Below are positions 1 through 64,000 of a stretch of DNA of 64,000 nucleotides, one piece after another. Each line of letters starts with the position of its first letter. The stretch's first letter is position 1. The stretch spans positions 186,001 through 250,000 of the forward strand of contig NC_010794.1 in assembly GCF_000019665.1 (NCBI RefSeq). The letters are read 5' to 3'. A program made the position numbers and the translations under genes. The stretch comes from Methylacidiphilum infernorum V4 (GTDB taxonomy: Bacteria; Verrucomicrobiota; Verrucomicrobiia; Methylacidiphilales; Methylacidiphilaceae). Below the pieces are notes generated by a model. The model made no database searches and had not been told where the DNA came from. It saw nothing but the letters and a program-made list of their open reading frames with translations.

Positions 1-321
1 AAACATGGCATCATAGCCTTGATCGATAAGACTACACCGAGTATTTGTCTCTGTCCAAGGGATGGGGTATATGACAAAAATATCAGTAACATGGAAGAAA
101 TAAAGGCAAGAGGAGGTCCTCTCATCGCCATTGCAACGGAAAACGACGAACAGGTTGCCCGGATCGCTGACGATGTCTTGTACATTCCCAAGGCTCCAGA
201 GTACTTGTCCCCGATACTGACGGTCATTCCGCTCCAGTTGTTTGCTTACCACCTGGCTATTTTACTGGGAAGAGACGTGGATAAACCAAGAAACTTGGCT
301 AAAAGCGTAACGGTGGAATAA
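1..321 (+). CDS. glmS: Glutamine-fructose-6-phosphate aminotransferase, C-terminal end (partial)
   Basis: This is the last 106 codons of GlmS, which makes glucosamine-6-phosphate for peptidoglycan and LPS. The frame is open from base 1 and begins KHGIIALID, the family's conserved KHGPIALID segment of the second sugar-isomerase domain. It ends DKPRNLAKSVTVE, the canonical GlmS C-terminus, so the 3' end is complete and only the 5' part lies outside the window. It converges on gpsA with a 3-base gap. Identification is firm from the tail alone. Confidence 0.95.
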   Translation, partial: KHGIIALIDKTTPSICLCPRDGVYDKNISNMEEIKARGGPLIAIATENDEQVARIADDVLYIPKAPEYLSPILTVIPLQLFAYHLAILLGRDVDKPRNLAKSVTVE

Positions 322-324
322 GGT

Positions 325-1212
325 TCAGTCTTCTTCGCCGACCCGCCTTTCCAAGAGATCGACTACCGATTCATGGATTTTTTTGTTCTCATAAAGTATT
401 CTATAAATTTCATCGGCGATCGGTTTTTTCTGTTGGGCAAAGAGCCTACTTTTGTACACGGAAATCGTCGTGGGCAGCCCTTCGATGACGGTTGGTTCCA
501 TGGCGGTTGCTTCATTTAGAGAGACACCCGAAGCAAGCCTTGCTCCCAGTCTGAAATTTCGGCTTTTCATGCTGCTTGCCGTAAGCAACAGATCTCCTAC
601 CCCGCTGAGGCCGAAAAACGTTTCCGTTTTTCCCCCGGCAGCCGTCCCCAGTCGTGTCATTTCAGATAAGGATCGAGTCAAAAGAGAAGCGTGAGCATTT
701 TCTCCCAGCTTCAATCCATAGCAAAGACCACCGGCAATAGCATAGATATTTTTGAGCGCTCCTCCTAGTTCTACACCGACCAGATCGGTTGAACGATAAA
801 CCCGAAATCTTTTAGAATGAAAAATATTTTGAAAAAATTTTCCCAAGTTTACTTCTTCAGCGGCAACGACCGAGGCTGCTGGAAGGCCAGCAAGGATTTC
901 TTCAGAAAAATTAGGGCCGGAAAGTGCCCCAACGATTGCATCCTTCCAAACATCCTTGATGATTTCACTGGCTCTTTTCCCCGTGCCTATTTCCAGTCCT
1001 TTACTCAAACTGATGACTGGGCAACGCGGGGAGGGAAAACGAAAGAGAGTTTCTCGAATATGCTGAACGGGTAGGGCGACACATAGGCAGTCAAGCTTTG
1101 CTCCCCAGCTAGTGTCCGTGTGGTGAAAACCAAGGACTTCGTAGTTGTTTTCTTCAAGCAGTTTTTTAATCGTTATCCCCCACCTGCCTTGGCCAAGAAT
1201 ACCGATCTTCAT
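325..1212 (-). CDS. gpsA: Glycerol-3-phosphate dehydrogenase [NAD(P)+]
   Basis: GpsA reduces dihydroxyacetone phosphate to sn-glycerol-3-phosphate, the backbone of phospholipids. The 295-residue protein opens with an NAD-binding motif (GILGQGRWG, residues 4-12) and carries the family blocks ALSGPNFSEEI near residue 95 and GGALKNIYAIAGG near residue 150, which includes the catalytic lysine. The length is slightly under the usual 330 residues, with shorter surface loops. It directly follows plsY with no intergenic base, so the two are surely co-transcribed and form a phospholipid-precursor pair. Confidence 0.95.
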   Translation of the reverse strand: MKIGILGQGRWGITIKKLLEENNYEVLGFHHTDTSWGAKLDCLCVALPVQHIRETLFRFPSPRCPVISLSKGLEIGTGKRASEIIKDVWKDAIVGALSGPNFSEEILAGLPAASVVAAEEVNLGKFFQNIFHSKRFRVYRSTDLVGVELGGALKNIYAIAGGLCYGLKLGENAHASLLTRSLSEMTRLGTAAGGKTETFFGLSGVGDLLLTASSMKSRNFRLGARLASGVSLNEATAMEPTVIEGLPTTISVYKSRLFAQQKKPIADEIYRILYENKKIHESVVDLLERRVGEED

Positions 1213-1857
1213 TTATTTTGTTTTTTGTTTTGAAAACTTTAGTTTTGGTTCGGTGCCCGCTAGAATTCTTTTTATGTTTGATCGATGTCTCCAGAGAGCA
1301 AGACAAGATGCGGCAATAGAGAAGAAGAAAAAGAGAGGACTTTCAGGATAAAGTAAAAAAGTAAACAGGGGAAATAATAGGGCAACGCAGATAGAACTTA
1401 TCGAAACGATACGGGTTAAAAAAAAGAGGGCTACCCAAACCACAACCAGAAAAATAAATACCTTGGGCATGAGAGCGGAAAGTACGCCCGCCGAAGTGGC
1501 GATGCCCTTTCCTCCCCTGCCTTTGAGCCAAGGGGTGAAATTATGACCGAGAATAGAGAAAAGGCCGCAGAGAAGGGCAAAAAGATCCAAAGAAGTGGGG
1601 CTTAGACCGAAACGCCAGTGAACGACAATAAAAACGGGTAAAAACCCCTTGAAAAAATCAAGTATAAAAACAACAAGAGCCCATTTCCATCCCAGTATTC
1701 TTCCGACATTGGTTGCTCCGATGTTTTTGCTGCCAAGCTGCCTAATGTCTACTCCCTTGGCTTTTCCAATTAAAAATCCAAAAGGGATAGAGCCCAACAA
1801 AAACGAAAAAAGAATGCCACCTAAGAGTAAAAAAGGAGACAGAAGAGAAGAACTCAT
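1213..1857 (-). CDS. plsY: Acyl-phosphate:glycerol-3-phosphate acyltransferase PlsY
   Basis: PlsY transfers the acyl group from acyl-phosphate to glycerol-3-phosphate, the first committed step of phospholipid synthesis in the inner membrane. The 214-residue protein is strongly hydrophobic with about five membrane spans. It has the family motifs GSIPFGFLIGK (residues 22-32) and the GSKNIGATNV block around residue 42, plus KGRGGKGIATSAG near residue 115. The C-terminus is lysine-rich. It sits immediately upstream of gpsA, whose product supplies its acceptor substrate. Confidence 0.95.
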   Translation of the reverse strand: MSSSLLSPFLLLGGILFSFLLGSIPFGFLIGKAKGVDIRQLGSKNIGATNVGRILGWKWALVVFILDFFKGFLPVFIVVHWRFGLSPTSLDLFALLCGLFSILGHNFTPWLKGRGGKGIATSAGVLSALMPKVFIFLVVVWVALFFLTRIVSISSICVALLFPLFTFLLYPESPLFFFFSIAASCLALWRHRSNIKRILAGTEPKLKFSKQKTK

Positions 1858-1930
1858 AACTTCATGATAATAAAAGCTCTAAAAGAATGTCTTGTGAATC
1901 AAAACTTGGTTTCATAACCAGCAAAAGGGG

Positions 1931-3031
1931 TCATGAAAAACTTCGAGGAGTTAACTCTATGGCTTTTTGTCTTAAAGCATGATCGACGAGGACGAGCTTG
2001 GTCATGGCTTCGACTATGGGTACGGCCCGGGGAAGAACACAAGGATCGTGTCTGCCTCTAGCCCGCAAGATCACTTCTTCCCCATCTACACTCACCGTCT
2101 GCTGTTCTTGGGCAATGGTAGCCACGGGTTTAAAGGCTACGCGAAAATAGAGATTTTCCCCGTTACTTATTCCTCCTTGTACCCCCCCGCTCCAGTTTGT
2201 TTTCGTCCTCACCTTATTTCCTTCCATGTAAAAAGGATCGTTATGTTCCGATCCCCTCATTAGGGCTCCCCGAAAGCCCGATCCAATTTCAAACCCTTTC
2301 GAAGCGGGAAGACTCAACATCGCTTTTGCCAGATCCGCTTCGAGTTTGTCAAAGACCGGTTCGCCTAATCCTACGGGCATTCCCCGGACAATACATTCGA
2401 CAATTCCCCCTACCGTATCACCTTCTTTTTGTGCCCTTTCGATTTCTTTCAAAGCTTCTCCAAGATTCTCTGCATTAGGCCACCTCAGGATATTCGATTC
2501 GACATCTTCCCGGGTAACGGTATTAGGATCACACAAAGATTTTAGCCCGTGCACTTCGGATACCCAGGCGATGACCTCTATTTCAGGATAAAGGAATTGT
2601 AGGACTTTCCCTCCAACCGCCCCTCCTGCAACCCTACCAATTGTTTCCCTTGCCGAAGACCTGCCTCCCCCCTGCCAGTTGCGTATTCCATATTTGGCTT
2701 GATAGGTAAAATCGGCGTGGGAGGGCCTATAAATCTTTTCCATCTCGGCATAGGCTTCAGGACGGGCATCCTCGTTTTTAACCCAAATCATTATGGGGGT
2801 ACCTAAAGTCATTCCATTAAAGGTTCCAGAGAGGATCGCCGCTATGTCTCTTTCTTTTCTTTGCGTTGTAATTTTGCTTTGACCGGGTCTTCTCCGGTCG
2901 AGCTCTTTCTGGATATCTTCTTCGCTCAGGGGGATCCTTGGAGGGCAACCATCGATCACTACACCTACTCCTTTGCCATGGGACTCTCCCCAGGTCGTTA
3001 TACGAAATAAATGTCCGAAAGTGTTGGGCAT
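1931..3031 (-). CDS. aroC: Chorismate synthase
   Basis: AroC converts 5-enolpyruvylshikimate-3-phosphate to chorismate using reduced FMN. The 366-residue protein matches the family length and shows the N-terminal signature [17 protein letters not shown] (residues 15-31), the [13 protein letters not shown] block near residue 48 and [16 protein letters not shown] near residue 123. Shikimate kinase (aroK) lies 250 bases away on the opposite strand, so two late shikimate-pathway genes are grouped but transcribed divergently. The start ATG gives the expected [19 protein letters not shown] beginning. Confidence 0.97.
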
Positions 3032-3281
3032 AGAATGAGCCGTTTTATCTTAAATTAAAGACAGCCGTTCTTTTCTCGTTACCGGAAGCCAGCTTTTTCC
3101 CATTTCATGATGAAATACCTAGAAGAATAAAATAAGGGTAAAATCCAAATCAAACAAGATCGCTCATTTTTGAATTTTTCTTTATAGATAGACAGAAGAG
3201 GACGTATGGGCTTTCTCTTTAGCTTTTTCTTTTTCTTTGGAGGGAGAGAACTATAATTAAAAAGAAGAAAATTTTTGATCT

Positions 3282-3809
3282 ATGCTTAGGCATATTGTTC
3301 TTGTGGGAATGATGGGAGCAGGGAAAACAACTGTGGGCTTGTGGCTTTCAAAAGCAAAATCGATTCCTTTTTATGATCTGGACCAGTTGATTGAAGGAAA
3401 AGAAAGGGCAACCATTCCCGAAATTTTTGCTTCCAAAGGCGTCGAATATTTTAGAGAACAGGAAAGGGAAATAGTTAAGCAGGTTGCCTATTCTTCTCCT
3501 GGCATCGTGGCCACAGGAGGAGGCACTCTACTCAACCCTTCTAACTTGTGGCTTCTGAAGCGCTATGGACGGCTTTTTTATCTGCAAGCTTCCTTGGATC
3601 TTTTATGGACGAGGTTAAAAAATAAAACCGATAGACCCCTGCTTTTAGGGAAGGAGCCAAAAGTTATCCTTGAAAAGTTGTTAAAAGAAAGAGAAGTCCT
3701 TTATAAGCAAGCCGATATCGAGATTGCGGTTGATGGGAGAACAGTCGAAGAACTTGGAGAACTTTTATGGAGCTATTGGGAAACAATGGAAAAGACAGAT
3801 CCTCGCTGA
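3282..3809 (+). CDS. aroK: Shikimate kinase
   Basis: AroK phosphorylates shikimate at O3 with ATP. The 175-residue protein has a Walker A loop GMMGAGKTT (residues 9-17), the substrate-binding DLDQLIE near residue 32 (usual D-x-D form), the GGGTLL segment near residue 79 that binds shikimate, and the lid arginine in NKTDRPLL near residue 113. Its last 43 bases overlap the start of proC, so the two are translationally coupled. It heads a four-gene plus-strand unit with proC, a methyltransferase and a thioredoxin. Confidence 0.95.
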
Positions 3810-4639
3810 AAAGTCTACGCGTGGGCTTTATTGGACCAGGGAAAATGGCAAAGGCCATTCTCCATGGCCTGACCTTCGATGCGGAAAGGCAGTGGCTTAG
3901 CAATGGAGTTTGGGTTGCCGGCCGTTCGCAACGGAGCCTTGATTTATTTGTCAAGGGTTTTGATAAAGAAAGCCTTCAACTCACCTTGGATAATAGCGAG
4001 CTGGTCAAGAATACAGAGCTTATTTTCTTATGCGTCAAGCCTTTTCAAGCAGAAGCCGTCCTGGAGCAAATAAAATCGCTGGCTGAAGATAAAATGATTA
4101 TTTCGGTGGTTGCCGGGCTGTCTTTAAAGAAAATCAAACAAATTATACCCCGCTGCCTGGTTGTTCGAACGATGCCCAACCTTGCTTGTCAAATTGGCAA
4201 AGGGATCATCCCTTTTGCCTTGGAAAAGGAAGATGTTCAACGAAACAAGGGGATTATGGATCTTGTCCATTTCATCCTTTCGCCCTTGGGACACCCTTTG
4301 CCGATCAGCGAGGAGTTGATGCCGGCGGTTACGGCGTTGACGGGTTGTGGACCCGCTTATGTTTGTATGCTCTTGATAGCTCTTATCGAAAAGGCCAAAG
4401 CCTGTGGGTTTTCTGAAGTCCAGGCTAGTCAACTCATTGAAGATATGGCTTTTGGCACTGTTTTATTACTCAAGGAAATGAACAAATCCCCTCATACACT
4501 GCTTTCAGAGGTCAAGACCCCGGGAGGAATTACCGAGGCGGCTGTTCAATTCCTGGTTCGGAGGGGTTGGGAAGATATTTTAATAGAAGCGATCGAAACG
4601 GCGAACAAAAAAGCCGAAGAGTTAGAATCCCATCTTTAA
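3767..4639 (+). CDS. proC: Pyrroline-5-carboxylate reductase
   Basis: ProC reduces pyrroline-5-carboxylate to proline with NAD(P)H. The 290-residue protein has the dinucleotide fold [13 protein letters not shown] near residues 19-31, [15 protein letters not shown] near residue 131, and the C-terminal family signature beginning [14 protein letters not shown] near residue 246. Typical length is about 270, and the N-terminus is some 15 residues longer than needed. The true start could therefore be a later TTG, which would reduce the 43-base overlap with aroK. Confidence 0.94.
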
Positions 4640-4655
4640 CAAAAATCAATGCATC

Positions 4656-5318
4656 ATGAGCCTATCCTTTTTTCCTATAACCAAGGAAATCTACGATTAT
4701 GCCGTTTGCCACAGAAGCCATGGAACTGATCCTATCATGCTAGAATTAAGGAAGGCCACGATGGCCTTGGGAGATATTGCCGAGATGGCTATACCTCCGG
4801 AAGAAGAAAGCTTCCTTTCGATTATTGTTGCCGCTTCTAAAGCGGAAACGGCGATAGAAGTGGGCACTTTTACAGGTATTGGGGCTATGGCCATAGCCAG
4901 GGCTTTGCCTCCATCGGGCAAGCTACTCTGCTGCGAAATTAATCCCCATTGGATATCTATTGCCGCTCCGTTCTGGAGAAAAGCCGGCTTGGAAAATAAA
5001 ATTGAAGTTCGAATTGGACCGGCGCTGGATACGATTCGCTCTTTAAGTAAAGAGAGCCGTTTTAATTTTGCTTTTATCGATGCGGATAAACAAAATTACG
5101 AGAACTACTATGAGCTGCTCCTTCCTCGGATAAAGGAAAATGGACTGATTATTTTTGACAATATGTTATGGAGGGGTAGGGTAGTTAGTCCTGAGCCCTC
5201 TGATAAGGATTCGGTTGCCTTGAGTCGACTAAATGATAAGTTGAAGGATGATCCGAGAATTGAATCTGTTCTTATTCCCATGGCTGACGGGATCGTCATC
5301 GCTAGGAAGAAAGGATAA
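4656..5318 (+). CDS. Class I SAM-dependent O-methyltransferase (caffeoyl-CoA OMT-like)
   Basis: This 220-residue enzyme belongs to the cation-dependent O-methyltransferase family 3 (caffeoyl-CoA/catechol type). Visible motifs are the SAM-binding AIEVGTFTGIGAMAIARAL (near residues 66-84), the acidic LLCCEINP strand after it, and FAFIDADKQNYENYYE near residue 140, whose Asp residues bind the divalent metal. The physiological substrate cannot be read from sequence. Bacterial relatives methylate small catechol-like compounds. It follows proC by 16 bases and precedes the thioredoxin gene by 6, so it is part of the same operon. Confidence 0.88.
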   Translation: MSLSFFPITKEIYDYAVCHRSHGTDPIMLELRKATMALGDIAEMAIPPEEESFLSIIVAASKAETAIEVGTFTGIGAMAIARALPPSGKLLCCEINPHWISIAAPFWRKAGLENKIEVRIGPALDTIRSLSKESRFNFAFIDADKQNYENYYELLLPRIKENGLIIFDNMLWRGRVVSPEPSDKDSVALSRLNDKLKDDPRIESVLIPMADGIVIARKKG

Positions 5319-5324
5319 ACCATT

Positions 5325-6134
5325 ATGATTTTCGACGTTCAAGATTTTCAAAAAGAAGTTATTGAAAGAAGCAAAACCAAACCCATTGTTGTTGATTTTT
5401 GGGCTGCTTGGTGTGGCCCCTGTCGAATGCTTTCACCTATCCTGGAGGAGTTGGCCGAGGAAGCAAAAGAAAAATGGGATCTAGCAAAGCTAAACGTGGA
5501 TGAGTGGGGTGAAGTGGCCATGGCCTATGGGGTCAGTGGCATACCCGATGTCAGGATTTTTATTGCGGGTGAAGAAAAAGATCGTTTTATTGGTTTGCAG
5601 CCTAAAGCAGCTATACAGAGCTGGCTTGAAAAAAATCTAGGCCAAGAGAAAAAAAAGATAAAGTGGAAAGAAGCGATCGATCTCTTTGAGCAAGGCCGTT
5701 TTCATGAATCTTTCCTTGCTTTTGAAAGAGACCAGCAGAAGCCTGAAAATCCTCAAGAAAGCTTGATTTGTGCACGATTATTGCTTTTAGCCAATCCCCA
5801 AAAGGCTTTGGATGTTCTTCCCCCTTCTGCAGGATTAGAAGATCCTACTCTTTTCGAGGCGATAAAGTTTTTGGCCCTTTTATTGCTTGGCAAGAGCACC
5901 GACGATTGGACGGATGGCAAGGAAAAAAGGGAATTTATGGAAGGGTTGGAAGCTCTTAAAAAAATGGATGTTGAAAAAGGACTCTCCATCGGGATTGGCC
6001 TTCTGCATCAAAACAAGAACGTGGGGGAAGGGTTGGTACTGAAAACCGTAAGGAGTTTATTCCATTATCTTGGTCCCCGCCATCCGCTTTCTCTTAAATA
6101 TAGTCGAGCCTTTTCTACCGCAGTCAACATCTAG
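5325..6134 (+). CDS. Thioredoxin with C-terminal TPR-like extension (CnoX/YbbN type)
   Basis: The first 105 residues are a thioredoxin domain with an intact WCGPC active site (Cys30, Cys33) and the cis-proline segment GVSGIPDVRIF. Residues 115-269 form a helical extension with repeat-like segments (EAIDLFEQGRFHESFLAFE), the architecture of CnoX/YbbN, a redox-linked holdase of Proteobacteria. E. coli CnoX has lost the second cysteine motif, whereas here it is complete, so real disulfide chemistry is likely. It ends an operon of biosynthetic genes and converges on the CDF transporter with an 11-base gap. Confidence 0.85.
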   Translation: MIFDVQDFQKEVIERSKTKPIVVDFWAAWCGPCRMLSPILEELAEEAKEKWDLAKLNVDEWGEVAMAYGVSGIPDVRIFIAGEEKDRFIGLQPKAAIQSWLEKNLGQEKKKIKWKEAIDLFEQGRFHESFLAFERDQQKPENPQESLICARLLLLANPQKALDVLPPSAGLEDPTLFEAIKFLALLLLGKSTDDWTDGKEKREFMEGLEALKKMDVEKGLSIGIGLLHQNKNVGEGLVLKTVRSLFHYLGPRHPLSLKYSRAFSTAVNI

Positions 6135-6145
6135 GGTTGGCCCTT

Positions 6146-7036
6146 TCAATCCACCGGTTCGATATGCACGACGACATCGGTTATTTTGAGCGAGCTTGAA
6201 GAGCAGAGCTTATCTTTGACCTGGTGTCCAATAGTATGTCCTTCTCTAACCGTAATCGAACCAGAGACGACGACATGGATATCCATAAGCAGTCCTTGTC
6301 CGCTCTTGCGAATGCGGCATTTTTCTATCTTCACCACTCCCGGAACTTCTTCTGCCAAGTTTCTTATTTTCAGTTCAATACTTTTGGATGGGGCTGTATC
6401 CATGATTTCTAAAAAAGAAAGCCGAAAAAGATGGATGCTATTCCAAAAAATTAAAGCCGCCGTTGCGAGAGCAGCAAGACTGTCCGCCTGCTTCCAACCC
6501 GTAATTACGGCAATAAGAATTCCAAAAAACGCGGCCAGAGAAGAAAAGGCATCGTAACGATGATGCCAGGAGTCGGCGAGCAACACAAGGCTGCCTGTTT
6601 TTTCGCCCAACTTTTTAAATATTCGATAAAGGATTTCCTTGCTTACAATAATGAGACTCAAAATCGGTAGAGTATAGAGAGAAGGCAAAGGGGAAGATTG
6701 GCCTAGGTTTCTTAGTGCTTCGAACGATACCCAAACGGTCAAAAAAATCAAAAAGGTGGATAGAGCCAAAGCGGCGATAGGATCAGCCTTTCCGTGGCCA
6801 AACGGATGATCGGGATCGGGTGGCAGCTGGGATATTTTTATGCCCAGCCATACAAGAATGGATGAGCCTATGTCGGCAACCGATTCTATGCCGTCGGCGA
6901 TCAATGCAGAAGAATGACCGATCAAGCCGACAGAAATTTTACCAAGGGCAAAAAGGCAATTGATAAAAAGGCTGAGGAAAATAAAGCGGCTGAGGTTGAT
7001 TTCTTGGGAAGAGCTCATGGACGATAAAAAACGCAT
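6146..7036 (-). CDS. Cation diffusion facilitator (CDF) family metal exporter
   Basis: CDF proteins export divalent metals (Zn, Fe, Mn, Co) from the cytoplasm in exchange for protons. The 296-residue protein has six predicted membrane spans. The first metal-site acidic residues lie in ALIADGIESVADIGSS (near residues 44-59) and the second in LLADSWHHRYDAFSS (near residue 152). PFGHGKADPIAA near residue 77 is the usual cytosolic loop. The last 85 residues form the soluble dimerisation domain with His residues. Metal specificity is not assignable from sequence alone. Confidence 0.92.
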   Translation of the reverse strand: MRFLSSMSSSQEINLSRFIFLSLFINCLFALGKISVGLIGHSSALIADGIESVADIGSSILVWLGIKISQLPPDPDHPFGHGKADPIAALALSTFLIFLTVWVSFEALRNLGQSSPLPSLYTLPILSLIIVSKEILYRIFKKLGEKTGSLVLLADSWHHRYDAFSSLAAFFGILIAVITGWKQADSLAALATAALIFWNSIHLFRLSFLEIMDTAPSKSIELKIRNLAEEVPGVVKIEKCRIRKSGQGLLMDIHVVVSGSITVREGHTIGHQVKDKLCSSSSLKITDVVVHIEPVD

Positions 7037-7184
7037 TAATATTCAATCGAGCTGGAGCATCTTACAAATATTTTTCTCTTTCGAAAAGAAGAGTAAAAGT
7101 TGAATTTAATGAAATTTTGTTTTTAGAAAGAAAAGGAGTATGGTATAAAAGTTATAACTTTTTAATACTGAAGGAGGTAAGGCA

Positions 7185-7526
7185 ATGAAAAAGTTTCTAG
7201 CGGTGGCATTGTTAGCAGCGTTGCAAGGTTCTTGGCTGTTTGCTGCTGAAGAGGTTACTGTTAAAGGGGAGCTTGTCGATCTTGTCTGCTACATTGATCA
7301 TGCGGCACAGGGAGAAAAGCACATGAAATGTGGCCGGACCTGTATTAATGCGGGACTGCCTCCGGGTTTGAAAGGAGAGGATGGAAAGCTTTATATGCTT
7401 GTTGGGGAACATAAGCCTTTGAATAAAGAGGCGGCAAAGTATGCGGATAAAAAAGTGACGGTGAAAGGAAAACTCGTCAGCGCAGAAGGGTATCGTTTGA
7501 TCGAAGATGCTGAAATCATTCCTTAA
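7185..7526 (+). CDS. Small secreted protein with conserved Cys/His cluster, unknown function
   Basis: The 113-residue product has a clear Sec signal peptide (MKKF then a hydrophobic run, probable cleavage after LFAA near residue 21). The mature part of about 90 residues carries Cys35, His39, Cys49 and Cys53 in LVCYIDH and KCGRTCINAG, followed by an OB-like beta pattern with repeated VTVKGKLV strands. The cluster could bind a metal or form disulfides in the periplasm. A very strong ribosome site (AAGGAGGT, 7171-7178) sits 6 bases before the ATG, suggesting high expression. Similar short proteins occur in Verrucomicrobia and Planctomycetes, but I know no assigned function. Confidence 0.8.
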   Translation: MKKFLAVALLAALQGSWLFAAEEVTVKGELVDLVCYIDHAAQGEKHMKCGRTCINAGLPPGLKGEDGKLYMLVGEHKPLNKEAAKYADKKVTVKGKLVSAEGYRLIEDAEIIP

Positions 7527-7614
7527 AAGGTTTTGGTTTCCTTTCAACTAGAAACGGTGGGTTCTTTGTAGGGTTTGAGCAGTTGATTGATTAGTTGATT
7601 TTATATTTTACCTC

Positions 7615-7770
7615 GCATTGGCTGCCCTAAAAGGCCCTACGGCGAGGTCCGCCGGAAGTTGCACCTGCGAAGAGGAAGGCTCTGGCTTGGGGCACAAGCC
7701 TTGGCTGCATCCGCATCGAGGAAGCAAGAAGGCATTTTTTCCCTTTTCGAGCAGGAATGAGCAGGTCTGA
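7615..7770 (+). pseudogene. C-terminal remnant of an IS605/IS1341-type TnpB gene
   Basis: One open stretch of 51 codons reads like the extreme C-terminus of TnpB. It contains TARSAGSCTCEEEGSGLGHK, then a basic tail with RGSKKAFF before a TGA. In TnpB proteins the tail after the zinc finger typically reads SSAGxxACGEEGSGxGRK followed by a basic KxEA tail, so the order of landmarks fits. The RuvC domain and zinc ribbon are absent, and a stop lies about 25 bases upstream of the recognisable part. This is therefore a dead fragment, not a gene. Confidence 0.6.
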
Positions 7771-8263
7771 CGGAACGGTCGTAGGAGACTTTTGGGTTTT
7801 TTAGAGGTGAGCTTGTTTGCTTGGGTGGCCTGTGTTTTCAAAGCAGCCCTTCCCTTCTCTCCTTGTTTTTTTAAGGCTTTGTTAATCTAGGTTTTTCCCA
7901 CAAGCCTTGGAAATTTAAATGAGCTATTTCTAGAGGGCAAGAGGTATACTTTCCCCTTTTTCTTGCTCGGAACGTTTGTTTTTTTCAAAGGGGATAGGAA
8001 TAGACCTGAAGAGGGAGGATTCCTTCATGGGCTACAAAAGAAAAAAGGAAGGGCCAAAAATAATCGAGTGGTCCTTTGAAGGGATTAAATAAATAACCAA
8101 GAGTAACAAAACAGGAAAAAAACCGGGATTAACTTTCAAGGCGATGCCAAGATAATAAGGAAGCTACAAGTGGGTGAAACCAAGACCTGATTTTCAAACG
8201 ATCTCCCCGGCTCCACAAGAAATAGGGCTTGGATAGCCAAGGGAAGCATCCTAGCTGTTGGAA
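7771..8263. other. Non-coding stretch downstream of the TnpB remnant
   Basis: About 490 bases lie between the TnpB fragment and the end of the HNH-type gene. I see no convincing open frame, RNA gene or clear terminator. The sequence is AT-leaning with short A and T runs. It is probably decayed mobile-element or intergenic DNA. Confidence 0.4.
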
Positions 8264-9067
8264 TTAACAAAAGGTTGCGGGATAAGAGAAAAGATTACGG
8301 AATGCTCTTTTTTGTAACTCCTCCCATGAGGAAAAATCTCCTGCATAAGGGGTATAAACCGGATAGACCGGTAAACGCAAGATATCGGACAGTTCTATAT
8401 TATAATCATAGTCCGCAAACCGAGTAATCTCGAACATGGGGTATTCAGGATCAGGAATCGATCCGTCGGTTTTCAAAAGAAAACCAAACGGGGGATAACA
8501 GAGTTCGCTTTGGATTGAAAAACATCTTTTACGGGTATCGTATATTATGCAGCCTTGTTCACCGGATAACCGGTATAAGGGCCCTACCGTGTAAGAGGCA
8601 AAGAGCCGGATGTTGTCTGGCAACCCTCTTTTATTTCTGGCAAGCACAAACTTGACCAGGTAGTCGTGCCGGTCCCGAAAGCCGGGATCGTTGAGACTAA
8701 AAAACATAGTGATGATCTGCTTGAAAACAGGAAGGGGCTTGAATCGAAATGAAGCGGGAATTCTTTGCCCCCACTGGATCTTTCCTTTTGTGTTATCCAG
8801 AACCTCCATTGCCTGCTTAACGAATTTGACGTAATGGCTCCCATACCATGAACCGGTATTATTATTGCATTTCTCGCAAAGGGTATAGACTCCAAACCCA
8901 TCCTTTTTTTCATCCTTGCCAATTTTCCCAAATTGAGTCCTGAGCAACTCCTCAAGCTTGATCTTTAAGATCGGATCGCAATTAAAGGCCGATTTTGGGG
9001 GAACATGCTCGAACGATAATTTCCTTTCTTTACCACAAATTCTGCAGCGACCAATGGGAGCGTTCAT
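8264..9067 (-). CDS. HNH-endonuclease-like zinc protein, unknown role
   Basis: The 267-residue protein starts with a Cys pair (CRICGKERK, near residues 8-11), then the HNH-type core FEHVPPKSAF near residue 24, and a second Cys pair with asparagines in YTLCEKCNNNTGSWYG near residue 62. That arrangement (C-x2-C, E-H, C-x2-C-N-N) is the treble-clef pattern of HNH nucleases. The remaining 180 residues match nothing I recognise. It stands alone beside a TnpB fragment, so it may be an accessory or defence-related nuclease or a decayed mobile-element passenger. Nuclease activity is inferred only from the motif. Confidence 0.65.
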   Translation of the reverse strand: MNAPIGRCRICGKERKLSFEHVPPKSAFNCDPILKIKLEELLRTQFGKIGKDEKKDGFGVYTLCEKCNNNTGSWYGSHYVKFVKQAMEVLDNTKGKIQWGQRIPASFRFKPLPVFKQIITMFFSLNDPGFRDRHDYLVKFVLARNKRGLPDNIRLFASYTVGPLYRLSGEQGCIIYDTRKRCFSIQSELCYPPFGFLLKTDGSIPDPEYPMFEITRFADYDYNIELSDILRLPVYPVYTPYAGDFSSWEELQKRAFRNLFSYPATFC

Positions 9068-9218
9068 TTGAAGAAGATGGATGATACTACCTCAAGACAT
9101 TGCATTTTTATAACTTATATTCAATTTGGAACCTTTAAAACTAAAAAGCTCACTGCCAATGATTTTGAAGAGCGAGCTAAAAAATAAGGGAGAAGATCGA
9201 AGAAGGGTTTTGGTCAAG

Positions 9219-12026
9219 CTAGGGTTGTTTTTTATCCCGGTAGGCCGGGGGAAGATCCTTGCCTGTCAATCCCAGCCAGAGGGCTCTATTAAACCGCTCG
9301 GGATGGAGACGGTCTTCCCGACTGAAATCTTCATCCGAAAACAAGGTTTCCCAGAAGGATGCATTATGTTGCAAACTTTTCGTAGTTGTTTTACGGGGAA
9401 TGGGCAGATCGGTTTGATGCAACACTTCGGGAACGACCGCCGTATAAGACCAGGTTTTTTGTTTAAGATCAAAGATGTTGGTCATGGGTAGGGAAAATTG
9501 GTCAAAGACGGATAATGAATCGAGCCCGAGGATTTTCTCAATCGTTTTGACGAGGTTAACCGTGGTGTATCTTGTAGAAAGAGTGATCCCCTGTTTGACA
9601 AAAGGTCCAATCACAAGGGCTATGCTTCTATGGGCATCAACGTGATCCACGCTGTTTTGGGCATCATCTTCGACGACAAAAATCAAGGTATCCTCTTTGT
9701 AAGGACTATTGGCGACTTTTTCGACGAGCAATCCTAGTGCGTAGTCGTTATCGGCCATCTGTGTTTCTACGGTGTCGACTTTGTCTATGCTCTGGCCGAA
9801 CATCCCGAAATGATCGTGGGGAAGCCTGACGAGTTCCAAGGCAGGAAGGTTTTTATTTTTTACAAACTCATCAAACTCTCTTTCCCATTCCTTGAATCTC
9901 CAAAAATCGGGATATTTCATATCAAATCCCCGATAGTAAAGATCACTTACCTTGGCCAATGAAGGCTTGGTAGGGAAAAATTGAACGATGCTTTCTTTGT
10001 AAGGAAGCCTAGCAGGAGGAATAAATGCGGGGTGATCTTTGGGGAGGTGGTACCTGGTGACATCCCCAAAAAAACCGTAGTTCCGCACGGTAATCCCTTT
10101 TCTTAAAGCTTCATCCCAAAGATAGCCAAGACCTGTTTCTCCTTCTGGACTATCCGGAGCTGAAATATCGCTTTTACCCGGCAGGATGTCGGGATCGTTG
10201 GGAAGAAAAGGATCGGATTTTCTCCGGGCTTCCATATTCTCTTCTCCAACATTGATGTTTCTGTTCATTCCCTCCCAGTCATAGGTAAGACCGCGGCCGC
10301 TGTAATGCAGAGGAACGGTTTTTTCCGTTATGTCCAAGTCTCTAGCCGCCGTACTCCATAACCAACCATTACCACTGACCTCCCCGCTATCGAAAAAGTT
10401 ATCCAAAAGAACAAATTGGGTAGCCAATTTCCTATGGTTCGGCGCATAGGGGGCTAAAATTGCAAGGCTAGGATCGCCGTTGCCGGATTTTAAATCTCCA
10501 AAAAGCTGGTCATACCCCCTGTTTTCTTTAATGACATAGATGACATGATGCACCAGGCCATGAAGCTTGTTGAAGAACATCTGCGTTTCCTTGGAGAGGG
10601 AAAAAAGGTTGTTGTTTTCGAATACCGTCTTTGTCAACATGCTGTAAGAGAGAGGCTTGGGTCGGGGAAAGCTTAAAAGGGTCGAACTCGACTTTTGAAG
10701 GATATATTGATTTTTGGAAAGCCATTTTTTAAAAAAATCGCTATTTAAAATCGCTGGTTTTTCCCATTGTTCGTTGTTCGGACCGTATTGGCTTTTGGCA
10801 TTGCTGACATAAATCCATTTGCCATCTGAACGGATAGCCACCGCAGAGGGATACCATCCTGTGGGGACCAGGCATAAAAGCTCGGTCTTGGTTTGGGGGC
10901 TTTTAACTTTAGATGTCCCTTGATCATAAGGACTAAGCTTGATTACGGAAAGACAATTCATTCCCCCGTTGGTTACGTAGATGAATTTGCCTGAAGGATC
11001 CAGGGCAAGGTTGTTGGGAGATGCCCCTTTAAGAAGCTTAGCAGAAGAAATACCGATAGGGCTTACGGTAAAGATCGAGTCGATAATTTTATCGGATGTG
11101 GTGTCTATGATTGTCAGTCGATCCGAGTTATCTTCGGTAACGTAAGCTCGGTTCAAGGCAGGGTTGACCACGAGGCGGTTGGGTTGTCCTTGGAGGTATA
11201 ACCGCCGGGTAAGTTTTAAAGTCTGGTTGTCCCAACTGACAACGTCTATTTCTCTATCTCTTAGGCTGCTTACATATATTTTATTATAGCCCGCCCAAGC
11301 AACGTCTAGGGGGTACTCTCCCCCGGCCGATCCCGAGTAACGGGGATCAATTTTGCCGGGGCGTAGATCCAGTTCCCCGATTTTCGTCCATTTTTCCAAG
11401 TCGATTAAACTGATGGAATCATTCGTGAAGTTCGCCGCAACCAGGAATTTTCCGTCCGGGCTCACCCTTATGCCGGCAACTACAGGCTTTACGTCTATGC
11501 CGTTGCCCTTTGAATGATTAAGGTAAAGAGGAGGGCGAGAAGGGGACCAGTTTTGTTCAAAACCCCTAAAAGCATATATTGCATCGTCCATTCCACCAGA
11601 TACGTAAAACTCTCTCCCATCCGGATTCCAATCAATGCCCATGAAAGAATTGGAGAGACCCACTACGGCCAGTTTCCGGGGATATCCATAAGAAATGTCG
11701 TAAATAAACACCCTCTGCTTAGAAAGATCGGGGTTAGGTTTGCCCCCTGGATCAAAATACTTGTTATATCCGCTCGTAAGCAGAAGGAGGGTATCTTCGC
11801 TGGGGCTGATGGCCAAGGATATCGCCCCGGAGATGGGTATTTCCCCTTTATCTGAATCGATATGGAGATCCTCTACCTTAAAGTCGGGGATTTCCGAAAA
11901 GTTGATCCGCACTCCCGTAGGGATAGGACTGGGGGTAGAGGCCTTTTTTGCTTGTTGGCCAAAAAGATGAAAAGAAGATAAATAAAGAGAAAGACAAAAA
12001 ATCAAAATGATGTTCGGATTAGACAT
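9219..12026 (-). CDS. Secreted beta-propeller / phosphoesterase fusion (YncE plus alkaline-phosphatase-superfamily domain)
   Basis: This 935-residue protein has an N-terminal signal peptide (residues 1-24), then a YVTN/YncE-like beta-propeller to about residue 430. Typical blades are visible, such as LAISPSEDTLLLLTSG and LALDPSGKFIYVTNGGMNCL. From about residue 490 it becomes a PF04185-like phosphoesterase (HVIYVIKENRGYDQLFGDL), with later metal-site segments FVVEDDAQNSVDHVDAHRS near residue 800. The same fusion is known in other bacteria, but its substrate is not established. It probably acts in the periplasm or outside the cell on phosphate esters. It is a single gene with its own promoter region. 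Confidence 0.85.
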   Translation of the reverse strand: MSNPNIILIFCLSLYLSSFHLFGQQAKKASTPSPIPTGVRINFSEIPDFKVEDLHIDSDKGEIPISGAISLAISPSEDTLLLLTSGYNKYFDPGGKPNPDLSKQRVFIYDISYGYPRKLAVVGLSNSFMGIDWNPDGREFYVSGGMDDAIYAFRGFEQNWSPSRPPLYLNHSKGNGIDVKPVVAGIRVSPDGKFLVAANFTNDSISLIDLEKWTKIGELDLRPGKIDPRYSGSAGGEYPLDVAWAGYNKIYVSSLRDREIDVVSWDNQTLKLTRRLYLQGQPNRLVVNPALNRAYVTEDNSDRLTIIDTTSDKIIDSIFTVSPIGISSAKLLKGASPNNLALDPSGKFIYVTNGGMNCLSVIKLSPYDQGTSKVKSPQTKTELLCLVPTGWYPSAVAIRSDGKWIYVSNAKSQYGPNNEQWEKPAILNSDFFKKWLSKNQYILQKSSSTLLSFPRPKPLSYSMLTKTVFENNNLFSLSKETQMFFNKLHGLVHHVIYVIKENRGYDQLFGDLKSGNGDPSLAILAPYAPNHRKLATQFVLLDNFFDSGEVSGNGWLWSTAARDLDITEKTVPLHYSGRGLTYDWEGMNRNINVGEENMEARRKSDPFLPNDPDILPGKSDISAPDSPEGETGLGYLWDEALRKGITVRNYGFFGDVTRYHLPKDHPAFIPPARLPYKESIVQFFPTKPSLAKVSDLYYRGFDMKYPDFWRFKEWEREFDEFVKNKNLPALELVRLPHDHFGMFGQSIDKVDTVETQMADNDYALGLLVEKVANSPYKEDTLIFVVEDDAQNSVDHVDAHRSIALVIGPFVKQGITLSTRYTTVNLVKTIEKILGLDSLSVFDQFSLPMTNIFDLKQKTWSYTAVVPEVLHQTDLPIPRKTTTKSLQHNASFWETLFSDEDFSREDRLHPERFNRALWLGLTGKDLPPAYRDKKQP

Positions 12027-12172
12027 TCCAGGATTACATTAGCTATTATGTAAAGAAGATATTTTGAAACCATTATCCCTTTTAAAGGACGATTGGAGCA
12101 AGCAAATTCTTTTTCGATTCAATTTTGTTTTTTCTTTCTTTTATGGCTCGCTAATTTATTTAAAGAAATGAA

Positions 12173-12245
12173 GCACTCATAGCTCAACGGCTAGAGCATC
12201 GGTCTTCGGAACCGAGGGTTGGGGGTTCGAATCCCTCTGAGTGCG
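12173..12245 (+). tRNA. tRNA-Arg (anticodon TCG)
   Basis: The 73 bases fold as a full cloverleaf. The acceptor GCACTCA pairs with TGAGTGC, with G as discriminator. The D stem is GCTC/GAGC. The anticodon stem TCGGT/ACCGA encloses loop CTTCGGA, giving anticodon TCG. The variable loop is five bases, and the T-arm GGGGG-TTCGAAT-CCCTC contains one G-T pair. The next base is C followed by A, so CCA is only partly encoded. It stands alone between two minus-strand genes. Confidence 0.96.
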
Positions 12246-12530
12246 CATTCTTATCTAGCCGTTTTTCAAGCACCCCTTTTACCAATGTACATTCCCTTCT
12301 CTATCCCTGTTATCTGTTCAATCCAAGGTCGGGATTAGCAGTTCCCCAAGCATTGAAATAGTCTTTTAAAGGCGGGCTTGAAGGGGCTAAGTAAACAGCA
12401 TTGAGCTTGTCGAGGCACAAAGAACTTGTATTTTACTAACAGCAAAGGGGCTTGAAAATGAACGCAGGCTTGTGATTTTTTTTTTGTTCCCTTTTACTTA
12501 GCCCGAGGAGTATCCCTGCAATTAAAGATC

Positions 12531-12977
12531 TCATGGAGCATTTTCATATTCCATCATTTTTTTAATCCTGGGAATATGGCGACCTCCTTCAAAAGGAGTT
12601 TCTAGGAAAATTTTCACGATTTTTAAAGCCATTTCTTCTGGAATCAGCCTTTGTCCAATAGAAATAGCGTTAGCATCGTTATGCAGCCTGCCCAGCCTTG
12701 CGGATTCTTCGTTAAAGCAATAAGCACAGCGGATCCCTTTGACTTTGTTCGCCACCATCGCTTCCCCGTTACCGGAACCGCCGAAAACTATGGCTCGGTC
12801 AGCTTGACCTTGAGCAACGAGTAAGGCAGCGGGTCTTACGTAATCGGGGTAATCTACAGGAGGATCCGGGGCAAAAGTTCCACAGTCAATAACTTCCAGG
12901 CAGGATTCTTTTAAAAAATTTTTAACCTTTTCCTTGTAATTAAAACCGGCATGGTCCGATCCGAGCGCAATTTTCAT
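12531..12977 (-). CDS. rpiB: Ribose-5-phosphate isomerase B
   Basis: RpiB interconverts ribose-5-phosphate and ribulose-5-phosphate. The 148-residue protein starts MKIALGSDHAGFNYKEKV, contains the catalytic-site cysteine region DCGTFAPDPPVDYPDY near residue 36 and the phosphate-binding GGSGNGEAMVANK near residue 70. It follows gnd by 37 bases on the same strand. Together the pair catalyses the last oxidative step and the first isomerisation of the pentose phosphate pathway. Length and motifs fit RpiB rather than the plain LacA/LacB type. Confidence 0.94.
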   Translation of the reverse strand: MKIALGSDHAGFNYKEKVKNFLKESCLEVIDCGTFAPDPPVDYPDYVRPAALLVAQGQADRAIVFGGSGNGEAMVANKVKGIRCAYCFNEESARLGRLHNDANAISIGQRLIPEEMALKIVKIFLETPFEGGRHIPRIKKMMEYENAP

Positions 12978-13014
12978 GATTCTATCTTGGAAAAAATGTT
13001 GTCATGAAGTCAAG

Positions 13015-14430
13015 TTATTCCCAAAGGGTATGGAATATCCCTTCTACATCGATTCTTTCATAAGTATGAGAACCGAAATAATCTCTTTGCAGTTGGATTA
13101 AATTTGCGGGTAACTTTCCACAGCGGAAACTGTCAAAGTAGCTGAGCGAAGAAAGAAAAGCATAAAAAGGAAGACCGGAGTTGATAGCTAGTCCGCAGAG
13201 TTTTCTAAGAGAAAAAACAAGATTTCTTGCCTTGATTTCTTGGGAGATATCCGGATCAAGGAAAAGGTTGAGAAGTTGGGGATTTTGGCTGAAAGCCCTA
13301 CGTATCTTTTCCAAAAACACGGAGCGGATGATGCAACCTCCTCTCCAAACTTTTGCCACTTTTTCCAAGGCTATTCCATATTCGTAGTGCTTGGAAGCTT
13401 CCCTAAGCAAGGAAAAACCTTGAGCATAAGTGGCTATCATGCCCAGAAAAAGGGCTTTTTTCAGTTCATCGGCAATTGAATCCAACCGCGGTTCGTCAAG
13501 AACGGGGATAGGCTCGATGCCGTTAAATAGAGCATTAAAGGCCTTTCGTTCCTCGATACGGGCAGAGAGGTTTCTCATCAGGACCGCTGCATCAATAGTT
13601 GGAGTGGGAACTTGAAGCCGAAGGGCTTCTTCTGAAGTCCAAGCTCCTGTTCCGAGCTGTTTGGCCACATCCAGAACTCTATTTAATAAAAGATCCTCAC
13701 TTCTATCGTCCCTTTTCCTTAGAATAGAAACGGTAATTTCGACTAGGTATCCGCTTAATTCTTCCTTGGACCATTGTTCAAATAAATCTGCAATCTTTTT
13801 TTCATCCCATTTTAGGACTCTGTGGGCAAAATCAAAACATTCTCCTATCAATTCCATTATCCCATATTCTATGCCGTTATGCACCATTTTTACATAATGG
13901 CCTGCAGAACCTTTCCCCATGTAATCCACGCAAGCCTCTCCATCGGCTTTTGCAGAAATGGCTTCAAGCATCGGTTTTAAGAGCTCGTAGGCTTCAATAG
14001 GACCTCCTACCATGAGGCTTGGGCCATGTCTTGCCCCACTTTCTCCTCCCGATGTCCCCATACCGATAAAGAAGATCTTTTTTTCTTCAAGTTGTTTTTG
14101 TCGCCTTTCTGTATCTTGAAAAAAAGAATTACCTCCATCGATAAGGATATCTCCTTCCTCAAGGAAAGGGAGAAGTTCGTCAATTACTAGATCAACAACT
14201 TTTCCGGCCGGAACAAAAAGTAAAATTTTTCTCGGGCTTTGGAGGGAGTTTACAAATTCTTCAAGCCTATCAAAAGAAGGGGATAACCCATGGGACTCTT
14301 CCTTAAGAGCCTGGACTTTTGAGCTGTCCTTGTCATACCCAGAAATCTTGTAGCCGTGATCAAGAAAATTTAATCCTAGATTTCTTCCCATGACTCCCAA
14401 ACCGATGATTCCTAGATCGCTTTTTCCCAT
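13015..14430 (-). CDS. gnd: 6-phosphogluconate dehydrogenase, decarboxylating
   Basis: Gnd oxidatively decarboxylates 6-phosphogluconate to ribulose-5-phosphate with NADP or NAD. The 471-residue protein is the standard long form. It has nucleotide-binding GLGVMGRNLGLN near residue 10, GTSGGESGARHGPSLMVGG near residue 127, and the active-site GHYVKMVHNGIEYGIMELI around residue 180, with the catalytic Lys and the substrate-binding His-Asn. The C-terminal domain is complete. It heads a gnd-rpiB transcription unit. Confidence 0.96.
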   Translation of the reverse strand: MGKSDLGIIGLGVMGRNLGLNFLDHGYKISGYDKDSSKVQALKEESHGLSPSFDRLEEFVNSLQSPRKILLFVPAGKVVDLVIDELLPFLEEGDILIDGGNSFFQDTERRQKQLEEKKIFFIGMGTSGGESGARHGPSLMVGGPIEAYELLKPMLEAISAKADGEACVDYMGKGSAGHYVKMVHNGIEYGIMELIGECFDFAHRVLKWDEKKIADLFEQWSKEELSGYLVEITVSILRKRDDRSEDLLLNRVLDVAKQLGTGAWTSEEALRLQVPTPTIDAAVLMRNLSARIEERKAFNALFNGIEPIPVLDEPRLDSIADELKKALFLGMIATYAQGFSLLREASKHYEYGIALEKVAKVWRGGCIIRSVFLEKIRRAFSQNPQLLNLFLDPDISQEIKARNLVFSLRKLCGLAINSGLPFYAFLSSLSYFDSFRCGKLPANLIQLQRDYFGSHTYERIDVEGIFHTLWE

Positions 14431-14705
14431 GGCCTGCCTCGCATCCTTTGCTAAAATTTTTCTTTGTGTTAATAAAAAGATTCTTGAGGATGAAGTTGCG
14501 CTTTAAGTCAACCGGTTTACTTCCTCGAAATCTCCTGAGCTATCCACCTCTTTAGGCTTAAGCCCTCCCTTTTTTTGGACAAGCGATTTCAATGAAAAGC
14601 AAAAAGATAACCCTTTATTTTGATGCGGTGGTCCTGGCATTCTATGGATGAATGCACAAAAACAGCCAACTTGTACTTTAAGGGTTCAAGCCCCAACAAA
14701 CAGCA

Positions 14706-15191
14706 TCAAGATTTGATGAGGTTTTCTAACTGGGCAATTTCATCCCTAATTGTTGCTGCTTCTTCGTATTTTTCCTGGGCAACAGCTTTTTTTAAGTCTT
14801 CTTGAAGCCGCTTGATTTTTGACTGGTAAAACTGGACCTTGGCAAACTTTTTCGGAGTTTTTCCCCTATGAACTACTCCCTTGTGCATATCCTTGAGTAT
14901 AGTCTCTATGATCTCCGCAAAGGTTTGATAGCAGGCAGGGCAACCCAGTCTACCTGTCTTCTTAAAATCTGTTTGAGTAAAACCACACTGGGGGCAACTC
15001 AGTTCTCCTTCATGAGCGATATGTTTGGACGTATCCTCTCCCAAGAGCATATCGGTAAGGGAAAAAGCCATCGAGTCGGATATCCCTTTTTCTTTGGCAC
15101 ATTTTTCGCAAAGATCGATTTTTTGCATTTTTTCGCCCACAATTTGGGTCAGATGAACAGTAGCCTCTTCGTTACAAAAAGCGCATTTCAT
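14706..15191 (-). CDS. mcsA: McsA-like zinc protein with UvrB/UvrC (UVR) motif
   Basis: The 161-residue protein has two CxxC pairs in the N-terminal half (CAFC and CEKC within residues 3-34) and two more (CPQC, CPAC within residues 65-85), the zinc-finger layout of McsA. The last 40 residues are a UVR coiled-coil motif (EDLKKAVAQEKYEEAATIRD). In Firmicutes McsA activates the arginine kinase McsB encoded next to it. Here mcsB-clpC lies about 40 kb away, yet both partners are in this window. It is encoded alone, with tRNA-free non-coding DNA on its downstream side. Confidence 0.85.
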   Translation of the reverse strand: MKCAFCNEEATVHLTQIVGEKMQKIDLCEKCAKEKGISDSMAFSLTDMLLGEDTSKHIAHEGELSCPQCGFTQTDFKKTGRLGCPACYQTFAEIIETILKDMHKGVVHRGKTPKKFAKVQFYQSKIKRLQEDLKKAVAQEKYEEAATIRDEIAQLENLIKS

Positions 15192-15318
15192 AGTAGTATT
15201 ATTACAATATTATAATAATCCGTAAACGGCTTATATGAAATCGACAAAAAATCAAACCATTGTCCGATCGGTACTATTAAAACCGGGATAAGCTATATCG
15301 AAAGCTCTTCTTTCCCAC

Positions 15319-16191
15319 TCATGCATAGATCTCAACTCCACAGCTTTGGGTCAGTTCCCTGAATTTTTCCATGAGCAAAAGAGTCGTCTTTCCGGGTATC
15401 CTTTTGCCGATTGGTCTTCCATCGACTTCGACTACAGGAGCGATTTCAGCTCCTGTTCCGGTAATAAAAACTTCTTCTGAAGTCCATACATCATAAAGAA
15501 TCAGATCTTTTTCTTCAGTTTTGAGTCCCAACTCCTTGGAGAGCCCCAGGACGGTTTCTCTAGTAATTCCGGGTAACAATCCGGCTGAAAGGGGAGGAGT
15601 CATGAGAGTGCCGTTTTTGAATATGAAAATGTTTTCAGAGGTACATTCAGTGATTTGATCAAATTGATTAAGCATCAGGCCTTCATCCGCCCCGGAAAGG
15701 TTGGCTTCGATTTTTGCAAGGATCTTGTTTAAATAGTTGAGAGATTTTATCGCTGGACTGACCGAAGAATGAGAGGGGATGCGTGTAGATACGGTCCTAA
15801 TTTTCAATCCTTCCTGATATGTTTTAGGATTATAGAGTGAAATTTTATCGGCAATAATAAAGACCGTGGGCTTGTGGCAGTGTAAGGGATTGAGCCCTAG
15901 ATCTCCTACTCCACGGGTTACTACAGCCCGTATATAACCATTGTCTATGGCGTTTTGCCTGCATGTTTCAAGGATAGCTTCGGAAAATTCTTGCGGGGAA
16001 AGAGGGATGGATAGGTTTATGGCTTTTGCAGAATAAAATAGCCTTTCAATGTGTCGATCCAATAGAAATACTCTTTTGTTATAGGCCCTTATTCCTTCGA
16101 ATACTCCATCACCGTAAAGTAATCCATGGTCGAATACGGAAATTTTAGCGTCTTCCTTTGAGTAAAAAAGGCCGTTGATATAAATTTTCAT
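15319..16191 (-). CDS. ilvE: Branched-chain amino acid aminotransferase (class IV)
   Basis: IlvE catalyses the last step of Val, Leu and Ile synthesis using pyridoxal phosphate. The 290-residue protein shows FDHGLLYGDGVFEGIRAYN (residues 20-38), the PLP-lysine segment AIKSLNYLNKILAK near residue 146, and the C-terminal TGTGAEIAPVVEVDGRPIG. These are diagnostic of the compact bacterial/archaeal class IV enzymes. D-amino-acid aminotransferases share this fold, but the GVFEGIR motif favours IlvE. It trails lolD by 67 bases and may be the last gene of the hisC-tyrA-lolC-lolD run. Confidence 0.9.
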   Translation of the reverse strand: MKIYINGLFYSKEDAKISVFDHGLLYGDGVFEGIRAYNKRVFLLDRHIERLFYSAKAINLSIPLSPQEFSEAILETCRQNAIDNGYIRAVVTRGVGDLGLNPLHCHKPTVFIIADKISLYNPKTYQEGLKIRTVSTRIPSHSSVSPAIKSLNYLNKILAKIEANLSGADEGLMLNQFDQITECTSENIFIFKNGTLMTPPLSAGLLPGITRETVLGLSKELGLKTEEKDLILYDVWTSEEVFITGTGAEIAPVVEVDGRPIGKRIPGKTTLLLMEKFRELTQSCGVEIYA

Positions 16192-16258
16192 CTTGATTCT
16201 ACCTCATGTTCTCCTTTTAATGTTTTTTTCTAGAGCAAAAACCCTTGCAGCTTGTAGC

Positions 16259-16948
16259 TTAGCTCGAAATTTTACTCTCAATTTCAGTTAATTTCCCGTT
16301 GCAGAGGAGAAGTTGTTTATCTCCTAAAGAGGCGATTTCTTTTTCGTGGGTGACAAGGATAAGGGTTTTGTTTTTTTCTCTTTGAATAGACAACAGTAAA
16401 TGAATAATCTGCTTGCCCGTTTCTTCATCAAGATTTCCCGTAGGTTCATCAGCAAGGATGATGGAAGGATCGTTTCTCAATGCCCGGGCTATAGCCACCC
16501 TCTGTTGTTCCCCACCGGAAAGCTCATTGGGCCTATGATGAACTCTTTTATCAAGGCCGACAGCTTCCAAAAGTTCCACGGCTTTTTTCCTGTTTCCTTT
16601 TCCTAAAATTAAGGCGGGGAGTTCCACGTTTTCTAGAGCAGACAGTTCCGGGAGCAGGTAATAAGATTGGAAAACAAATCCGATCGTTTCAGCTCTCCAT
16701 CTTGACAATACCTTGGGAGAAAACTGGGATATATTTTGACCGCGAAAGAGGATCATTCCCTTGTCCGGTTTTTCTAATCCGCCGAGAAGTTGCAGAAGTG
16801 TCGTTTTCCCCGATCCGGAAGCTCCTTGAATAGTAATAAAAAGCCCCTCTTCGAATCGAACATGCAGTTTAGAAAACACTTCAATGCGTGTTGGACCAAG
16901 AACATAAGACTTGTTGATGGAGCGGGCTTCAAGGACATAATCATTCAT
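16259..16948 (-). CDS. lolD: Lipoprotein-releasing ABC transporter ATPase LolD
   Basis: LolD powers release of outer-membrane lipoproteins from the inner membrane to the carrier LolA. The 229-residue ATPase has Walker [12 protein letters not shown] (residues 39-49), Q-loop [19 protein letters not shown], signature [15 protein letters not shown] near residue 142, Walker [17 protein letters not shown], and H-loop LVTHEKE. MacB-type ATPases look similar, but the partner encoded just upstream is LolC/E-like. The two genes overlap by 8 bases, so they are translationally coupled. Confidence 0.92.
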
Positions 16949-18191
16949 AGCGGAGGGCTTTTGCTGGAGTCAACTTGGCTGCATTCATGGCCGGTATCCA
17001 TGCAGCCAATACACAAATAGTCATTGCACCTAGACTAATGCCGGCTACAAGCAGGGGATCTATTTCCATGGGTATTTTAGCGAAATGATACACATCGGCA
17101 GAGAAAAGGTCTATGCCTAAATGTCTTCCGATAAAATCTCGGAAACTATTCCGGTAATAAAGGGCTAAGCTGGCGATCAAAAGCCCTATCAAAGTTCCGC
17201 AGATACCAACGACAAGCCCGTGAAGAATAAAAATGGCAAGGACCTGGTCATCCCTGGCTCCAAGGGCTTTGAGCAGTCCAATCTCTTTGCTTTTCTGCAC
17301 GGTGATGGTAATCAGCGTGCTGCATAGGCCGAAAGCGGCAACGATGATGATAAAAAATAAGATAAAAGTCATGGCTATACGTTCAATGGCTATGGCTGAA
17401 AAAAGAGGCCTATTTTGATCTATCCAGGTCAAGGCTTCTACGGGTGGCTGAAGTTGAAGATTGAGTCGTTCTTTGACTTTGCTCGCCGCCAATGGATCTT
17501 TTATTCGAATGGAAATGCCATGAACCCCGTTGCCTAGGCTATACAGATACTGGGCATTGGCCAAGGAAGTAATAAAATAGCTGGAGTCATACTCATAAAG
17601 TCCGGTTCGAAAAATCCCGGTAATGGTAAATTCCGAGGGTAAAATGGTCGTTTGCTTGCCTTTTTGAAAATTGTCTCGGAAAGCTTGAAAATGCCTAGGA
17701 GCATAAATAAGGACTTTATCTCCCAGGTAGGCATCGGTGTGTTTTGCCCATTCTTCTCCAACGATGACCGATTCTCCTTCCAAATCATAACTTCCAGCTA
17801 TGAGAAACTTTTTTATCGGGATAACTTTTTCTTCCATGTCGAGGTTTATCCCCCGTAAAATGGGTGTTGTAATCCGGCTGGCGTATTCCACCATTACCGG
17901 TCCGCTGACAAAGGGAGCAGCCCCTACAACAAAAGGGTCTTTTTCTGCTAGGGCTATAAAATTTTGGGGACGATGGAGAATTTCACCATTGGAGATAACG
18001 AGGTGAGCGTTAAATCCGATAATCTTTTTTTCAAGCTCGTGGCTGAAGCCGGCCATGACGGAAAGAACGATAACCAGCACCGCTACTCCAAGGCTGACGC
18101 CCAAAATAGACAAGAAAGTAATGACCGAAACAAAACTTCTTCTTGGGCGAAGGTAGCGAAGGGCTAAAAAAAGACTAAAGGGCAACTGCAT
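16941..18191 (-). CDS. lolC: Lipoprotein-releasing ABC transporter permease LolC/LolE
   Basis: This is the membrane subunit of the LolCDE-type lipoprotein exporter. The 416-residue protein has one N-terminal membrane span (SVITFLSILGVSLGVAVLVIV, near residue 20; flanked by RPRRSF), a large periplasmic domain to about residue 265, and three C-terminal spans. The conserved coupling sequence KSKEIGLLKALGARDDQV lies near residue 302. Only one permease gene is present, so the complex is probably a homodimer with LolD2, as in bacteria with LolF-like permeases. That stoichiometry is inference. Confidence 0.92.
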   Translation of the reverse strand: MQLPFSLFLALRYLRPRRSFVSVITFLSILGVSLGVAVLVIVLSVMAGFSHELEKKIIGFNAHLVISNGEILHRPQNFIALAEKDPFVVGAAPFVSGPVMVEYASRITTPILRGINLDMEEKVIPIKKFLIAGSYDLEGESVIVGEEWAKHTDAYLGDKVLIYAPRHFQAFRDNFQKGKQTTILPSEFTITGIFRTGLYEYDSSYFITSLANAQYLYSLGNGVHGISIRIKDPLAASKVKERLNLQLQPPVEALTWIDQNRPLFSAIAIERIAMTFILFFIIIVAAFGLCSTLITITVQKSKEIGLLKALGARDDQVLAIFILHGLVVGICGTLIGLLIASLALYYRNSFRDFIGRHLGIDLFSADVYHFAKIPMEIDPLLVAGISLGAMTICVLAAWIPAMNAAKLTPAKALRYE

Positions 18192-18234
18192 AGCTTAGTT
18201 TTTTTGTCGTGCAAAAGAAAAATATAAAATCAAT

Positions 18235-19092
18235 TTATTTTTTCTCTAATCCTTTTCTACGGATATGGGCTTTATTGAGCAATTCCAGGAGAGCTTTTTC
18301 GTCTCCGATTTGTAAAATTTTTAAGGCTTCTTCCAGCTCCAAGATAAATTTTTTTCCCGCTTCGCATACCGAATGTCGATTCGCCAGGAGGATCGATTTC
18401 CATAAATGAGGACAGCCTGAGGCAACCCGGGTAATATCTCTAAAACCCGGTCCGGCAAGAGTTAAACTGCGCAGGCTGACGGCCGTCATGAGTACTGCAG
18501 ATAAAAGATGCGGCAAGTGGCTTATTTCCGAAACCAGGGCGTCATGTTCTTCTGCAGAAAGGGTTATCGTTTTTGAGCCGAGTTTTTCCCAAAAAGTTAT
18601 GACAATGTCCAGAGCCTGAGAACCAACATGCAACCCGGGAGTAAGGATGGTAATTGACCCTTCGAATAACCGGCTTGTAGAAGATTCAAAACCCGATTTT
18701 TCGCTGCCGGCCATGGGATGGCCGCCGATCCACTGTACTTTTTCAGTTAATATTTCGGAAAACAAGCTTATAACTTCCCTTTTTACACTCGTGACATCTG
18801 TGACTATGGTTTCAGGTCCTATAAAATCTTTTATTTCAAGCAAAATGGGTTTTAAGGCTTCCAAGGGAACACAGAGCACGACCAAATCGGATCCTTTGAC
18901 GGAAAGGCCGAAATCGTTATAAAAAGCGGCATTTAATCCCGATTTTTTTAAAAGATCAAGTTCATCTTCCCGGGCGCCGATCACAAGCCTTTTAGATAGC
19001 GCTCTTTCCATGCAGGCTTTGGCTATCGAACCTCCCATAAGCCCCGGTCCAATAACGGTAATTTGATTTACAAGCCAAGGCTTATCTTTCAC
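18235..19092 (-). CDS. tyrA: Prephenate dehydrogenase
   Basis: TyrA oxidises prephenate to 4-hydroxyphenylpyruvate in tyrosine synthesis. The 285-residue protein has the NAD-binding [16 protein letters not shown] near residue 12, [14 protein letters not shown] near residue 71, the active-site [16 protein letters not shown] near residue 123, and [20 protein letters not shown] near residue 180. There is no fused chorismate mutase or ACT domain, so feedback control by tyrosine through ACT is not expected. The start overlaps the end of hisC by 4 bases. Confidence 0.94.
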
Positions 19093-20213
19093 TGGGGTCG
19101 ATTGTTTTTAAAAGAGAGTAGAGCTAAAGGCAGCTCTTCCAATAGCCGTGAAAGTTGATCCTCTGTTCCGATAGTAATCCTTACCCATTCGGCTAATCCG
19201 TAACTTTTCATGGACCTAACAATGATTCCTTTCTTTAAAAGCGCACGAAAAATAAAATCTCCGTCTCCTACATGAACAAGAATAAAGTTGGCACTCGAAG
19301 GAATAAATGGTAAGCCTAACCGATCAAAGTTTTCTTCGAGTCTCTTTTTCCCTTCTTCGGTAATTTTTAAAGTCAACAGCCTATGCTGGGTGTCCTCAAG
19401 ACTGGCCGTTGCCGCAATTTGGGCTAGGGAATTCGTATTAAAAGGCTGTCTAGCCCTTTCCAAATAGCGGGCGACATATTTTGAAGCCACCCCATAGCCT
19501 ATCCTCAAGCCGGCTAACCCGTACATCTTGGAAAAAGTCCGTAGGATGACAATGTTGTCCCTTTTCTTCACAAAGGAAAGGGTTTGAGGAGGATCTGGAA
19601 CGAAATCGATATAAGCCTCGTCAATAGCGACAATGACTTCATCGGGAACCCGTTCTAAAAATAAATAAAGATCTTCATTGGATACTCTTGTTCCCGTTGG
19701 ATTGTTGGGATTAGCAATAAAAATCAATTTAGTCTTGGGCCCGATTGCCTCCAGCATGGCTTTAAGATCATGGTTGAAAGAGACGTCGGCAATTTCTTTA
19801 AAAGGAACCCCAAAAAGCTCTGCCATCAATTTGTAAACGGCAAAGGCATACTTGGAAAAAAGGACTTCATCTTCTTCGTTCGTGGCGAAGACATGGAAGA
19901 GAAGCTCGATGATTTCATTGGACCCGTTGCCTAAGACGATGTTCTCCGCATCGATGTCCAAGTGATGAGAGAGAGCTTCTTTGAGATAATATCCATAGCC
20001 GTCGGGATAAAGATGGATCTTGTGAAGGTTTCTTCCAAGGGCGTCTAAAGCTCTTGGGGATGGACCGAGAGGATTTTCATTGGATGCCAGCTTGATGATT
20101 TGAGAAGGGCTAAATCCATACTCTCTTGCTAAATCTTCGATGGGTTTCCCCGGCTCATAGGGGATGAGTCTTTGAAGAGAAGGTTTGACCTGCGACAGAA
20201 TTTTATTTGTCAT
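19089..20213 (-). CDS. hisC: Histidinol-phosphate aminotransferase
   Basis: HisC converts imidazole-acetol phosphate to histidinol phosphate and in many bacteria also transaminates aromatic precursors. Its overlap with tyrA fits a shared aromatic role. The 374-residue class I/II aminotransferase has [18 protein letters not shown] near residue 42, [16 protein letters not shown] near residue 163, the PLP-lysine region [17 protein letters not shown] near residue 225 and the C-terminal [10 protein letters not shown]. It is the first gene of a probable five-gene run with tyrA, lolC, lolD and ilvE. Upstream lies the insertion-sequence graveyard. Confidence 0.94.
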
Positions 20214-20221
20214 GATATTGC

Positions 20222-20268
20222 GCGGGAAGCCCCAAACCCTAGGTCGGGGGGGATAGCACCGTTCCCGC
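20222..20268 (+). repeat. IS605-like 3'-end hairpin or hisC leader hairpin
   Basis: A 7-bp outer stem GCGGGAA (20222-20228) pairs with TTCCCGC (20262-20268) around an inner CCCC (20230-20233) / GGGG (20246-20249) stem. The order GAAGCCCC, short loop, CGGGGGG, GAT is the usual look of the 3' end of TnpB-carrying elements. It also lies 9 bases upstream of the hisC start on the other strand, so a role in the hisC leader is the main alternative. Confidence 0.4.
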
Positions 20269-20570
20269 CTCTCCTTTCCCTAATTGCTATCTTTGGTAAT
20301 ATTTATATACCCGTCTGCTCGCTCTATTTAAAGATAAGAAACGGGAATAGCTCCATTATAGCAAATGGATGATGGTCTGTATAGGGAAACTTCTGCGGCT
20401 TACAAAGGAGATCATCGCCTCTTTCCCAAGCATCATTGCCATGGTTTTACTGGCAGAATCAATCTTGAGTCAAGTCCTCATGATCTATTATCCTCTTGCA
20501 GAGGACTACAGGTCCGCTCGCCAATCTTTCCAGCCGGTGCTTCCAGGCTCCTTTATCCCTATGCCCCTCG

Positions 20571-20810
20571 TTAAGGCCTGCCTTCTTTTATTGAATATGA
20601 GCCCATCTCTTTTTTATCGAACAGCCCTAAGTCGGTGGCTAAAAGCTTTGGTGCTTTATTTCTTGTCCGCACAATCAAGACTCTGTCGATTCCCGATATA
20701 GAGAGGAAACCCGGATGGGAGCTTTTCGGAGCTGTTCTGAGTCGGGGCAGGATTATCACCGCTTTTTCTAGGAAATTTTTCTGCCGGTCTTTTAACCGTT
20801 TGCCTTTCAA
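20571..20810 (-). pseudogene. Probable fragment of a DDE (IS4/IS701-like) transposase
   Basis: A 79-codon stretch includes GIDRVLIVRTRNKAPKLLAT followed by DLGLFDKKEM and YS. This resembles the conserved region before the third catalytic residue of DDE transposases (hydrophobic strand, then LLxTDLxLxxxEIIxxY). The expected RWxIE that carries the catalytic Glu is not found in frame, and stops follow. No terminal inverted repeats or target duplications could be identified by eye. I regard it as a decayed transposase piece, with moderate doubt. Confidence 0.4.
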
Positions 20811-21032
20811 GGTAGAACGGTTGAAGTGGGTTTTGTCCTTTTTAACTGAATTTACGCTCCAGGACCCCTTCCGTAAGGGTGGAAATTAAGAGACATACCC
20901 ACAAGGGCGGTAGGCAGAGAGTCGGTTCTGCCTTGGATTATCGTCATGGAATATCAGCTAGACAAAGGCTGGCATTCCGTCTATACAGGGAGGGTAATCC
21001 ATCTTGGCTGGGGCAGGGCCTGAGTGAGCCCA

Positions 21033-21173
21033 GCTTACGCCTGTGGAGAGGGGGCTTGTGAGGGGTACTTTCGGAAGCGGCTGTTAGCTCTCTCTCGCAG
21101 AAGCAGCACCCCCCTTGCGGTTCTTCCGGGGGGAGTAAGTTCTAGCGGATGCTTAGACTGTGAGGAAGGATAA
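21033..21173 (+). pseudogene. Second C-terminal TnpB remnant
   Basis: The frame from 21033 reads AYACGEG, then a basic stretch and a TAA at 21171. AYACGEG corresponds to the (T/N)xACGEG tail found after the zinc finger in many IS605-family TnpB proteins. A stop lies 10 bases upstream of it in the same frame, so nothing functional can be made. The DNA beneath this tail also forms the C6/G6 hairpin (21109-21133) expected at the end of such elements. This supports an IS605-type origin independently of the protein match. Confidence 0.55.
21109..21133 (+). repeat. Terminal C6/G6 hairpin of a TnpB element (candidate omega-RNA 3' stem)
   Basis: Six C residues (21109-21114) pair with six G residues (21128-21133) across a 13-base loop. 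The flanks are AGAAGCAG before and GAGTAAGTTC after. In IS605/IS1341 elements the tnpB stop region ends in exactly such a C-rich/G-rich hairpin, which also forms the scaffold of the guide omega-RNA. Expression here is unproven. Confidence 0.45.
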
Positions 21174-21191
21174 GTTCAGTCGTTTTTCATC

Positions 21192-21227
21192 TCGGCTGGG
21201 ATCGGAGTCGAATCCTGCTCTAGCCGA
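21192..21227. other. Two-part stem-loop of unknown role
   Basis: TCGGCT (21192-21197) pairs with AGCCGA (21222-21227), and directly inside it GGGAT (21198-21202) pairs with ATCCT (21212-21216), leaving a GCTCT bulge. It lies after the TnpB remnant and 55 bases before the end of the phosphatase gene. It could be part of the old element or a terminator-like structure, but it has no T run. Confidence 0.35.
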
Positions 21228-21282
21228 TGTAGGCAAAAGGCTATTTGCTTTAGCTTGCTTGGGGTATTGTCTTTAGAACTAT

Positions 21283-21765
21283 TCAGGCTTGGTGGTTAAA
21301 CAGGGGCTTGGCTGTTGAAAGCGGGGATATTTCTGCTTTGAGAAGTGTTTCTAGGAGTTCTAAGATTGACTTTTCAATCCTGTTCAAAGCCTGGTTGGGG
21401 GGCAAAAGATCGACATCGGCAATTTGCCAGTAAAAGCATTTATTTTCCCATCCCGGGAAAAGCTTTCTTAAGGCTTCCTTGTGCTCCTCTTCTCTAAGAG
21501 CGATTCTGAGGGTGGCCTTTTGGAGATCGTTAAGGGTAAGCTGGGTGGGATCTTTCCCGGCATGAAATAAAGGGATATTTTTTTGGATTAATGCTTCTTT
21601 AACATAGGGAGAAAGCAGGCCAGCGGCATTGGAGGCGGCTGTGCCCCGGGAAAACGCTTCCCACGGCAAAGCATAATTGGGTGCATAGAAATTGAAAAGA
21701 GCTTGTGCGTACCGACTCCTATAAATATTTCCTGTGCATATAAATAAAATTAATTTTTTTTGCAT
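21283..21765 (-). CDS. Low-molecular-weight protein tyrosine phosphatase family protein
   Basis: The 160-residue protein opens with the family's P-loop CTGNIYRS, a perfect C-x5-R(S) motif (Cys10, Arg16). The general-acid segment IADVDLLPP near residue 115 stands where phosphatases have a DPxxx loop. Relatives dephosphorylate proteins, including phosphoarginine (YwlE-type), or reduce arsenate. Because the window also encodes McsA, McsB and ClpC, a phosphoarginine phosphatase role is an attractive guess, but the residue after the catalytic-loop glycine is Asn rather than the Thr considered typical of YwlE. It is divergent from nuoB. Confidence 0.82.
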   Translation of the reverse strand: MQKKLILFICTGNIYRSRYAQALFNFYAPNYALPWEAFSRGTAASNAAGLLSPYVKEALIQKNIPLFHAGKDPTQLTLNDLQKATLRIALREEEHKEALRKLFPGWENKCFYWQIADVDLLPPNQALNRIEKSILELLETLLKAEISPLSTAKPLFNHQA

Positions 21766-21869
21766 CGCCTTTCTTTTTTAAAAAAGTTGAAAAAAGGATT
21801 ATAATTCATTACAAGTATTCCTTCTTTTTTCCTTGATTGAATAATTTTTTTTAATTTAGTTTCATTAGT

Positions 21870-22382
21870 ATGGTGCAGACAAAAACCCTTACTTACAACT
21901 CCCCGATCGAAGGCGATGTTGTCGTTACTCGACTCGATGCAGCAATTAACTGGATGAGAAAAAATTCGTTATGGCCGATGCCTATGGGACTTGCTTGCTG
22001 TGCAATAGAGTTAATGGCTTCGGCATGCGCCCGCTTTGACATTTCTCGTTTTGGAGCGGAGGTCATGCGTTTTTCGCCTCGACAATGCGATGTCATGATA
22101 GTTGCTGGAACGGTGACTTACAAAATGGCTTATTCGGTAAAAAGAATATACGAGCAGATGCCCGATCCCAAGTGGGTTATATCCATGGGAGCGTGTGCCT
22201 CCAGTGGGGGGATGTATAGGAGTTATTCTGTTCTTCAAGGCATCGACCAGCTTATCCCTGTTGACGTCTATGTGTCTGGCTGTCCACCAAGGCCAGAGGC
22301 CCTGCTTGATGCTTTGATAAAGCTTCAGGAAAAAATAGATAAGGAAGCTTCTTTGCGTCGTTTGAAACAATCGGCGGCATAA
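21870..22382 (+). CDS. nuoB: NADH-quinone oxidoreductase subunit B
   Basis: NuoB holds iron-sulfur cluster N2, the last electron carrier before quinone in complex I. The 170-residue protein has the tandem cysteines Cys43-Cys44 in [10 protein letters not shown], a further ligand in [11 protein letters not shown] near residue 108, and [16 protein letters not shown] near residue 138, so all four N2 ligands are present. It is the first gene of a nuoBCDEFGH cluster. The usual nuoA is not found upstream, where a phosphatase gene is divergent. Confidence 0.97.
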
Positions 22383-22411
22383 GGATCTGAGAAGGGATTA
22401 TTTTTAAGATT

Positions 22412-23053
22412 ATGCCTGTTTTATCTTTACCTTTAGCTGAAGAAATCCAAAAAGTTTTTAGTATTAAGCTCTTGGAAGTAAAAGAGTTTCGAGGGGAGTG
22501 GACCCTTGTCATGGATCTGTCCATAATCCAACAGGTTGCTCGATATTTAAAAGAAGAAAAGGGTTTTGGCCTTCTTCTCGATATTTCCGGGGTAGATCAT
22601 TGGGGAGAAGAACCTCGATTTGAGGTTGTATATCATTTTTATAACCTGCAAAAGGCTACCCTTTTGAGGGTCAAGGGTAGAGTAAGCGAGGCCAATCCTA
22701 TCGTTCCGACTCTTTCTTTTATTTATCCTACGGCCAATTGGCATGAAAGGGAAGCCTACGATATGTTTGGGATTATTTTTGAAGGCCATCCCGATTTGCG
22801 CCGTATTTTAATGTGGGAAGGTTATCCTTATTATCCTTTAAGAAAGGATTTTCCCGTGGAAGGAAAGGAAACCGATCAAAGCCCGGTAGCCTTTGCCAAG
22901 CCAGCACCCCTTGATGGAGGGCCTTTTGTCAGTCGTCCGGCAAAGCTCAGCGTGGAGAGGGAGCCAAGAGCCAGGGAAGATGAAGAGCTTTTAGAAGAAC
23001 TTGAAGAATTGAAAGAGCAACAAGAGAACACCACTTTATCCAAAAAAGAATAA
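22412..23053 (+). CDS. nuoC: NADH-quinone oxidoreductase subunit C
   Basis: NuoC is a peripheral-arm subunit of complex I next to NuoD. The 213-residue protein has the family blocks LLDISGVDHWGEEPRFEVVY near residue 50, and NWHEREAYDMFGIIFEGHPD followed by LRRILMWEGYPYYPLRKDFP near residues 110-150. A charged tail rich in Glu (about residues 170-213) extends past the conserved core. It is not fused to NuoD, unlike in E. coli. It lies 29 bases after nuoB and 4 before nuoD. Confidence 0.95.
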   Translation: MPVLSLPLAEEIQKVFSIKLLEVKEFRGEWTLVMDLSIIQQVARYLKEEKGFGLLLDISGVDHWGEEPRFEVVYHFYNLQKATLLRVKGRVSEANPIVPTLSFIYPTANWHEREAYDMFGIIFEGHPDLRRILMWEGYPYYPLRKDFPVEGKETDQSPVAFAKPAPLDGGPFVSRPAKLSVEREPRAREDEELLEELEELKEQQENTTLSKKE

Positions 23054-23057
23054 TAAT

Positions 23058-24314
23058 ATGGCTGAGGGTTTAACGAGAGAAGTTCGAATGGAAGTTCCAG
23101 ATACAGCTGAACTTCTAAGAAGATCAGAAGATATTTCGGGTGCACCTGAAGGAGAAAGACTTATCCTCAACATGGGACCTTCGCATCCGAGTACCCATGG
23201 TGTATTTCAACTTTTGCTTGAACTGGATGGCGAGGTGATCACGAAGGCTATTCCCGAGGTCGGATACCTGCATCGGGGAGATGAGAAAATAGCTGAAAAT
23301 ATGCAGTATAATCAATTCGTTCCGTATACGGATCGACTAGACTACCTTGCCCCTCTTGCCAATAACGTGGTGTATGCCTGTGCTGTAGAAAAACTGTTGG
23401 GGTGGGAAATTCCTGCCCGTGCTCAAGTAATCCGGGTCATTTGTTCGGAAATGGCAAGAATTTCTTCTCATTTGATGGGATTGGGGGCTTATGCGATGGA
23501 TTGTGGAGCTGTCTCCGTGTTCTTGTACACTTTTACGGAAAGAGAAAAGATCTATTTGCTCATTGAGGAGCTTACCGGTGCCCGTTTTACAACATCTTAT
23601 ACGAGGATAGGAGGATTGACTAGGGATCTTCCTCCGGGTTGGACAGAAAAGCTTAAAGATTTTATTAAGCAGTTTTTACCCAAGGTTGATGAAATTGAAG
23701 GGTTGTTAACGAAAAACAAGATCTTTGTCGATCGTACCCAGGATATTGGAATCATCTCCAAGGAAGACGCGATCGATTATGGCCTGACGGGACCAAACTT
23801 GAGGGGGAGCGGAGTCGATCATGACTTGAGGAAAAAAAACCCTTACCTTGGATATGAAAAATATGATTTCGAAGTTCCCCTGGGGAGTGTTGGGGATTGT
23901 TTCGATAGGTACATGGTCAGGATCGAGGAAATGAGGCAGAGTTGTAGGATACTCGATCAAGCCTTGGCGGATATTCCTCCCGGCCCCATCGCTGTTGATG
24001 AACCTAGGGGTTATCTTCCCAAGAAGTCTGCAGTTTTAACGAAAATGGAGGAGCTTATCCAGCACTTTATTGTTGTTACTCAAGGGGTGGATGTGCCTCC
24101 CGGTGAAGTCTATTTTGGTGGTGAAAATCCAAAAGGAGAACTGGGGTTTTATATTGTAAGCAAAGGGGGTGGGGTCCCCTACCGCTTGAAAATACGTTCT
24201 CCTTCATTTGTCAATTTAAGTATATTGCCCAAAATTCTTCCCGGTCATCTCTTAAGCGACGTTGTGGCTATTCTCGGCAGTTTGGACTTTGTCATGGGAG
24301 AATGCGATAGATAA
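23058..24314 (+). CDS. nuoD: NADH-quinone oxidoreductase subunit D
   Basis: NuoD lines the quinone-binding cavity of complex I and descends from the large subunit of NiFe hydrogenases. The 418-residue protein has LNMGPSHPSTHGVFQLLLEL (near residue 37), GYLHRGDEKIAENMQYNQFV near residue 68, and the C-terminal MGECDR. About 30 extra N-terminal residues precede the conserved start. It is followed after 58 bases by nuoE. Confidence 0.97.
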   Translation: MAEGLTREVRMEVPDTAELLRRSEDISGAPEGERLILNMGPSHPSTHGVFQLLLELDGEVITKAIPEVGYLHRGDEKIAENMQYNQFVPYTDRLDYLAPLANNVVYACAVEKLLGWEIPARAQVIRVICSEMARISSHLMGLGAYAMDCGAVSVFLYTFTEREKIYLLIEELTGARFTTSYTRIGGLTRDLPPGWTEKLKDFIKQFLPKVDEIEGLLTKNKIFVDRTQDIGIISKEDAIDYGLTGPNLRGSGVDHDLRKKNPYLGYEKYDFEVPLGSVGDCFDRYMVRIEEMRQSCRILDQALADIPPGPIAVDEPRGYLPKKSAVLTKMEELIQHFIVVTQGVDVPPGEVYFGGENPKGELGFYIVSKGGGVPYRLKIRSPSFVNLSILPKILPGHLLSDVVAILGSLDFVMGECDR

Positions 24315-24372
24315 CAAGGAGGAGAGTTTTTTAAAGGTTGTTGGAGTTTCAATATAAACTTAAAGCTTAAAA

Positions 24373-24888
24373 ATGAATACGGTTGAAACAGTGCCACCGC
24401 ATTTGGATCAAGGATTTATCGATGAGGCGGAGAAGATCATCAGCCAATATCCGGTCTCTAAAAGGAGTGCTTCCCTGCCTTTGCTGCATTTATGGCAGAA
24501 ACACTTTGGATATGTTTCCAGAGAAGGAGTGGAATGGATAGCGCAAAAATTGGAATTGGAGCCCATAGCTGTTGAAGAGATTGCCACCTTTTATCCCATG
24601 ATTCGTCATAGGCCCCTAGGTAAATATCAATTTAAAGTCTGTAGGACTCTTTCTTGTGCGTTAGCGGGCAGCTACCAACTTTTTGATTATATCAAGCAGA
24701 ACTGTAATGCTCTTCAGGAAGTGGGCCATCATGTTTATCTCAGCGAGGACGGTCAATTTTCAGTAGAGTTTGTTGAATGCCTTGCCGCTTGTGGAAATGC
24801 TCCCGTGATGATGATTAACGAGGAGGAGTGGATGGATGTGACCAAAGAAAAAATTCAAGGAATCCTGGCCCAGTTAAGAAAAAAATAA
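24373..24888 (+). CDS. nuoE: NADH-quinone oxidoreductase subunit E
   Basis: NuoE carries the binuclear cluster N1a of the NADH-input module. The 171-residue thioredoxin-like protein has the four cysteines in VCRTLSCALAG near residue 93 and in VECLAACGNAPVMMIN near residue 137, the standard [2Fe-2S] spacing. The N-terminal helical part (KRSASLPLLHLWQKHFGYVS) is also typical. It lies 22 bases before nuoF. Confidence 0.95.
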   Translation: MNTVETVPPHLDQGFIDEAEKIISQYPVSKRSASLPLLHLWQKHFGYVSREGVEWIAQKLELEPIAVEEIATFYPMIRHRPLGKYQFKVCRTLSCALAGSYQLFDYIKQNCNALQEVGHHVYLSEDGQFSVEFVECLAACGNAPVMMINEEEWMDVTKEKIQGILAQLRKK

Positions 24889-24910
24889 AGTTAAGGAGAG
24901 TTTTTTATCC

Positions 24911-26287
24911 ATGTCCTTTAAGCCTGAATATCGACTCATTCTAAAATACGCCGATAGTCCCGGTTATACCGTAGACATAGATTGCTACTTGCAACACGGA
25001 GGCTACCAAGTCTTAAAAAAAGCCCTCAGTTTGGATCCTTTCTTTATAGTTCAAGAAGTTAAGAAATCGGGTTTAAGGGGGAGGGGAGGAGCCGGGTTCC
25101 CTACGGGTGTAAAATGGGGATTTATCAATCATGAAAAGAATACAAAGCCCGTGTATCTGCTTTGCAATGCCGATGAATCCGAACCGGGTACATTCAAGGA
25201 TAGGCAGATTATTTACAAAGATCCCCATCAGCTAATCGAGGGTATGATCATTAGTGCTTATGCTAATCGGGCACACCTGGGTTATATCTACATAAGAGGG
25301 GAGTTTGCAAGGGGGGCTGAAATTTTAGAAAAAGCGCTCTCGGAAGCAAGGGAAAGAAATTTTTTAGGCAAAAACATCCTCGGTAGCGGTTACGATTTGG
25401 AGATTTACGTTTTTCGTGGAGCAGGAGCTTACATATGCGGCGAGGAAACAGGTCTTATTGAATCCTTGGAAGGGAAAAGGGCCTACCCGAGGATAAAACC
25501 CCCCTATTTTCCCGCTGTCTTAGGATTGTATATGTGCCCTACCATCGTGAATAACGTGGAGACTCTTTGTCATGTCAAGCACATTGTGGATATGGGTGGA
25601 GAGGCCTTTGCCCAAATAGGGACTCCCAACAATACGGGAACCCGGATATGGTGCGTGAGTGGAGATGTCAATAAACCAGGGTATTATGAGTATCCTTGTG
25701 GGGCGATTACTTTTGGTGAGCTTCTTTACGAGGTATGCGGGGGGATTAGAAACGGCAATAAGCTTAAGGCGGTAATTCCCGGGGGGTCATCGGCTAAGGT
25801 GTTGCGAGCGGATAAAAAATACAAGATACCGAAGAAAAAAAGCGATGGAACGACCGAAATGGTTGAAGTGGGACTGGAAGATATTCCCTTGGATTTTGAT
25901 ACCGTGGCCGCTACAGGTTCCATGTCCGGCTCAGGGGGAATCATCGTCATGGATGACACCCGCGATATGGTCGAATGCCTGAGGAATATAGCGGAGTTTT
26001 ATGCTCATGAATCTTGTGGACAGTGTACCCCCTGTAGGGAAGGCTCCCTATGGATGAAAAAAATACTTGATAGGATATGCAGAGGTAAGGGAAGAAAGGA
26101 AGACAGCCAACTTCTTCTCGATGTGGCCAACCATATTGCAGGCAGAACTATCTGTGCCTTTGGAGAAGCCTGTTCCTGGCCTGTGCAGAGTTTTGTGGAA
26201 ATGTTTGAAGAAGAATTTACAGCTAAAGTAAAAGAAGAACCTCCGCCGATGGAAATTTTAGGACCGGCGGTAGGGACAGTTTCTTAA
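24911..26287 (+). CDS. nuoF: NADH-quinone oxidoreductase subunit F
   Basis: NuoF binds NADH and FMN and cluster N3, and is the electron entry site of complex I. The 458-residue protein has the NADH/FMN glycine-rich GLRGRGGAGFPTGVKW near residue 55, NADESEPGTFKDR near residue 87, GAGAYICGEETGLIESLEG near residue 170, and the N3 motif SCGQCTPCREG near residue 370 with a later Cys in TICAFGEAC. An insertion near residue 305 (YKIPKKKSDGTTEMVEVG) is longer than in E. coli. Confidence 0.97.
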   Translation: MSFKPEYRLILKYADSPGYTVDIDCYLQHGGYQVLKKALSLDPFFIVQEVKKSGLRGRGGAGFPTGVKWGFINHEKNTKPVYLLCNADESEPGTFKDRQIIYKDPHQLIEGMIISAYANRAHLGYIYIRGEFARGAEILEKALSEARERNFLGKNILGSGYDLEIYVFRGAGAYICGEETGLIESLEGKRAYPRIKPPYFPAVLGLYMCPTIVNNVETLCHVKHIVDMGGEAFAQIGTPNNTGTRIWCVSGDVNKPGYYEYPCGAITFGELLYEVCGGIRNGNKLKAVIPGGSSAKVLRADKKYKIPKKKSDGTTEMVEVGLEDIPLDFDTVAATGSMSGSGGIIVMDDTRDMVECLRNIAEFYAHESCGQCTPCREGSLWMKKILDRICRGKGRKEDSQLLLDVANHIAGRTICAFGEACSWPVQSFVEMFEEEFTAKVKEEPPPMEILGPAVGTVS

Positions 26288-26320
26288 CGAAGCTCGTAAG
26301 GGAAAACAAAAGAAAAAACT

Positions 26321-28015
26321 ATGAGTGCGGCGATCAAAAATCCCTTCAATCATGATTTAGTCCCTGCGGATACTCCTCTTGTCAACGTTCAACTCGATGG
26401 GCAATGGGTGAAGGTCCCCAAGGGACTGAACGTGATCGAAATTGCCAAGCGCTTTGGTAAATTTATCCCCCATTATTGTTACCATCCCAAGCTTTCCATA
26501 GCGGGTAACTGCCGCATGTGTCTTTTCGAGATGGGAGTCCCCAAATTAGATGCCCAACGGAAGCCCCTCCTCGATGACAAGGGCATGCCCCTCATCAATT
26601 GGTTACCTAGACCCCAGATTGCTTGTGCTACTCAAGCCACCGAGGGCATGGCTATCAAGACCAACTCCTTCCTTACTCGGGATTGTCAGGAAGGAGTAAC
26701 GGAGTTTCTCCTCATCAATCATCCCTTGGACTGTCCTATATGCGACCAGGCTGGGGAATGTCGGTTGCAGGAGTATTCTTATGATTTTGGAAGAGGGAGG
26801 AGTCGCTTTGTTGAAGAAAAGGTAAAGAAACCTAAACGGGTGGAGCTAGGCCCTAGGATTGTGCTCGATGACGAGAGATGCATCCTTTGTTCTCGGTGTA
26901 TCCGTTTTGCCCGTGAAATAGCCAAACAAGACGTCATTGGTTTTCTCAGCCGTGGCAGTTATTCGACCTTGACCGTCTATCCGGGTAGGCCCTTTGATAG
27001 CAACTATTCTCTCAATACCGTGGATATATGCCCGGTTGGGGCATTGACGAGCAAGGATTTCCGCTTCAAGATGAGAGTTTGGTTTTTAAGGGAAACCAAG
27101 AGTATATGCACCGATTGTGGGACCGGTTGTAACGTGATCATAGGAAGTAGGGAAAATGTCGTTTATAGGCTGACTCCTCGGGTAAACGAAGAGGTTAATT
27201 CCCATTGGATGTGTGATCAGGGTAGATTAGGGTTTCATTATATTCATAGCAAAAAAAGAATTATCGAACCGGCTACACATCTAAACGGTTCCTTGTTTCC
27301 CCTGGAATGGAAAGAAGCGCTTCGTACGGTAGCGCAAAGACTTAGAGAATTTTCTCCTTCGGAAATCGCCTTTTTGGTTTCAGCAAAGCTGACCTGTGAA
27401 GAGCTTTTCCTCCTGAAAAAACTCATGGAAGTTTTAGGGAAAGAGGGGACAGTATTTTCAGAAATTGTTCCCAGGAAAGGAGTAGCCGATTTTTTGCTTA
27501 GAAGCGAAGACCTCAATCCAAATACTCTGGGGACTGTTTACATGGGTATTGGGAAAAAAGGGGAAAAGTTGACTGCATTGAAGGAGAAGATTCGGGCAAA
27601 AGAGATAAAATGCCTCTGGGCTATTCATGAGAACCCTGAAGAAATCGAGATATCCGAGGATCTTCTGAGTTCGCTTTCCTTTTATGTTTGGCAAGGATTG
27701 ATCCCTGGACCCTCTATCCACACCGCCCATGTTCTTTTAGCCGGAGCAAGTTTTGCCGAGAAGAGCGGCACGATGATCAATATTGCGGGAAGGCTGCAAA
27801 AACTGCACAAGGCGATATTGTGCCCGGGAAGGGCGAGGGAAGATTGGAGAATTTTTAGGGACCTTCTGGGAGAAGTAGGATGGAATGAGAGGTCCTTTGA
27901 GAACATAGGGCAAGTTTTTGAAGCGATGGCTCAAGAGGTAGAGATCTTTAAAGGTCTTGCTTGGACAAGCATTGGAGATCTGGGGATCGATTTAAGTCAA
28001 AAATGCAAAGCTTGA
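26321..28015 (+). CDS. nuoG: NADH-quinone oxidoreductase subunit G, short form
   Basis: NuoG carries several Fe-S clusters of the peripheral arm. The 564-residue protein has the N-terminal [2Fe-2S] cysteines (HYCYHPKLSIAGNCRMC, near residues 51-67), the His-Cys3 cluster HPLDCPICDQAGECRLQEYS near residue 134, CILCSRCIRFARE near residue 187, and DICPVGAL near residue 237. An N7-like CTDCGTGCNV follows. The molybdopterin-like C-terminal domain is much shorter than the 780-910-residue proteins of Thermus and E. coli, keeping only a remnant. The stop is clean and the next gene follows after 37 bases, so this looks like a natural short form, not a truncation. Confidence 0.93.
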   Translation: MSAAIKNPFNHDLVPADTPLVNVQLDGQWVKVPKGLNVIEIAKRFGKFIPHYCYHPKLSIAGNCRMCLFEMGVPKLDAQRKPLLDDKGMPLINWLPRPQIACATQATEGMAIKTNSFLTRDCQEGVTEFLLINHPLDCPICDQAGECRLQEYSYDFGRGRSRFVEEKVKKPKRVELGPRIVLDDERCILCSRCIRFAREIAKQDVIGFLSRGSYSTLTVYPGRPFDSNYSLNTVDICPVGALTSKDFRFKMRVWFLRETKSICTDCGTGCNVIIGSRENVVYRLTPRVNEEVNSHWMCDQGRLGFHYIHSKKRIIEPATHLNGSLFPLEWKEALRTVAQRLREFSPSEIAFLVSAKLTCEELFLLKKLMEVLGKEGTVFSEIVPRKGVADFLLRSEDLNPNTLGTVYMGIGKKGEKLTALKEKIRAKEIKCLWAIHENPEEIEISEDLLSSLSFYVWQGLIPGPSIHTAHVLLAGASFAEKSGTMINIAGRLQKLHKAILCPGRAREDWRIFRDLLGEVGWNERSFENIGQVFEAMAQEVEIFKGLAWTSIGDLGIDLSQKCKA

Positions 28016-28052
28016 TTTTCTTTGCGACGAGAAATTACTGGAAAAGTCAACA

Positions 28053-29180
28053 ATGAACGACGCAATGGTTATTTTTATTGTCAGTACCCTTGTTAAAATC
28101 ATCCTGGTAGTAGGGATACTCTTGGGTGTTGTGGCTTATACGGTTTTGGCCGAGAGGAAAATTTGTGCGGCTATCCAGGATAGAGTGGGGCCTAACCGGG
28201 TGGGACTTCCTTTTTTAAAAAGCCGTCTTTGGGGGTTGGGGCAACCTATTGCTGATGCCTTCAAGCTCATGCTTAAAGAACAATTTGTTCCTCGTGTTGT
28301 AAAAAAATTTTATTATTCTCTAGCCCCTTTTTTTGTCATTGTTCCCCCCTTGATTATTATCGGGTTCATTCCCTTTGCTTCCATAGATCCGGTTACCCTT
28401 TCTTCTTTAAAAATAATTATACCTCAACCAGGGGTAATTATCAATTCGGGAACCGGGGTTCTCTGGGCGTTTGCCATTAGTTCGCTCAGCGTTTATGGGA
28501 TTGTTCTGGCCGGATGGTCTTCTAATTCAAAATATGCTTTTCTTGGAGGGATACGGTCTACCGCCCAGATGATCTCTTATGAGGTGGCTTTGGGCTTTTC
28601 GATCATTCCCGTTTTTCTTTTAACGGGCAGTTTGAATTTTTCAGAAATTGTTCAGTACCAGATTGAACACGGCTGGTTGCTCTTTCCTTTTCTGGGTAAA
28701 CATCCAGATTTTCGACTGTTTGTCTTTTGGCCCTTTCTTTTTCTTTCTTTTTTGATTTTTATGGTGGCTTTGTTTGCAGAAACGAACCGCGCTCCCTTTG
28801 ATCTCCCCGAAAGCGAACAGGAACTTGTCGCGGGATATAATACCGAGTACGGAGGCATGAAATTCGGCATGTTTTTCTTGGGGGAATATGCCGCGATGAT
28901 TGCGGCCAGTTCTTTGATCATCACCTTATTTCTCGGAGGGTGGAGCTTGCCTTTTGGTTGGTTATCTGAAGGGAAAAGTCTTGGAGTCATTTTGCTCCAG
29001 GCCCTTGTTTTCTTGTTAAAAATACTGATTTTTTTGTTTCTCTTCATATGGGTTCGATGGACGTTACCGCGCTTTAGGTACGACCAACTCATGAATCTGG
29101 GCTGGAAGATTTTTCTTCCCTTGGCAATGGTGAACATCGGATGTGTAGCCACTCTCTTGGCTTTCATTAAATCTCCCTAA
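28053..29180 (+). CDS. nuoH: NADH-quinone oxidoreductase subunit H
   Basis: NuoH is the membrane subunit that joins the peripheral arm to the proton-pumping arm and forms part of the quinone tunnel. The 375-residue protein has eight or so membrane spans, AERKICAAIQDRVGPNRVG near residue 33, and the conserved loop AETNRAPFDLPESEQELVAG near residue 244. It is the last nuo gene here. nuoI and the pumping subunits nuoJ-N do not follow. Confidence 0.96.
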   Translation: MNDAMVIFIVSTLVKIILVVGILLGVVAYTVLAERKICAAIQDRVGPNRVGLPFLKSRLWGLGQPIADAFKLMLKEQFVPRVVKKFYYSLAPFFVIVPPLIIIGFIPFASIDPVTLSSLKIIIPQPGVIINSGTGVLWAFAISSLSVYGIVLAGWSSNSKYAFLGGIRSTAQMISYEVALGFSIIPVFLLTGSLNFSEIVQYQIEHGWLLFPFLGKHPDFRLFVFWPFLFLSFLIFMVALFAETNRAPFDLPESEQELVAGYNTEYGGMKFGMFFLGEYAAMIAASSLIITLFLGGWSLPFGWLSEGKSLGVILLQALVFLLKILIFLFLFIWVRWTLPRFRYDQLMNLGWKIFLPLAMVNIGCVATLLAFIKSP

Positions 29181-29388
29181 ATATCCTCCTCTTTTGGGTT
29201 TTGGAAGAAAACAGGAAAAAAATAGGAAGAAAATAAAATAGGCTGTATTTTTTTTAAATTTTTTAAGGCTTTAAAATTTTTTTTTGTGGGAAATTTTACT
29301 TTTTTTTGAATTGTATGATGATTTTAGAAACTTTTTGTTTTCATTTTTTTGTATTAGAAAATTTAAAAAATTGGAGGAACCTTTAGAA

Positions 29389-31203
29389 TTGGCACCGAAC
29401 GACTCTATCAATAATATAAGTAAACTTCCCGAGGTGGCTCCGCTCACAATCCTCGAAAGAGCATGGATCAGCGGTTATTTAGCCGGTATAATGGAGTATG
29501 CCAAAGCAGGAGCTCCCCTTCCTTCTATTCCCAAGTGGGCTCCTATTTCAGAAACAGCCAGGCAATGGGCTGAACAATTTATATTCAATCTGCTTGTTTT
29601 CTCTCCCCTTCCGGAAGAAGAAAAAAAAGAAGAACTTTCAATTGCTCAAACTCCACCTCAAACAACGATTAGGATTTTTTATGGAAGTCAGACGGGAAAT
29701 GCTGAAGAACTGGCAAAAAGGATGGGTAGAAAACTTCAATCCGTCAATTTTCCCGTAACCGTTATCGACCTTGCTGATTATAAAAGCGTGGATTTAACAA
29801 AAGAATCGTATGCATTGTTTTGTGTAAGTACTTTTGGGGAAGGGGAGCCTCCAGACAATGCACGGGAGTTCTGGGAATTTTTATCCTCCCCCCAAGCGCC
29901 AAGGCTGGATAATCTAAAGTATGCCCTGCTGGCCCTAGGAGATTCAGCCTATCCTGATTTTTGTCAAGCGGGTAAGAATATAGATAAAAGATTGGAAGAA
30001 CTAGGTGCTCAACGAATTTTCCCGAGAATCGATTGTGACGTCGATTACGAAGAGTCGGCATCGAAATGGATTGAAAATGTTTTCGAAATATTACCTCGGA
30101 CTTTACAGGTTAACGTTGGAGAAAATAGGCATGTAGGAGAATTAAGGGAAGAAGGTCCAAAAACCCTGGCCTCTCCCTCTCTTGCCCCAAAAATACCCCA
30201 AGCTCCCTTTACCAAGCACAATCCTTTCCCTTCCAGGGTGTTAGAGAACAGGCGGTTGACATTGATGGGGTCTGAGAAAGAGACAAGGCACATAGAACTT
30301 TCCTTGGAAGGCTCGGAACTTTGTTATCTACCTGGAGATGCGGTTGGAGTCTATCCAACAAACTGGCCTGTACTTGTCCAGGAAATTATAGAAACCTTGG
30401 GATATACGGGAGAAGAAATTGTCCCCACGCCAAGTGGTGAAAACGTTCCCTTGAGAGAGGCTCTTTATCGATATTATGAGATAAATTCTATACTGGATGA
30501 CTTTCCTAAAAAAGGGATCGGGGCGGTTGAACTTGTTCAAAACTTGAGATCTCTTTCTCCAAGATACTACTCTATTGCTTCCAGTCCAAAAGTACACGAG
30601 ATGGAACTCCACCTTACTGTTGTGGTTGTAAGGTATATTCAGCATGGCCGCTGGAGAAGAGGAGTATGTTCGAACTTTCTGGCTGAAGCTACACCCAAGG
30701 TGCCTATCCCGATCTTTATTCGGCCGAATCCTAATTTTAGGCTACCTGCCGATCCTTCGATCCCCATCATTATGATTGGACCCGGGACCGGGATTGCTCC
30801 CTTTAGAGCTTTTTTGCAGGAAAGGGCAGCAATAGGGGCGAAAGGAAAAAATTGGCTTTTTTTTGGAGAACAACACCGTTCTACGGATTTCTTTTATCAA
30901 GAGGAATTAGAAAATTATCTTAAAGAAGGCATATTGACTCGGCTTGATACCGCTTTTTCTCGTGATCAATCTTATAAAATTTATGTTCAGCACCGCATGC
31001 TCGAGAAGGCGCAAGAGATTTGGGCATGGCTTCAGGAGGGAGCTTTTATTTATGTGTGTGGAGATGCCCATAGGATGGCCAAGGACGTTGACATCGCGCT
31101 TCACCAGATATGCGAAAAGGCCGGAGGTCTCTCTAAAGAGAAAGCGCAAGAGTACATGCAGAATTTGCGCTCTACAAAAAGGTATTTACGTGACGTCTAC
31201 TGA
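29389..31203 (+). CDS. cysJ: Sulfite reductase flavoprotein alpha subunit-like diflavin reductase
   Basis: CysJ passes electrons from NADPH through FAD and FMN, usually to the sulfite reductase hemoprotein CysI. From a TTG start the 604-residue protein has the CysJ leader (LTILERAWISGYLAGIM near residue 20), a flavodoxin domain with FYGSQTGNAEELAKRMG near residue 100, FAD motifs RYYSIASSPK and GVCSNFLAE, NADPH motif IGPGTGIAPFRAFLQER near residue 465, and the C-terminal YVCGDAHRMAKDV and KRYLRDVY. I chose TTG at 29389 because GGAGG (29373-29377) sits 11 bases before it and E. coli CysJ aligns from there. Frame-open codons further upstream are T-rich and unlikely to be coding. No cysI or cysH is adjacent. 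Confidence 0.87.
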   Translation: MAPNDSINNISKLPEVAPLTILERAWISGYLAGIMEYAKAGAPLPSIPKWAPISETARQWAEQFIFNLLVFSPLPEEEKKEELSIAQTPPQTTIRIFYGSQTGNAEELAKRMGRKLQSVNFPVTVIDLADYKSVDLTKESYALFCVSTFGEGEPPDNAREFWEFLSSPQAPRLDNLKYALLALGDSAYPDFCQAGKNIDKRLEELGAQRIFPRIDCDVDYEESASKWIENVFEILPRTLQVNVGENRHVGELREEGPKTLASPSLAPKIPQAPFTKHNPFPSRVLENRRLTLMGSEKETRHIELSLEGSELCYLPGDAVGVYPTNWPVLVQEIIETLGYTGEEIVPTPSGENVPLREALYRYYEINSILDDFPKKGIGAVELVQNLRSLSPRYYSIASSPKVHEMELHLTVVVVRYIQHGRWRRGVCSNFLAEATPKVPIPIFIRPNPNFRLPADPSIPIIMIGPGTGIAPFRAFLQERAAIGAKGKNWLFFGEQHRSTDFFYQEELENYLKEGILTRLDTAFSRDQSYKIYVQHRMLEKAQEIWAWLQEGAFIYVCGDAHRMAKDVDIALHQICEKAGGLSKEKAQEYMQNLRSTKRYLRDVY

Positions 31204-31225
31204 TCACCGTCCAACTAGGAGCTGT

Positions 31226-32065
31226 TTATTGCTTGGCTTGATTCACGATTAAAGGAGGATGAGGAAAGGCTAAATAGAGAGGAGGAAGATCCCATGGACT
31301 TTGCAATCTGGCATAATCCGGGACCGAAAGGATAACAATTTTGGGCTTGGAAGAATAGGATATCCACCGGATCAGTTCGACTAACTTCTCTTTTTGCATC
31401 GCCACGCAACCTGAAGTAGGAACATGTTCTCCATAGCGTTCATGAAGAAAAATAGCACTCCCTAGTCCGGGTATAGAATCCGGATAATTATGTTCTATAA
31501 AGACCATCCATTCTAAGTGAGGATCTTCTATCCTCAACCTCTGTTTTTCAAACCAATCTGGAGGAGAAGTGCTATCTTGAATAGTGACGAGATGGTTGTA
31601 GTGTGCAAGCGTTGGATCTTCCACCCAGGCATCCAGGGAGGTCTTCTTGTGATAGAGAGGCCACTGGCTTCCAGGAGGTAACTCGTCGGCAATGCCCATG
31701 ATCAGCCCCAAGTTGAAAATTCCTGCAGGGGTTTTCCCATCCCCTTCTTTTTTCTGTTCCCCTTGCTGGGGCTCGTGCAGACCTTTTCCCCAACTTAAGC
31801 CGTTTCTACCAATGAGAACAGGAACAAAATCCGAATCAGCAATCCATTGTTCCCCCTCGCCAATTCTTTGAAAAAATCTCATGTAACCTTCAAAAACATT
31901 TGAAGAAGGAACGACAACGGTAATGAGCTGTTGGATGGGGAATTTTTTCTGCAACATCTTTTCGATCTTATCGGCAAGATATAAAAGGAAAAGAGAAAAA
32001 ATCAGGAATACGGAGAGGGTCGTTATGCCCAAAATCCAAACCCGGTTTTTAGATTGAATCCTCAT
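31226..32065 (-). CDS. L,D-transpeptidase (YkuD family)
   Basis: YkuD enzymes make 3-3 peptidoglycan cross-links or attach lipoproteins to the wall. The protein has an N-terminal membrane anchor (WILGITTLSVFLIFSLFLLY near residue 10), a catalytic domain with GKTPAGIFNLG near residue 127, and the active-site segment FLHERYGEHVPTSGCVAM near residue 225, where the His, Ser-Gly and nucleophilic Cys are intact. I prefer the ATG at 32065 (279 residues), which puts the anchor at the N-terminus. An upstream in-frame ATG at 32170 would add 35 residues with no signal character. Confidence 0.87.
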   Translation of the reverse strand: MRIQSKNRVWILGITTLSVFLIFSLFLLYLADKIEKMLQKKFPIQQLITVVVPSSNVFEGYMRFFQRIGEGEQWIADSDFVPVLIGRNGLSWGKGLHEPQQGEQKKEGDGKTPAGIFNLGLIMGIADELPPGSQWPLYHKKTSLDAWVEDPTLAHYNHLVTIQDSTSPPDWFEKQRLRIEDPHLEWMVFIEHNYPDSIPGLGSAIFLHERYGEHVPTSGCVAMQKEKLVELIRWISYSSKPKIVILSVPDYARLQSPWDLPPLYLAFPHPPLIVNQAKQ

Positions 32066-32134
32066 AAAGGGTAGGCAATCAATATCTAAAAATAAAAATG
32101 CTCTATAATAACGCAACGGAGAAGTGATTGTCTC

Positions 32135-32163
32135 TTGACTTTGGACCTTCCCAGGTTTATTTA
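32135..32163 (+). promoter_or_regulatory. Possible sigma-70 promoter for the Trp/Gly-rich membrane protein
   Basis: TTGACT (32135-32140) is separated by 17 bases from TATTTA (32158-32163), about 20 bases before the ATG at 32186. The -35 is close to consensus but the -10 is weak. If real, it lies in the divergent gap created by the shorter transpeptidase start. Confidence 0.3.
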
Positions 32164-32185
32164 AAATCAAGGACTTAAGACATAT

Positions 32186-33532
32186 ATGCTGACAAAGGTT
32201 GGGGCTGCTTTAGGGGCATTGGTTCTTGTTCTGTTATCCTACTTAACCCTGTCTCAAACTTACCACGCCCACCAGTTGCAAAAAGCCAAGAATGAATTTT
32301 CTTCTGTCTTCAGTTCTTCTCTTGCCTCTCTCCCCCAAGAATCGGAACAACAGAATAGAATGAGTCAAGTTCAAGGTCTTTTGTCCGATCCTGCTCATGC
32401 TTCAGAGTCTACTATTTTACAGCTACAAATGGCGGCTAGTAATTCTAAAAGCTATGCCCAGTCAATTCGTCGGGTCATTGACCAGGTCCGTATGAAGCAA
32501 AACGAAATTGCTTCACGTTACCATGTGAATGCCGATGATCTCATTTCCGTTCCCCAAGCCTTGAAACTGGAACAACTCTCAAGTACGGCCGATGGAGCTG
32601 ATCAGTTTGCTCAATTCGTCGAAGCCCAGATCCCTCTTGTTCAAAAAGCCATTAGCCAAGGGAGAAGGGGAGAAAACCAGCCTTCTTCTGGCGAGCAATC
32701 CAGGAGCAATGCTTCTAATGGCGTTTTCCAGGGATCTACGGCTGCCTCTTATTCTTATCCTCCTCCTTATTATCCTTATTGGTATCCTCCTTACTGGGCT
32801 TATTCTCCATGGGTTTATGGCCCTTATTGGTGGGCACCCTTGTGGTATCCCTGGTATGGCTGGGGTTGGGGTTGGGGAATAGGTTTAGGGTTTGGTTTTT
32901 GGGGAGGGGGATGGGGGATCGGTTTTGGTTTGGGCTATCCCCTTTTACCGGGAATTTCCTTGGGATTCTTTTTTGGCAGGCCTTGGTGGGGGATGCCCTG
33001 GTTTTCTGTGGCTAATTTTAATAGAACGACGATCATTAACAACAATACTTTCATCAATCGAAGTATCACTTCTTCGACCAGAAATTTTAATTCCTTTGGT
33101 AATGGATGGAATAGATTTGGTGGACAAAACAGCTGGGCGGCCCATAATTTTGGACAGGCTTACAACATGGGACTTGCCCAACGGAATTTTGCTACGCAGC
33201 CTTTTAATTCCGCAAGAAATTCTTCTTCTTTCTCCCGTTTTTCTCAACCTTCAGCCTCCTCGTCCCGATTGGGGACTTCTCCAGTTCAACGGGGAGCTTC
33301 TTGGGGAAGGTGGGGAGGGCCAAGCATGAGCGGCTATGGCAGAACCTTCAATCATGGAGGACCCGCTTTTCATGGTTATCCGGCAGTTAGAGGACCTATC
33401 GGCGGTGGCCAGGTCGGGGCCTTTCATGGAGGAGGGTTCCGCGGTGGCGGGGGATTCCATGGGGGAGGAGGATTGCATGGAGGAGGTTTCCATGGTGGAG
33501 GGTTCCATGGCGGGGGCGGGTTCCATAGGTAA
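32186..33532 (+). CDS. Membrane-anchored low-complexity protein with Trp/Tyr/Pro and Gly/His-rich regions
   Basis: I do not recognise a family. The 448-residue product has a single N-terminal membrane span (VGAALGALVLVLLSYLTL, residues 5-22) and a helical, Gln-rich domain to about residue 165 with LemA-like character (KSYAQSIRRVIDQVRMKQNE). Residues 190-280 are dominated by Trp, Tyr, Pro and Gly (YPPPYYPYWYPPYWAYSPW, then WGWGWGIGLGFGFWGGG), and an Asn/Ser/Phe-rich part follows. The tail after about residue 405 is GGGFHGGG-type repeats ending in GFHR. Such composition suggests an extracytoplasmic, aggregation-prone or metal-binding structural protein. It is divergent from an L,D-transpeptidase gene, so an envelope role is plausible. 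Confidence 0.75.
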   Translation: MLTKVGAALGALVLVLLSYLTLSQTYHAHQLQKAKNEFSSVFSSSLASLPQESEQQNRMSQVQGLLSDPAHASESTILQLQMAASNSKSYAQSIRRVIDQVRMKQNEIASRYHVNADDLISVPQALKLEQLSSTADGADQFAQFVEAQIPLVQKAISQGRRGENQPSSGEQSRSNASNGVFQGSTAASYSYPPPYYPYWYPPYWAYSPWVYGPYWWAPLWYPWYGWGWGWGIGLGFGFWGGGWGIGFGLGYPLLPGISLGFFFGRPWWGMPWFSVANFNRTTIINNNTFINRSITSSTRNFNSFGNGWNRFGGQNSWAAHNFGQAYNMGLAQRNFATQPFNSARNSSSFSRFSQPSASSSRLGTSPVQRGASWGRWGGPSMSGYGRTFNHGGPAFHGYPAVRGPIGGGQVGAFHGGGFRGGGGFHGGGGLHGGGFHGGGFHGGGGFHR

Positions 33533-33749
33533 GATAGATCAGGGCCAATGTTGGACTGTTTCTTTGTTTTCCCATTGAATAAAAATAGAAAACTTAAAAA
33601 AAGTTTGTCTTTCAACAGGTTCACCATTAGCTATTTCCTAAAAAGAGAGGAGCAAGCTTTTTAAAAACGGCTTTAAGAGCTGGAGCTTGATAGCAATCAA
33701 AAAGGATATGTTTTAAATTCTGGTGGCTAACTGCTGTTTTCTTAGAGAA

Positions 33750-34487
33750 TCAGGGCGCTCGACTGTCTTTTTTTCTTTCGGATAAACCCCTGTTCTGAAC
33801 AGCCGTTGAAAATCCAAACCATATCGACCACCTTTCTTTTTCATTAGCTGTTTGGAGATAAGAAGAGAAATCCTCTTTTGACTTTTTTTCTTTAGCTTGT
33901 TGATCCGCTTTTGATTGAGAAATTTCTTTGTAGGCCGCTTTTGCCACACGGATACAGTTTTTAAGCATAAGCTTAATCCATGGAGAAACTAAAAAGTTAT
34001 TTTCTTTATCTTGTTCAGGGAATTTAGGCAAAGCCCTTTTTTTGTGGGCTCTTTCTTGGGCTTTGGCGGCCATTTTCTGGGCTGCGTTCGCCGTTTCAGA
34101 AATTTGCTTTTGAGATTCGGTCTCATCAAGACTGTTTTTCTGCTTTGGATTTTTACCGGAGGCAGGTTTGCCGTCTTTTTTATCGCTTGGAGAGAAATTT
34201 TTTTGGGTGGACTGATGAGTTTGTTTGCTATTTTTCCTTATTTTTTCTGCTTCATCCGGTAGGTTAGACGGTTGGAAATATCGGTATATTTGTTTTGCCC
34301 AATGGGAAAGATTTAAAAAGAGGGAATGAAGAGATTTGGCGCAATCGGCAACATCTTTCCAATTGATGAACCCTTGATCAAAGTCTATTTTTTTATTGAT
34401 GTTCCACAAGGGATGAAATTGGGCATGGAGTTGGTAATTTCCTCCTTCGGTCGCCGTGATTTTTACATGAAAATGTTTATAATCCAT
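33750..34487 (-). CDS. Hypothetical protein, charged Lys/Gln-rich, unknown function
   Basis: A 245-residue frame with no family I can name. The first 90 residues look folded (MDYKHFHVKITATEGGNYQL then HAQFHPLWNINKKIDFDQGF) with aromatic and His residues. Residues 95-165 are a Lys/Gln/Ser/Glu-rich linker (QTHQSTQKNFSPSDKKDGK), probably disordered, and a more helical part follows to the end. No signal peptide or membrane span is seen. It stands alone between the Trp/Gly-rich gene (converging) and miaA (divergent). An unbroken 245-codon frame with a proper ATG argues for a real gene. Confidence 0.6.
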   Translation of the reverse strand: MDYKHFHVKITATEGGNYQLHAQFHPLWNINKKIDFDQGFINWKDVADCAKSLHSLFLNLSHWAKQIYRYFQPSNLPDEAEKIRKNSKQTHQSTQKNFSPSDKKDGKPASGKNPKQKNSLDETESQKQISETANAAQKMAAKAQERAHKKRALPKFPEQDKENNFLVSPWIKLMLKNCIRVAKAAYKEISQSKADQQAKEKKSKEDFSSYLQTANEKERWSIWFGFSTAVQNRGLSERKKDSRAP

Positions 34488-34605
34488 GGGGTATTTCCTT
34501 TTTGTTGCTTAAAAAAAGAGTGAGACGATAAGCCCAACAATAGGATGGAATTAGGGATGATTTCGATGGCGGTATAAAAGAGAGGGTCTAAAATTTATTT
34601 TCTCC

Positions 34606-35595
34606 ATGGTTCAGGATATAAAAAGGGCGGAAATTGCTTTGGACTTCAAAAACAAGCCTGTTTTCTTTTTGGTAGGATCTACGGGTATAGGAAAGACTGC
34701 AATTGCTCATCGCATCGCCGATGAAATAGGTCTTTCTCTCTTGTCAATCGATTCGATGCAGGTTTACAGAAAACTCGATATTGGGACAGCGAAGCCCTCT
34801 CTTAGCGAACGGATCCGTTATCGTTATGGGGGGATCGATCTCGTCGATTGGAAAGATTCATTTAATGCCTTTCTATTTGTCCAGCAGGCTTGCCATTATT
34901 TAGCCAAAGAATGGGAAAACCGTCGCGGAGTTCTAGCCGTTGGCGGCTGTGGGTTATATTTCCGGGCGATGACCCGGGGTCTTTGTAATGCCCCTCCCGC
35001 CAATTTGCAGCTAAGAACAGAACTTGAAAAAATGGATAGGATAACCCTTCTTGAAAGGTTAACAAGGATTGATCCTTCGGCAGTTGCTTGGGTAGATTGT
35101 TCAAATCCCAGGAGAATCATAAGAGCGATAGAGGTGAAAGAAACTTCGGGTATTTCCCTGATCGAGTGGCAAAAAAAGACGACTTTACCTCTCGTTACTC
35201 CATTCCTTGCTTTCTGGATAGATCGACCTCAACCCGAAGCAGAAATCCGCCTGCGCCGTAGAATTAAAAAAATGTTTGAAAGGGGATGGGAGGAGGAGAC
35301 TTTAATGCTGATTGAAGAGGGGGGAATGGAAGCTGTCGAAAAATGCAAGGCTATTGGGTACAAGCTCATCGGACAATTCTTGTTGCAAAAGAGAAAAAAC
35401 CGGGAGGAACTTGAAGAGGCGATATACAGGCAACAACATGGCTATGCGAAGAGGCAAAAGACTTGGTTTAAAAAAGAACCTTCCTTATGTTATTACCTAT
35501 TGAAAAATCCTGAAGAGGAGTATCGTTTTATCAAAAGTTGCATAGAAAAAATAGCTTTTTTTATTCGAAGAAATCACCAAGATTTTCTTTATTGA
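34606..35595 (+). CDS. miaA: tRNA dimethylallyltransferase
   Basis: MiaA adds a dimethylallyl group to A37 of tRNAs reading UNN codons. The 329-residue protein has the P-loop VGSTGIGKTAIAHR near residue 23, the substrate-binding SIDSMQVYRKLDIGTAKPS near residue 47, and AVGGCGLYFRAMTRGL near residue 106. C-terminal helices contain RRQHGYAKRQKTWFKKE-like sequence (here YRQQHGYAKRQKTWFKK), the tRNA contact. It is followed after 37 bases by hflX, a neighbour order seen in many bacteria (miaA-hfq-hflX), although hfq is absent here. Confidence 0.96.
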   Translation: MVQDIKRAEIALDFKNKPVFFLVGSTGIGKTAIAHRIADEIGLSLLSIDSMQVYRKLDIGTAKPSLSERIRYRYGGIDLVDWKDSFNAFLFVQQACHYLAKEWENRRGVLAVGGCGLYFRAMTRGLCNAPPANLQLRTELEKMDRITLLERLTRIDPSAVAWVDCSNPRRIIRAIEVKETSGISLIEWQKKTTLPLVTPFLAFWIDRPQPEAEIRLRRRIKKMFERGWEEETLMLIEEGGMEAVEKCKAIGYKLIGQFLLQKRKNREELEEAIYRQQHGYAKRQKTWFKKEPSLCYYLLKNPEEEYRFIKSCIEKIAFFIRRNHQDFLY

Positions 35596-35632
35596 TGATG
35601 GGAAGAAAAAAAGGAGTTATAAACTATAAAGC

Positions 35633-36931
35633 ATGATTGCAACAGTTGAAGAGGCAAGACTGGAAAGAGGAATTCTTGTTGGGCTGGATAGAGGGGAAAG
35701 AGATTTTGAAGAATCTTTTAAGGAATTAGCGCAGTTAGCCTCTTCTGCAGGAGCAGTGATCGTTGAAAGACTGGTCCAGAAGATGTCTTCTCCCACTGCT
35801 CCTTATTATATCGGTAAAGGAAAGGCAAAAGAGATCGCCGAAATTTGCAGGCAAAAAAAGGTTTCTTTCGTGCTTTTCAACGAGGAGCTTTCACCTATCC
35901 AGTGTCGGAACTTAAGTTCTCTTTTCGGCTGCAAAGTTCTTGATAGGACACAGCTCATTTTAGATATATTTGCGCAAAGGGCGAAAACCAGGGAAGGGAA
36001 ACTTCAAATTGAATTAGCCCAACTGCTCTATCTTCTTCCCCGATTGACTCGGTTGTGGACCCATCTTTCCCGCCAAACGGGGGGCATTGGCACACGGGGA
36101 CCTGGAGAAACCCAACTTGAGGTTGACAGGCGGCGCATACTGGAAAAGATCCATAGGCTCAAAAAAGAGCTTGAGGAAGTAAAAAAAACGCGTTTTATCC
36201 AAAGAAGCAGTCGGCAAAAATTTCCATGGCCTACGGCTTGTCTTGTAGGGTATACGAATGCGGGAAAATCGACTTTGTTTAACCGCCTGACTAATGCCCA
36301 TGTTTTAGTCGAGGATAAGCTTTTTGCAACCTTGGACCCTACTATCAGGCTTTTCGAATTCTCGGGCGGATATAAAATATTTTTGTCGGATACTGTTGGT
36401 TTTATTCAAAAATTGCCCCATCATTTGATTGAATCCTTTAAAGCCACATTGGAAGAGGTTACAGAAGCTGACTTATTGATACACCTTGTAGATGTTTCTC
36501 ATCCGTGGGCTGAAACCCAGATTAACGAAGTCAACAAGGTCTTGGAACAGATTGGGGCCATTCACAAACCGACCATCTTGGTTTGGAATAAGATCGATTT
36601 GGTCAATACGAGCGGATTGATCAAGAGAAGGATCGAAGAATATCCAGGAAGTGTCCCCATTTCGGCGGCAACGGGGTTTGGATGTGAAAATCTATTGGTT
36701 AAAATCGAAGAATGGTTAAAATCCCAAAGACGGTTTCTTTCTTTAAAGTTACCCCTTGAAAGAACAGATATTGTTGCAAAATTGCACCGTATCGGTTCGG
36801 GAATCGTGACTGATTACCAACCCGATGGAATTTGGGTATACGGCTGGATACCCCTTTCTCTTAGCTCTTTTTTAGAACAATTTGATGGGGCTGCGGGGGT
36901 ATATCGAAACGGTATCTCTGAAAGTCATTAA
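35633..36931 (+). CDS. hflX: GTPase HflX
   Basis: HflX is a ribosome-splitting GTPase active in stress recovery. The 432-residue protein has the N-terminal HflX domain with the GPGETQLEVDRRRI motif near residue 157, G1 VGYTNAGKSTLFNRL near residue 203, G3 DTVGFIQKLPH near residue 251, G4 WNKIDLV near residue 320 and G5 ISAATGFG. The C-terminal part folds as the usual HflX tail. It is coupled to miaA upstream and has lpxA 45 bases downstream. Confidence 0.95.
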   Translation: MIATVEEARLERGILVGLDRGERDFEESFKELAQLASSAGAVIVERLVQKMSSPTAPYYIGKGKAKEIAEICRQKKVSFVLFNEELSPIQCRNLSSLFGCKVLDRTQLILDIFAQRAKTREGKLQIELAQLLYLLPRLTRLWTHLSRQTGGIGTRGPGETQLEVDRRRILEKIHRLKKELEEVKKTRFIQRSSRQKFPWPTACLVGYTNAGKSTLFNRLTNAHVLVEDKLFATLDPTIRLFEFSGGYKIFLSDTVGFIQKLPHHLIESFKATLEEVTEADLLIHLVDVSHPWAETQINEVNKVLEQIGAIHKPTILVWNKIDLVNTSGLIKRRIEEYPGSVPISAATGFGCENLLVKIEEWLKSQRRFLSLKLPLERTDIVAKLHRIGSGIVTDYQPDGIWVYGWIPLSLSSFLEQFDGAAGVYRNGISESH

Positions 36932-36976
36932 AGTTTAATGGGTTTTTAGCTCTCGGTTTTTTAATTACTCCTACTT

Positions 36977-37768
36977 ATGATCCATCCAACGGCGATTGTT
37001 AGTTCTAAGGCCGAAATCGGCAAAAATGTATCCATCGGCCCATGGGCAATTGTTGAAGAAGGCTGTTTTATTGGTGATGAATCGGAGATTAGGGCTCATG
37101 CGGTAATTACCGGCTGCAGCTACATTGGACAAAGAAACCAGATCGGTTATGGAGCCATCATTGGGGCAGAACCGCAGGATGTTTCCTTTAAAGGGGGTAG
37201 TTCTTCCGTGCTTATCGGCAATGACAATATTATTCGTGAATATGTGACCATACACCGGGGTTCGGCTCAATCCTCGATTACAAAAATCGGTAACGGTTGT
37301 TTTTTGATGGCGGGCAGTCATGTTGCCCATAACTGCTTGTTGGAAGATCAAGTTGTTCTCGTTAACAACGTGCTGCTTGCCGGTTACGTTCACGTGGAAA
37401 GGAAAGCGTTTTTAGGAGGAGCAGCGGTAGTCCATCAACATGTCAGAATAGGGGAGTTAACCATGACTCGGGGGCAGACCCGCATTGGGAAAGACCTTCC
37501 TCCCTATTTCATGGCTGTGGATACCAACGAGGTTTCCGGAATTAATCGAGTAGGATTAAAAAGGGCGGGGATATCCGAAGAAATAAGAAGAAAAATAGAA
37601 GAGGCGTATAAAATTCTTTACTTTAAAGGACTTAACGTTTCACAAGCTTTGGAGATGATTGAGAATATCAGCGACTGCTCCGAGATAAAAAAACTCGTGG
37701 CTTTCATCCGGAGCACGAAAAGAGGAATTTGCCTAGCCCGAAAGAAAAAAATAACCGAGGAAGAATAA
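36977..37768 (+). CDS. lpxA: UDP-N-acetylglucosamine acyltransferase
   Basis: LpxA transfers a hydroxyacyl chain from ACP to UDP-GlcNAc, the first step of lipid A synthesis, so this organism makes LPS. The 263-residue protein starts MIHPTAIVSSKAEIGKNVSI and runs through left-handed beta-helix hexapeptide repeats. The catalytic His segment MAGSHVAHNCLLED lies near residue 112, and GLKRAGISEEIRRKIEEAYK near residue 191 begins the C-terminal helical part. Other lpx genes are not adjacent. Confidence 0.95.
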   Translation: MIHPTAIVSSKAEIGKNVSIGPWAIVEEGCFIGDESEIRAHAVITGCSYIGQRNQIGYGAIIGAEPQDVSFKGGSSSVLIGNDNIIREYVTIHRGSAQSSITKIGNGCFLMAGSHVAHNCLLEDQVVLVNNVLLAGYVHVERKAFLGGAAVVHQHVRIGELTMTRGQTRIGKDLPPYFMAVDTNEVSGINRVGLKRAGISEEIRRKIEEAYKILYFKGLNVSQALEMIENISDCSEIKKLVAFIRSTKRGICLARKKKITEEE

Positions 37769-38396
37769 CCTTTTGCCCTTTCGGTTCTTTTTAAAGGAGC
37801 CGGATTTTTTAGAACCCCTCTTTTTCTTTTAGAGAAACCGTGGGTAGAGTCTCCCTTCGTTTTTTTTACTAAAACTTTAAACCAGTTCCTCCAAGAGCCA
37901 AGGAGCTAACAACCGCTTGGATTGCCAGGGCCCTTTGAAAATAGAAAAAGATAGGATGGGGATGCATCCGAATATTTAAGATTCTTTATGAAGCGTTGGA
38001 GAAGCTTTTTTCAACGCTGCTTTTAGTTTCATATTCAAAATAGGCAATGGGGAATGCTCAGTCAGTCCTTTCCCATGATCTTGTTGCGCAAGCTCTTACG
38101 GCTATTGGGGCAATGAATTTGAATTTTTTAACAGCTCTTATCTTCCTCATGGTAACTCCAAAAAAAGACCCCATCCAGCCTAAGAATGGCTACTTTTGAG
38201 AAGGTGATCCTTGGGTCGGCGGGAAGCGTCTACAAGCTCATTGTCGGGAAAAGAAGGCTATTGCATTTTCCTTTTTTTTTACCTTTTTTAGATTCTTTTT
38301 AGGGCCACTCTTGGAAGCGCTCTTTCTTCTTGGAGGGATGAGTCCTTCCGTTCAATGATCTTGATTGAACCCAAAGAGCGAGAAAATAAAGGGGCA
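37769..38396. other. Non-coding gap with a possible 50-codon frame and a weak hairpin
   Basis: This 628-base gap follows lpxA. The only suggestive content is a 50-codon plus frame at 38047-38199 with the stretch HDLVAQALTAIGAMNLNFLT and then a hydrophobic run. It has no convincing ribosome site and remains doubtful. AGCGTTG (37992-37998) pairs with CAACGCT (38012-38018) and is followed by GCTTTTAG, a weak terminator candidate about 220 bases past lpxA. Nothing else stands out. Confidence 0.3.
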
Positions 38397-38936
38397 TTAG
38401 AACTGGAGGATCGAATAGCAGGGAAAGGGAAAGAGCCTTTCCCTGCCTTTTAAATTGGATAACTCTGCAAGAAATCCCAGTTCCATCAAGTTTCCGCCGC
38501 ATTTTTCTACCAACAAGGCTGCCGTACGCGCCGTGTTTCCCGTGGCCAAAACGTCATCTACAATCAAGATGTTTTCACCCTTGGATATGGCATCCTGGTG
38601 TATTGTCAGGACTTCTTCCCCATACTCGCTTTTGTAATGCAGTTCATAGGTTTTGTAAGGTAATTTCCCTTTCTTCCGAATGGGGATAATACCTACTCCA
38701 AGAGCATGAGCAAGGGCTCCTGCAAAAATAAACCCTCGGGCATCAATTGCCGCTATTTTATCAATCTTTTTCTTTTGATAACGGGCAATGAATATGGTCA
38801 AGATTAGCCTGAAAAACTGCCCTTCTCCAATGGCTGGGGTAATATCCTTAAACATTACTCCGGGACGGGGAAAATCGGGAATCGTCCGAATTTTTTCCTT
38901 TAATCTTTCGATTGAGCTACTTAAAACAAAAGTCAT
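38397..38936 (-). CDS. apt: Adenine phosphoribosyltransferase
   Basis: Apt salvages adenine to AMP with PRPP. The 179-residue protein has PDFPRPGVMFKDITP near residue 19, AIDARGFIFAGALAHALGVG near residue 63, and the PRPP-binding motif ILIVDDVLATGNTARTA near residue 124. It lies 23 bases downstream of the sigma-factor gene on the same strand, so it is probably co-transcribed. The C-terminal codons also form a G-A/C-T-rich DNA hairpin. Confidence 0.95.
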   Translation of the reverse strand: MTFVLSSSIERLKEKIRTIPDFPRPGVMFKDITPAIGEGQFFRLILTIFIARYQKKKIDKIAAIDARGFIFAGALAHALGVGIIPIRKKGKLPYKTYELHYKSEYGEEVLTIHQDAISKGENILIVDDVLATGNTARTAALLVEKCGGNLMELGFLAELSNLKGRERLFPFPCYSILQF

Positions 38937-38959
38937 GGAAAAGAGTTTTCCTCTTTTTT

Positions 38960-39823
38960 TTATTCCGTTTTTAAGGGTTGTTTTGTTGGGAAACGGTTCT
39001 TTCCTTTTTCTTGTTTTTCTAGCTCCTTTCGAATTTTTCGTAAAGCAATATTTTGAAGTTGCCGAATTCTTTCCCGGGTAACGTGAAATTCCTTGCCAAT
39101 TTCCTCTAATGTCATCTGTTCGTTGCCTTCCAAACCAAACCTAAGACTTAATATTTTTCTCTCTCTCTCGTCGAGCTTAGGAAGCAATTCCATGATGGTA
39201 TTTTTAAGGTTTTGATCGAGAACAGACTGGTCGGGACTTGCTGCAGATTCATCCTTGACGAGCTCACCTAAAGCAGTCCCATCTTCTTCTTCACCGACGG
39301 TAGCATCAAGAGAAGCTGGTCTTATGGCTATTGTTCTGAGCTCAGCAACCTTCGTAGTGGACATGCCCAATTCTTCAGCCAGTTCTTCATCCGTTGGGTC
39401 TCTTCCAAGAATTTCGGACAGTTGCATGGCAACTCTCCTCATCTTGGCTATCTTGTCAACAAGATGAACCGGGAGTCGAATCGTCTTGCTTTGATTCGCT
39501 AAAGCTCTTTTGATCGACTGTTTGATCCACCATGCAGCATAAGTGCTGAGTTTTCCTCCTTTTGAAGGATCAAAGCGGTCTACAGCTTTCATAAGACCGA
39601 TGTTCCCTTCCGAGATCAAATCGGGAAGAGGCAGCCCGCTATTGGCATAGTCATGGGCTATTTTAACAACAAGGCGTAGGTTGGCTTGGATCATTTGGCG
39701 TCTTGCCTCTTGATCGCCTTGTTGTATTCTTTTAGCCAATTCCACCTCTTTTTCCTTTGTTAAGAGGGGAATTTGACTTATTTCCCTTAAATAAAGCTTG
39801 AGTGCAGAATCGTTATTATCCAT
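38960..39823 (-). CDS. RNA polymerase sigma-70 family factor (RpoD/SigA-like)
   Basis: The 287-residue factor has region 1.2 (DSALKLYLREISQIPLLTKE), region 2 with ANLRLVVKIAHDYANSGLPL then DLISEGNIGLMKAVDRFD and the promoter-melting AAWWIKQSIKRALANQSKTI, region 3, and region 4 with the helix-turn-helix MTLEEIGKEFHVTRERIRQL. It lacks the long region 1.1 and the non-conserved insert of housekeeping RpoD, so it could be either a compact primary factor or a group 2 (RpoS-like) factor. Which one cannot be decided from this window. Confidence 0.92.
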   Translation of the reverse strand: MDNNDSALKLYLREISQIPLLTKEKEVELAKRIQQGDQEARRQMIQANLRLVVKIAHDYANSGLPLPDLISEGNIGLMKAVDRFDPSKGGKLSTYAAWWIKQSIKRALANQSKTIRLPVHLVDKIAKMRRVAMQLSEILGRDPTDEELAEELGMSTTKVAELRTIAIRPASLDATVGEEEDGTALGELVKDESAASPDQSVLDQNLKNTIMELLPKLDERERKILSLRFGLEGNEQMTLEEIGKEFHVTRERIRQLQNIALRKIRKELEKQEKGKNRFPTKQPLKTE

Positions 39824-39999
39824 TTCTAATTATTGATACGCTTAGAATTATTGAAAAGTTGAGAAGGTAAATACGTAATTTAAGAAATAACTTTCGTTAT
39901 TGGAGAGATTACACTACCAAAAGAAAACAAAGGTTTTCGTTTTTACTTTAAATAATAATAAGTGGGGATGAGAAATCAAGAAAAAATTTTCAATAATGA

Positions 40000-40968
40000 T
40001 TAAATTATTCCTCCGGCAAATTTTTTTGCTTGTTCTGCAAGGGCGGTACTCAAGTACCTTTCACCGGTACTAGCGGCTATAGCTACGATTAATTTTCCTT
40101 TGTTTTCCTTGCGTTTTGCAATTTCTAAAGCAGCAAAAACAGTCGCTCCGGAAGAAATTCCCGCTAGGATCCCTTCCTCGGAAGCAAGTCTTTGAGCTGT
40201 AGCAATCGCTTCTTGGTCAGAAACAGTAAAAACCTCGTCAATGATTTTGAGATTTAAATTCTTGGGGACAAAGCCCGCTCCAATACCTTGAATTTTATGG
40301 GGGCCGGGTTTTAAGGGTTCTCCGCGAAGAGTTTGAGTAATGACCGGGGAGGCCGAGGGTTCTACGGCAACCGAATATAATGAAGGTTTTCTTTTTTTAA
40401 TCACTTCACTTACTCCCGTGATGGTGCCTCCGGTTCCGACTCCTGAAACAAAAATATCGACTTTGCCGTTGGTATCGTTCCAGATCTCTTCAGCCGTAGT
40501 TTTCCTATGGATTTCCGGGTTTGCGGGATTTTCAAATTGCTGAGGAATCCAACTCTTTTCCATTTTCGATGCGATTTCCATCGCTTTTTCGACCGCTCCT
40601 CTCATCCCTAGTTGTGCAGGAGTGAGTATGAGCCTAGCCCCGAGCAGGGCTAAAAGAGTCCTGCGTTCTATGCTCATACTTTCAGGCATGGTTAAAATAA
40701 GGGGATAGCCTTTTGCTGCGGCCACGAAAGCAAGGGCAATGCCTGTGTTTCCAGAAGTAGGCTCGATGATAGTAGTCTTTGTATCGATTTTACCTTCTCT
40801 TTCCGCTTGCTCGATCATCGCAATGCCAATGCGATCTTTGACGCTGCTTAGAGGGTTAAAAAATTCGCATTTTATGACTACCTCGGCTTCAAGATCCTTG
40901 GTCAATTTGTTTAAGCGGACAAGGGGGGTTCTCCCAATGGTTTGAATGATAGAAGGGAAAATGAGCAT
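40000..40968 (-). CDS. cysK: Cysteine synthase A (O-acetylserine sulfhydrylase)
   Basis: CysK makes cysteine from O-acetylserine and sulfide using PLP. From the ATG at 40968 the 322-residue protein has the PLP-lysine motif [20 protein letters not shown] near residue 38, [15 protein letters not shown] near residue 70, the PLP-phosphate loop [11 protein letters not shown] near residue 177 and [15 protein letters not shown] near residue 265. I chose this start because TGGAGA lies 8 bases before it and the family begins there. A longer frame adds 18 unlikely residues. It is divergent from the phosphoesterase gene. Confidence 0.94.
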
Positions 40969-41076
40969 AGAAATTCTCCAGTAATGCAATAGACTAGATA
41001 TAGTCAAGAAAATTATAATCAAAATGAAAATATTATCAATGATTTCATTTTCTATGGATATTTATTGAACAAGAAG

Positions 41077-41817
41077 ATGAAAATAGCTTTGTTAAGCGAT
41101 ATTCATGGAAACAAAGAGGCCCTGGAATCGGTTCTTGAAGATCTAGAGGATAAAAGAATAGATAAGGTTTTATGCCTGGGAGACATTGTTGGGTATGGAG
41201 CTGACCCTTCCTTTTGCTTGCGAACGATAAGAGAGCGTTCCGATACGATATTGTTAGGCAATCATGATTACTACTGTTCTGTTCCTCAACTGCCGGAAGA
41301 AATAGCAAGCAGGCTCAATCCCTTAGCCCTTGATGCGATCAATATGACGAGGAAAATGCTTTCGGAAGAAGAAAAACGGTTTTTAATTTCTCTTCCCTTG
41401 ATTTGGGAACAAGAAGAGTTGATGGCTACCCATGCCAGTTTTCGTGACCCTAAAAGCTGGCGATACCTTTTATCGGGCGAAGAGGCAAAAGAAAATTTTG
41501 ACGCTTATCCTTTTCGCATTGGATTTTTGGGACATACCCATATTGTTACTTTGTTTGTGCAAAATACGGATTGTTCTGTCTACCAATTTCGATTTAAAAG
41601 GTTATTTCTTAAAAAAAATCTCCGTTTTCTTCTCAACGTGGGTAGCGTGGGCCAACCCCGAGACGGTGATCCTAGGGCTGCATTTGTTGTTTACGATACT
41701 GAAAGTTACGAAGCCATTGTCTACAGGATTGCCTATGATATTGAAAAAGCCGCACTAAAGATAAAAAACGCAGGATTGCCCTTGCAATTGGCCGAAAGGC
41801 TTAAATGGGGCGTTTAA
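41077..41817 (+). CDS. Calcineurin-type metallophosphoesterase
   Basis: The protein of about 246 residues has the complete two-metal phosphoesterase set: LLSDIHGNKEALESVL (D-x-H, residues 5-20), CLGDIVGYGADP (GD), LLGNHDYYC (GNHD), and GHTHIVTLF (GHTH). It resembles small bacterial YfcE/MJ0936-type phosphodiesterases and ApaH-like phosphatases. The substrate is unknown. A TTG codon at 41065 would add four residues, and I chose the ATG at 41077. It is divergent from cysK and precedes the glycosyltransferase by 27 bases. Confidence 0.88.
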   Translation: MKIALLSDIHGNKEALESVLEDLEDKRIDKVLCLGDIVGYGADPSFCLRTIRERSDTILLGNHDYYCSVPQLPEEIASRLNPLALDAINMTRKMLSEEEKRFLISLPLIWEQEELMATHASFRDPKSWRYLLSGEEAKENFDAYPFRIGFLGHTHIVTLFVQNTDCSVYQFRFKRLFLKKNLRFLLNVGSVGQPRDGDPRAAFVVYDTESYEAIVYRIAYDIEKAALKIKNAGLPLQLAERLKWGV

Positions 41818-41844
41818 CTGCTTCCCTCCTATAGCCTTTAAAAG

Positions 41845-42801
41845 GTGAAAATTTTGATCATCAAGCTCAGTTCCTTTGGAGACATAATACAATGTTTTCC
41901 TGTAGCCAGCGGATTGGCTAAAAAATTCCCCTCTGCTCGAATTGACTGGGTAAGCTATGATAACTATAGAGAACTGATAAGCTATCAACCCGCAATTAGC
42001 CGCATCTATACCCTGCCTCATTATGCTTCGGCTGGAATATTCCCTTCGGTCGTCCACTTTCTCAAGCTCCTTTATGAAATCAAAAAGGAAAGCTATGATA
42101 TTGTTTTAGATCTTCAAGGCCTTTTTCGCAGTGGGATTCTGTGTGGATTGAGTGGGGCGAAAAGAAAGATAGGCCCATGGAATGCCCGGGAAGGTTCGGT
42201 CTTTTTTTATCGAGAAAGGATTATGCCCCCTCCACCACCGGCTCAAGAAAGATACCTGGAGTTTTTACGTTATCTAGGGATAGAGCCCGATCCTTACGAG
42301 TTCAACTTGCCCGTTCTTCCACAAGTCTTGAATGTAAAAAATTACGTGGTCGTCCATCCCTATTCCCGTTGGAGATCGAAAATATGGCCATGGAGAAATT
42401 ACTTAGAGCTGACCAAGAAACTGCCTCAATACCAGTTTGTTTTTATCGGCATAGGCCCCTGGTTCCCGATCAATGATTCCAATTGCATAGATTGCCGTGG
42501 AGAAATTCCCTTGAATGTTCTCATGGCGATCATTGGTAATGCTCAAGCCACGATCAGTGGAGATTCCGGCCCCGCGCATCTTTCTGCTGCTTTAGGTTGT
42601 CCGACCCTGGTCATGTTCGGTCCCACAGATGCTTCAGAAGCACGTCCCATTGGGAAAAAAGTGATCGTGGTTCAAAGCGATGTGCCCTGCTCTCCATGTT
42701 GGCATGATATATGCTTAAACAAAAAATATCCTATGTGTTGCTTATCAGAAATTTCGGTTGAAATAGTTATAAAAAAATTAATGATTCTGATTAAAAATTA
42801 A
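41845..42801 (+). CDS. Family 9 glycosyltransferase (ADP-heptose:LPS heptosyltransferase-like)
   Basis: GT9 enzymes add heptose to the LPS inner core. The 318-residue protein begins, from a GTG, with MKILIIKLSSFGDIIQCFPV, the classic WaaC/WaaF opening. The donor-binding C-terminal half has SGDSGPAHLSAALGCPTLVM near residue 237 and FGPTDASEARPIG. Four Cys residues in CSPCWHDICLNKKYPMCC near residue 281 are a common feature of this family. The acceptor sugar cannot be determined. With lpxA it supports an LPS-bearing outer membrane. Confidence 0.9.
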   Translation: MKILIIKLSSFGDIIQCFPVASGLAKKFPSARIDWVSYDNYRELISYQPAISRIYTLPHYASAGIFPSVVHFLKLLYEIKKESYDIVLDLQGLFRSGILCGLSGAKRKIGPWNAREGSVFFYRERIMPPPPPAQERYLEFLRYLGIEPDPYEFNLPVLPQVLNVKNYVVVHPYSRWRSKIWPWRNYLELTKKLPQYQFVFIGIGPWFPINDSNCIDCRGEIPLNVLMAIIGNAQATISGDSGPAHLSAALGCPTLVMFGPTDASEARPIGKKVIVVQSDVPCSPCWHDICLNKKYPMCCLSEISVEIVIKKLMILIKN

Positions 42802-42848
42802 TAACGAGTTGAACAATGGTATATATTAATTTTACTTTATTAATTGAC

Positions 42849-42877
42849 TTGACAGGATAGGTATTTTACAATATTAG
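42849..42877 (+). promoter_or_regulatory. Sigma-70-type promoter for the repeat protein
   Basis: A perfect -35 TTGACA (42849-42854) is followed after 17 bases by TATTAG (42872-42877), 4 of 6 with the -10 consensus. The ATG at 42897 lies 19 bases further, with AAAGG (42885-42889) in between. The predicted leader is very short. Confidence 0.5.
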
Positions 42878-42896
42878 CTTTTAAAAAGGTTATAAT

Positions 42897-43673
42897 ATGA
42901 AATCTTCTCATGTAGATCAAGCTTCCAAGAAAAACAAGGAATGGACAGAAGCGGTGGTTATTGAAGAAATCAAAAAATGGCATGCAGCCGGAAAGCCATT
43001 GTTTTCCCATTACATGAGAAAACACTATCAAGAATTGCTCGCTGCGGCCGTCCGTTATTTTGGGAACTGGGGCAAGGCGGTTCATGCTGCCGGTTTTACT
43101 TATGATGAGATCCGTCGTTATAGAGCCTGGTCTAAAGAAAAGATCATCCAGATGATTCAACAACTCTACCGCCAGGGCACCGATCTTTCTTTTCGATCCA
43201 TGATGCTCAGCGAATATGCACCGATGGTTTATGCGGCTATACGACCCAATTACTTTGGCAGTTGGAAGAATGCCCTTCTTGCGGCGGGACTAGCTCCCGA
43301 GGATATTTATAGGTATAAATCTTGGAAAAATGAAAATATCCTCGAGGAGATTAGGAGGTTGTATAACGAGGGAGCAGATTTGAGCTCTAAGCAGATGGAA
43401 AAAAATGCGAGCTCTTTGATCGCCATAGCCAGGCGCAGGTTTGGGAGTTGGTCTGCCGCCGTCGAACAAGCTGGGCTTAATTATGATGCCATTCGTAACC
43501 GCAAGAGGTGGTCCAGGGAGCTTATCATTCAAGGCATAAGATCCTTGAAGGATAAGGGTATACCTTTAACCAGCACTCGGGTTAGGGAAGTGGATCCCTC
43601 GCTTTTTGCCGCTGCTTGTAAGAAAAGGTTTTTTGGCAGTTGGAAAAAGGCCGTTCAAAGCGCTTTAGTTTAG
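42897..43673 (+). CDS. Protein of four tandem HNH-associated (HNH_repeat-like) modules
   Basis: The 258-residue protein is four degenerate repeats of about 55-60 residues with almost nothing else. Each has Trp, then a helix (IIxxIxxLxxxG), a hinge, a second helix ending in an aromatic-FGSW or FGNW turn, then AAxxAGL and a Tyr/Asp-rich link. Examples are YFGNWGKAVHAAGFTYDEIR, YFGSWKNALLAAGLAPEDIY and RFGSWSAAVEQAGLNYDAIR. The pattern matches the small repeat found beside HNH/homing endonucleases, thought to bind DNA. There is no nuclease domain here. A putative promoter precedes it and the basic, aromatic composition fits DNA binding, but function is unknown. Confidence 0.75.
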   Translation: MKSSHVDQASKKNKEWTEAVVIEEIKKWHAAGKPLFSHYMRKHYQELLAAAVRYFGNWGKAVHAAGFTYDEIRRYRAWSKEKIIQMIQQLYRQGTDLSFRSMMLSEYAPMVYAAIRPNYFGSWKNALLAAGLAPEDIYRYKSWKNENILEEIRRLYNEGADLSSKQMEKNASSLIAIARRRFGSWSAAVEQAGLNYDAIRNRKRWSRELIIQGIRSLKDKGIPLTSTRVREVDPSLFAAACKKRFFGSWKKAVQSALV

Positions 43674-43787
43674 GATAATCGTTTTGTTGGGAAAAAGAGC
43701 CTCCTATTTGCAAGACCGAGGAATAAAGAAGGTAAAACTCTTGCAATTTTTTTTACCATGAGAAAAATTACTTTTCTACTTTAAAAG

Positions 43788-44858
43788 TTGAAAAGTATTT
43801 TCTTTATTCCTCTTTTGCTTTTTTCTTTTTTCCCATTGTCCTTTGCGGCTGAAGTTTCACATTCCTTAAAAACCCACCTCAAGCTCAGAGTGGCGACCAG
43901 GAATGATCCCCCTTTTTCCTTTAAAGGGGTCGATGGAGAATGGGAAGGGATAGCGGTTGATTTATGGAGAAGGATTACCGCCGATTTAAGCATCCCCTTT
44001 GAGTTTGTTGAACTGCCCGCAGACCAGGATGTGATGATCCACAACCTGGTGAATGGGAAAGTCGATGTTGTTGTTACAGGAATAGGGGTAGATACGAACC
44101 TTTTAAAAAGAGTCGCCTTTAGTTATCCATTTCTTACCTCGGGGTTGGGGGTTGCCTATAAATCCAGTCCTGTCAGTTCGTTGCAGGCTGTTTTTCGTTT
44201 TATGCTCAGTTCGGAATTTTTGGCTGTCGTTTGTGGAATGGGATTTTTGACTTTTATTGCGGGATTGGGGGTATGGATTTTTGAAAGGAAAAAAAATCCT
44301 CATTTTGGAGGAAGTTTTATTCACGGGATAGGGAACTCTTTTTGGTGGGCTGCGGTAACCATGACTACCATCGGTTATGGAGATAAAGTGCCAAGAACCG
44401 TGGGGGGAAGGACCGTCGCCATGGTTTGGATGTTCGTCGGTGTTGTACTCCTCTCTTTTTTTACAGCCTGGATTACTGCTGGAGTGGCTTTGGAAAAAGT
44501 CAGTTTAGATATAGTCAAGCTTAAAGATCTTTCGCAGATCCGTGTGGCCACGGTAAGAGATTCTCTAGGAAGCTATTATCTAAAGAAAAGACATATTCGG
44601 GCTATCCTCTTTAACAATCTGGAAGAAGCCCTTGAAGCTGTTAAAGAGAGGAAAGCCGATGCCGTCCTAGACGAAATCGAAGAGATGCGTTACCTGATCC
44701 ATAAAAATTTTGGAGGGGAGCTGGAAGTTTCGGATAAAACTTTTGCAAGAATTGATTATGCCTTTGCCTTTCGTCAAGGAGACGACCTCCAGAGGGAGGT
44801 CGATGGATGGATTATTGCTCACATCAATGAATTAAAAAGCTACGTATCTCTCCATTAA
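43788..44858 (+). CDS. GluR0-like ionotropic glutamate receptor / ligand-gated potassium channel
   Basis: The 356-residue protein has a signal peptide (residues 1-20), a solute-binding half (LRVATRNDPPFSFKGVDGEW from about residue 31), then a membrane span near residue 145, a pore loop with TTIGYGDK at 193-200, a second span (VAMVWMFVGVVLLSFFTAWI), and the second binding half (RVATVRDSLGSYYLKKRHIR to the end). This S1-M1-P-M2-S2 order is that of prokaryotic glutamate receptors such as GluR0, with a potassium-type GYG filter. The start is TTG at 43788, because an in-frame ATG 30 bases upstream runs into a stop. Ligand-gated potassium flux is inferred from architecture. It is an isolated gene. 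Confidence 0.88.
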   Translation: MKSIFFIPLLLFSFFPLSFAAEVSHSLKTHLKLRVATRNDPPFSFKGVDGEWEGIAVDLWRRITADLSIPFEFVELPADQDVMIHNLVNGKVDVVVTGIGVDTNLLKRVAFSYPFLTSGLGVAYKSSPVSSLQAVFRFMLSSEFLAVVCGMGFLTFIAGLGVWIFERKKNPHFGGSFIHGIGNSFWWAAVTMTTIGYGDKVPRTVGGRTVAMVWMFVGVVLLSFFTAWITAGVALEKVSLDIVKLKDLSQIRVATVRDSLGSYYLKKRHIRAILFNNLEEALEAVKERKADAVLDEIEEMRYLIHKNFGGELEVSDKTFARIDYAFAFRQGDDLQREVDGWIIAHINELKSYVSLH

Positions 44859-45005
44859 CCTTGAGCTGTCCTCATGCATTCTTTTTAAGTGCGATTGAGA
44901 AAGAGAGGGTGCCGCCAATATCTTTTAGCCCCGGGATCTTTAAATCCACCTTGATGGGGGCAATGTTGATTGTTTTATTAGTTCTTTCACCTGTGATTTC
45001 TTCTT

Positions 45006-45374
45006 TTAGAACAGTCGAACACAAGCAAGCACAACGATAAAGAAAAAACCATTCAGTACAATTCCAATAATACAAGAGGGCCTGGAATATTCCTTGAAAG
45101 AAAAGCTGACTGCCCCAAAAAGGATCCCAAAAAAATTAGCAACGAGTCCAAGGAATGTAAAGAAGCCAATCAATGCCGAGCTAAATTCAGTTTCGCTTCC
45201 ACTAGCCCTCAGGATGAGCTCACTAAAAGCCATGACTATCCAATAAAACAGGCTAGAGATGGCGATAAGAAGACTTATTCTTCGACTCCACCCTCCAACA
45301 TGACCTAAAGATCTTTTTAATGCCTCCTCCATGAAGTTTACCATGGAGTAAAAAAAAATACTATGCAAGAGCAT
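45006..45374 (-). CDS. Small membrane protein, unknown function
   Basis: Up to 122 residues with three hydrophobic segments (ISLLIAISSLFYWIVMAF near residue 33, LIGFFTFLGLVANFFGILFG near residue 68, and a final one near residue 105), resembling small DUF4190-type membrane proteins. The ATG at 45332 is an alternative start that drops a hydrophobic leader. In another frame the DNA just downstream (44880-45005) encodes a sensible-looking tail with NIAPIKVDLKIPGLKDIGG. A single frameshift would join the two, so the gene may be frameshifted or the tail may be chance. No function is assigned. Confidence 0.6.
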   Translation of the reverse strand: MLLHSIFFYSMVNFMEEALKRSLGHVGGWSRRISLLIAISSLFYWIVMAFSELILRASGSETEFSSALIGFFTFLGLVANFFGILFGAVSFSFKEYSRPSCIIGIVLNGFFFIVVLACVRLF

Positions 45375-45423
45375 AAATCATTAAAAAAACATTTTATAAA
45401 ATGTCCAATTCCAATCCCTGGTA

Positions 45424-46305
45424 TTAGGTGCATCCCCCTTCTTCAAAAACTTCGGTAGAGATTGCCGCAAAATCCAACTCTGCTTTCCCATGGTTTAGCG
45501 CCGAAAGAAACCTCCCATAAACAATATCTAAAAAAGGCATGGGAGAGAGATAAGATTCAACAAGCTCCCGAACCAAGTTGGCGTCTTTAAAACCCAATTT
45601 TAATGTGAATCCGGGTTCGGAGAAGGACTTGTTACATATTAACTGGCCATAATTTTCATACAAGGGAGAGCGAAACAGGGCCTGGTTTACCGCGGAAAGG
45701 AGATCCTGGGCGGAAATATTGGCTTTTTGAGCGACGCAAAAGCTTTCGGCTAAGGCTTCCACTACGCTCATGATCAAAAAATTTCCAAGAATTTTTACTA
45801 TGTTAGCCTTGATGGTTTCCTCGCCGAGGTTCGAATATCCTCGTCCCAGAGCTTGAAAGATAGGGTGACACCGTCTTACAGCTTCAAGCGGTCCAGCGGT
45901 CACGATCCATAGTTCTTTTTTTGCAGCGGCATTGGGCCTGCCAAAGACAGGGGCGGAAACAACAATCTGGTTTTTAGAAGCATGCAGGCTTTGAATAACC
46001 TGGATTGTGCGAGGGCTAACCGTACTCATGGAAAGATGGATCCCCCCTTCTTTTAAACCATTGATAAGGCCCTCGGCTCCTCCGGTAACTTCGAGCAAGG
46101 CTTCATCATTGGCGACCATCGTGATAACGACATCGCAATTTTGAGCTGCCTCTCTAGGACATGAAAAAATTTTCGCACCCATGGAGACAAGCGGTTCAGC
46201 TTTATGCGGGGTTCTGTTATAAATTGAAAGCTCTTTGCCAGAAGCCAGAAGGTTTTGGGCCATAGGATATCCCATTCTTCCTGTACCAATAAATCCGATT
46301 TTCAT
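45424..46305 (-). CDS. NAD(P)-dependent beta-hydroxyacid dehydrogenase
   Basis: This belongs to the 3-hydroxyisobutyrate / glyoxylate-succinic semialdehyde reductase family. From ATG 46305 the 293-residue protein begins MKIGFIGTGRMGYPMAQNLL (the NAD(P) motif), has the substrate-binding segment near residue 115 (VVSAPVFGRPNAAAKKELWI), and the catalytic lysine in KIVKILGNFLIMSVVEALAE near residue 170. The longer frame with a Phe-rich start is unlikely. The exact acid substrate is unknown. It lies between a membrane gene and the RND pump. Confidence 0.88.
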   Translation of the reverse strand: MKIGFIGTGRMGYPMAQNLLASGKELSIYNRTPHKAEPLVSMGAKIFSCPREAAQNCDVVITMVANDEALLEVTGGAEGLINGLKEGGIHLSMSTVSPRTIQVIQSLHASKNQIVVSAPVFGRPNAAAKKELWIVTAGPLEAVRRCHPIFQALGRGYSNLGEETIKANIVKILGNFLIMSVVEALAESFCVAQKANISAQDLLSAVNQALFRSPLYENYGQLICNKSFSEPGFTLKLGFKDANLVRELVESYLSPMPFLDIVYGRFLSALNHGKAELDFAAISTEVFEEGGCT

Positions 46306-46535
46306 GGTATAAATCAATTGCTTGTATGTTAAAAAAAAGAAAAACAATAGATAAAAACCGTTTTTTATTCTATCGTTTATTTTTTCTAAGCCTAACTTCT
46401 TTGATTGAGAATGCCTAAAAACTTTTTTTTGTTTTTTGAATGAAGGGTGGTATTAGAACTGCTTAGGTTTTTTTCAGGCAAGAAACTTATTGTTCATTCG
46501 TGGGTTATTTTTTTTAAGGAAAAAAATTCCGAGTT

Positions 46536-49500
46536 ATGCTCTGGCTAGTAAAAGTTGCTCTTAGAAAGCCCTACACGGTAGCTGTAATGGCTGCCTTGAT
46601 ATTTGTCATGGGCCTCCTGACGATAGAAACCACTCCTACGGATATTTTCCCCGATATCGATATTCCTGTCGTCAACGTTGTATGGTTTTATCAAGGGTTG
46701 ACTCCCGAGGACATGACCAATTTCATTACCACTTTTAGCGAGTTTAATCTTTCCCAATACGTGGATAACGTCGCCCGAATGGAATCGAGAACCTATTATG
46801 GTTTAAACTTGATCAGGATGTATTTTCAGCCTGGGGTTCCTATCGATCTTGCCGTATCTGAAGCCGTTTCCATCTGCCAGACGGTGATAAAGAGAATGCC
46901 CCTTGGTACGACTCCTCCCTATGTTTTGCGTTATTCTGCGGCCGAAGTTCCCGTCATTCAACTTGCTGTTAGCGGAAAGACGAAGTCTGGTGCAGATCTT
47001 TTTGATTATACCTGGTATATCTTTAGAAGGGAGCTGGCAACGATCAGGGGAGCGACTTTTCCCCCTCCTTGGGGAGGAACCGCCCGGTTTATTCGAGTTG
47101 ATGCTTATCCTGATCAACTTTTGGCAAGAGGAATTACCGCCCAGGAATTAATGGAAGTAATTAACAATCAAGTTCTAGACTATGCTTCTGGCGACATCAA
47201 GATTGGGGATAGGGATTACTTGGTTTCGGTCAATAACATGCCGACCAATGTCCAGGAAATGAATGAGATCCCTATCAAGAAAGTCAACGGTCAAATTGTC
47301 TACATGCATGATCTTGGTTATGTCAGGGATGGAGGTGCGGTTCAATGGAATTTTGCCCGGTACAATGGTGTTCCCGCCGTTATCATGCCTCTTTTAAAGA
47401 ATGGGATGGCCTCTACCTTGGAGTTAGTCGCTAATTTAAAAAAACTTCTCCCGGTGGCGAAAGCCTCGGCTCCTGAAGGCATTGAGATCCAGGAACTCAT
47501 GGATCAATCGGTCTTTGTTCGTGCTTCTGTCGAAGGAGTGGTAAAAGAAGGATTGATCGCCGCAGGGCTTACCGGGGTCATGATCCTTGTTTTTTTGGGG
47601 AGCTGGAGGTCCACTTTGATTGTATTGACCTCGATCCCGCTATGCATTCTTGTTGCTCTTTTCATTCTCAGTCGAATGGGCAATACGATTAACATTATGA
47701 CCCTTGGAGGTCTTGCTCTCGCCGTGGGAATCCTGGTCGATGATGCGACCGTTGAAGTTGAAAATATCCATCGAAACCATGGAATGGGTAAGCCTCTAAT
47801 CCAGGCTATTCTTGATGGGGCTCAACAGATTGCCAATGCCGCCTTTGTAGCCACTCTCTCCATATGTATTGTCTTTACCTCCGTGATTTTTCTAGAGGGA
47901 CCGCCCAAGTATCTTTTTACACCTATGGCTTTGGGAGTCGTTTTTTCCATGCTTTTTTCCTACTTTCTTTCAAGAACCCTCGTGCCCACCATGGCCAATA
48001 TGCTTATCAGGCAAGAAGAGCTTATTGAACATAAAAGAAAAATTGAGGGCAAAGCTCTTTCCCGGTTTATGCGGTTTCATCACTGGTTCATGGATCGTTT
48101 TGAGCAGTTTAGAGACAATTATGGAGAACTTTTGCGTTGGTCTTTACACCATAAAGGATCCGTTTTTTTGCTGTTCGGCATATTGGGCTTGGCTTCTTTC
48201 ATCGCCCTGCCTTTTGTAGGAGAAAATTTCTTCCCTCCCGTGGATGCGGGGAAATTTAGGCTTCATGTTTTTGCTCCTCCGGGGACTAGGCTTGAAACAA
48301 CGGCGAGGATTTTCAGTGAAATTGAGGAGTACATAAAGAAAGAGATCGTTCCCGAAGAAGAAATTGACTCCATCGTCGATTTGGGAGGGCTTCCTTTTTG
48401 GTTTCCTGCAGGTATGGCTTTTGGTGATTATATTAATGAAGGCACTTTTGATGGTGAAATATTGGTTTCGCTTAAAGAAGACCACCATCCTACCTCTATC
48501 TATGTCAGGAAAATAAGAGAAAAACTTCCCAAGCAGTTCCCCGGATGTGAGTTCTTTTTCCAGCCACCGGATATGGTGAATCAAATTCTTAATTTTGGTT
48601 CGGCAGCCCCTATTGATATTCAGGTTGTGGGAAAAGATCCTGAAATCACTTCACGTTTTGCCAAGGAAATACAGAAAAAAGTAAAAAAGGTAAAAGGAGC
48701 TGCTGACGTTATTATATACCAAAAAAAGCAACCTTACTTGCACTTGAAAATAGATCGGGTTCGGGCGTTGGATTTTGGACTCAATCAAAGAGAGATCGCT
48801 AATAACATTTTGAACCAATTAAGCTCAAGTTACGTTGTTGCTCCCAATTATTGGGCTGATCCCAAGACGACTATCAATTATCCTCTCGTCATACAGACTC
48901 CCCAACACCTGATAGATAGTCATAATTCTTTGCTGAACATTAACCTGCATCCTATCAGGGAAAGCTATTCCGATCTCCTTGCCGCTCGGGAAGAAACCCA
49001 GCTTTTAAGTAACGTCGTTACCGTCGAGCATAGGCAAAAAGCGGCTGTAGTCAGTCACTACAATGTTAAACCGATCTATAATGTTTTCGTCAATGTCCAA
49101 GGGAGAGATTTGGGGGGGGTTGTCAGCGATGTGCAAAAGATTATCAATGATGTAAAAAAGAAGTTACCCCCGGCCTACGAAATCCATATTCGAGGACAAG
49201 CTGAAAGTATGCAAAACGCTTTTGGTCGGTTAGGTCTTGGCATTATTTTTGCCATATTGATGGTTTATTTCCTGTTGGTCGTTAACTTCCAAGGATGGGT
49301 GGATCCTTTTATTATTCTCATGGCATTGCCTGCGGGATTTTGTGGAGTGATTTGGATGCTTTACCTTACCGGCACAACTTTTAGCGTTCCTTCGCTGATG
49401 GGAATGATCATGACCGTGGGGGTGGCCACCTCTAATAGTATTTTGCTTATTACTTTTGCTAATGAAGAAATGAGAAATGGAGCCGATGCGGTTACGGCTG

Positions 49501-49727
49501 CATGGATGGCAGGAAGGATTAGGTTAAGGCCGGTACTCATGACAGCAGGGGCAATGATTCTTGGAATGCTACCCATGTCCCTGGGACTAGGCGAAGGAGG
49601 TGAACAAAACGCCCCACTGGGAAGGGCGGTTATCGGGGGAATGATTTTTGCGACTGTGGGGACGCTCTTTTTTGTCCCCGTGGTTTTTAGTATAATTCGT
49701 GGAAGAAAAACATCTCATGTCGAGTAG
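46536..49727 (+). CDS. RND-family efflux permease (AcrB/HAE1-like)
   Basis: The 1063-residue inner-membrane pump has 12 predicted spans in two halves and the periplasmic porter domains. The proton-relay Asp pair is in AVGILVDDATVEVENIHRNH near residue 398. Other landmarks are TTPTDIFPDIDIPVVNVVWF near residue 31 and MGMIMTVGVATSNSILLITF near residue 955. It lies 24 bases upstream of an adaptor gene. No TolC-like channel gene is present. Substrates are unknown. It is closest in style to the broad HAE1/multidrug group, not the heavy-metal CusA group, because the CusA methionine set is not evident. Confidence 0.93.
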   Translation: MLWLVKVALRKPYTVAVMAALIFVMGLLTIETTPTDIFPDIDIPVVNVVWFYQGLTPEDMTNFITTFSEFNLSQYVDNVARMESRTYYGLNLIRMYFQPGVPIDLAVSEAVSICQTVIKRMPLGTTPPYVLRYSAAEVPVIQLAVSGKTKSGADLFDYTWYIFRRELATIRGATFPPPWGGTARFIRVDAYPDQLLARGITAQELMEVINNQVLDYASGDIKIGDRDYLVSVNNMPTNVQEMNEIPIKKVNGQIVYMHDLGYVRDGGAVQWNFARYNGVPAVIMPLLKNGMASTLELVANLKKLLPVAKASAPEGIEIQELMDQSVFVRASVEGVVKEGLIAAGLTGVMILVFLGSWRSTLIVLTSIPLCILVALFILSRMGNTINIMTLGGLALAVGILVDDATVEVENIHRNHGMGKPLIQAILDGAQQIANAAFVATLSICIVFTSVIFLEGPPKYLFTPMALGVVFSMLFSYFLSRTLVPTMANMLIRQEELIEHKRKIEGKALSRFMRFHHWFMDRFEQFRDNYGELLRWSLHHKGSVFLLFGILGLASFIALPFVGENFFPPVDAGKFRLHVFAPPGTRLETTARIFSEIEEYIKKEIVPEEEIDSIVDLGGLPFWFPAGMAFGDYINEGTFDGEILVSLKEDHHPTSIYVRKIREKLPKQFPGCEFFFQPPDMVNQILNFGSAAPIDIQVVGKDPEITSRFAKEIQKKVKKVKGAADVIIYQKKQPYLHLKIDRVRALDFGLNQREIANNILNQLSSSYVVAPNYWADPKTTINYPLVIQTPQHLIDSHNSLLNINLHPIRESYSDLLAAREETQLLSNVVTVEHRQKAAVVSHYNVKPIYNVFVNVQGRDLGGVVSDVQKIINDVKKKLPPAYEIHIRGQAESMQNAFGRLGLGIIFAILMVYFLLVVNFQGWVDPFIILMALPAGFCGVIWMLYLTGTTFSVPSLMGMIMTVGVATSNSILLITFANEEMRNGADAVTAAWMAGRIRLRPVLMTAGAMILGMLPMSLGLGEGGEQNAPLGRAVIGGMIFATVGTLFFVPVVFSIIRGRKTSHVE

Positions 49728-49751
49728 ACAAATACTATAAAAGCGTTGAAT

Positions 49752-51182
49752 ATGAGTAGTAAGGAGCTTAAGGTGGGTGCAAAAATAAAAGATATAAAAA
49801 AGGGAATATGGGGGAGGTTGCACCGCGTCATTGAGCGGTACAAGAACGGGATAAGGGGCAAGACTGCCAATGCCGGTAGCCAGGAAGAAATGAAAGTTCA
49901 CTTGACTCCGGCCCCTTCTGAACCGCCGCCTGTTAAAGACAGGCCGCCTATTAATCCTAAAGAGAGTTGGGATACCCTTCTGAAAAAAGTGAAAAAGGGC
50001 CCAGCTTTCATTGCTTTGTCTTTTGGTGCTATCCTCTTGGCCCTTTTTATCATAGGGCTTATACCCAGGATACATAACCAGATCAAGCTTAAAAAGTTTG
50101 TGGGTATAGCTAATGAGGTGCCTGTCTCGGTTACAAAGCCGCAGTTAGCCCCTCCAATTACGGATTTGAGGCTTCCGGGGACCGCCAGGGGCTATTTTGA
50201 AACCCCTATTTGGGCACGGGTCAACGGGTATATAAAAAATTGGTGGGTAGATATTGGGGATGAGGTCAAAGAAGGGCAGCTCATGGCGGTAATCGATGCT
50301 CCCGATATTGACCGGCAGGTCCTAGAAATGGAAGGGGTACTGAAATCTGCCGAAGCCAATTTAGAAATTGCCAGGATATCCCTCGATAGATGGAAAGAAC
50401 TGATCAAAACACGTGCAGTATCCCAGCAACAACTCGATGAAAGGCAAGCGGCCTATGATGCAGCTCTTGCGCGAGTCAATGCTGCAAGAGGCCAGTATGA
50501 ACATTGGAAGGAACTACAAAATTTTGAAAAAATTTATGCCCCTTTCAGCGGTATTGTTACGGCTAGGAATATTGATATTGGAACGCTGGTTTCATTGGGA
50601 AGCGACAAAGGGGTACGAGAGCTTTATCGAATATCTGTTACAGACGTGATGAGAGTATATGTAGCGGTACCCCAAAATTATGCTCCACAAATTCAACTTG
50701 GGACATGGGCAGATGTAACGGCATCTGAGCTACCGGGAAAAATCTACAAAGGATTAGTGGTAAGAACGGCTAAAGCTGTTGATCCTCTTTCTCGAACCTT
50801 GTTAACAGAAGTCGATGTCGGCAATCCTAAAGGAGAAATTATCGTCAACATGTATGTGGATGTCACCTTTCATTTGCCGAGAACCCAGGAAACATTTTTG
50901 GTTCCGGTTAATGCTATAATCGATAGATCTGATGGCAATTATGTTCTTAGTGTTGATGAACATAATATCGTCCATTACAATAAGGTAGAACTAGGAAAAG
51001 ATTTAGGACAATATATAGAAATTCCATTTGGTCTTTCCAAGGATCAGAAAGTAATATTGAATCCTCCAGAAATTCTCGAGGATGGAGACAGGGTAGTTGT
51101 TGTTGCTGATCTATCTCAACCCAAGCCCGACAAAAAAATGGAGAAAAAACTTTTGCAAAAAGGCAAGCTTGCCCATGAATGA
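49752..51182 (+). CDS. RND periplasmic adaptor (HlyD/MFP family) with long N-terminal extension
   Basis: The adaptor links an RND pump to an outer-membrane channel. From ATG 49752 the protein of about 476 residues has an unusual 75-residue basic, Pro-rich N-terminal cytoplasmic part and then a membrane span (FIALSFGAILLALFIIGLIP near residue 87). After that come the barrel-sandwich lipoyl strands (YIKNWWVDIGDEVKEGQLMA near residue 160), a coiled coil to about residue 250, and the beta-barrel domain. Typical adaptors have only a short signal or lipid anchor. The permease-then-adaptor order is the reverse of acrAB. Confidence 0.88.
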   Translation: MSSKELKVGAKIKDIKKGIWGRLHRVIERYKNGIRGKTANAGSQEEMKVHLTPAPSEPPPVKDRPPINPKESWDTLLKKVKKGPAFIALSFGAILLALFIIGLIPRIHNQIKLKKFVGIANEVPVSVTKPQLAPPITDLRLPGTARGYFETPIWARVNGYIKNWWVDIGDEVKEGQLMAVIDAPDIDRQVLEMEGVLKSAEANLEIARISLDRWKELIKTRAVSQQQLDERQAAYDAALARVNAARGQYEHWKELQNFEKIYAPFSGIVTARNIDIGTLVSLGSDKGVRELYRISVTDVMRVYVAVPQNYAPQIQLGTWADVTASELPGKIYKGLVVRTAKAVDPLSRTLLTEVDVGNPKGEIIVNMYVDVTFHLPRTQETFLVPVNAIIDRSDGNYVLSVDEHNIVHYNKVELGKDLGQYIEIPFGLSKDQKVILNPPEILEDGDRVVVVADLSQPKPDKKMEKKLLQKGKLAHE

Positions 51183-51528
51183 GGATAGACACCCTAATGC
51201 TAACGTTCGTCAAGATTCTGCAGTTGAGGTCAAGGGAGGAGGCGTTACGGCTTCCGAAGTGCCCGTAGCCTTCTTGACCATAGAATCTCCTGGAAGAAAT
51301 TGGATTTTTCCTTATTCGAGGATTCTATTCGCCCATACGGATACGGAAGGCAGTAGATTTTTTCTCCGGACTATAAGCCATGATATCTGGATAAATGGCC
51401 AAAATCTCCACAAAGCCATTTACCTGATTCAACAGGAAAAGCTAATGGACGTAAGAAAAGGAAGTAATGAAAATGGAAAGGTGGATTCTGTTGAAGTCAT
51501 GGAAAATCCAGGTGGTATGTTTGCTTGA
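51175..51528 (+). CDS. Small hypothetical protein overlapping the RND adaptor gene
   Basis: A 117-residue protein of unknown family. The start ATG at 51175 overlaps the adaptor stop by 8 bases, so it is translated with the pump genes. It has no signal or membrane span. The centre reads PVAFLTIESPGRNWIFPYSR then ILFAHTDTEGSRFFLRTIS, a mixed beta pattern with aromatic residues like small single-domain sensors. A role in regulating or aiding the pump is only suggested by the coupling. Confidence 0.65.
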   Translation: MNEDRHPNANVRQDSAVEVKGGGVTASEVPVAFLTIESPGRNWIFPYSRILFAHTDTEGSRFFLRTISHDIWINGQNLHKAIYLIQQEKLMDVRKGSNENGKVDSVEVMENPGGMFA

Positions 51529-51628
51529 AAAATTTTAAAGTTCAAGTCCGTTACAGGTATACCGAGGCTTTGTTTATCTAAAAACGGGTCTTTTTTGTAA
51601 TATTCACTGTTATTCCTTTGATCGTGTC

Positions 51629-52588
51629 ATGTCGCAAAAAGATCAAGACGATGTCGTCCATGGAACCAACCCTAGAGAGAAAATAGCGGTGGTCGGTGCG
51701 GGAGCTATCGGCTTATTTTATGGGGGGCTTTTGGCTAAAGCCGGGTATGATGTTCATTTCCTGATGAGAAAGGACCTGGATTGGGTTAAGCAAAAAGGTT
51801 TGATTATTGAATGGAGGGAAGAAAAATTCCATCTTTATCCTTTGCAAGTTTTTTCCTCTACTCAACAGATTGGTCCCTGTAAATGGGTCATTATATCCTT
51901 GAAAGCTTCTGCCAATGATGCCCTGTTGGAGTTGCTTCCTCCTCTTCTTACTCCCCAAACAGTGCTTGTTTGTTTTCAAAATGGTATTGATAATGAAAAA
52001 TGGCTTTATGATAACTTTGGTCCAAGAACGGTTATCGGTGGTATCTTGTTTGTATGCATCAATCGAACCGGTCCAGGGAAGGTGACGAATTTTGGTTTTG
52101 GTAAGGTTGAACTGGGCCAGTATAATGCTCTTGCCGGAAAAGAAGTAAAAGAATTTGAATTTATGCTTCGTTCGGCGGGAATTGAAACAGAAATAGTCCC
52201 ATCATTGGAAGAAGCCCGCTGGAAGAAGTTGGTATGGAATATTCCCTTCAATGGATTAGCTGTGGCAGCAGGAGGAATAGATGTGGCTGAAATTCTGGCT
52301 CATCCTGAACTTGAACGGGCTACGCGCGAGTTGATGGAGGAAATCATTCGTGCGGCGAAGGCCATGGGCTATTGCATCAGCAACGATTTTATAGAATTAC
52401 AAATCGAAGTCACAAGGAAAATGGGCCGTTATAAGCCATCAAGTTTAGTGGATTATTTTGAAAAAAAACCCCTCGAAATCGAGGCGATATGGGGAAGGCC
52501 TCTTAAAAAAGCCCGTGCAAAGGGGATCCATTTACCTAAGCTTCAATTGCTTTATGCTATTCTTGATTCATTAAATTGTCGAATATAA
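51629..52588 (+). CDS. panE: 2-dehydropantoate 2-reductase (ketopantoate reductase) family
   Basis: PanE reduces ketopantoate to pantoate for coenzyme A. The 319-residue protein has the NADPH motif AVVGAGAIGLFYGGLLAKAG near residue 20, ALLELLPPLLTPQTVLVCFQ near residue 95, then NGIDNE, and RWKKLVWNIPFNGLAVAAGG near residue 195 with the catalytic lysine. The C-terminal KPSSLVDYFEKKPLEIEAIW block also fits the family. A paralogous reductase of the same fold is possible, so the symbol is tentative. Confidence 0.85.
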   Translation: MSQKDQDDVVHGTNPREKIAVVGAGAIGLFYGGLLAKAGYDVHFLMRKDLDWVKQKGLIIEWREEKFHLYPLQVFSSTQQIGPCKWVIISLKASANDALLELLPPLLTPQTVLVCFQNGIDNEKWLYDNFGPRTVIGGILFVCINRTGPGKVTNFGFGKVELGQYNALAGKEVKEFEFMLRSAGIETEIVPSLEEARWKKLVWNIPFNGLAVAAGGIDVAEILAHPELERATRELMEEIIRAAKAMGYCISNDFIELQIEVTRKMGRYKPSSLVDYFEKKPLEIEAIWGRPLKKARAKGIHLPKLQLLYAILDSLNCRI

Positions 52589-52616
52589 GTCATTATAGGG
52601 AAAATGCCCGGGGTAT

Positions 52617-53108
52617 ATGTTTTTGAATGGCAAACAGCTTAGAAAAAAAATAAAAAAGCTAGGTTTAATTTCTTTAATATTGTTGGCTGGTTGCGGATAT
52701 CTTCAAAAAACAGACAAGCCCAAGCTTGTCCTTTCTATTCATTCCTATTTGGAATATTATCCTGATAAAGACGTTCCCAATAAAGATCTTCCCATCTTGT
52801 TAAGAGAAAAGAAAAAAGCCCTTTCCCTGTTACCTCCCATCCTGCAAATCGTTAACAAGGAACATAAAGAACTGACTGTCGAAAAAATAAGAGTTCATGG
52901 GATGGAAATGGACTTTTTATGTTATCCGACTTATAACTCGGCCGATCCCTACAAGAAAATCAAGGTATTACCTGTGAAAATGGATTATGGAGACGTGATT
53001 AAAGTATCGCTTCCAGGATACAAGGACGGTGTCGGTAAAGTGGAAATCGACACCGATAAGGGGAAATGGGAATACCCGATTGGGGAAACTATAGAAAAAG
53101 TTCCTTGA
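52617..53108 (+). CDS. Predicted lipoprotein, unknown function
   Basis: The 163-residue protein has a lipoprotein signal peptide with lipobox LLAGC (Cys26) after a basic start (KKIKKLG). The mature part mentions no known domain; its last 60 residues have an Ig/SH3-like beta pattern (KIKKIKVLPVKMDYGDVI-type spacing, with the actual YKKIKVLPVKMDYGDVIKVS). It is 28 bases after the panE gene and ends 4 bases before a strong terminator. A LolCD system to sort it is encoded in the same window. Confidence 0.7.
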   Translation: MFLNGKQLRKKIKKLGLISLILLAGCGYLQKTDKPKLVLSIHSYLEYYPDKDVPNKDLPILLREKKKALSLLPPILQIVNKEHKELTVEKIRVHGMEMDFLCYPTYNSADPYKKIKVLPVKMDYGDVIKVSLPGYKDGVGKVEIDTDKGKWEYPIGETIEKVP

Positions 53109-53112
53109 TGGG

Positions 53113-53146
53113 AAAGGGGCGTTTAATCATTCGCCCCTTTCTTTTT
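53113..53146 (+). terminator. Rho-independent terminator after the lipoprotein gene
   Basis: AAAGGGGCG (53113-53121) pairs with CGCCCCTTT (53132-53140), a perfect 9-bp stem with a 10-base loop, followed by CTTTTT. It ends the panE-lipoprotein unit and overlaps the stop of clpC on the other strand by a few bases. Confidence 0.85.
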
Positions 53147-55655
53147 AAACAGTTGATTCAACTTGGGATTGAGAAGAAGACTCGATCGGGGCTTGTTTAG
53201 GAGTAAAGATCAACATCCCTTCTCGAGCATCGACTTCGACTACCGTGGATTCTGCAAACTTCCCCTTGAGCAACTCTTCTGCTATAGCATTTTCAACGTA
53301 TTTTTCTACAGCTCTTCTCAAGGGTCTTGCTCCATAAGCGGGTTCGTATCCCTTTTCGATTAAGAAATCAATTGCCGCTTCTGTAAGTTGAATGCTCAGC
53401 TTTTTACTTTTCAGTCTTTCTGCGACTTTATTGACTTCCAATTGCACGATTTTAACCATGTCCTCTCGATTCAGGGATCTGAAGACAATAATGTCATCAA
53501 CGCGGTTTAAAAACTCCGGTTTGAAAGTCCTTTTTACAGTTTCCATCATCCTTTCTTTCATCTGCTCATAGGAAACTTCATCCTGCTTGGAGCGAAATCC
53601 CAAAACCCCGGGCTTGAGCCCCATTTCAGCACCTACATTAGAAGTCATAATGATGATGGTATTCCGGAAGTCTATTTTTCTACCCAGGCTGTCTGTAACA
53701 ATACCATCTTCAAGAATTTGCAAGAGGATATTCCAAACGTCGGGATGCGCCTTTTCGATCTCATCGAAAAGAACAACCGAATAAGGCCGACGACGAATTT
53801 TCTCGGTAAGCTGTCCTCCTTCCTCGTACCCGACATAACCTGGAGGAGAACCGATGAGTCGAGACACGTTGAATTTCTCCATGTACTCGCTCATGTCAAT
53901 CTGAATAAGAGCTTCAGCACTACCAAAGACATACTCGGCAAGTGTCTTTGCAAGCATCGTCTTTCCCACTCCTGTAGGACCAAGGAATATGAAAGAACCG
54001 ATGGGCCTCTTGGGATCTTTGAGATCGGCCCTAGAACGTTGTAAAGCCCGGCTCAAAGCTTCTATTGCTTCATCTTGGCCAATAACTCTTTTCCTTAATT
54101 CTGCTCCTACATTGAGGAATTTACTTTGGTCGTTTTCTGTGATTCGGGTAATAGGTATCCCGGTCCATTTGGAGACGATCTGCATCATGTCATCTTCGGT
54201 AATGGTCGTTTCTTTTTCGTCTCTGCGCTTTTTCCAATCGGCAATTTTTTGTTCAAGTTTTTCTTTCAGTTCTCTTTCCTTATCCCTTAAAGCTGCTGCC
54301 TTTTCAAAATTTTGGGCTTTTATGCATTCATCCTTTTTAGCCCTAATGGAAGCCAGTTCGTTTTCAAGGTCTTTCAGCTCGGGGGGTCTCATGGTAGCGG
54401 CTATTCTAGCCCTTGCGCCCGCTTCATCCATAATATCAATAGCCTTATCAGGCAAAAACCTCCCTGTCAGGTATCTATCCGAAAGCCGGACGGCGGTATC
54501 GATAGCTTGATCGGTGAACTTGGCCTTGTGATGCATTTCATATTTGGCTTTCAGCCCATGAAGAATCTGGATGGTTTCTTCAACACTCGGAGCCTCCACA
54601 AGGACGGTTTGGAATCTCCTTTCTAAGGCAGCATCTTTTTCTATGTATTTACGGTACTCAGAAAGGGTAGTCGCTCCTATGCACTGAAGCTCACCCCTGG
54701 ATAAGGCTGGTTTGATGATATTGGAAGCATCCATGGCCCCTTCAGCGGATCCGGCTCCAACAATGGTATGAAGCTCATCTATAAAGAGGATGATGTTCTT
54801 TGCCTTGCGGATTTCCTCCATCACCGCTTTTATTCTCTCTTCAAATTGCCCCCTATACTTGGTTCCGGCAACCATCAAGGCGAGATCAAGGGTGATTATC
54901 TTTTTGTCTCTTAACAGGTCGGGCACATTTTCGTTTGCGATTTCTTGCGCCAGTCCTTCTACTATGGCTGTTTTCCCTACTCCCGCTTCTCCAATCAGGA
55001 CAGGGTTATTTTTAGTTCTTCTACAAAGAATCTGCATCACCCTCTCGATCTCATTTTTTCTGCCAATGACTGGATCGAGTTCTCCCCGGCGGGCCAGTTC
55101 GGTGAGATCTCGCCCAAATGCTTTTAATGCCGGGGTTTTGACTTCCTTTTTCGTGGTTGTTTCAGTGGTTCCTGCAAAAGCGGGTTCAGGACTCTCTTCT
55201 TCACCGCTGGAAGAAAAATTGGGATCCAGTTCTTTTAAAATTTCATTCCTTACCCGTTCAAGATCGATATCAAGATTCTTTAATATCGTAGCCGCTACTC
55301 CTTCTCCTTCGCGAAGAAGACCTAAAAGGATATGCTCGGTACCCACATAGCTATGGTTTAAGGCTTTGGCTTCTTTCCCCGCAAGGGCTAAAACTTTTTT
55401 TACCCGGGGAGTGTAGGGAATGGGAGCTGTGGGTTTACCTTCAGAAGGGACGGAAGCTATCTTTTTTTCTATCTCGACACGGATAATTTCAAGATCCACT
55501 CCAAGTTTTTGCAGGACATTAATGGCTACTCCTTGGGCAAGTTTAATTAAACCGAGCAAAAGATGCTCAGTCCCGACATGATTATGCCCAAATCTTTCGG
55601 CTTCTTGCCTTGCAAGAGCCAGAACTTGTTGTGCTCTAGGAGTGAAGTTTGTCAT
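53145..55655 (-). CDS. clpC: ATP-dependent Clp protease ATPase subunit ClpC
   Basis: ClpC unfolds substrates for the ClpP peptidase. The 836-residue protein has two N-terminal Clp repeats (HNHVGTEHLLLGLIKLAQGV and HSYVGTEHILLGLLREGEGV, the tag-binding domain), AAA1 with GEAGVGKTAIVEGLA near residue 223, a middle region with a UVR motif, AAA2 with FLGPTGVGKTMLAKTLAEYV near residue 560, and the C-terminal D2 small domain. It lies 17 bases downstream of mcsB, as in the Firmicutes ctsR-mcsA-mcsB-clpC operon. ctsR and clpP are not in the window. Confidence 0.96.
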   Translation of the reverse strand: MTNFTPRAQQVLALARQEAERFGHNHVGTEHLLLGLIKLAQGVAINVLQKLGVDLEIIRVEIEKKIASVPSEGKPTAPIPYTPRVKKVLALAGKEAKALNHSYVGTEHILLGLLREGEGVAATILKNLDIDLERVRNEILKELDPNFSSSGEEESPEPAFAGTTETTTKKEVKTPALKAFGRDLTELARRGELDPVIGRKNEIERVMQILCRRTKNNPVLIGEAGVGKTAIVEGLAQEIANENVPDLLRDKKIITLDLALMVAGTKYRGQFEERIKAVMEEIRKAKNIILFIDELHTIVGAGSAEGAMDASNIIKPALSRGELQCIGATTLSEYRKYIEKDAALERRFQTVLVEAPSVEETIQILHGLKAKYEMHHKAKFTDQAIDTAVRLSDRYLTGRFLPDKAIDIMDEAGARARIAATMRPPELKDLENELASIRAKKDECIKAQNFEKAAALRDKERELKEKLEQKIADWKKRRDEKETTITEDDMMQIVSKWTGIPITRITENDQSKFLNVGAELRKRVIGQDEAIEALSRALQRSRADLKDPKRPIGSFIFLGPTGVGKTMLAKTLAEYVFGSAEALIQIDMSEYMEKFNVSRLIGSPPGYVGYEEGGQLTEKIRRRPYSVVLFDEIEKAHPDVWNILLQILEDGIVTDSLGRKIDFRNTIIIMTSNVGAEMGLKPGVLGFRSKQDEVSYEQMKERMMETVKRTFKPEFLNRVDDIIVFRSLNREDMVKIVQLEVNKVAERLKSKKLSIQLTEAAIDFLIEKGYEPAYGARPLRRAVEKYVENAIAEELLKGKFAESTVVEVDAREGMLIFTPKQAPIESSSQSQVESTV

Positions 55656-55672
55656 TTGAGATAGCCTCCTTT

Positions 55673-56770
55673 TTAATGATGAAAGGGAAATTGTAAATGC
55701 CTCGTATCGGGAGAAGAAAAATTTTTGAATTTTTCCCTCAAAAAATCAGCTCTTAACTCGTCTCTTTCTTCCGAGGTCAGTTTTTTCTCATAAGCCATTT
55801 GCAAATGAGCAGGTTGTATCTTTATTAAACATTCATCGATGATCATTCTATTGTTTTCAGGAAACATGCCTAAATCAATGCCCAACCGGACAACGGATAA
55901 CAAATTTAACGTCTCCTTAGAAGATATTATATACGAATTTTGTAGAATGCCAAATGCTCTGCTTACCTGATCTAATATAAATTTTGGTTTTTCCTGTAAA
56001 AGTTTTTGCCTGGCATTTTCTTCATGTTGAATGATCTGGCTGATCACTTTGTGCAGTCTTTCCAGGATTTCTTCTTCACTTTCCCCAAGGGTCATTTGGT
56101 TGGAAATTTGAAATAAATTGCCAAGGGCCTCGGTTCCCTCTCCAAACAGTCCTCGGACAGCGAGACCTATTCTATTGACCGCTTTTACAATTTGGCTTAT
56201 TTGCTCGCTTAAGACAAGAGCAGGCAAGTGCATCATTGCCGATACTCTTAAACCTGTACCCACATTTGTGGGGCAAGCCGTCAAATAACCTATTTTTGGA
56301 GAAAAAGCAAACTCAAGCTTTTCATCGAGTTCATCATCAATTTTATCAGCAAGTCTCCAGGCTGCTTTGAGCTGTAATCCCGATTTAAATGTCTGTATCC
56401 GCAAATGATCTTCTTCATTAATCATGATGGATACGGATCGAGAGGCATTGATAACGACACCGCTTCCAATGTTTTTTGCTGCATGTTCCCTGCTGATCAG
56501 ATGTTCTTCCACAAGCACCTGTTTTTCCAGGGGCGAAAAACGATCCATCGAATCAATGATAGCGGCAGGTTTCACCTCGGCCAGAGAAGAGACCTCGGGA
56601 AGAGTCATAGATAATATTCTTATCCGTTCGTTTTTCCTCGCCCATCCGGGAAAGGGAAAGCGGTTTAAATTTCTTGCGATACGGACTCGGCTTGAGACAA
56701 CTATCTTGTTGTTACCTTCTCCAGACTGCAGCCATTCACTCGGAGAGGAGATCAAAGAATTTATTTTCAC
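55673..56770 (-). CDS. mcsB: Protein arginine kinase McsB
   Basis: McsB phosphorylates arginines in proteins, marking them for ClpC-ClpP. The 365-residue protein has the ATP:guanido phosphotransferase core: VVSSRVRIARNLNRFPFPGW near residue 25, then near residue 120 VINASRSVSIMINEEDHLRI, and the nucleophile-region signature LTACPTNVGTGLRVSAMMHL near residue 168 with the family Cys. The small N-terminal creatine-kinase domain is missing, as in McsB. It precedes clpC in one transcription unit, and an McsA-like partner is encoded at 14.7 kb. Confidence 0.93.
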   Translation of the reverse strand: MKINSLISSPSEWLQSGEGNNKIVVSSRVRIARNLNRFPFPGWARKNERIRILSMTLPEVSSLAEVKPAAIIDSMDRFSPLEKQVLVEEHLISREHAAKNIGSGVVINASRSVSIMINEEDHLRIQTFKSGLQLKAAWRLADKIDDELDEKLEFAFSPKIGYLTACPTNVGTGLRVSAMMHLPALVLSEQISQIVKAVNRIGLAVRGLFGEGTEALGNLFQISNQMTLGESEEEILERLHKVISQIIQHEENARQKLLQEKPKFILDQVSRAFGILQNSYIISSKETLNLLSVVRLGIDLGMFPENNRMIIDECLIKIQPAHLQMAYEKKLTSEERDELRADFLREKFKNFSSPDTRHLQFPFHH

Positions 56771-56849
56771 TTCAGAATAAAATAATTAAAGTAGGGGAAT
56801 TTCGCAATAACATCAACAACGTTTTGTGCAGGGAAAGAAAGCAACGATT

Positions 56850-58130
56850 TTATTTACTCTCTTTTCTAATGGTTATGGACGCGCCATGAGCGTCAAGGGA
56901 TTCAATTCGAGCAAAGGTTTCTAATAGGGAGGAAACTCTACAAAGAGCCTTTTTCGAATATTCGACGACACTGGTTTTTCTATAAAAATGAGACATTGTT
57001 AATCCGCTGAAAGATTTTGCCGCTCCTCCTGTAGGCAGAGTGTGGCTGGGACCGGCTAGGAAGTCTCCCGCGGCGACTGCAGAATAGGGGCCAAGATAGA
57101 TTGCTCCGCAATTTTTGAATTGAGCCAAGTATTTTTTGGCCCCTGGTATTTGTAGGCTCAAATGCTCAGGTGCAAAATCGTTAATCAACCCGATCCCTTC
57201 ATCAATAGAGCGAACTTGAACAAAGTAAGCATGATCGGTGAGAACCTCTTTGAGAATTTGCTGCCGCTTCAGGGAAGGAAGCTGTCGGTTGATCGCTCCG
57301 ATGACCGATTCCAAAAGCGAATTTTCAGGGCTGACAAACAAGATTTTGCTTGAAGGGCCGTGCTCGGCTTGGGCAAGGAGATCGGCGGCGATAAATTCAG
57401 GATTGGCTGGCCATGAAGCAAAGACCGCAATTTCGCTTGGTCCAGGCAAAAGATCAATGGATACGGGACCTATTACCTGCCTTTTAGCTTCAACGACGTA
57501 GGCATTCCCCGGCCCAAATATCTTTTCGACCTTTGGGATACTTTCCGTTCCATAGGCTAAAGCCCCTATAGCTTGAATGCCTCCTATCCTGTAAATTTCC
57601 GTGGCCCCGGAGTAAATGATTGAGAAATGAAGAATGGGATTAACGGGAGGAGGGCTACAAACGACTATTTCTTTGACTCCCGCAGCCTTGGCAAAACACA
57701 CCGTCATTAGAGCTGTCGAAATCAATGGAGCCGTCCCTCCGGGAACATATACCCCTATTCTCCTGAAAGGAGTATAGTATTCTCCGACCCGTGCACCCTC
57801 CCTGTTGGTAATGCTCCAGTTTTTAGGCTTGTTGGCTTTTGCAAAGCAAAGGATATTCCTTTTAGCCCAGCGCAGTGCATCGACTACATCTTTTGGAGGC
57901 TGAGGGGCTTTTTCAGTGATTCTAAATGCCCCGGGACTTATCGATTGCTTGTCAAACTGTTCTGTGTACAGGCTTACCGCTTTATCTCCGTTGCGAATAA
58001 TTTCTTCGAGGACTCTTCTTACGGTTTGTTCTATTTCCTTAGAAGGAAGGTAGAAGCGCGAAAGCCCCTTTTTTTCTTGCTGCCAATTCAAGTCGCCGAA
58101 ACGTAGAATCTTAAAATCGATCATTCCCAT
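56850..58130 (-). CDS. hisD: Histidinol dehydrogenase
   Basis: HisD oxidises histidinol to histidine in two steps with NAD and a zinc ion. The 426-residue protein has [20 protein letters not shown] near residue 135, [20 protein letters not shown] near residue 211, the zinc ligands in [10 protein letters not shown] near residue 255, and [20 protein letters not shown] near residue 321. Its start overlaps the end of guaA by 10 bases. Histidine genes are scattered: hisC is about 37 kb away. Confidence 0.95.
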
Positions 58131-59683
58131 TCGATGGTTGCTGGAGGTTTTGAAGAAATGTCATAGACAACCCGGTTGACGCCTTCAACTTCATTGATGA
58201 TTTTGTTGGATATCTTCGATAAAAGATCTGGAGGCAACTTTACCCAATCCGCCGTCATGCCGTCAATGCTTTCCACGGCCCGTATCGCTATGGTAAAGTC
58301 GTAGGTTCTTCTATCTCCCATCACCCCGACAGATCGTACAGGCAAAAGCACGGCAAAAGCCTGCCAAATTTGTTCATAAAAACCGGCCTTTTTTATCTCC
58401 TCAACAACAATAGCATCAGCTTTTCTCAAGATGCGGAGGTTTTGTTCCCTGATAGGTGCAAGACAACGCACAGCCAATCCTGGTCCAGGAAAAGGATGCC
58501 TGTAAAGCAATTCGTGAGGGAGACCGAGCAAGAGCCCTACTTTTCTAACTTCGTCTTTAAATAGAAACCGGAGGGGTTCGATCAGTTCAAAGGGGATTTT
58601 CTTGGGCAATCCTCCTACGTTATGGTGACTCTTGATTAAGCAAGCCCCTTTTCTTCCAGATTGAGCACTTTCTATAATGTCTGGATAAAGTGTGCCTTGG
58701 GCTAAAAATTTTACTTCTCCGAAGCTTTGAGCAGCTTTTTCGAATACCCGAATAAAAAGACTGCCAATAATCTTCCTCTTTCTTTCGGGATCGGCAACAT
58801 TTTTCAGCCTATCGAGAAACTGTTGGGAAGCATCAAAGAGGTGGATTTTTAAACCGAGACTTTGTTGTAAAAGCTTCGTAATGGTTTCGGCTTCGTTTTG
58901 ACGGAGTAGTCCCGTATCGACAAAAAGAGGATAGAGTCTTTTCCCTACGGCTTTATGGACGAGGGCAGCGGTAACCGAGGAATCGACTCCACCGCTTATC
59001 CCTAGAATGACTTTTTCGTTTCCCACTTTTCGCCTGATTTCTTCGATGCTTTCTTCTATGAACGATCCTAGGTTCCAGTTTGGGATTGCCCGACAAATTT
59101 CAAAAAGAAAATTGGCCAGGATCTTTTCTCCATGCTCGGTGTGAGTAACTTCAGGATGGAATTGCAGGCCATAAATATTCTTTTTAAAATTGCAAGCTGC
59201 TGCATGGGGTTCATCGGCTGTAAAAGCGACAACTTCGAAATCCTTCGGTAACTCACTGACTCTATCTCCGTGACTATTCCATACCGTAAAGTGGGTAGGG
59301 AGTCCTTCGAATAAAGTTGCCTCTTTAATTATAGAAAGAGAAGAACGTCCATATTCTCCTTTGCCTCCTTTTTCTACTTTTCCACCCAAACAGGAGGCTA
59401 TCCACTGGTAACCATAACAAATACCCAGGATAGGAATCCCTAAATCGAGTATTCTTTTATCCAGGGTTGGAGACTCCTCTTCGAGAAGGCTTGATGGTCC
59501 TCCCGAAAGGATAACGCCCACTGGAGCAATGTTGAGCAAATCTTGAAAAGGGCTATCCCAAGGAACAATCACAGAGAATACCCCAAGATCCCTGATTCGA
59601 CGCGCAATAAGCTGGGTATATTGGGAACCAAAATCGATTATAGCTACACAGCCCTTTTCAGGAAGAAGCTTTGACTTTCTCAT
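58121..59683 (-). CDS. guaA: GMP synthase (glutamine-hydrolysing)
   Basis: GuaA aminates XMP to GMP. The 520-residue protein has an N-terminal class I glutamine amidotransferase with the Cys nucleophile in [11 protein letters not shown] near residue 85 and the His-Glu pair in [15 protein letters not shown] near residue 172. The ATP-pyrophosphatase domain follows with [20 protein letters not shown] near residue 224. The C-terminal dimerisation domain ends KPPATIEWE, the canonical tail. It follows the IMP dehydrogenase gene, giving the two-step IMP to GMP path, and overlaps hisD. Confidence 0.97.
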
Positions 59684-59794
59684 TATTTGCTATCTTAAAC
59701 TCTCTTTCTACATGAGAAGAGGCTTATATAGGCTTTGATGACCCCGTTGCCTTTATAAAATGCCCTCTTATTCACTTTGTTAGCCCCCCGAGTT

Positions 59795-59824
59795 GGCTTT
59801 TTTTGTGTTGGCAAGAAAAAAGCC
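59795..59824 (-). terminator. Possible terminator hairpin between guaB3 and guaA
   Basis: GGCTTTTTT pairs with AAAAAAGCC across an 11-base loop, located 13 bases past the IMP dehydrogenase stop on the minus strand. The stem is mostly A-T and there is no separate U run, so attenuation between the genes is possible but weak. Confidence 0.35.
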
Positions 59825-59836
59825 CTCTCCCCCTTC

Positions 59837-61012
59837 TTATCGACCCATGCCGACGGATTGAATCATTTGGAATAGCTTGCCTTCAGATTGGATGCTTGGA
59901 GCAATAATGATCTCGGTTTCCTGAAATTGCCTGATATTCATTGCCCCAACATTGCCCATGGAGGTAGCAAGCGCACCAACCAGATTTTGAGATCCATCAT
60001 CAACCGTAGCCGGCCCATAAAGAATCTGTGAAAGGGGCCCGGAAATACCCATGCGGATTAATGTCCCACGAGGCAGATTGGCATGAGGAGTAGCCATTCC
60101 CCAATGGCATCCTTTGCCGGGAGCTTCTTCTGCCCGGGCAAAAGCCGATCCAATCATTACCGCATCCGCCCCGCAAGCTATCGCCTTGCATAGATCTCCT
60201 CCCCTGCGCATGCCTCCATCGGTAATGATGGGCACATAACGGCCCGTTTTTTTGAAATAGGCATCTCTTGCTGCGGCAGCATCAACCGTTGCCGTCACTT
60301 GGGGTACTCCTATTCCCAGGACTCCTCTCGATGTGCATGCAGCTCCTGGTCCAACCCCGATTAAAACACCACAAACACCGCATTCCATCAGCTCAAGAAC
60401 GACATTGTAAGTAACCGCGTTGCCTACGAGGACGGGAATATGCATGTTTTTGCAGAACTGCTTTAAATCAAGGGTCTTATACCGAGATGAAATATGCCTG
60501 ACCGTGCTCACGGTCGATTGAACCACGTAGAGATCGGCTCCAGCTTCTTGTGCTATGTACCCGTAGGCTTCAGCTTTTTGAGGTATGGAAGAAACTGCTG
60601 CTAGGGCATTTGCTCTTTTAAGCTCTTCGATTCTTAAAGCAATAAGTTTTTCTTGAACAGGGGCAGAGTATATTTTTTGCAGGAACTCCGTAACCTTGTT
60701 TTGATCGCATTTGATGATTTCTTCGATCACCTCTTGGGGGTTTTCATACCGCGTCTGAATTCCTTCCAAGTTAATCACTCCAATACCCCCAAGCCGACTC
60801 ATTTCGGTACAAAATTTGGGATCTGTAACTCCATCCATTGCGCTGGCAAGAATGGGAATTTTAAGTTTGATCGTTTTCCCCGAAGGATGCGTAATTTCAA
60901 AGCTGGTATCAACCTCTTCTGGATTAATCGTTACATCTCCTGGAACCAATGAAATCTCGTCAAAACCGTAACAGACTCTGGCTTTTCGATTTCTTCCTAT
61001 CCACATGCCCAT
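59837..61012 (-). CDS. IMP dehydrogenase, GuaB3-type (no CBS domains)
   Basis: This enzyme oxidises IMP to XMP with NAD, or is a GuaB3-type relative. The 391-residue protein is a TIM barrel with the substrate/NAD loop [20 protein letters not shown] near residue 215 (catalytic Cys), [20 protein letters not shown] near residue 251 and [20 protein letters not shown]. The CBS (Bateman) pair of ordinary IMPDHs is absent and the length of about 390 residues matches the GuaB3 class known from actinobacteria and cyanobacteria. guaA downstream supports a role in GMP synthesis. Confidence 0.88.
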
Positions 61013-61032
61013 TTTATGACCTCCGATACAAA

Positions 61033-61257
61033 TTAAACTCTAAGTTCAACATTTTGAATAGCATTACACCTTGGACAGCGTAACGTGATTTGTCCCGGTT
61101 CAAGTTCGATTTTTTCTTTACAGAACCGACAAATAAAAATGCGCCGCCTCTCCAAGCGACGCCTTTTGGAATAAAAAAGAAACCACAAAATAAAAATAAA
61201 AGCAAGTGAAAGAGTGGAATAGAAAAAAAAAGCTTCGGGTAAGGTAATCCGCATCAT
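61033..61257 (-). CDS. Small membrane protein with C-terminal zinc ribbon
   Basis: The 74-residue protein has one N-terminal membrane span (FFFYSTLSLAFIFILWFLFY, near residue 10), a basic stretch (SKRRRLERRR), and two CxxC pairs (CRFC and CPRC) forming a zinc ribbon. The start overlaps the end of the TonB-like gene by 4 bases, and it lies 20 bases before the IMP dehydrogenase gene. Function unknown. The ribbon would face the cytoplasm, given the positive-inside rule. Confidence 0.75.
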   Translation of the reverse strand: MMRITLPEAFFFYSTLSLAFIFILWFLFYSKRRRLERRRIFICRFCKEKIELEPGQITLRCPRCNAIQNVELRV

Positions 61258-62051
61258 GGAACATAACCCCTTTGACTTTCAAACTGATTACTGTAACTCC
61301 AGAATATTTTTATCTTGCCCCATATGTTCCTTCTGTACAGGGGGTCTGCAGAAAAACGAAGACTGCGGGCTTCAGTCAATGCCAATAGATCGGCCTGTTC
61401 ATTGCCGCAGCTTTCTTCAAGAAGAACGTGGTCAACTATTCCTTCCGGATCGACGGATACGACGATAGTAGTGGTTCGGGCTTCAGATAAAAGATTCGTA
61501 TTTATCCTGGGGAGTTTCCAGCCAGAAACCAGTCTTGCTTGTAAAGGTTCATCTAAGAGTGCAGTTGATTGTTTAGCTATGTTGGGCAGTAGCTTTGAAA
61601 AAGAGGGTTTTTCCTTGGATAAAGGGAAAAAAGTCTTTGCCGATTCGTTAAGATTGGATTCTGCGGTTTTAAAAAACTCCAGTTCTTTTTCTGTGGGGAT
61701 GGAAGAAGGGCTGGGAACATCGTTACTTGATGGTAAAGCTAAAGGTTGGATCGGGCTCAATCTTTTATGGGATGGTTCCCTGGGATGGATTAAGGAAACC
61801 GGATCCCTGTATTTCAAAAGAAAATTGACTCTATCTTTTAAAAAAGGATCGACAAGGGCAGAATCAGGGGAAAATACGAATACCCTGCTTCTAGGAATGG
61901 GTTCAACCAGGGGGGGAACATAAGTGACCTTGCAAAAAAGAAGAAAAAAAAGGTGAAAGAAGACTGAAAAAATCAGCCAAAACAAAATAGAGGAAGTTCT
62001 TATTTCCAACGATCGGCTGAAGGTTTTTCCTTGTAAGTTAATGTTCTGCAT
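61254..62051 (-). CDS. TonB-like energy-transducer protein
   Basis: The 265-residue protein has a membrane span (SILFWLIFSVFFHLFFLLFC, residues 21-40), a Pro/Ser-rich stretch, and a C-terminal domain (TTIVVSVDPEGIVDHVLLEE near residue 194) with the beta strands of TonB/TolA C-terminal domains (VDPEGxVxxVxLExSxG... LxLTEARSLRF). The gene sits directly downstream of exbB and exbD, overlapping exbD by 14 bases, so it should transmit their proton-driven motion. No receptor gene lies beside it. Confidence 0.75.
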   Translation of the reverse strand: MQNINLQGKTFSRSLEIRTSSILFWLIFSVFFHLFFLLFCKVTYVPPLVEPIPRSRVFVFSPDSALVDPFLKDRVNFLLKYRDPVSLIHPREPSHKRLSPIQPLALPSSNDVPSPSSIPTEKELEFFKTAESNLNESAKTFFPLSKEKPSFSKLLPNIAKQSTALLDEPLQARLVSGWKLPRINTNLLSEARTTTIVVSVDPEGIVDHVLLEESCGNEQADLLALTEARSLRFSADPLYRRNIWGKIKIFWSYSNQFESQRGYVP

Positions 62052-62490
62052 CGGGTTGGGTGGCGAGTAAAACGGAAAGGTTTTGAGCCAAGAAAAGATT
62101 GGTCAGTTCTATAATACAGGCTTGGGGGACTTCTTTGTCGGCCTTGATAATAACCATCTGGTTTGGATGCTGGGATGCAAGAAGAGGGATCATTTTTTTT
62201 AACTCATCAAGGCTGACCTCTTGATCGTTGATGTAGAAAAGAGCAGCTCTTTTCGTTGCCGTGTTTGAGGGAAATTCATTTTTTTCCGGTTCAAGAAAAA
62301 CAGAAACAATCAAGTTACTTAAAGGAACACTTATTCCAAAAGGACTTTTAGGTAATTCGACAACGATGCCCGGTAAAGTAATAAAAGAAGAACCAACCAA
62401 GAAGAAAAAAAGGAGCAAAAGCACGACATTAACAAGAGGCACAAAGTTAATTGTGCCTGTCATAAGGTTCAGTCTTGGGCGTAATTTCAT
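62038..62490 (-). CDS. exbD: ExbD/TolR biopolymer transport protein with Asn at the usual Asp site
   Basis: ExbD pairs with ExbB to form a proton-driven motor. The 150-residue protein has one N-terminal membrane span (INFVPLVNVVLLLLFFFLVG, residues 14-33) and a periplasmic domain with a Lys/Ile-rich C-terminal half (QHPNQMVIIKADKEVPQACI). In E. coli ExbD the membrane Asp (Asp25) lies in the pattern TPFIDV. The aligned residue here is Asn21 (codon AAT). A proton could still be carried by another residue, or this is an unusual ExbD subfamily. It overlaps exbB by 44 bases. Confidence 0.87.
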   Translation of the reverse strand: MKLRPRLNLMTGTINFVPLVNVVLLLLFFFLVGSSFITLPGIVVELPKSPFGISVPLSNLIVSVFLEPEKNEFPSNTATKRAALFYINDQEVSLDELKKMIPLLASQHPNQMVIIKADKEVPQACIIELTNLFLAQNLSVLLATQPDAEH

Positions 62491-63217
62491 GGGCTTGGTC
62501 TTCTTCTTCCAAAACTTGGTTGTTTTGCCATCGGTATTCTATGATAGCGTGAATCAGTTCTGTGGAAACTCTTTCAATGTCTCCAAGAATAGCCGAAAGC
62601 CGGGTAATCAAAAAATTATATGCAATTTGGGTGGGGATGGCAACGGATATCCCCGCAGCGGTACTCACCAAAGCCATCCATATCCCGGACGCCAAATCGG
62701 TTACCGATACCGCTCCTGAGGCCCTGTTCATTGCTAGGAAAGCCTCGATCATTCCATTGACCGTTCCCAGTAAACCGAGTAGGGGGCTGATCGATGCAAT
62801 AGTTGAAAGAATAGGAAGGTGGGCTTCAAGCCGAGGGATTTCAAGTTGGGCTGCATTTTGAGCCGCTTCCCTCAATTCTGATAAGGGAAGATAATGAAAT
62901 AGAAGGATTTGTCGTATAACTCTCCCCACAGGACCATGAAAAGAAGAAGATCTCAGGAGAGCCTCATCGAAATTGCCTTTAAAGATCAAGTTTTTAATCC
63001 CAGGTAGCGTTTCTTCAACAGCTAGCTCCGATTTCCGGTAGGTAACAAGCCTTTCAAAAAATACGGCTAGGGCTAAAATGCTGCAAAAGAGAATCGGCCA
63101 CATGATTAGCCCCCCTTTATGGACAATGTCAAAAAGTGACATGGCCTCGGGAACGACTCGGGGATTTTGCTTCGCCGCTAAGAAAAGCTGATTATATAAG
63201 AGGAAGGCCACTTTCAT
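62447..63217 (-). CDS. exbB: MotA/TolQ/ExbB proton channel protein
   Basis: ExbB forms the pentameric channel around ExbD. From ATG 63217 the 256-residue protein has three membrane spans: MWPILFCSILALAVFFERLV near residue 40, HLPILSTIASISPLLGLLGT near residue 134, and WMALVSTAAGISVAIPTQIA near residue 178. The conserved TVNGMIEAF segment follows the second span. AGGA lies 7 bases before the ATG. A TTG at 63283 would add 22 basic residues and is less likely. A later ATG at 63142 is also possible. Confidence 0.88.
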   Translation of the reverse strand: MKVAFLLYNQLFLAAKQNPRVVPEAMSLFDIVHKGGLIMWPILFCSILALAVFFERLVTYRKSELAVEETLPGIKNLIFKGNFDEALLRSSSFHGPVGRVIRQILLFHYLPLSELREAAQNAAQLEIPRLEAHLPILSTIASISPLLGLLGTVNGMIEAFLAMNRASGAVSVTDLASGIWMALVSTAAGISVAIPTQIAYNFLITRLSAILGDIERVSTELIHAIIEYRWQNNQVLEEEDQAHEITPKTEPYDRHN

Positions 63218-63332
63218 CGTCTTTCCTAAGGCTGTTTTTATTATTGGAGTTTGTCGTTGCCTTTGTGCATTGCGGTGCCTCAAGTTTTAAAAAAAGCAGC
63301 GGATTAAAAAGATCGTAGTCCATACCCGGTGG

Positions 63333-63857
63333 TTACCAAATAAAAGATTTGACTTGAGCTACAATAGTATTATTTCTCAAAACGGAAAATCTCCAGGCAA
63401 AAACGGTGCCGTTGGTAAAGTAAGTATCCCCAATGACTTTAAAAATCGAATCGATCGCTCCATGAGCCTTAGGATAATAAATGGATTGGGACCATGTTTG
63501 TTCTTTAGTGTTCAGTTGCCTGAATTCAAATCGAGCAGTGAGCGGTTCTGCTTGTCCTCCTTTTTTCCATGCAATGATATAAATTTGGCCTGATCGAGCC
63601 CGAAAGTCCGAAGGGACGATCGCCCCCCAATTCCAATAGGCTCTTTCATATATCAAGGATTGCAACCCACCAGCCTTGAGTTTTTTATCGTTGAGAATTT
63701 CCAGCACCTTGATTATTTTAATTTTTTTATCTGGAATATAGGGCTCTTGCCCGTTCTTGGGATCGTTTTCCGGCTCTCCAAGGGAACGAGGGGTATATAC
63801 AACGAAAGAAAAAAGCAGAAGAAAAAAGAAATATTTTATGAAGCTTGAAAAAGACAT
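63333..63857 (-). CDS. Secreted hypothetical protein
   Basis: The 174-residue protein starts with a signal peptide (MSFSSFIKYFFFLLLFSFVV, probable cut near residue 26). The mature part mixes beta strands and aromatic residues, with RAYWNWGAIVPSDFRARSGQ and IYIIAWKKGGQAEPLTARFE. I do not recognise a family. It begins 49 bases upstream of exbB on the same strand (its stop is at 63333, the TTG alternative start of exbB at 63283), so it may be expressed with the ExbB-ExbD-TonB set. Confidence 0.65.
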   Translation of the reverse strand: MSFSSFIKYFFFLLLFSFVVYTPRSLGEPENDPKNGQEPYIPDKKIKIIKVLEILNDKKLKAGGLQSLIYERAYWNWGAIVPSDFRARSGQIYIIAWKKGGQAEPLTARFEFRQLNTKEQTWSQSIYYPKAHGAIDSIFKVIGDTYFTNGTVFAWRFSVLRNNTIVAQVKSFIW

Positions 63858-63894
63858 AAGAACAATAAATTCGATATTAAAGTCAATATAATTT

Positions 63895-64000
63895 TTATGT
63901 TATCTCGTTCAGGGTGTCTGTCGATAATTTTTGTGCTTTTTCTTTGGTATACCCATAGCCATCGACAACGATACAGAACTCACCCTTTATTTTTATTTCT
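63895..64000 (-). CDS. rsmI: C-terminal end of an RsmI-like 16S rRNA methyltransferase (partial)
   Basis: An open minus frame enters the window at 64000 and stops with TAA at 63895. It reads IKGEFCIVVDGYGYTKEKAQ and then KLSTDTLNEIT. The KGEFCIVVDG segment resembles the KGEF(V/T)(L/I)VI(E)G strand near the end of RsmI, the enzyme that methylates the ribose of C1402 in 16S rRNA. Only 34 codons are visible, so the call is tentative. Confidence 0.5.
   Translation of the reverse strand, partial: EIKIKGEFCIVVDGYGYTKEKAQKLSTDTLNEIT

Follow-up and report, generated by a model that had tools for sequence, protein, structure and literature searches.

Our analysis indicates that Methylacidiphilum infernorum V4 encodes a protein whose architecture genuinely places it in the prokaryotic potassium-selective ionotropic glutamate receptor (iGluR) family (Group 1, or GluR0 type); in this protein, the residues that would clamp an amino-acid ligand have been altered. 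We modestly favor the reading that it is an inverted K+-selective channel whose trigger is not a free alpha-amino acid held in the usual manner. The gene lies in a window of 64,000 nucleotides (the whole stretch of DNA analyzed) from a genome that consists of one contig of 2,287,145 bp; the host bears out the acidophilic verrucomicrobium suspected in the initial annotation.

Gene architecture and predicted fold

The channel gene occupies 43788..44858 on the + strand (356 amino acids plus a stop codon, TTG start), exactly the open reading frame delimited by the initial annotation, which was also right about the domain layout and the TTIGYGDK motif, here at residues 193–200. Four Pfam families matched the gene, all beyond curated cut-offs: SBP_bac_3 (1.1e-16, S1), Ion_trans_2 (3.2e-14, residues 178–228), Lig_chan (2.2e-13), and Ion_trans (4.5e-10). 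These E-values rule out a chance reading frame. The features of the gene are as follows.

43788..44858 (+): whole gene, K+ channel subunit of GluR0 architecture (reading frame, Pfam, model)
43788..43850 (+): putative N-terminal signal peptide, MKSIFFIPLLLFSFFPLSFAA (identified by eye; model confidence is low here)
43881..44171 (+): S1, first periplasmic-binding-protein lobe, residues 32–128 (Pfam, phmmer, model)
44085..44102 (+): altered S1 ligand motif G100-V-D-T-N-L105, T-x-T-x-x-R in relatives (alignments)
44211..44285 (+): M1 transmembrane helix, residues 142–166, followed by a putatively cytoplasmic ERKKN (model; GluR0 analogy)
44301..44324 (+): span with His172 and His179 as its first and last codons, putatively on the cytoplasmic side (Methylacidiphilaceae alignment)
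44316..44363 (+): pore helix, residues 177–192 (model)
44364..44387 (+): K+ selectivity filter TTIGYGDK, residues 193–200 (sequence, Pfam, alignment)
44400..44495 (+): M2 transmembrane helix, residues 205–236 (model, Methylacidiphilaceae alignment)
44505..44837 (+): S2, second lobe, residues 240–350 (phmmer, model, alignment)
44673..44675 (+): S2 acid position, Glu296 (alignment)

An AlphaFold2 model of the protein, built from 77 window and genome-collection sequences, reached a mean pLDDT of 90.7; the alignment behind the structure did not draw on relatives from a separate genome search. It shows a two-part alpha/beta periplasmic-binding fold split around a helix (142–166), a pore helix (177–192) that leads into the filter, and a long helix (205–236). 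Pfam, the model, and structural matches thus agree that the S1 and S2 lobes flank M1, pore loop, and M2 within one chain. Both the pore loop between two spans and the binding fold are present in the model, and the GluR0-like layout proposed from the letters of the sequence stands, as does the K+-type GYG filter, for which TTIGYGDK and the Ion_trans_2 match agree.

The top Foldseek matches of the model were AMPA receptors, and a second-look structural alignment ranked two crystallized GluR0 ligand-binding cores first: 2pyy from Nostoc (Z 25.9, 3.0 Å over 207 residues, 25% identity) and 1ii5 from Synechocystis (Z 25.3, 2.7 Å over 214 residues, 22% identity). Because entries less than 1 Z apart count as tied in this ranking, it speaks for kinship of fold and not for the ligand. 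The rmsd was lower against several apo or antagonist-bound cores (1.8–2.1 Å) than against the two glutamate-bound GluR0 cores (2.7–3.0 Å), which suggests that the predicted model represents an open-cleft state.

The closest functional comparison is GluR0 itself (Slr1257, Synechocystis sp. PCC 6803), which shares the S1-M1-P-M2-S2 order and GYG filter and likewise has neither an N-terminal domain nor M4. Its inverted orientation in the membrane was demonstrated with PhoA fusions; GluR0 enables E. coli LB2003 to take up K+, for which its soluble domains are needed, and slows shrinkage upon KCl upshock (PMC13099474). GluR0 is gated by glutamate, whereas the channel described here is known from its sequence and a predicted model. 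The ligand motifs also differ: GluR0 has GPISVTPER, with the arginine, and an S2 aspartate (MFDRPA), in place of GIGVDTNL and DEIEE in our protein. The Nostoc punctiforme NpGluR0 core (2pyy), the closest solved structure by the second-look alignment, similarly has SITAER and the S2 aspartate, unlike the channel, and its structure contains bound L-glutamate. Group 1 prokaryotic iGluRs as defined by Ger et al. 2010 (PMC2950845) have S1 and S2 flanking two helices, a K+-type filter, and Ion_trans_2, all features of this protein, from which they differ in that its ligand motif is altered. The group was then defined by 12 sequences, and the main text of that study names no verrucomicrobial member.

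An altered ligand site throughout the Methylacidiphilaceae members

In iGluRs, an S1 arginine binds the alpha-carboxylate of the ligand and an S2 acid binds its alpha-amino group (PMC12147327). The equivalent of the arginine lies at position 105, where 86% of 83 relatives have Arg and all 12 Methylacidiphilaceae members have Leu, Gln, or Tyr (Leu in five of five Methylacidiphilum; Leu, Gln, or Tyr in Methylacidimicrobium). The S1 motif contains no insertion or deletion in any of the 12, and the residue equivalent to T100 just before it is Gly or Ala (Gly in the channel itself). At the S2 acid position, 296, Asp occurs in 88% of the 83 relatives; Methylacidiphilum carries Glu, which retains the acid, and Methylacidimicrobium carries Arg. 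AMPA receptors use Glu at this position, so in Methylacidiphilum only the arginine appears clearly lost from the clamp. A C-terminal Trp found at position 351 in 78% of relatives is missing from the channel. Conserved residues particular to the Methylacidiphilaceae members cluster in M2 (W228, A231, V233, A234, and E236-S239, the last extending into the linker), in the M2-S2 linker, and at His172 and His179 before the pore helix, a pattern that hints at altered gating.

These assignments do not depend on one alignment: an independent phmmer comparison with 2pyy paired the same residues as the multi-relative comparison, aligning residues 90–124 without gaps so that Leu105 stands opposite the ligand arginine and E296 falls on the S2 aspartate. 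Judged by these residues, the channel is unlikely to work as an amino-acid receptor. The initial annotation had asked which amino acid the protein senses, a question that presupposes an amino-acid site, yet both defining charged residues are replaced across the 12 members; it is probably the wrong question for this channel, whose opener is probably something other than glutamate.

Other verrucomicrobial relatives mostly retain Arg at 105, and Arg is absent in 12 of 85 other relatives, among them members of Martelella, Desulfobacterales, and Bacteroidales; to our knowledge, the taxa in this Arg-less set are mostly not extreme acidophiles. Loss of the arginine is therefore not specific to life in acid, and acid as its sole cause is not supported. 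The tree forces few separate Arg losses, their number being uncertain, and independent pairs of Arg and Asp loss are too few for a correlation. The isoelectric point of the binding domain was uninformative as an acid signature (mean 5.8 in Methylacidiphilum versus 5.1 in others, with wide spread).

Eukaryotic receptors offer a parallel. Acid-sensing insect ionotropic receptors (IRs) retain the S1 arginine and amine-sensing IRs diverge there (PMC12147327); some epsilon iGluRs also lack it (R485; PMC12226733). Like our protein, the amine-sensing IRs and R485-less epsilon receptors keep the fold and have lost the carboxylate-binding arginine, and their ligand range has changed. Unlike it, they are eukaryotic, possess M4, and have other pore types; any likeness in the lost arginine would be convergent.

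Several relatives recovered in our scan were unusual in other respects. Two from Bradyrhizobium (L059:5845-6993 and L069:5854-7071) have the S1-M1-P-M2-S2 layout and keep the ligand Arg and Asp, and their pores read AGAAQ or AGAAH in place of VGYGD; because of this replacement, they are probably not K+-selective. An Arg-less relative with a GYG filter (L101:2980-4077, nearest to Cesiribacter) lies on a 51.6 kb contig filed as viral in IMG/VR, possibly a prophage or host DNA. Another GYG-filter relative (L097:1835-2896) comes from a short contig in the assembly of a Methanophagales archaeon, where contamination is possible; Ger et al. 2010 found no such receptors in archaea (PMC2950845).

Distribution, locus, and selection

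Contrary to the initial annotation, the architecture is not rare: in a scan of 84,980 species genomes, at least 499 DNA segments coded for relatives of this protein with pore motifs, and the 80 kept from these span many phyla. Among Verrucomicrobiota, 20 of 289 sampled genomes contain a relative. The gene is present with an intact reading frame in five of five Methylacidiphilum genomes searched and in seven of seven genomes of a sister genus (g3) that we infer to be Methylacidimicrobium; it is absent from one further genus of the Methylacidiphilaceae (G005).

In all seven genomes compared, the gene order is CysK, GT9, an HNH-repeat gene, the channel, a convergent 122-aa gene, and an RND pump. 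The 12 Methylacidiphilaceae proteins form a single clade (support 100) inside a tree of GYG-filter relatives in which deep branches are weak; the tree includes a cyanobacterial GYG relative (L084) and was built without Slr1257. The shared locus, the single clade, and presence throughout both genera are explained most simply by inheritance of the gene from a common ancestor of the family. Recent acquisition is not supported, given the single clade and the one locus conserved in both genera.

Wherever dN/dS was unsaturated, it did not exceed 0.31 in S1, S2, and the pore, nor 0.15 when the pore region is taken alone; GYGD is invariant in 12 of 12 members. Purifying selection across S1, pore, and S2 indicates that the binding domain is still used. 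Together with the Pfam matches and the intact reading frames of relatives, the dN/dS values lead us to reject a pseudogene.

The neighboring genes have features of their own. The HNH-repeat gene just upstream (42897-43673, +), always found in that position, encodes three or more PF18780 HNH_repeat units, and an HNH domain was not found in it; identity of its product is 88–94% inside the genus, compared with about 65% in the sister genus, and the product is more conserved than the channel. The convergent gene (45006-45374, −; 7/7 genomes compared) encodes a hydrophobic 122-aa protein with no Pfam match. PADLOC gave no defense-system match, promoter and terminator scans at the channel gene gave no sites beyond shuffled expectation, and repeats were trivial only. 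Elsewhere in the window (21870-31203, +), inspection by eye suggests an ordered series of reading frames for NuoB through NuoH, followed by a flavodoxin/reductase-like one.

What may open the channel

The topology, tetrameric assembly, gating direction, K+ current, and physiological role of the channel are matters on which we infer. In the reading we favor, the gene product would be one subunit of a presumed tetrameric K+-selective channel of the prokaryotic iGluR type. A signal peptide would direct the two lobes of S1-S2 to the acidic periplasm. The TTIGYGDK pore loop would dip into the membrane from the cytoplasmic side, upside down compared with KcsA, an orientation that has been measured for GluR0; both the N-terminus, which resembles a signal peptide, and the ERKKN loop that follows M1 are consistent with such a topology. 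On closing, the clamshell would pull on M2 and thereby open the pore. Since the canonical alpha-amino-acid clamp appears to be gone from the clamshell in the Methylacidiphilaceae members, the trigger would most likely be some other small molecule, perhaps an amine or a protonated compound. Potassium passing down its electrochemical gradient would then shift membrane potential or turgor.

Several considerations count against this reading. The opposite charges at position 296 (Glu versus Arg) weaken any single-ligand account, since the two genera may not share one ligand; position 296 may not contact the ligand; the Glu of Methylacidiphilum leaves the arginine as the one clear loss there; an amino-acid site could be restored by side chains located in other parts of the protein; and the arginine is also lost in relatives outside the acidophiles.

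An alternative that we regard as possible but fairly unlikely is that the channel is independent of ligand, its binding domain kept only for the mechanics of assembly and gating, and that it opens constitutively, in response to voltage or tension, or with pH, through protonation either in the periplasm or at His172 and His179 on the presumed cytoplasmic side. Absence of the clamp residues from all 12 members would fit, and so would the two histidines, kept in 12 of 12 members versus 13 of 88 and 4 of 88 elsewhere. In GluR0, the soluble domains and their dimerization are required for K+ transport in E. coli (PMC13099474), and the inside-positive potential of acidophiles requires K+ to enter the cell (PMC9543262); TrkH (Trk/Ktr) and Kup families were not detected in the M. 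infernorum V4 genome. However, purifying selection persists on S1 and S2, the complete two-lobed fold is retained in the model, and histidines on the presumed cytoplasmic side would sense the pH inside the cell and not outside.

That the protein is an ordinary amino-acid-gated channel of the GluR0 type, holding its ligand by residues that stand in for the canonical Arg and Asp, we consider improbable. Its best Z matches are GluR0-glutamate complexes, Glu296 can bind the amino group of the ligand, the role that Glu has in AMPA receptors, and Ser259 of the S2 N-terminal loop is retained in Methylacidiphilum. Set against these are the uncharged residues at 105 in both genera, the Gly or Ala at the T100 equivalent, and the Arg at 296 in Methylacidimicrobium. 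At the acidic outside pH of the host, moreover, an alpha-carboxylate would be partly protonated as a matter of general chemistry. It is very improbable indeed that the protein is a non-functional channel, decaying or repurposed as a membrane receptor: loss of the ligand site could mark the onset of decay, but reading frames are intact in all five Methylacidiphilum and seven Methylacidimicrobium genomes searched, and the pore is both invariant in its GYGD and strongly constrained (dN/dS at most 0.15).

Potassium and acid in the host

Acidophiles are thought to block protons by an inside-positive potential arising from K+ movement, and a genome-based inventory of these methanotrophs lists a Kch-like channel, Kdp, and Kup (the last in Methylacidimicrobium) as makers of a reversed membrane potential; the main text of that acid-resistance inventory leaves a glutamate receptor unmentioned (PMC9543262). 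In the M. infernorum V4 genome we detected KdpA and one other Ion_trans_2 channel, so that the gene described here encodes one of only two Ion_trans_2 channels; it also gives the only SBP_bac_3 match. With so few channels, TrkH and Kup families not detected, and by analogy with GluR0, the protein may carry K+ flux and help adjust membrane potential under acid stress.

A more specific version of our preferred reading, which we hold to be speculative and quite improbable as a whole, is that of a receptor retooled across the family in extremely acidophilic methanotrophs, a K+ channel opened by a periplasmic cue that is not an amino acid, setting an inside-positive potential that repels protons. 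Candidate cues would be protons, or an amine such as GABA or agmatine exported by decarboxylase-antiporter pairs; acid-resistance pairs of this kind have been described in M. infernorum (PMC2474590).

Alongside Kdp and the other channel, this protein is an overlooked candidate K+ route in the Methylacidiphilum and Methylacidimicrobium genomes searched. It would also represent a natural bacterial receptor of the iGluR type that lacks the amino-acid clamp and is still under selection, paralleling insect ionotropic receptors, and as one small protein it makes the question of what a clamp-less receptor senses directly testable.
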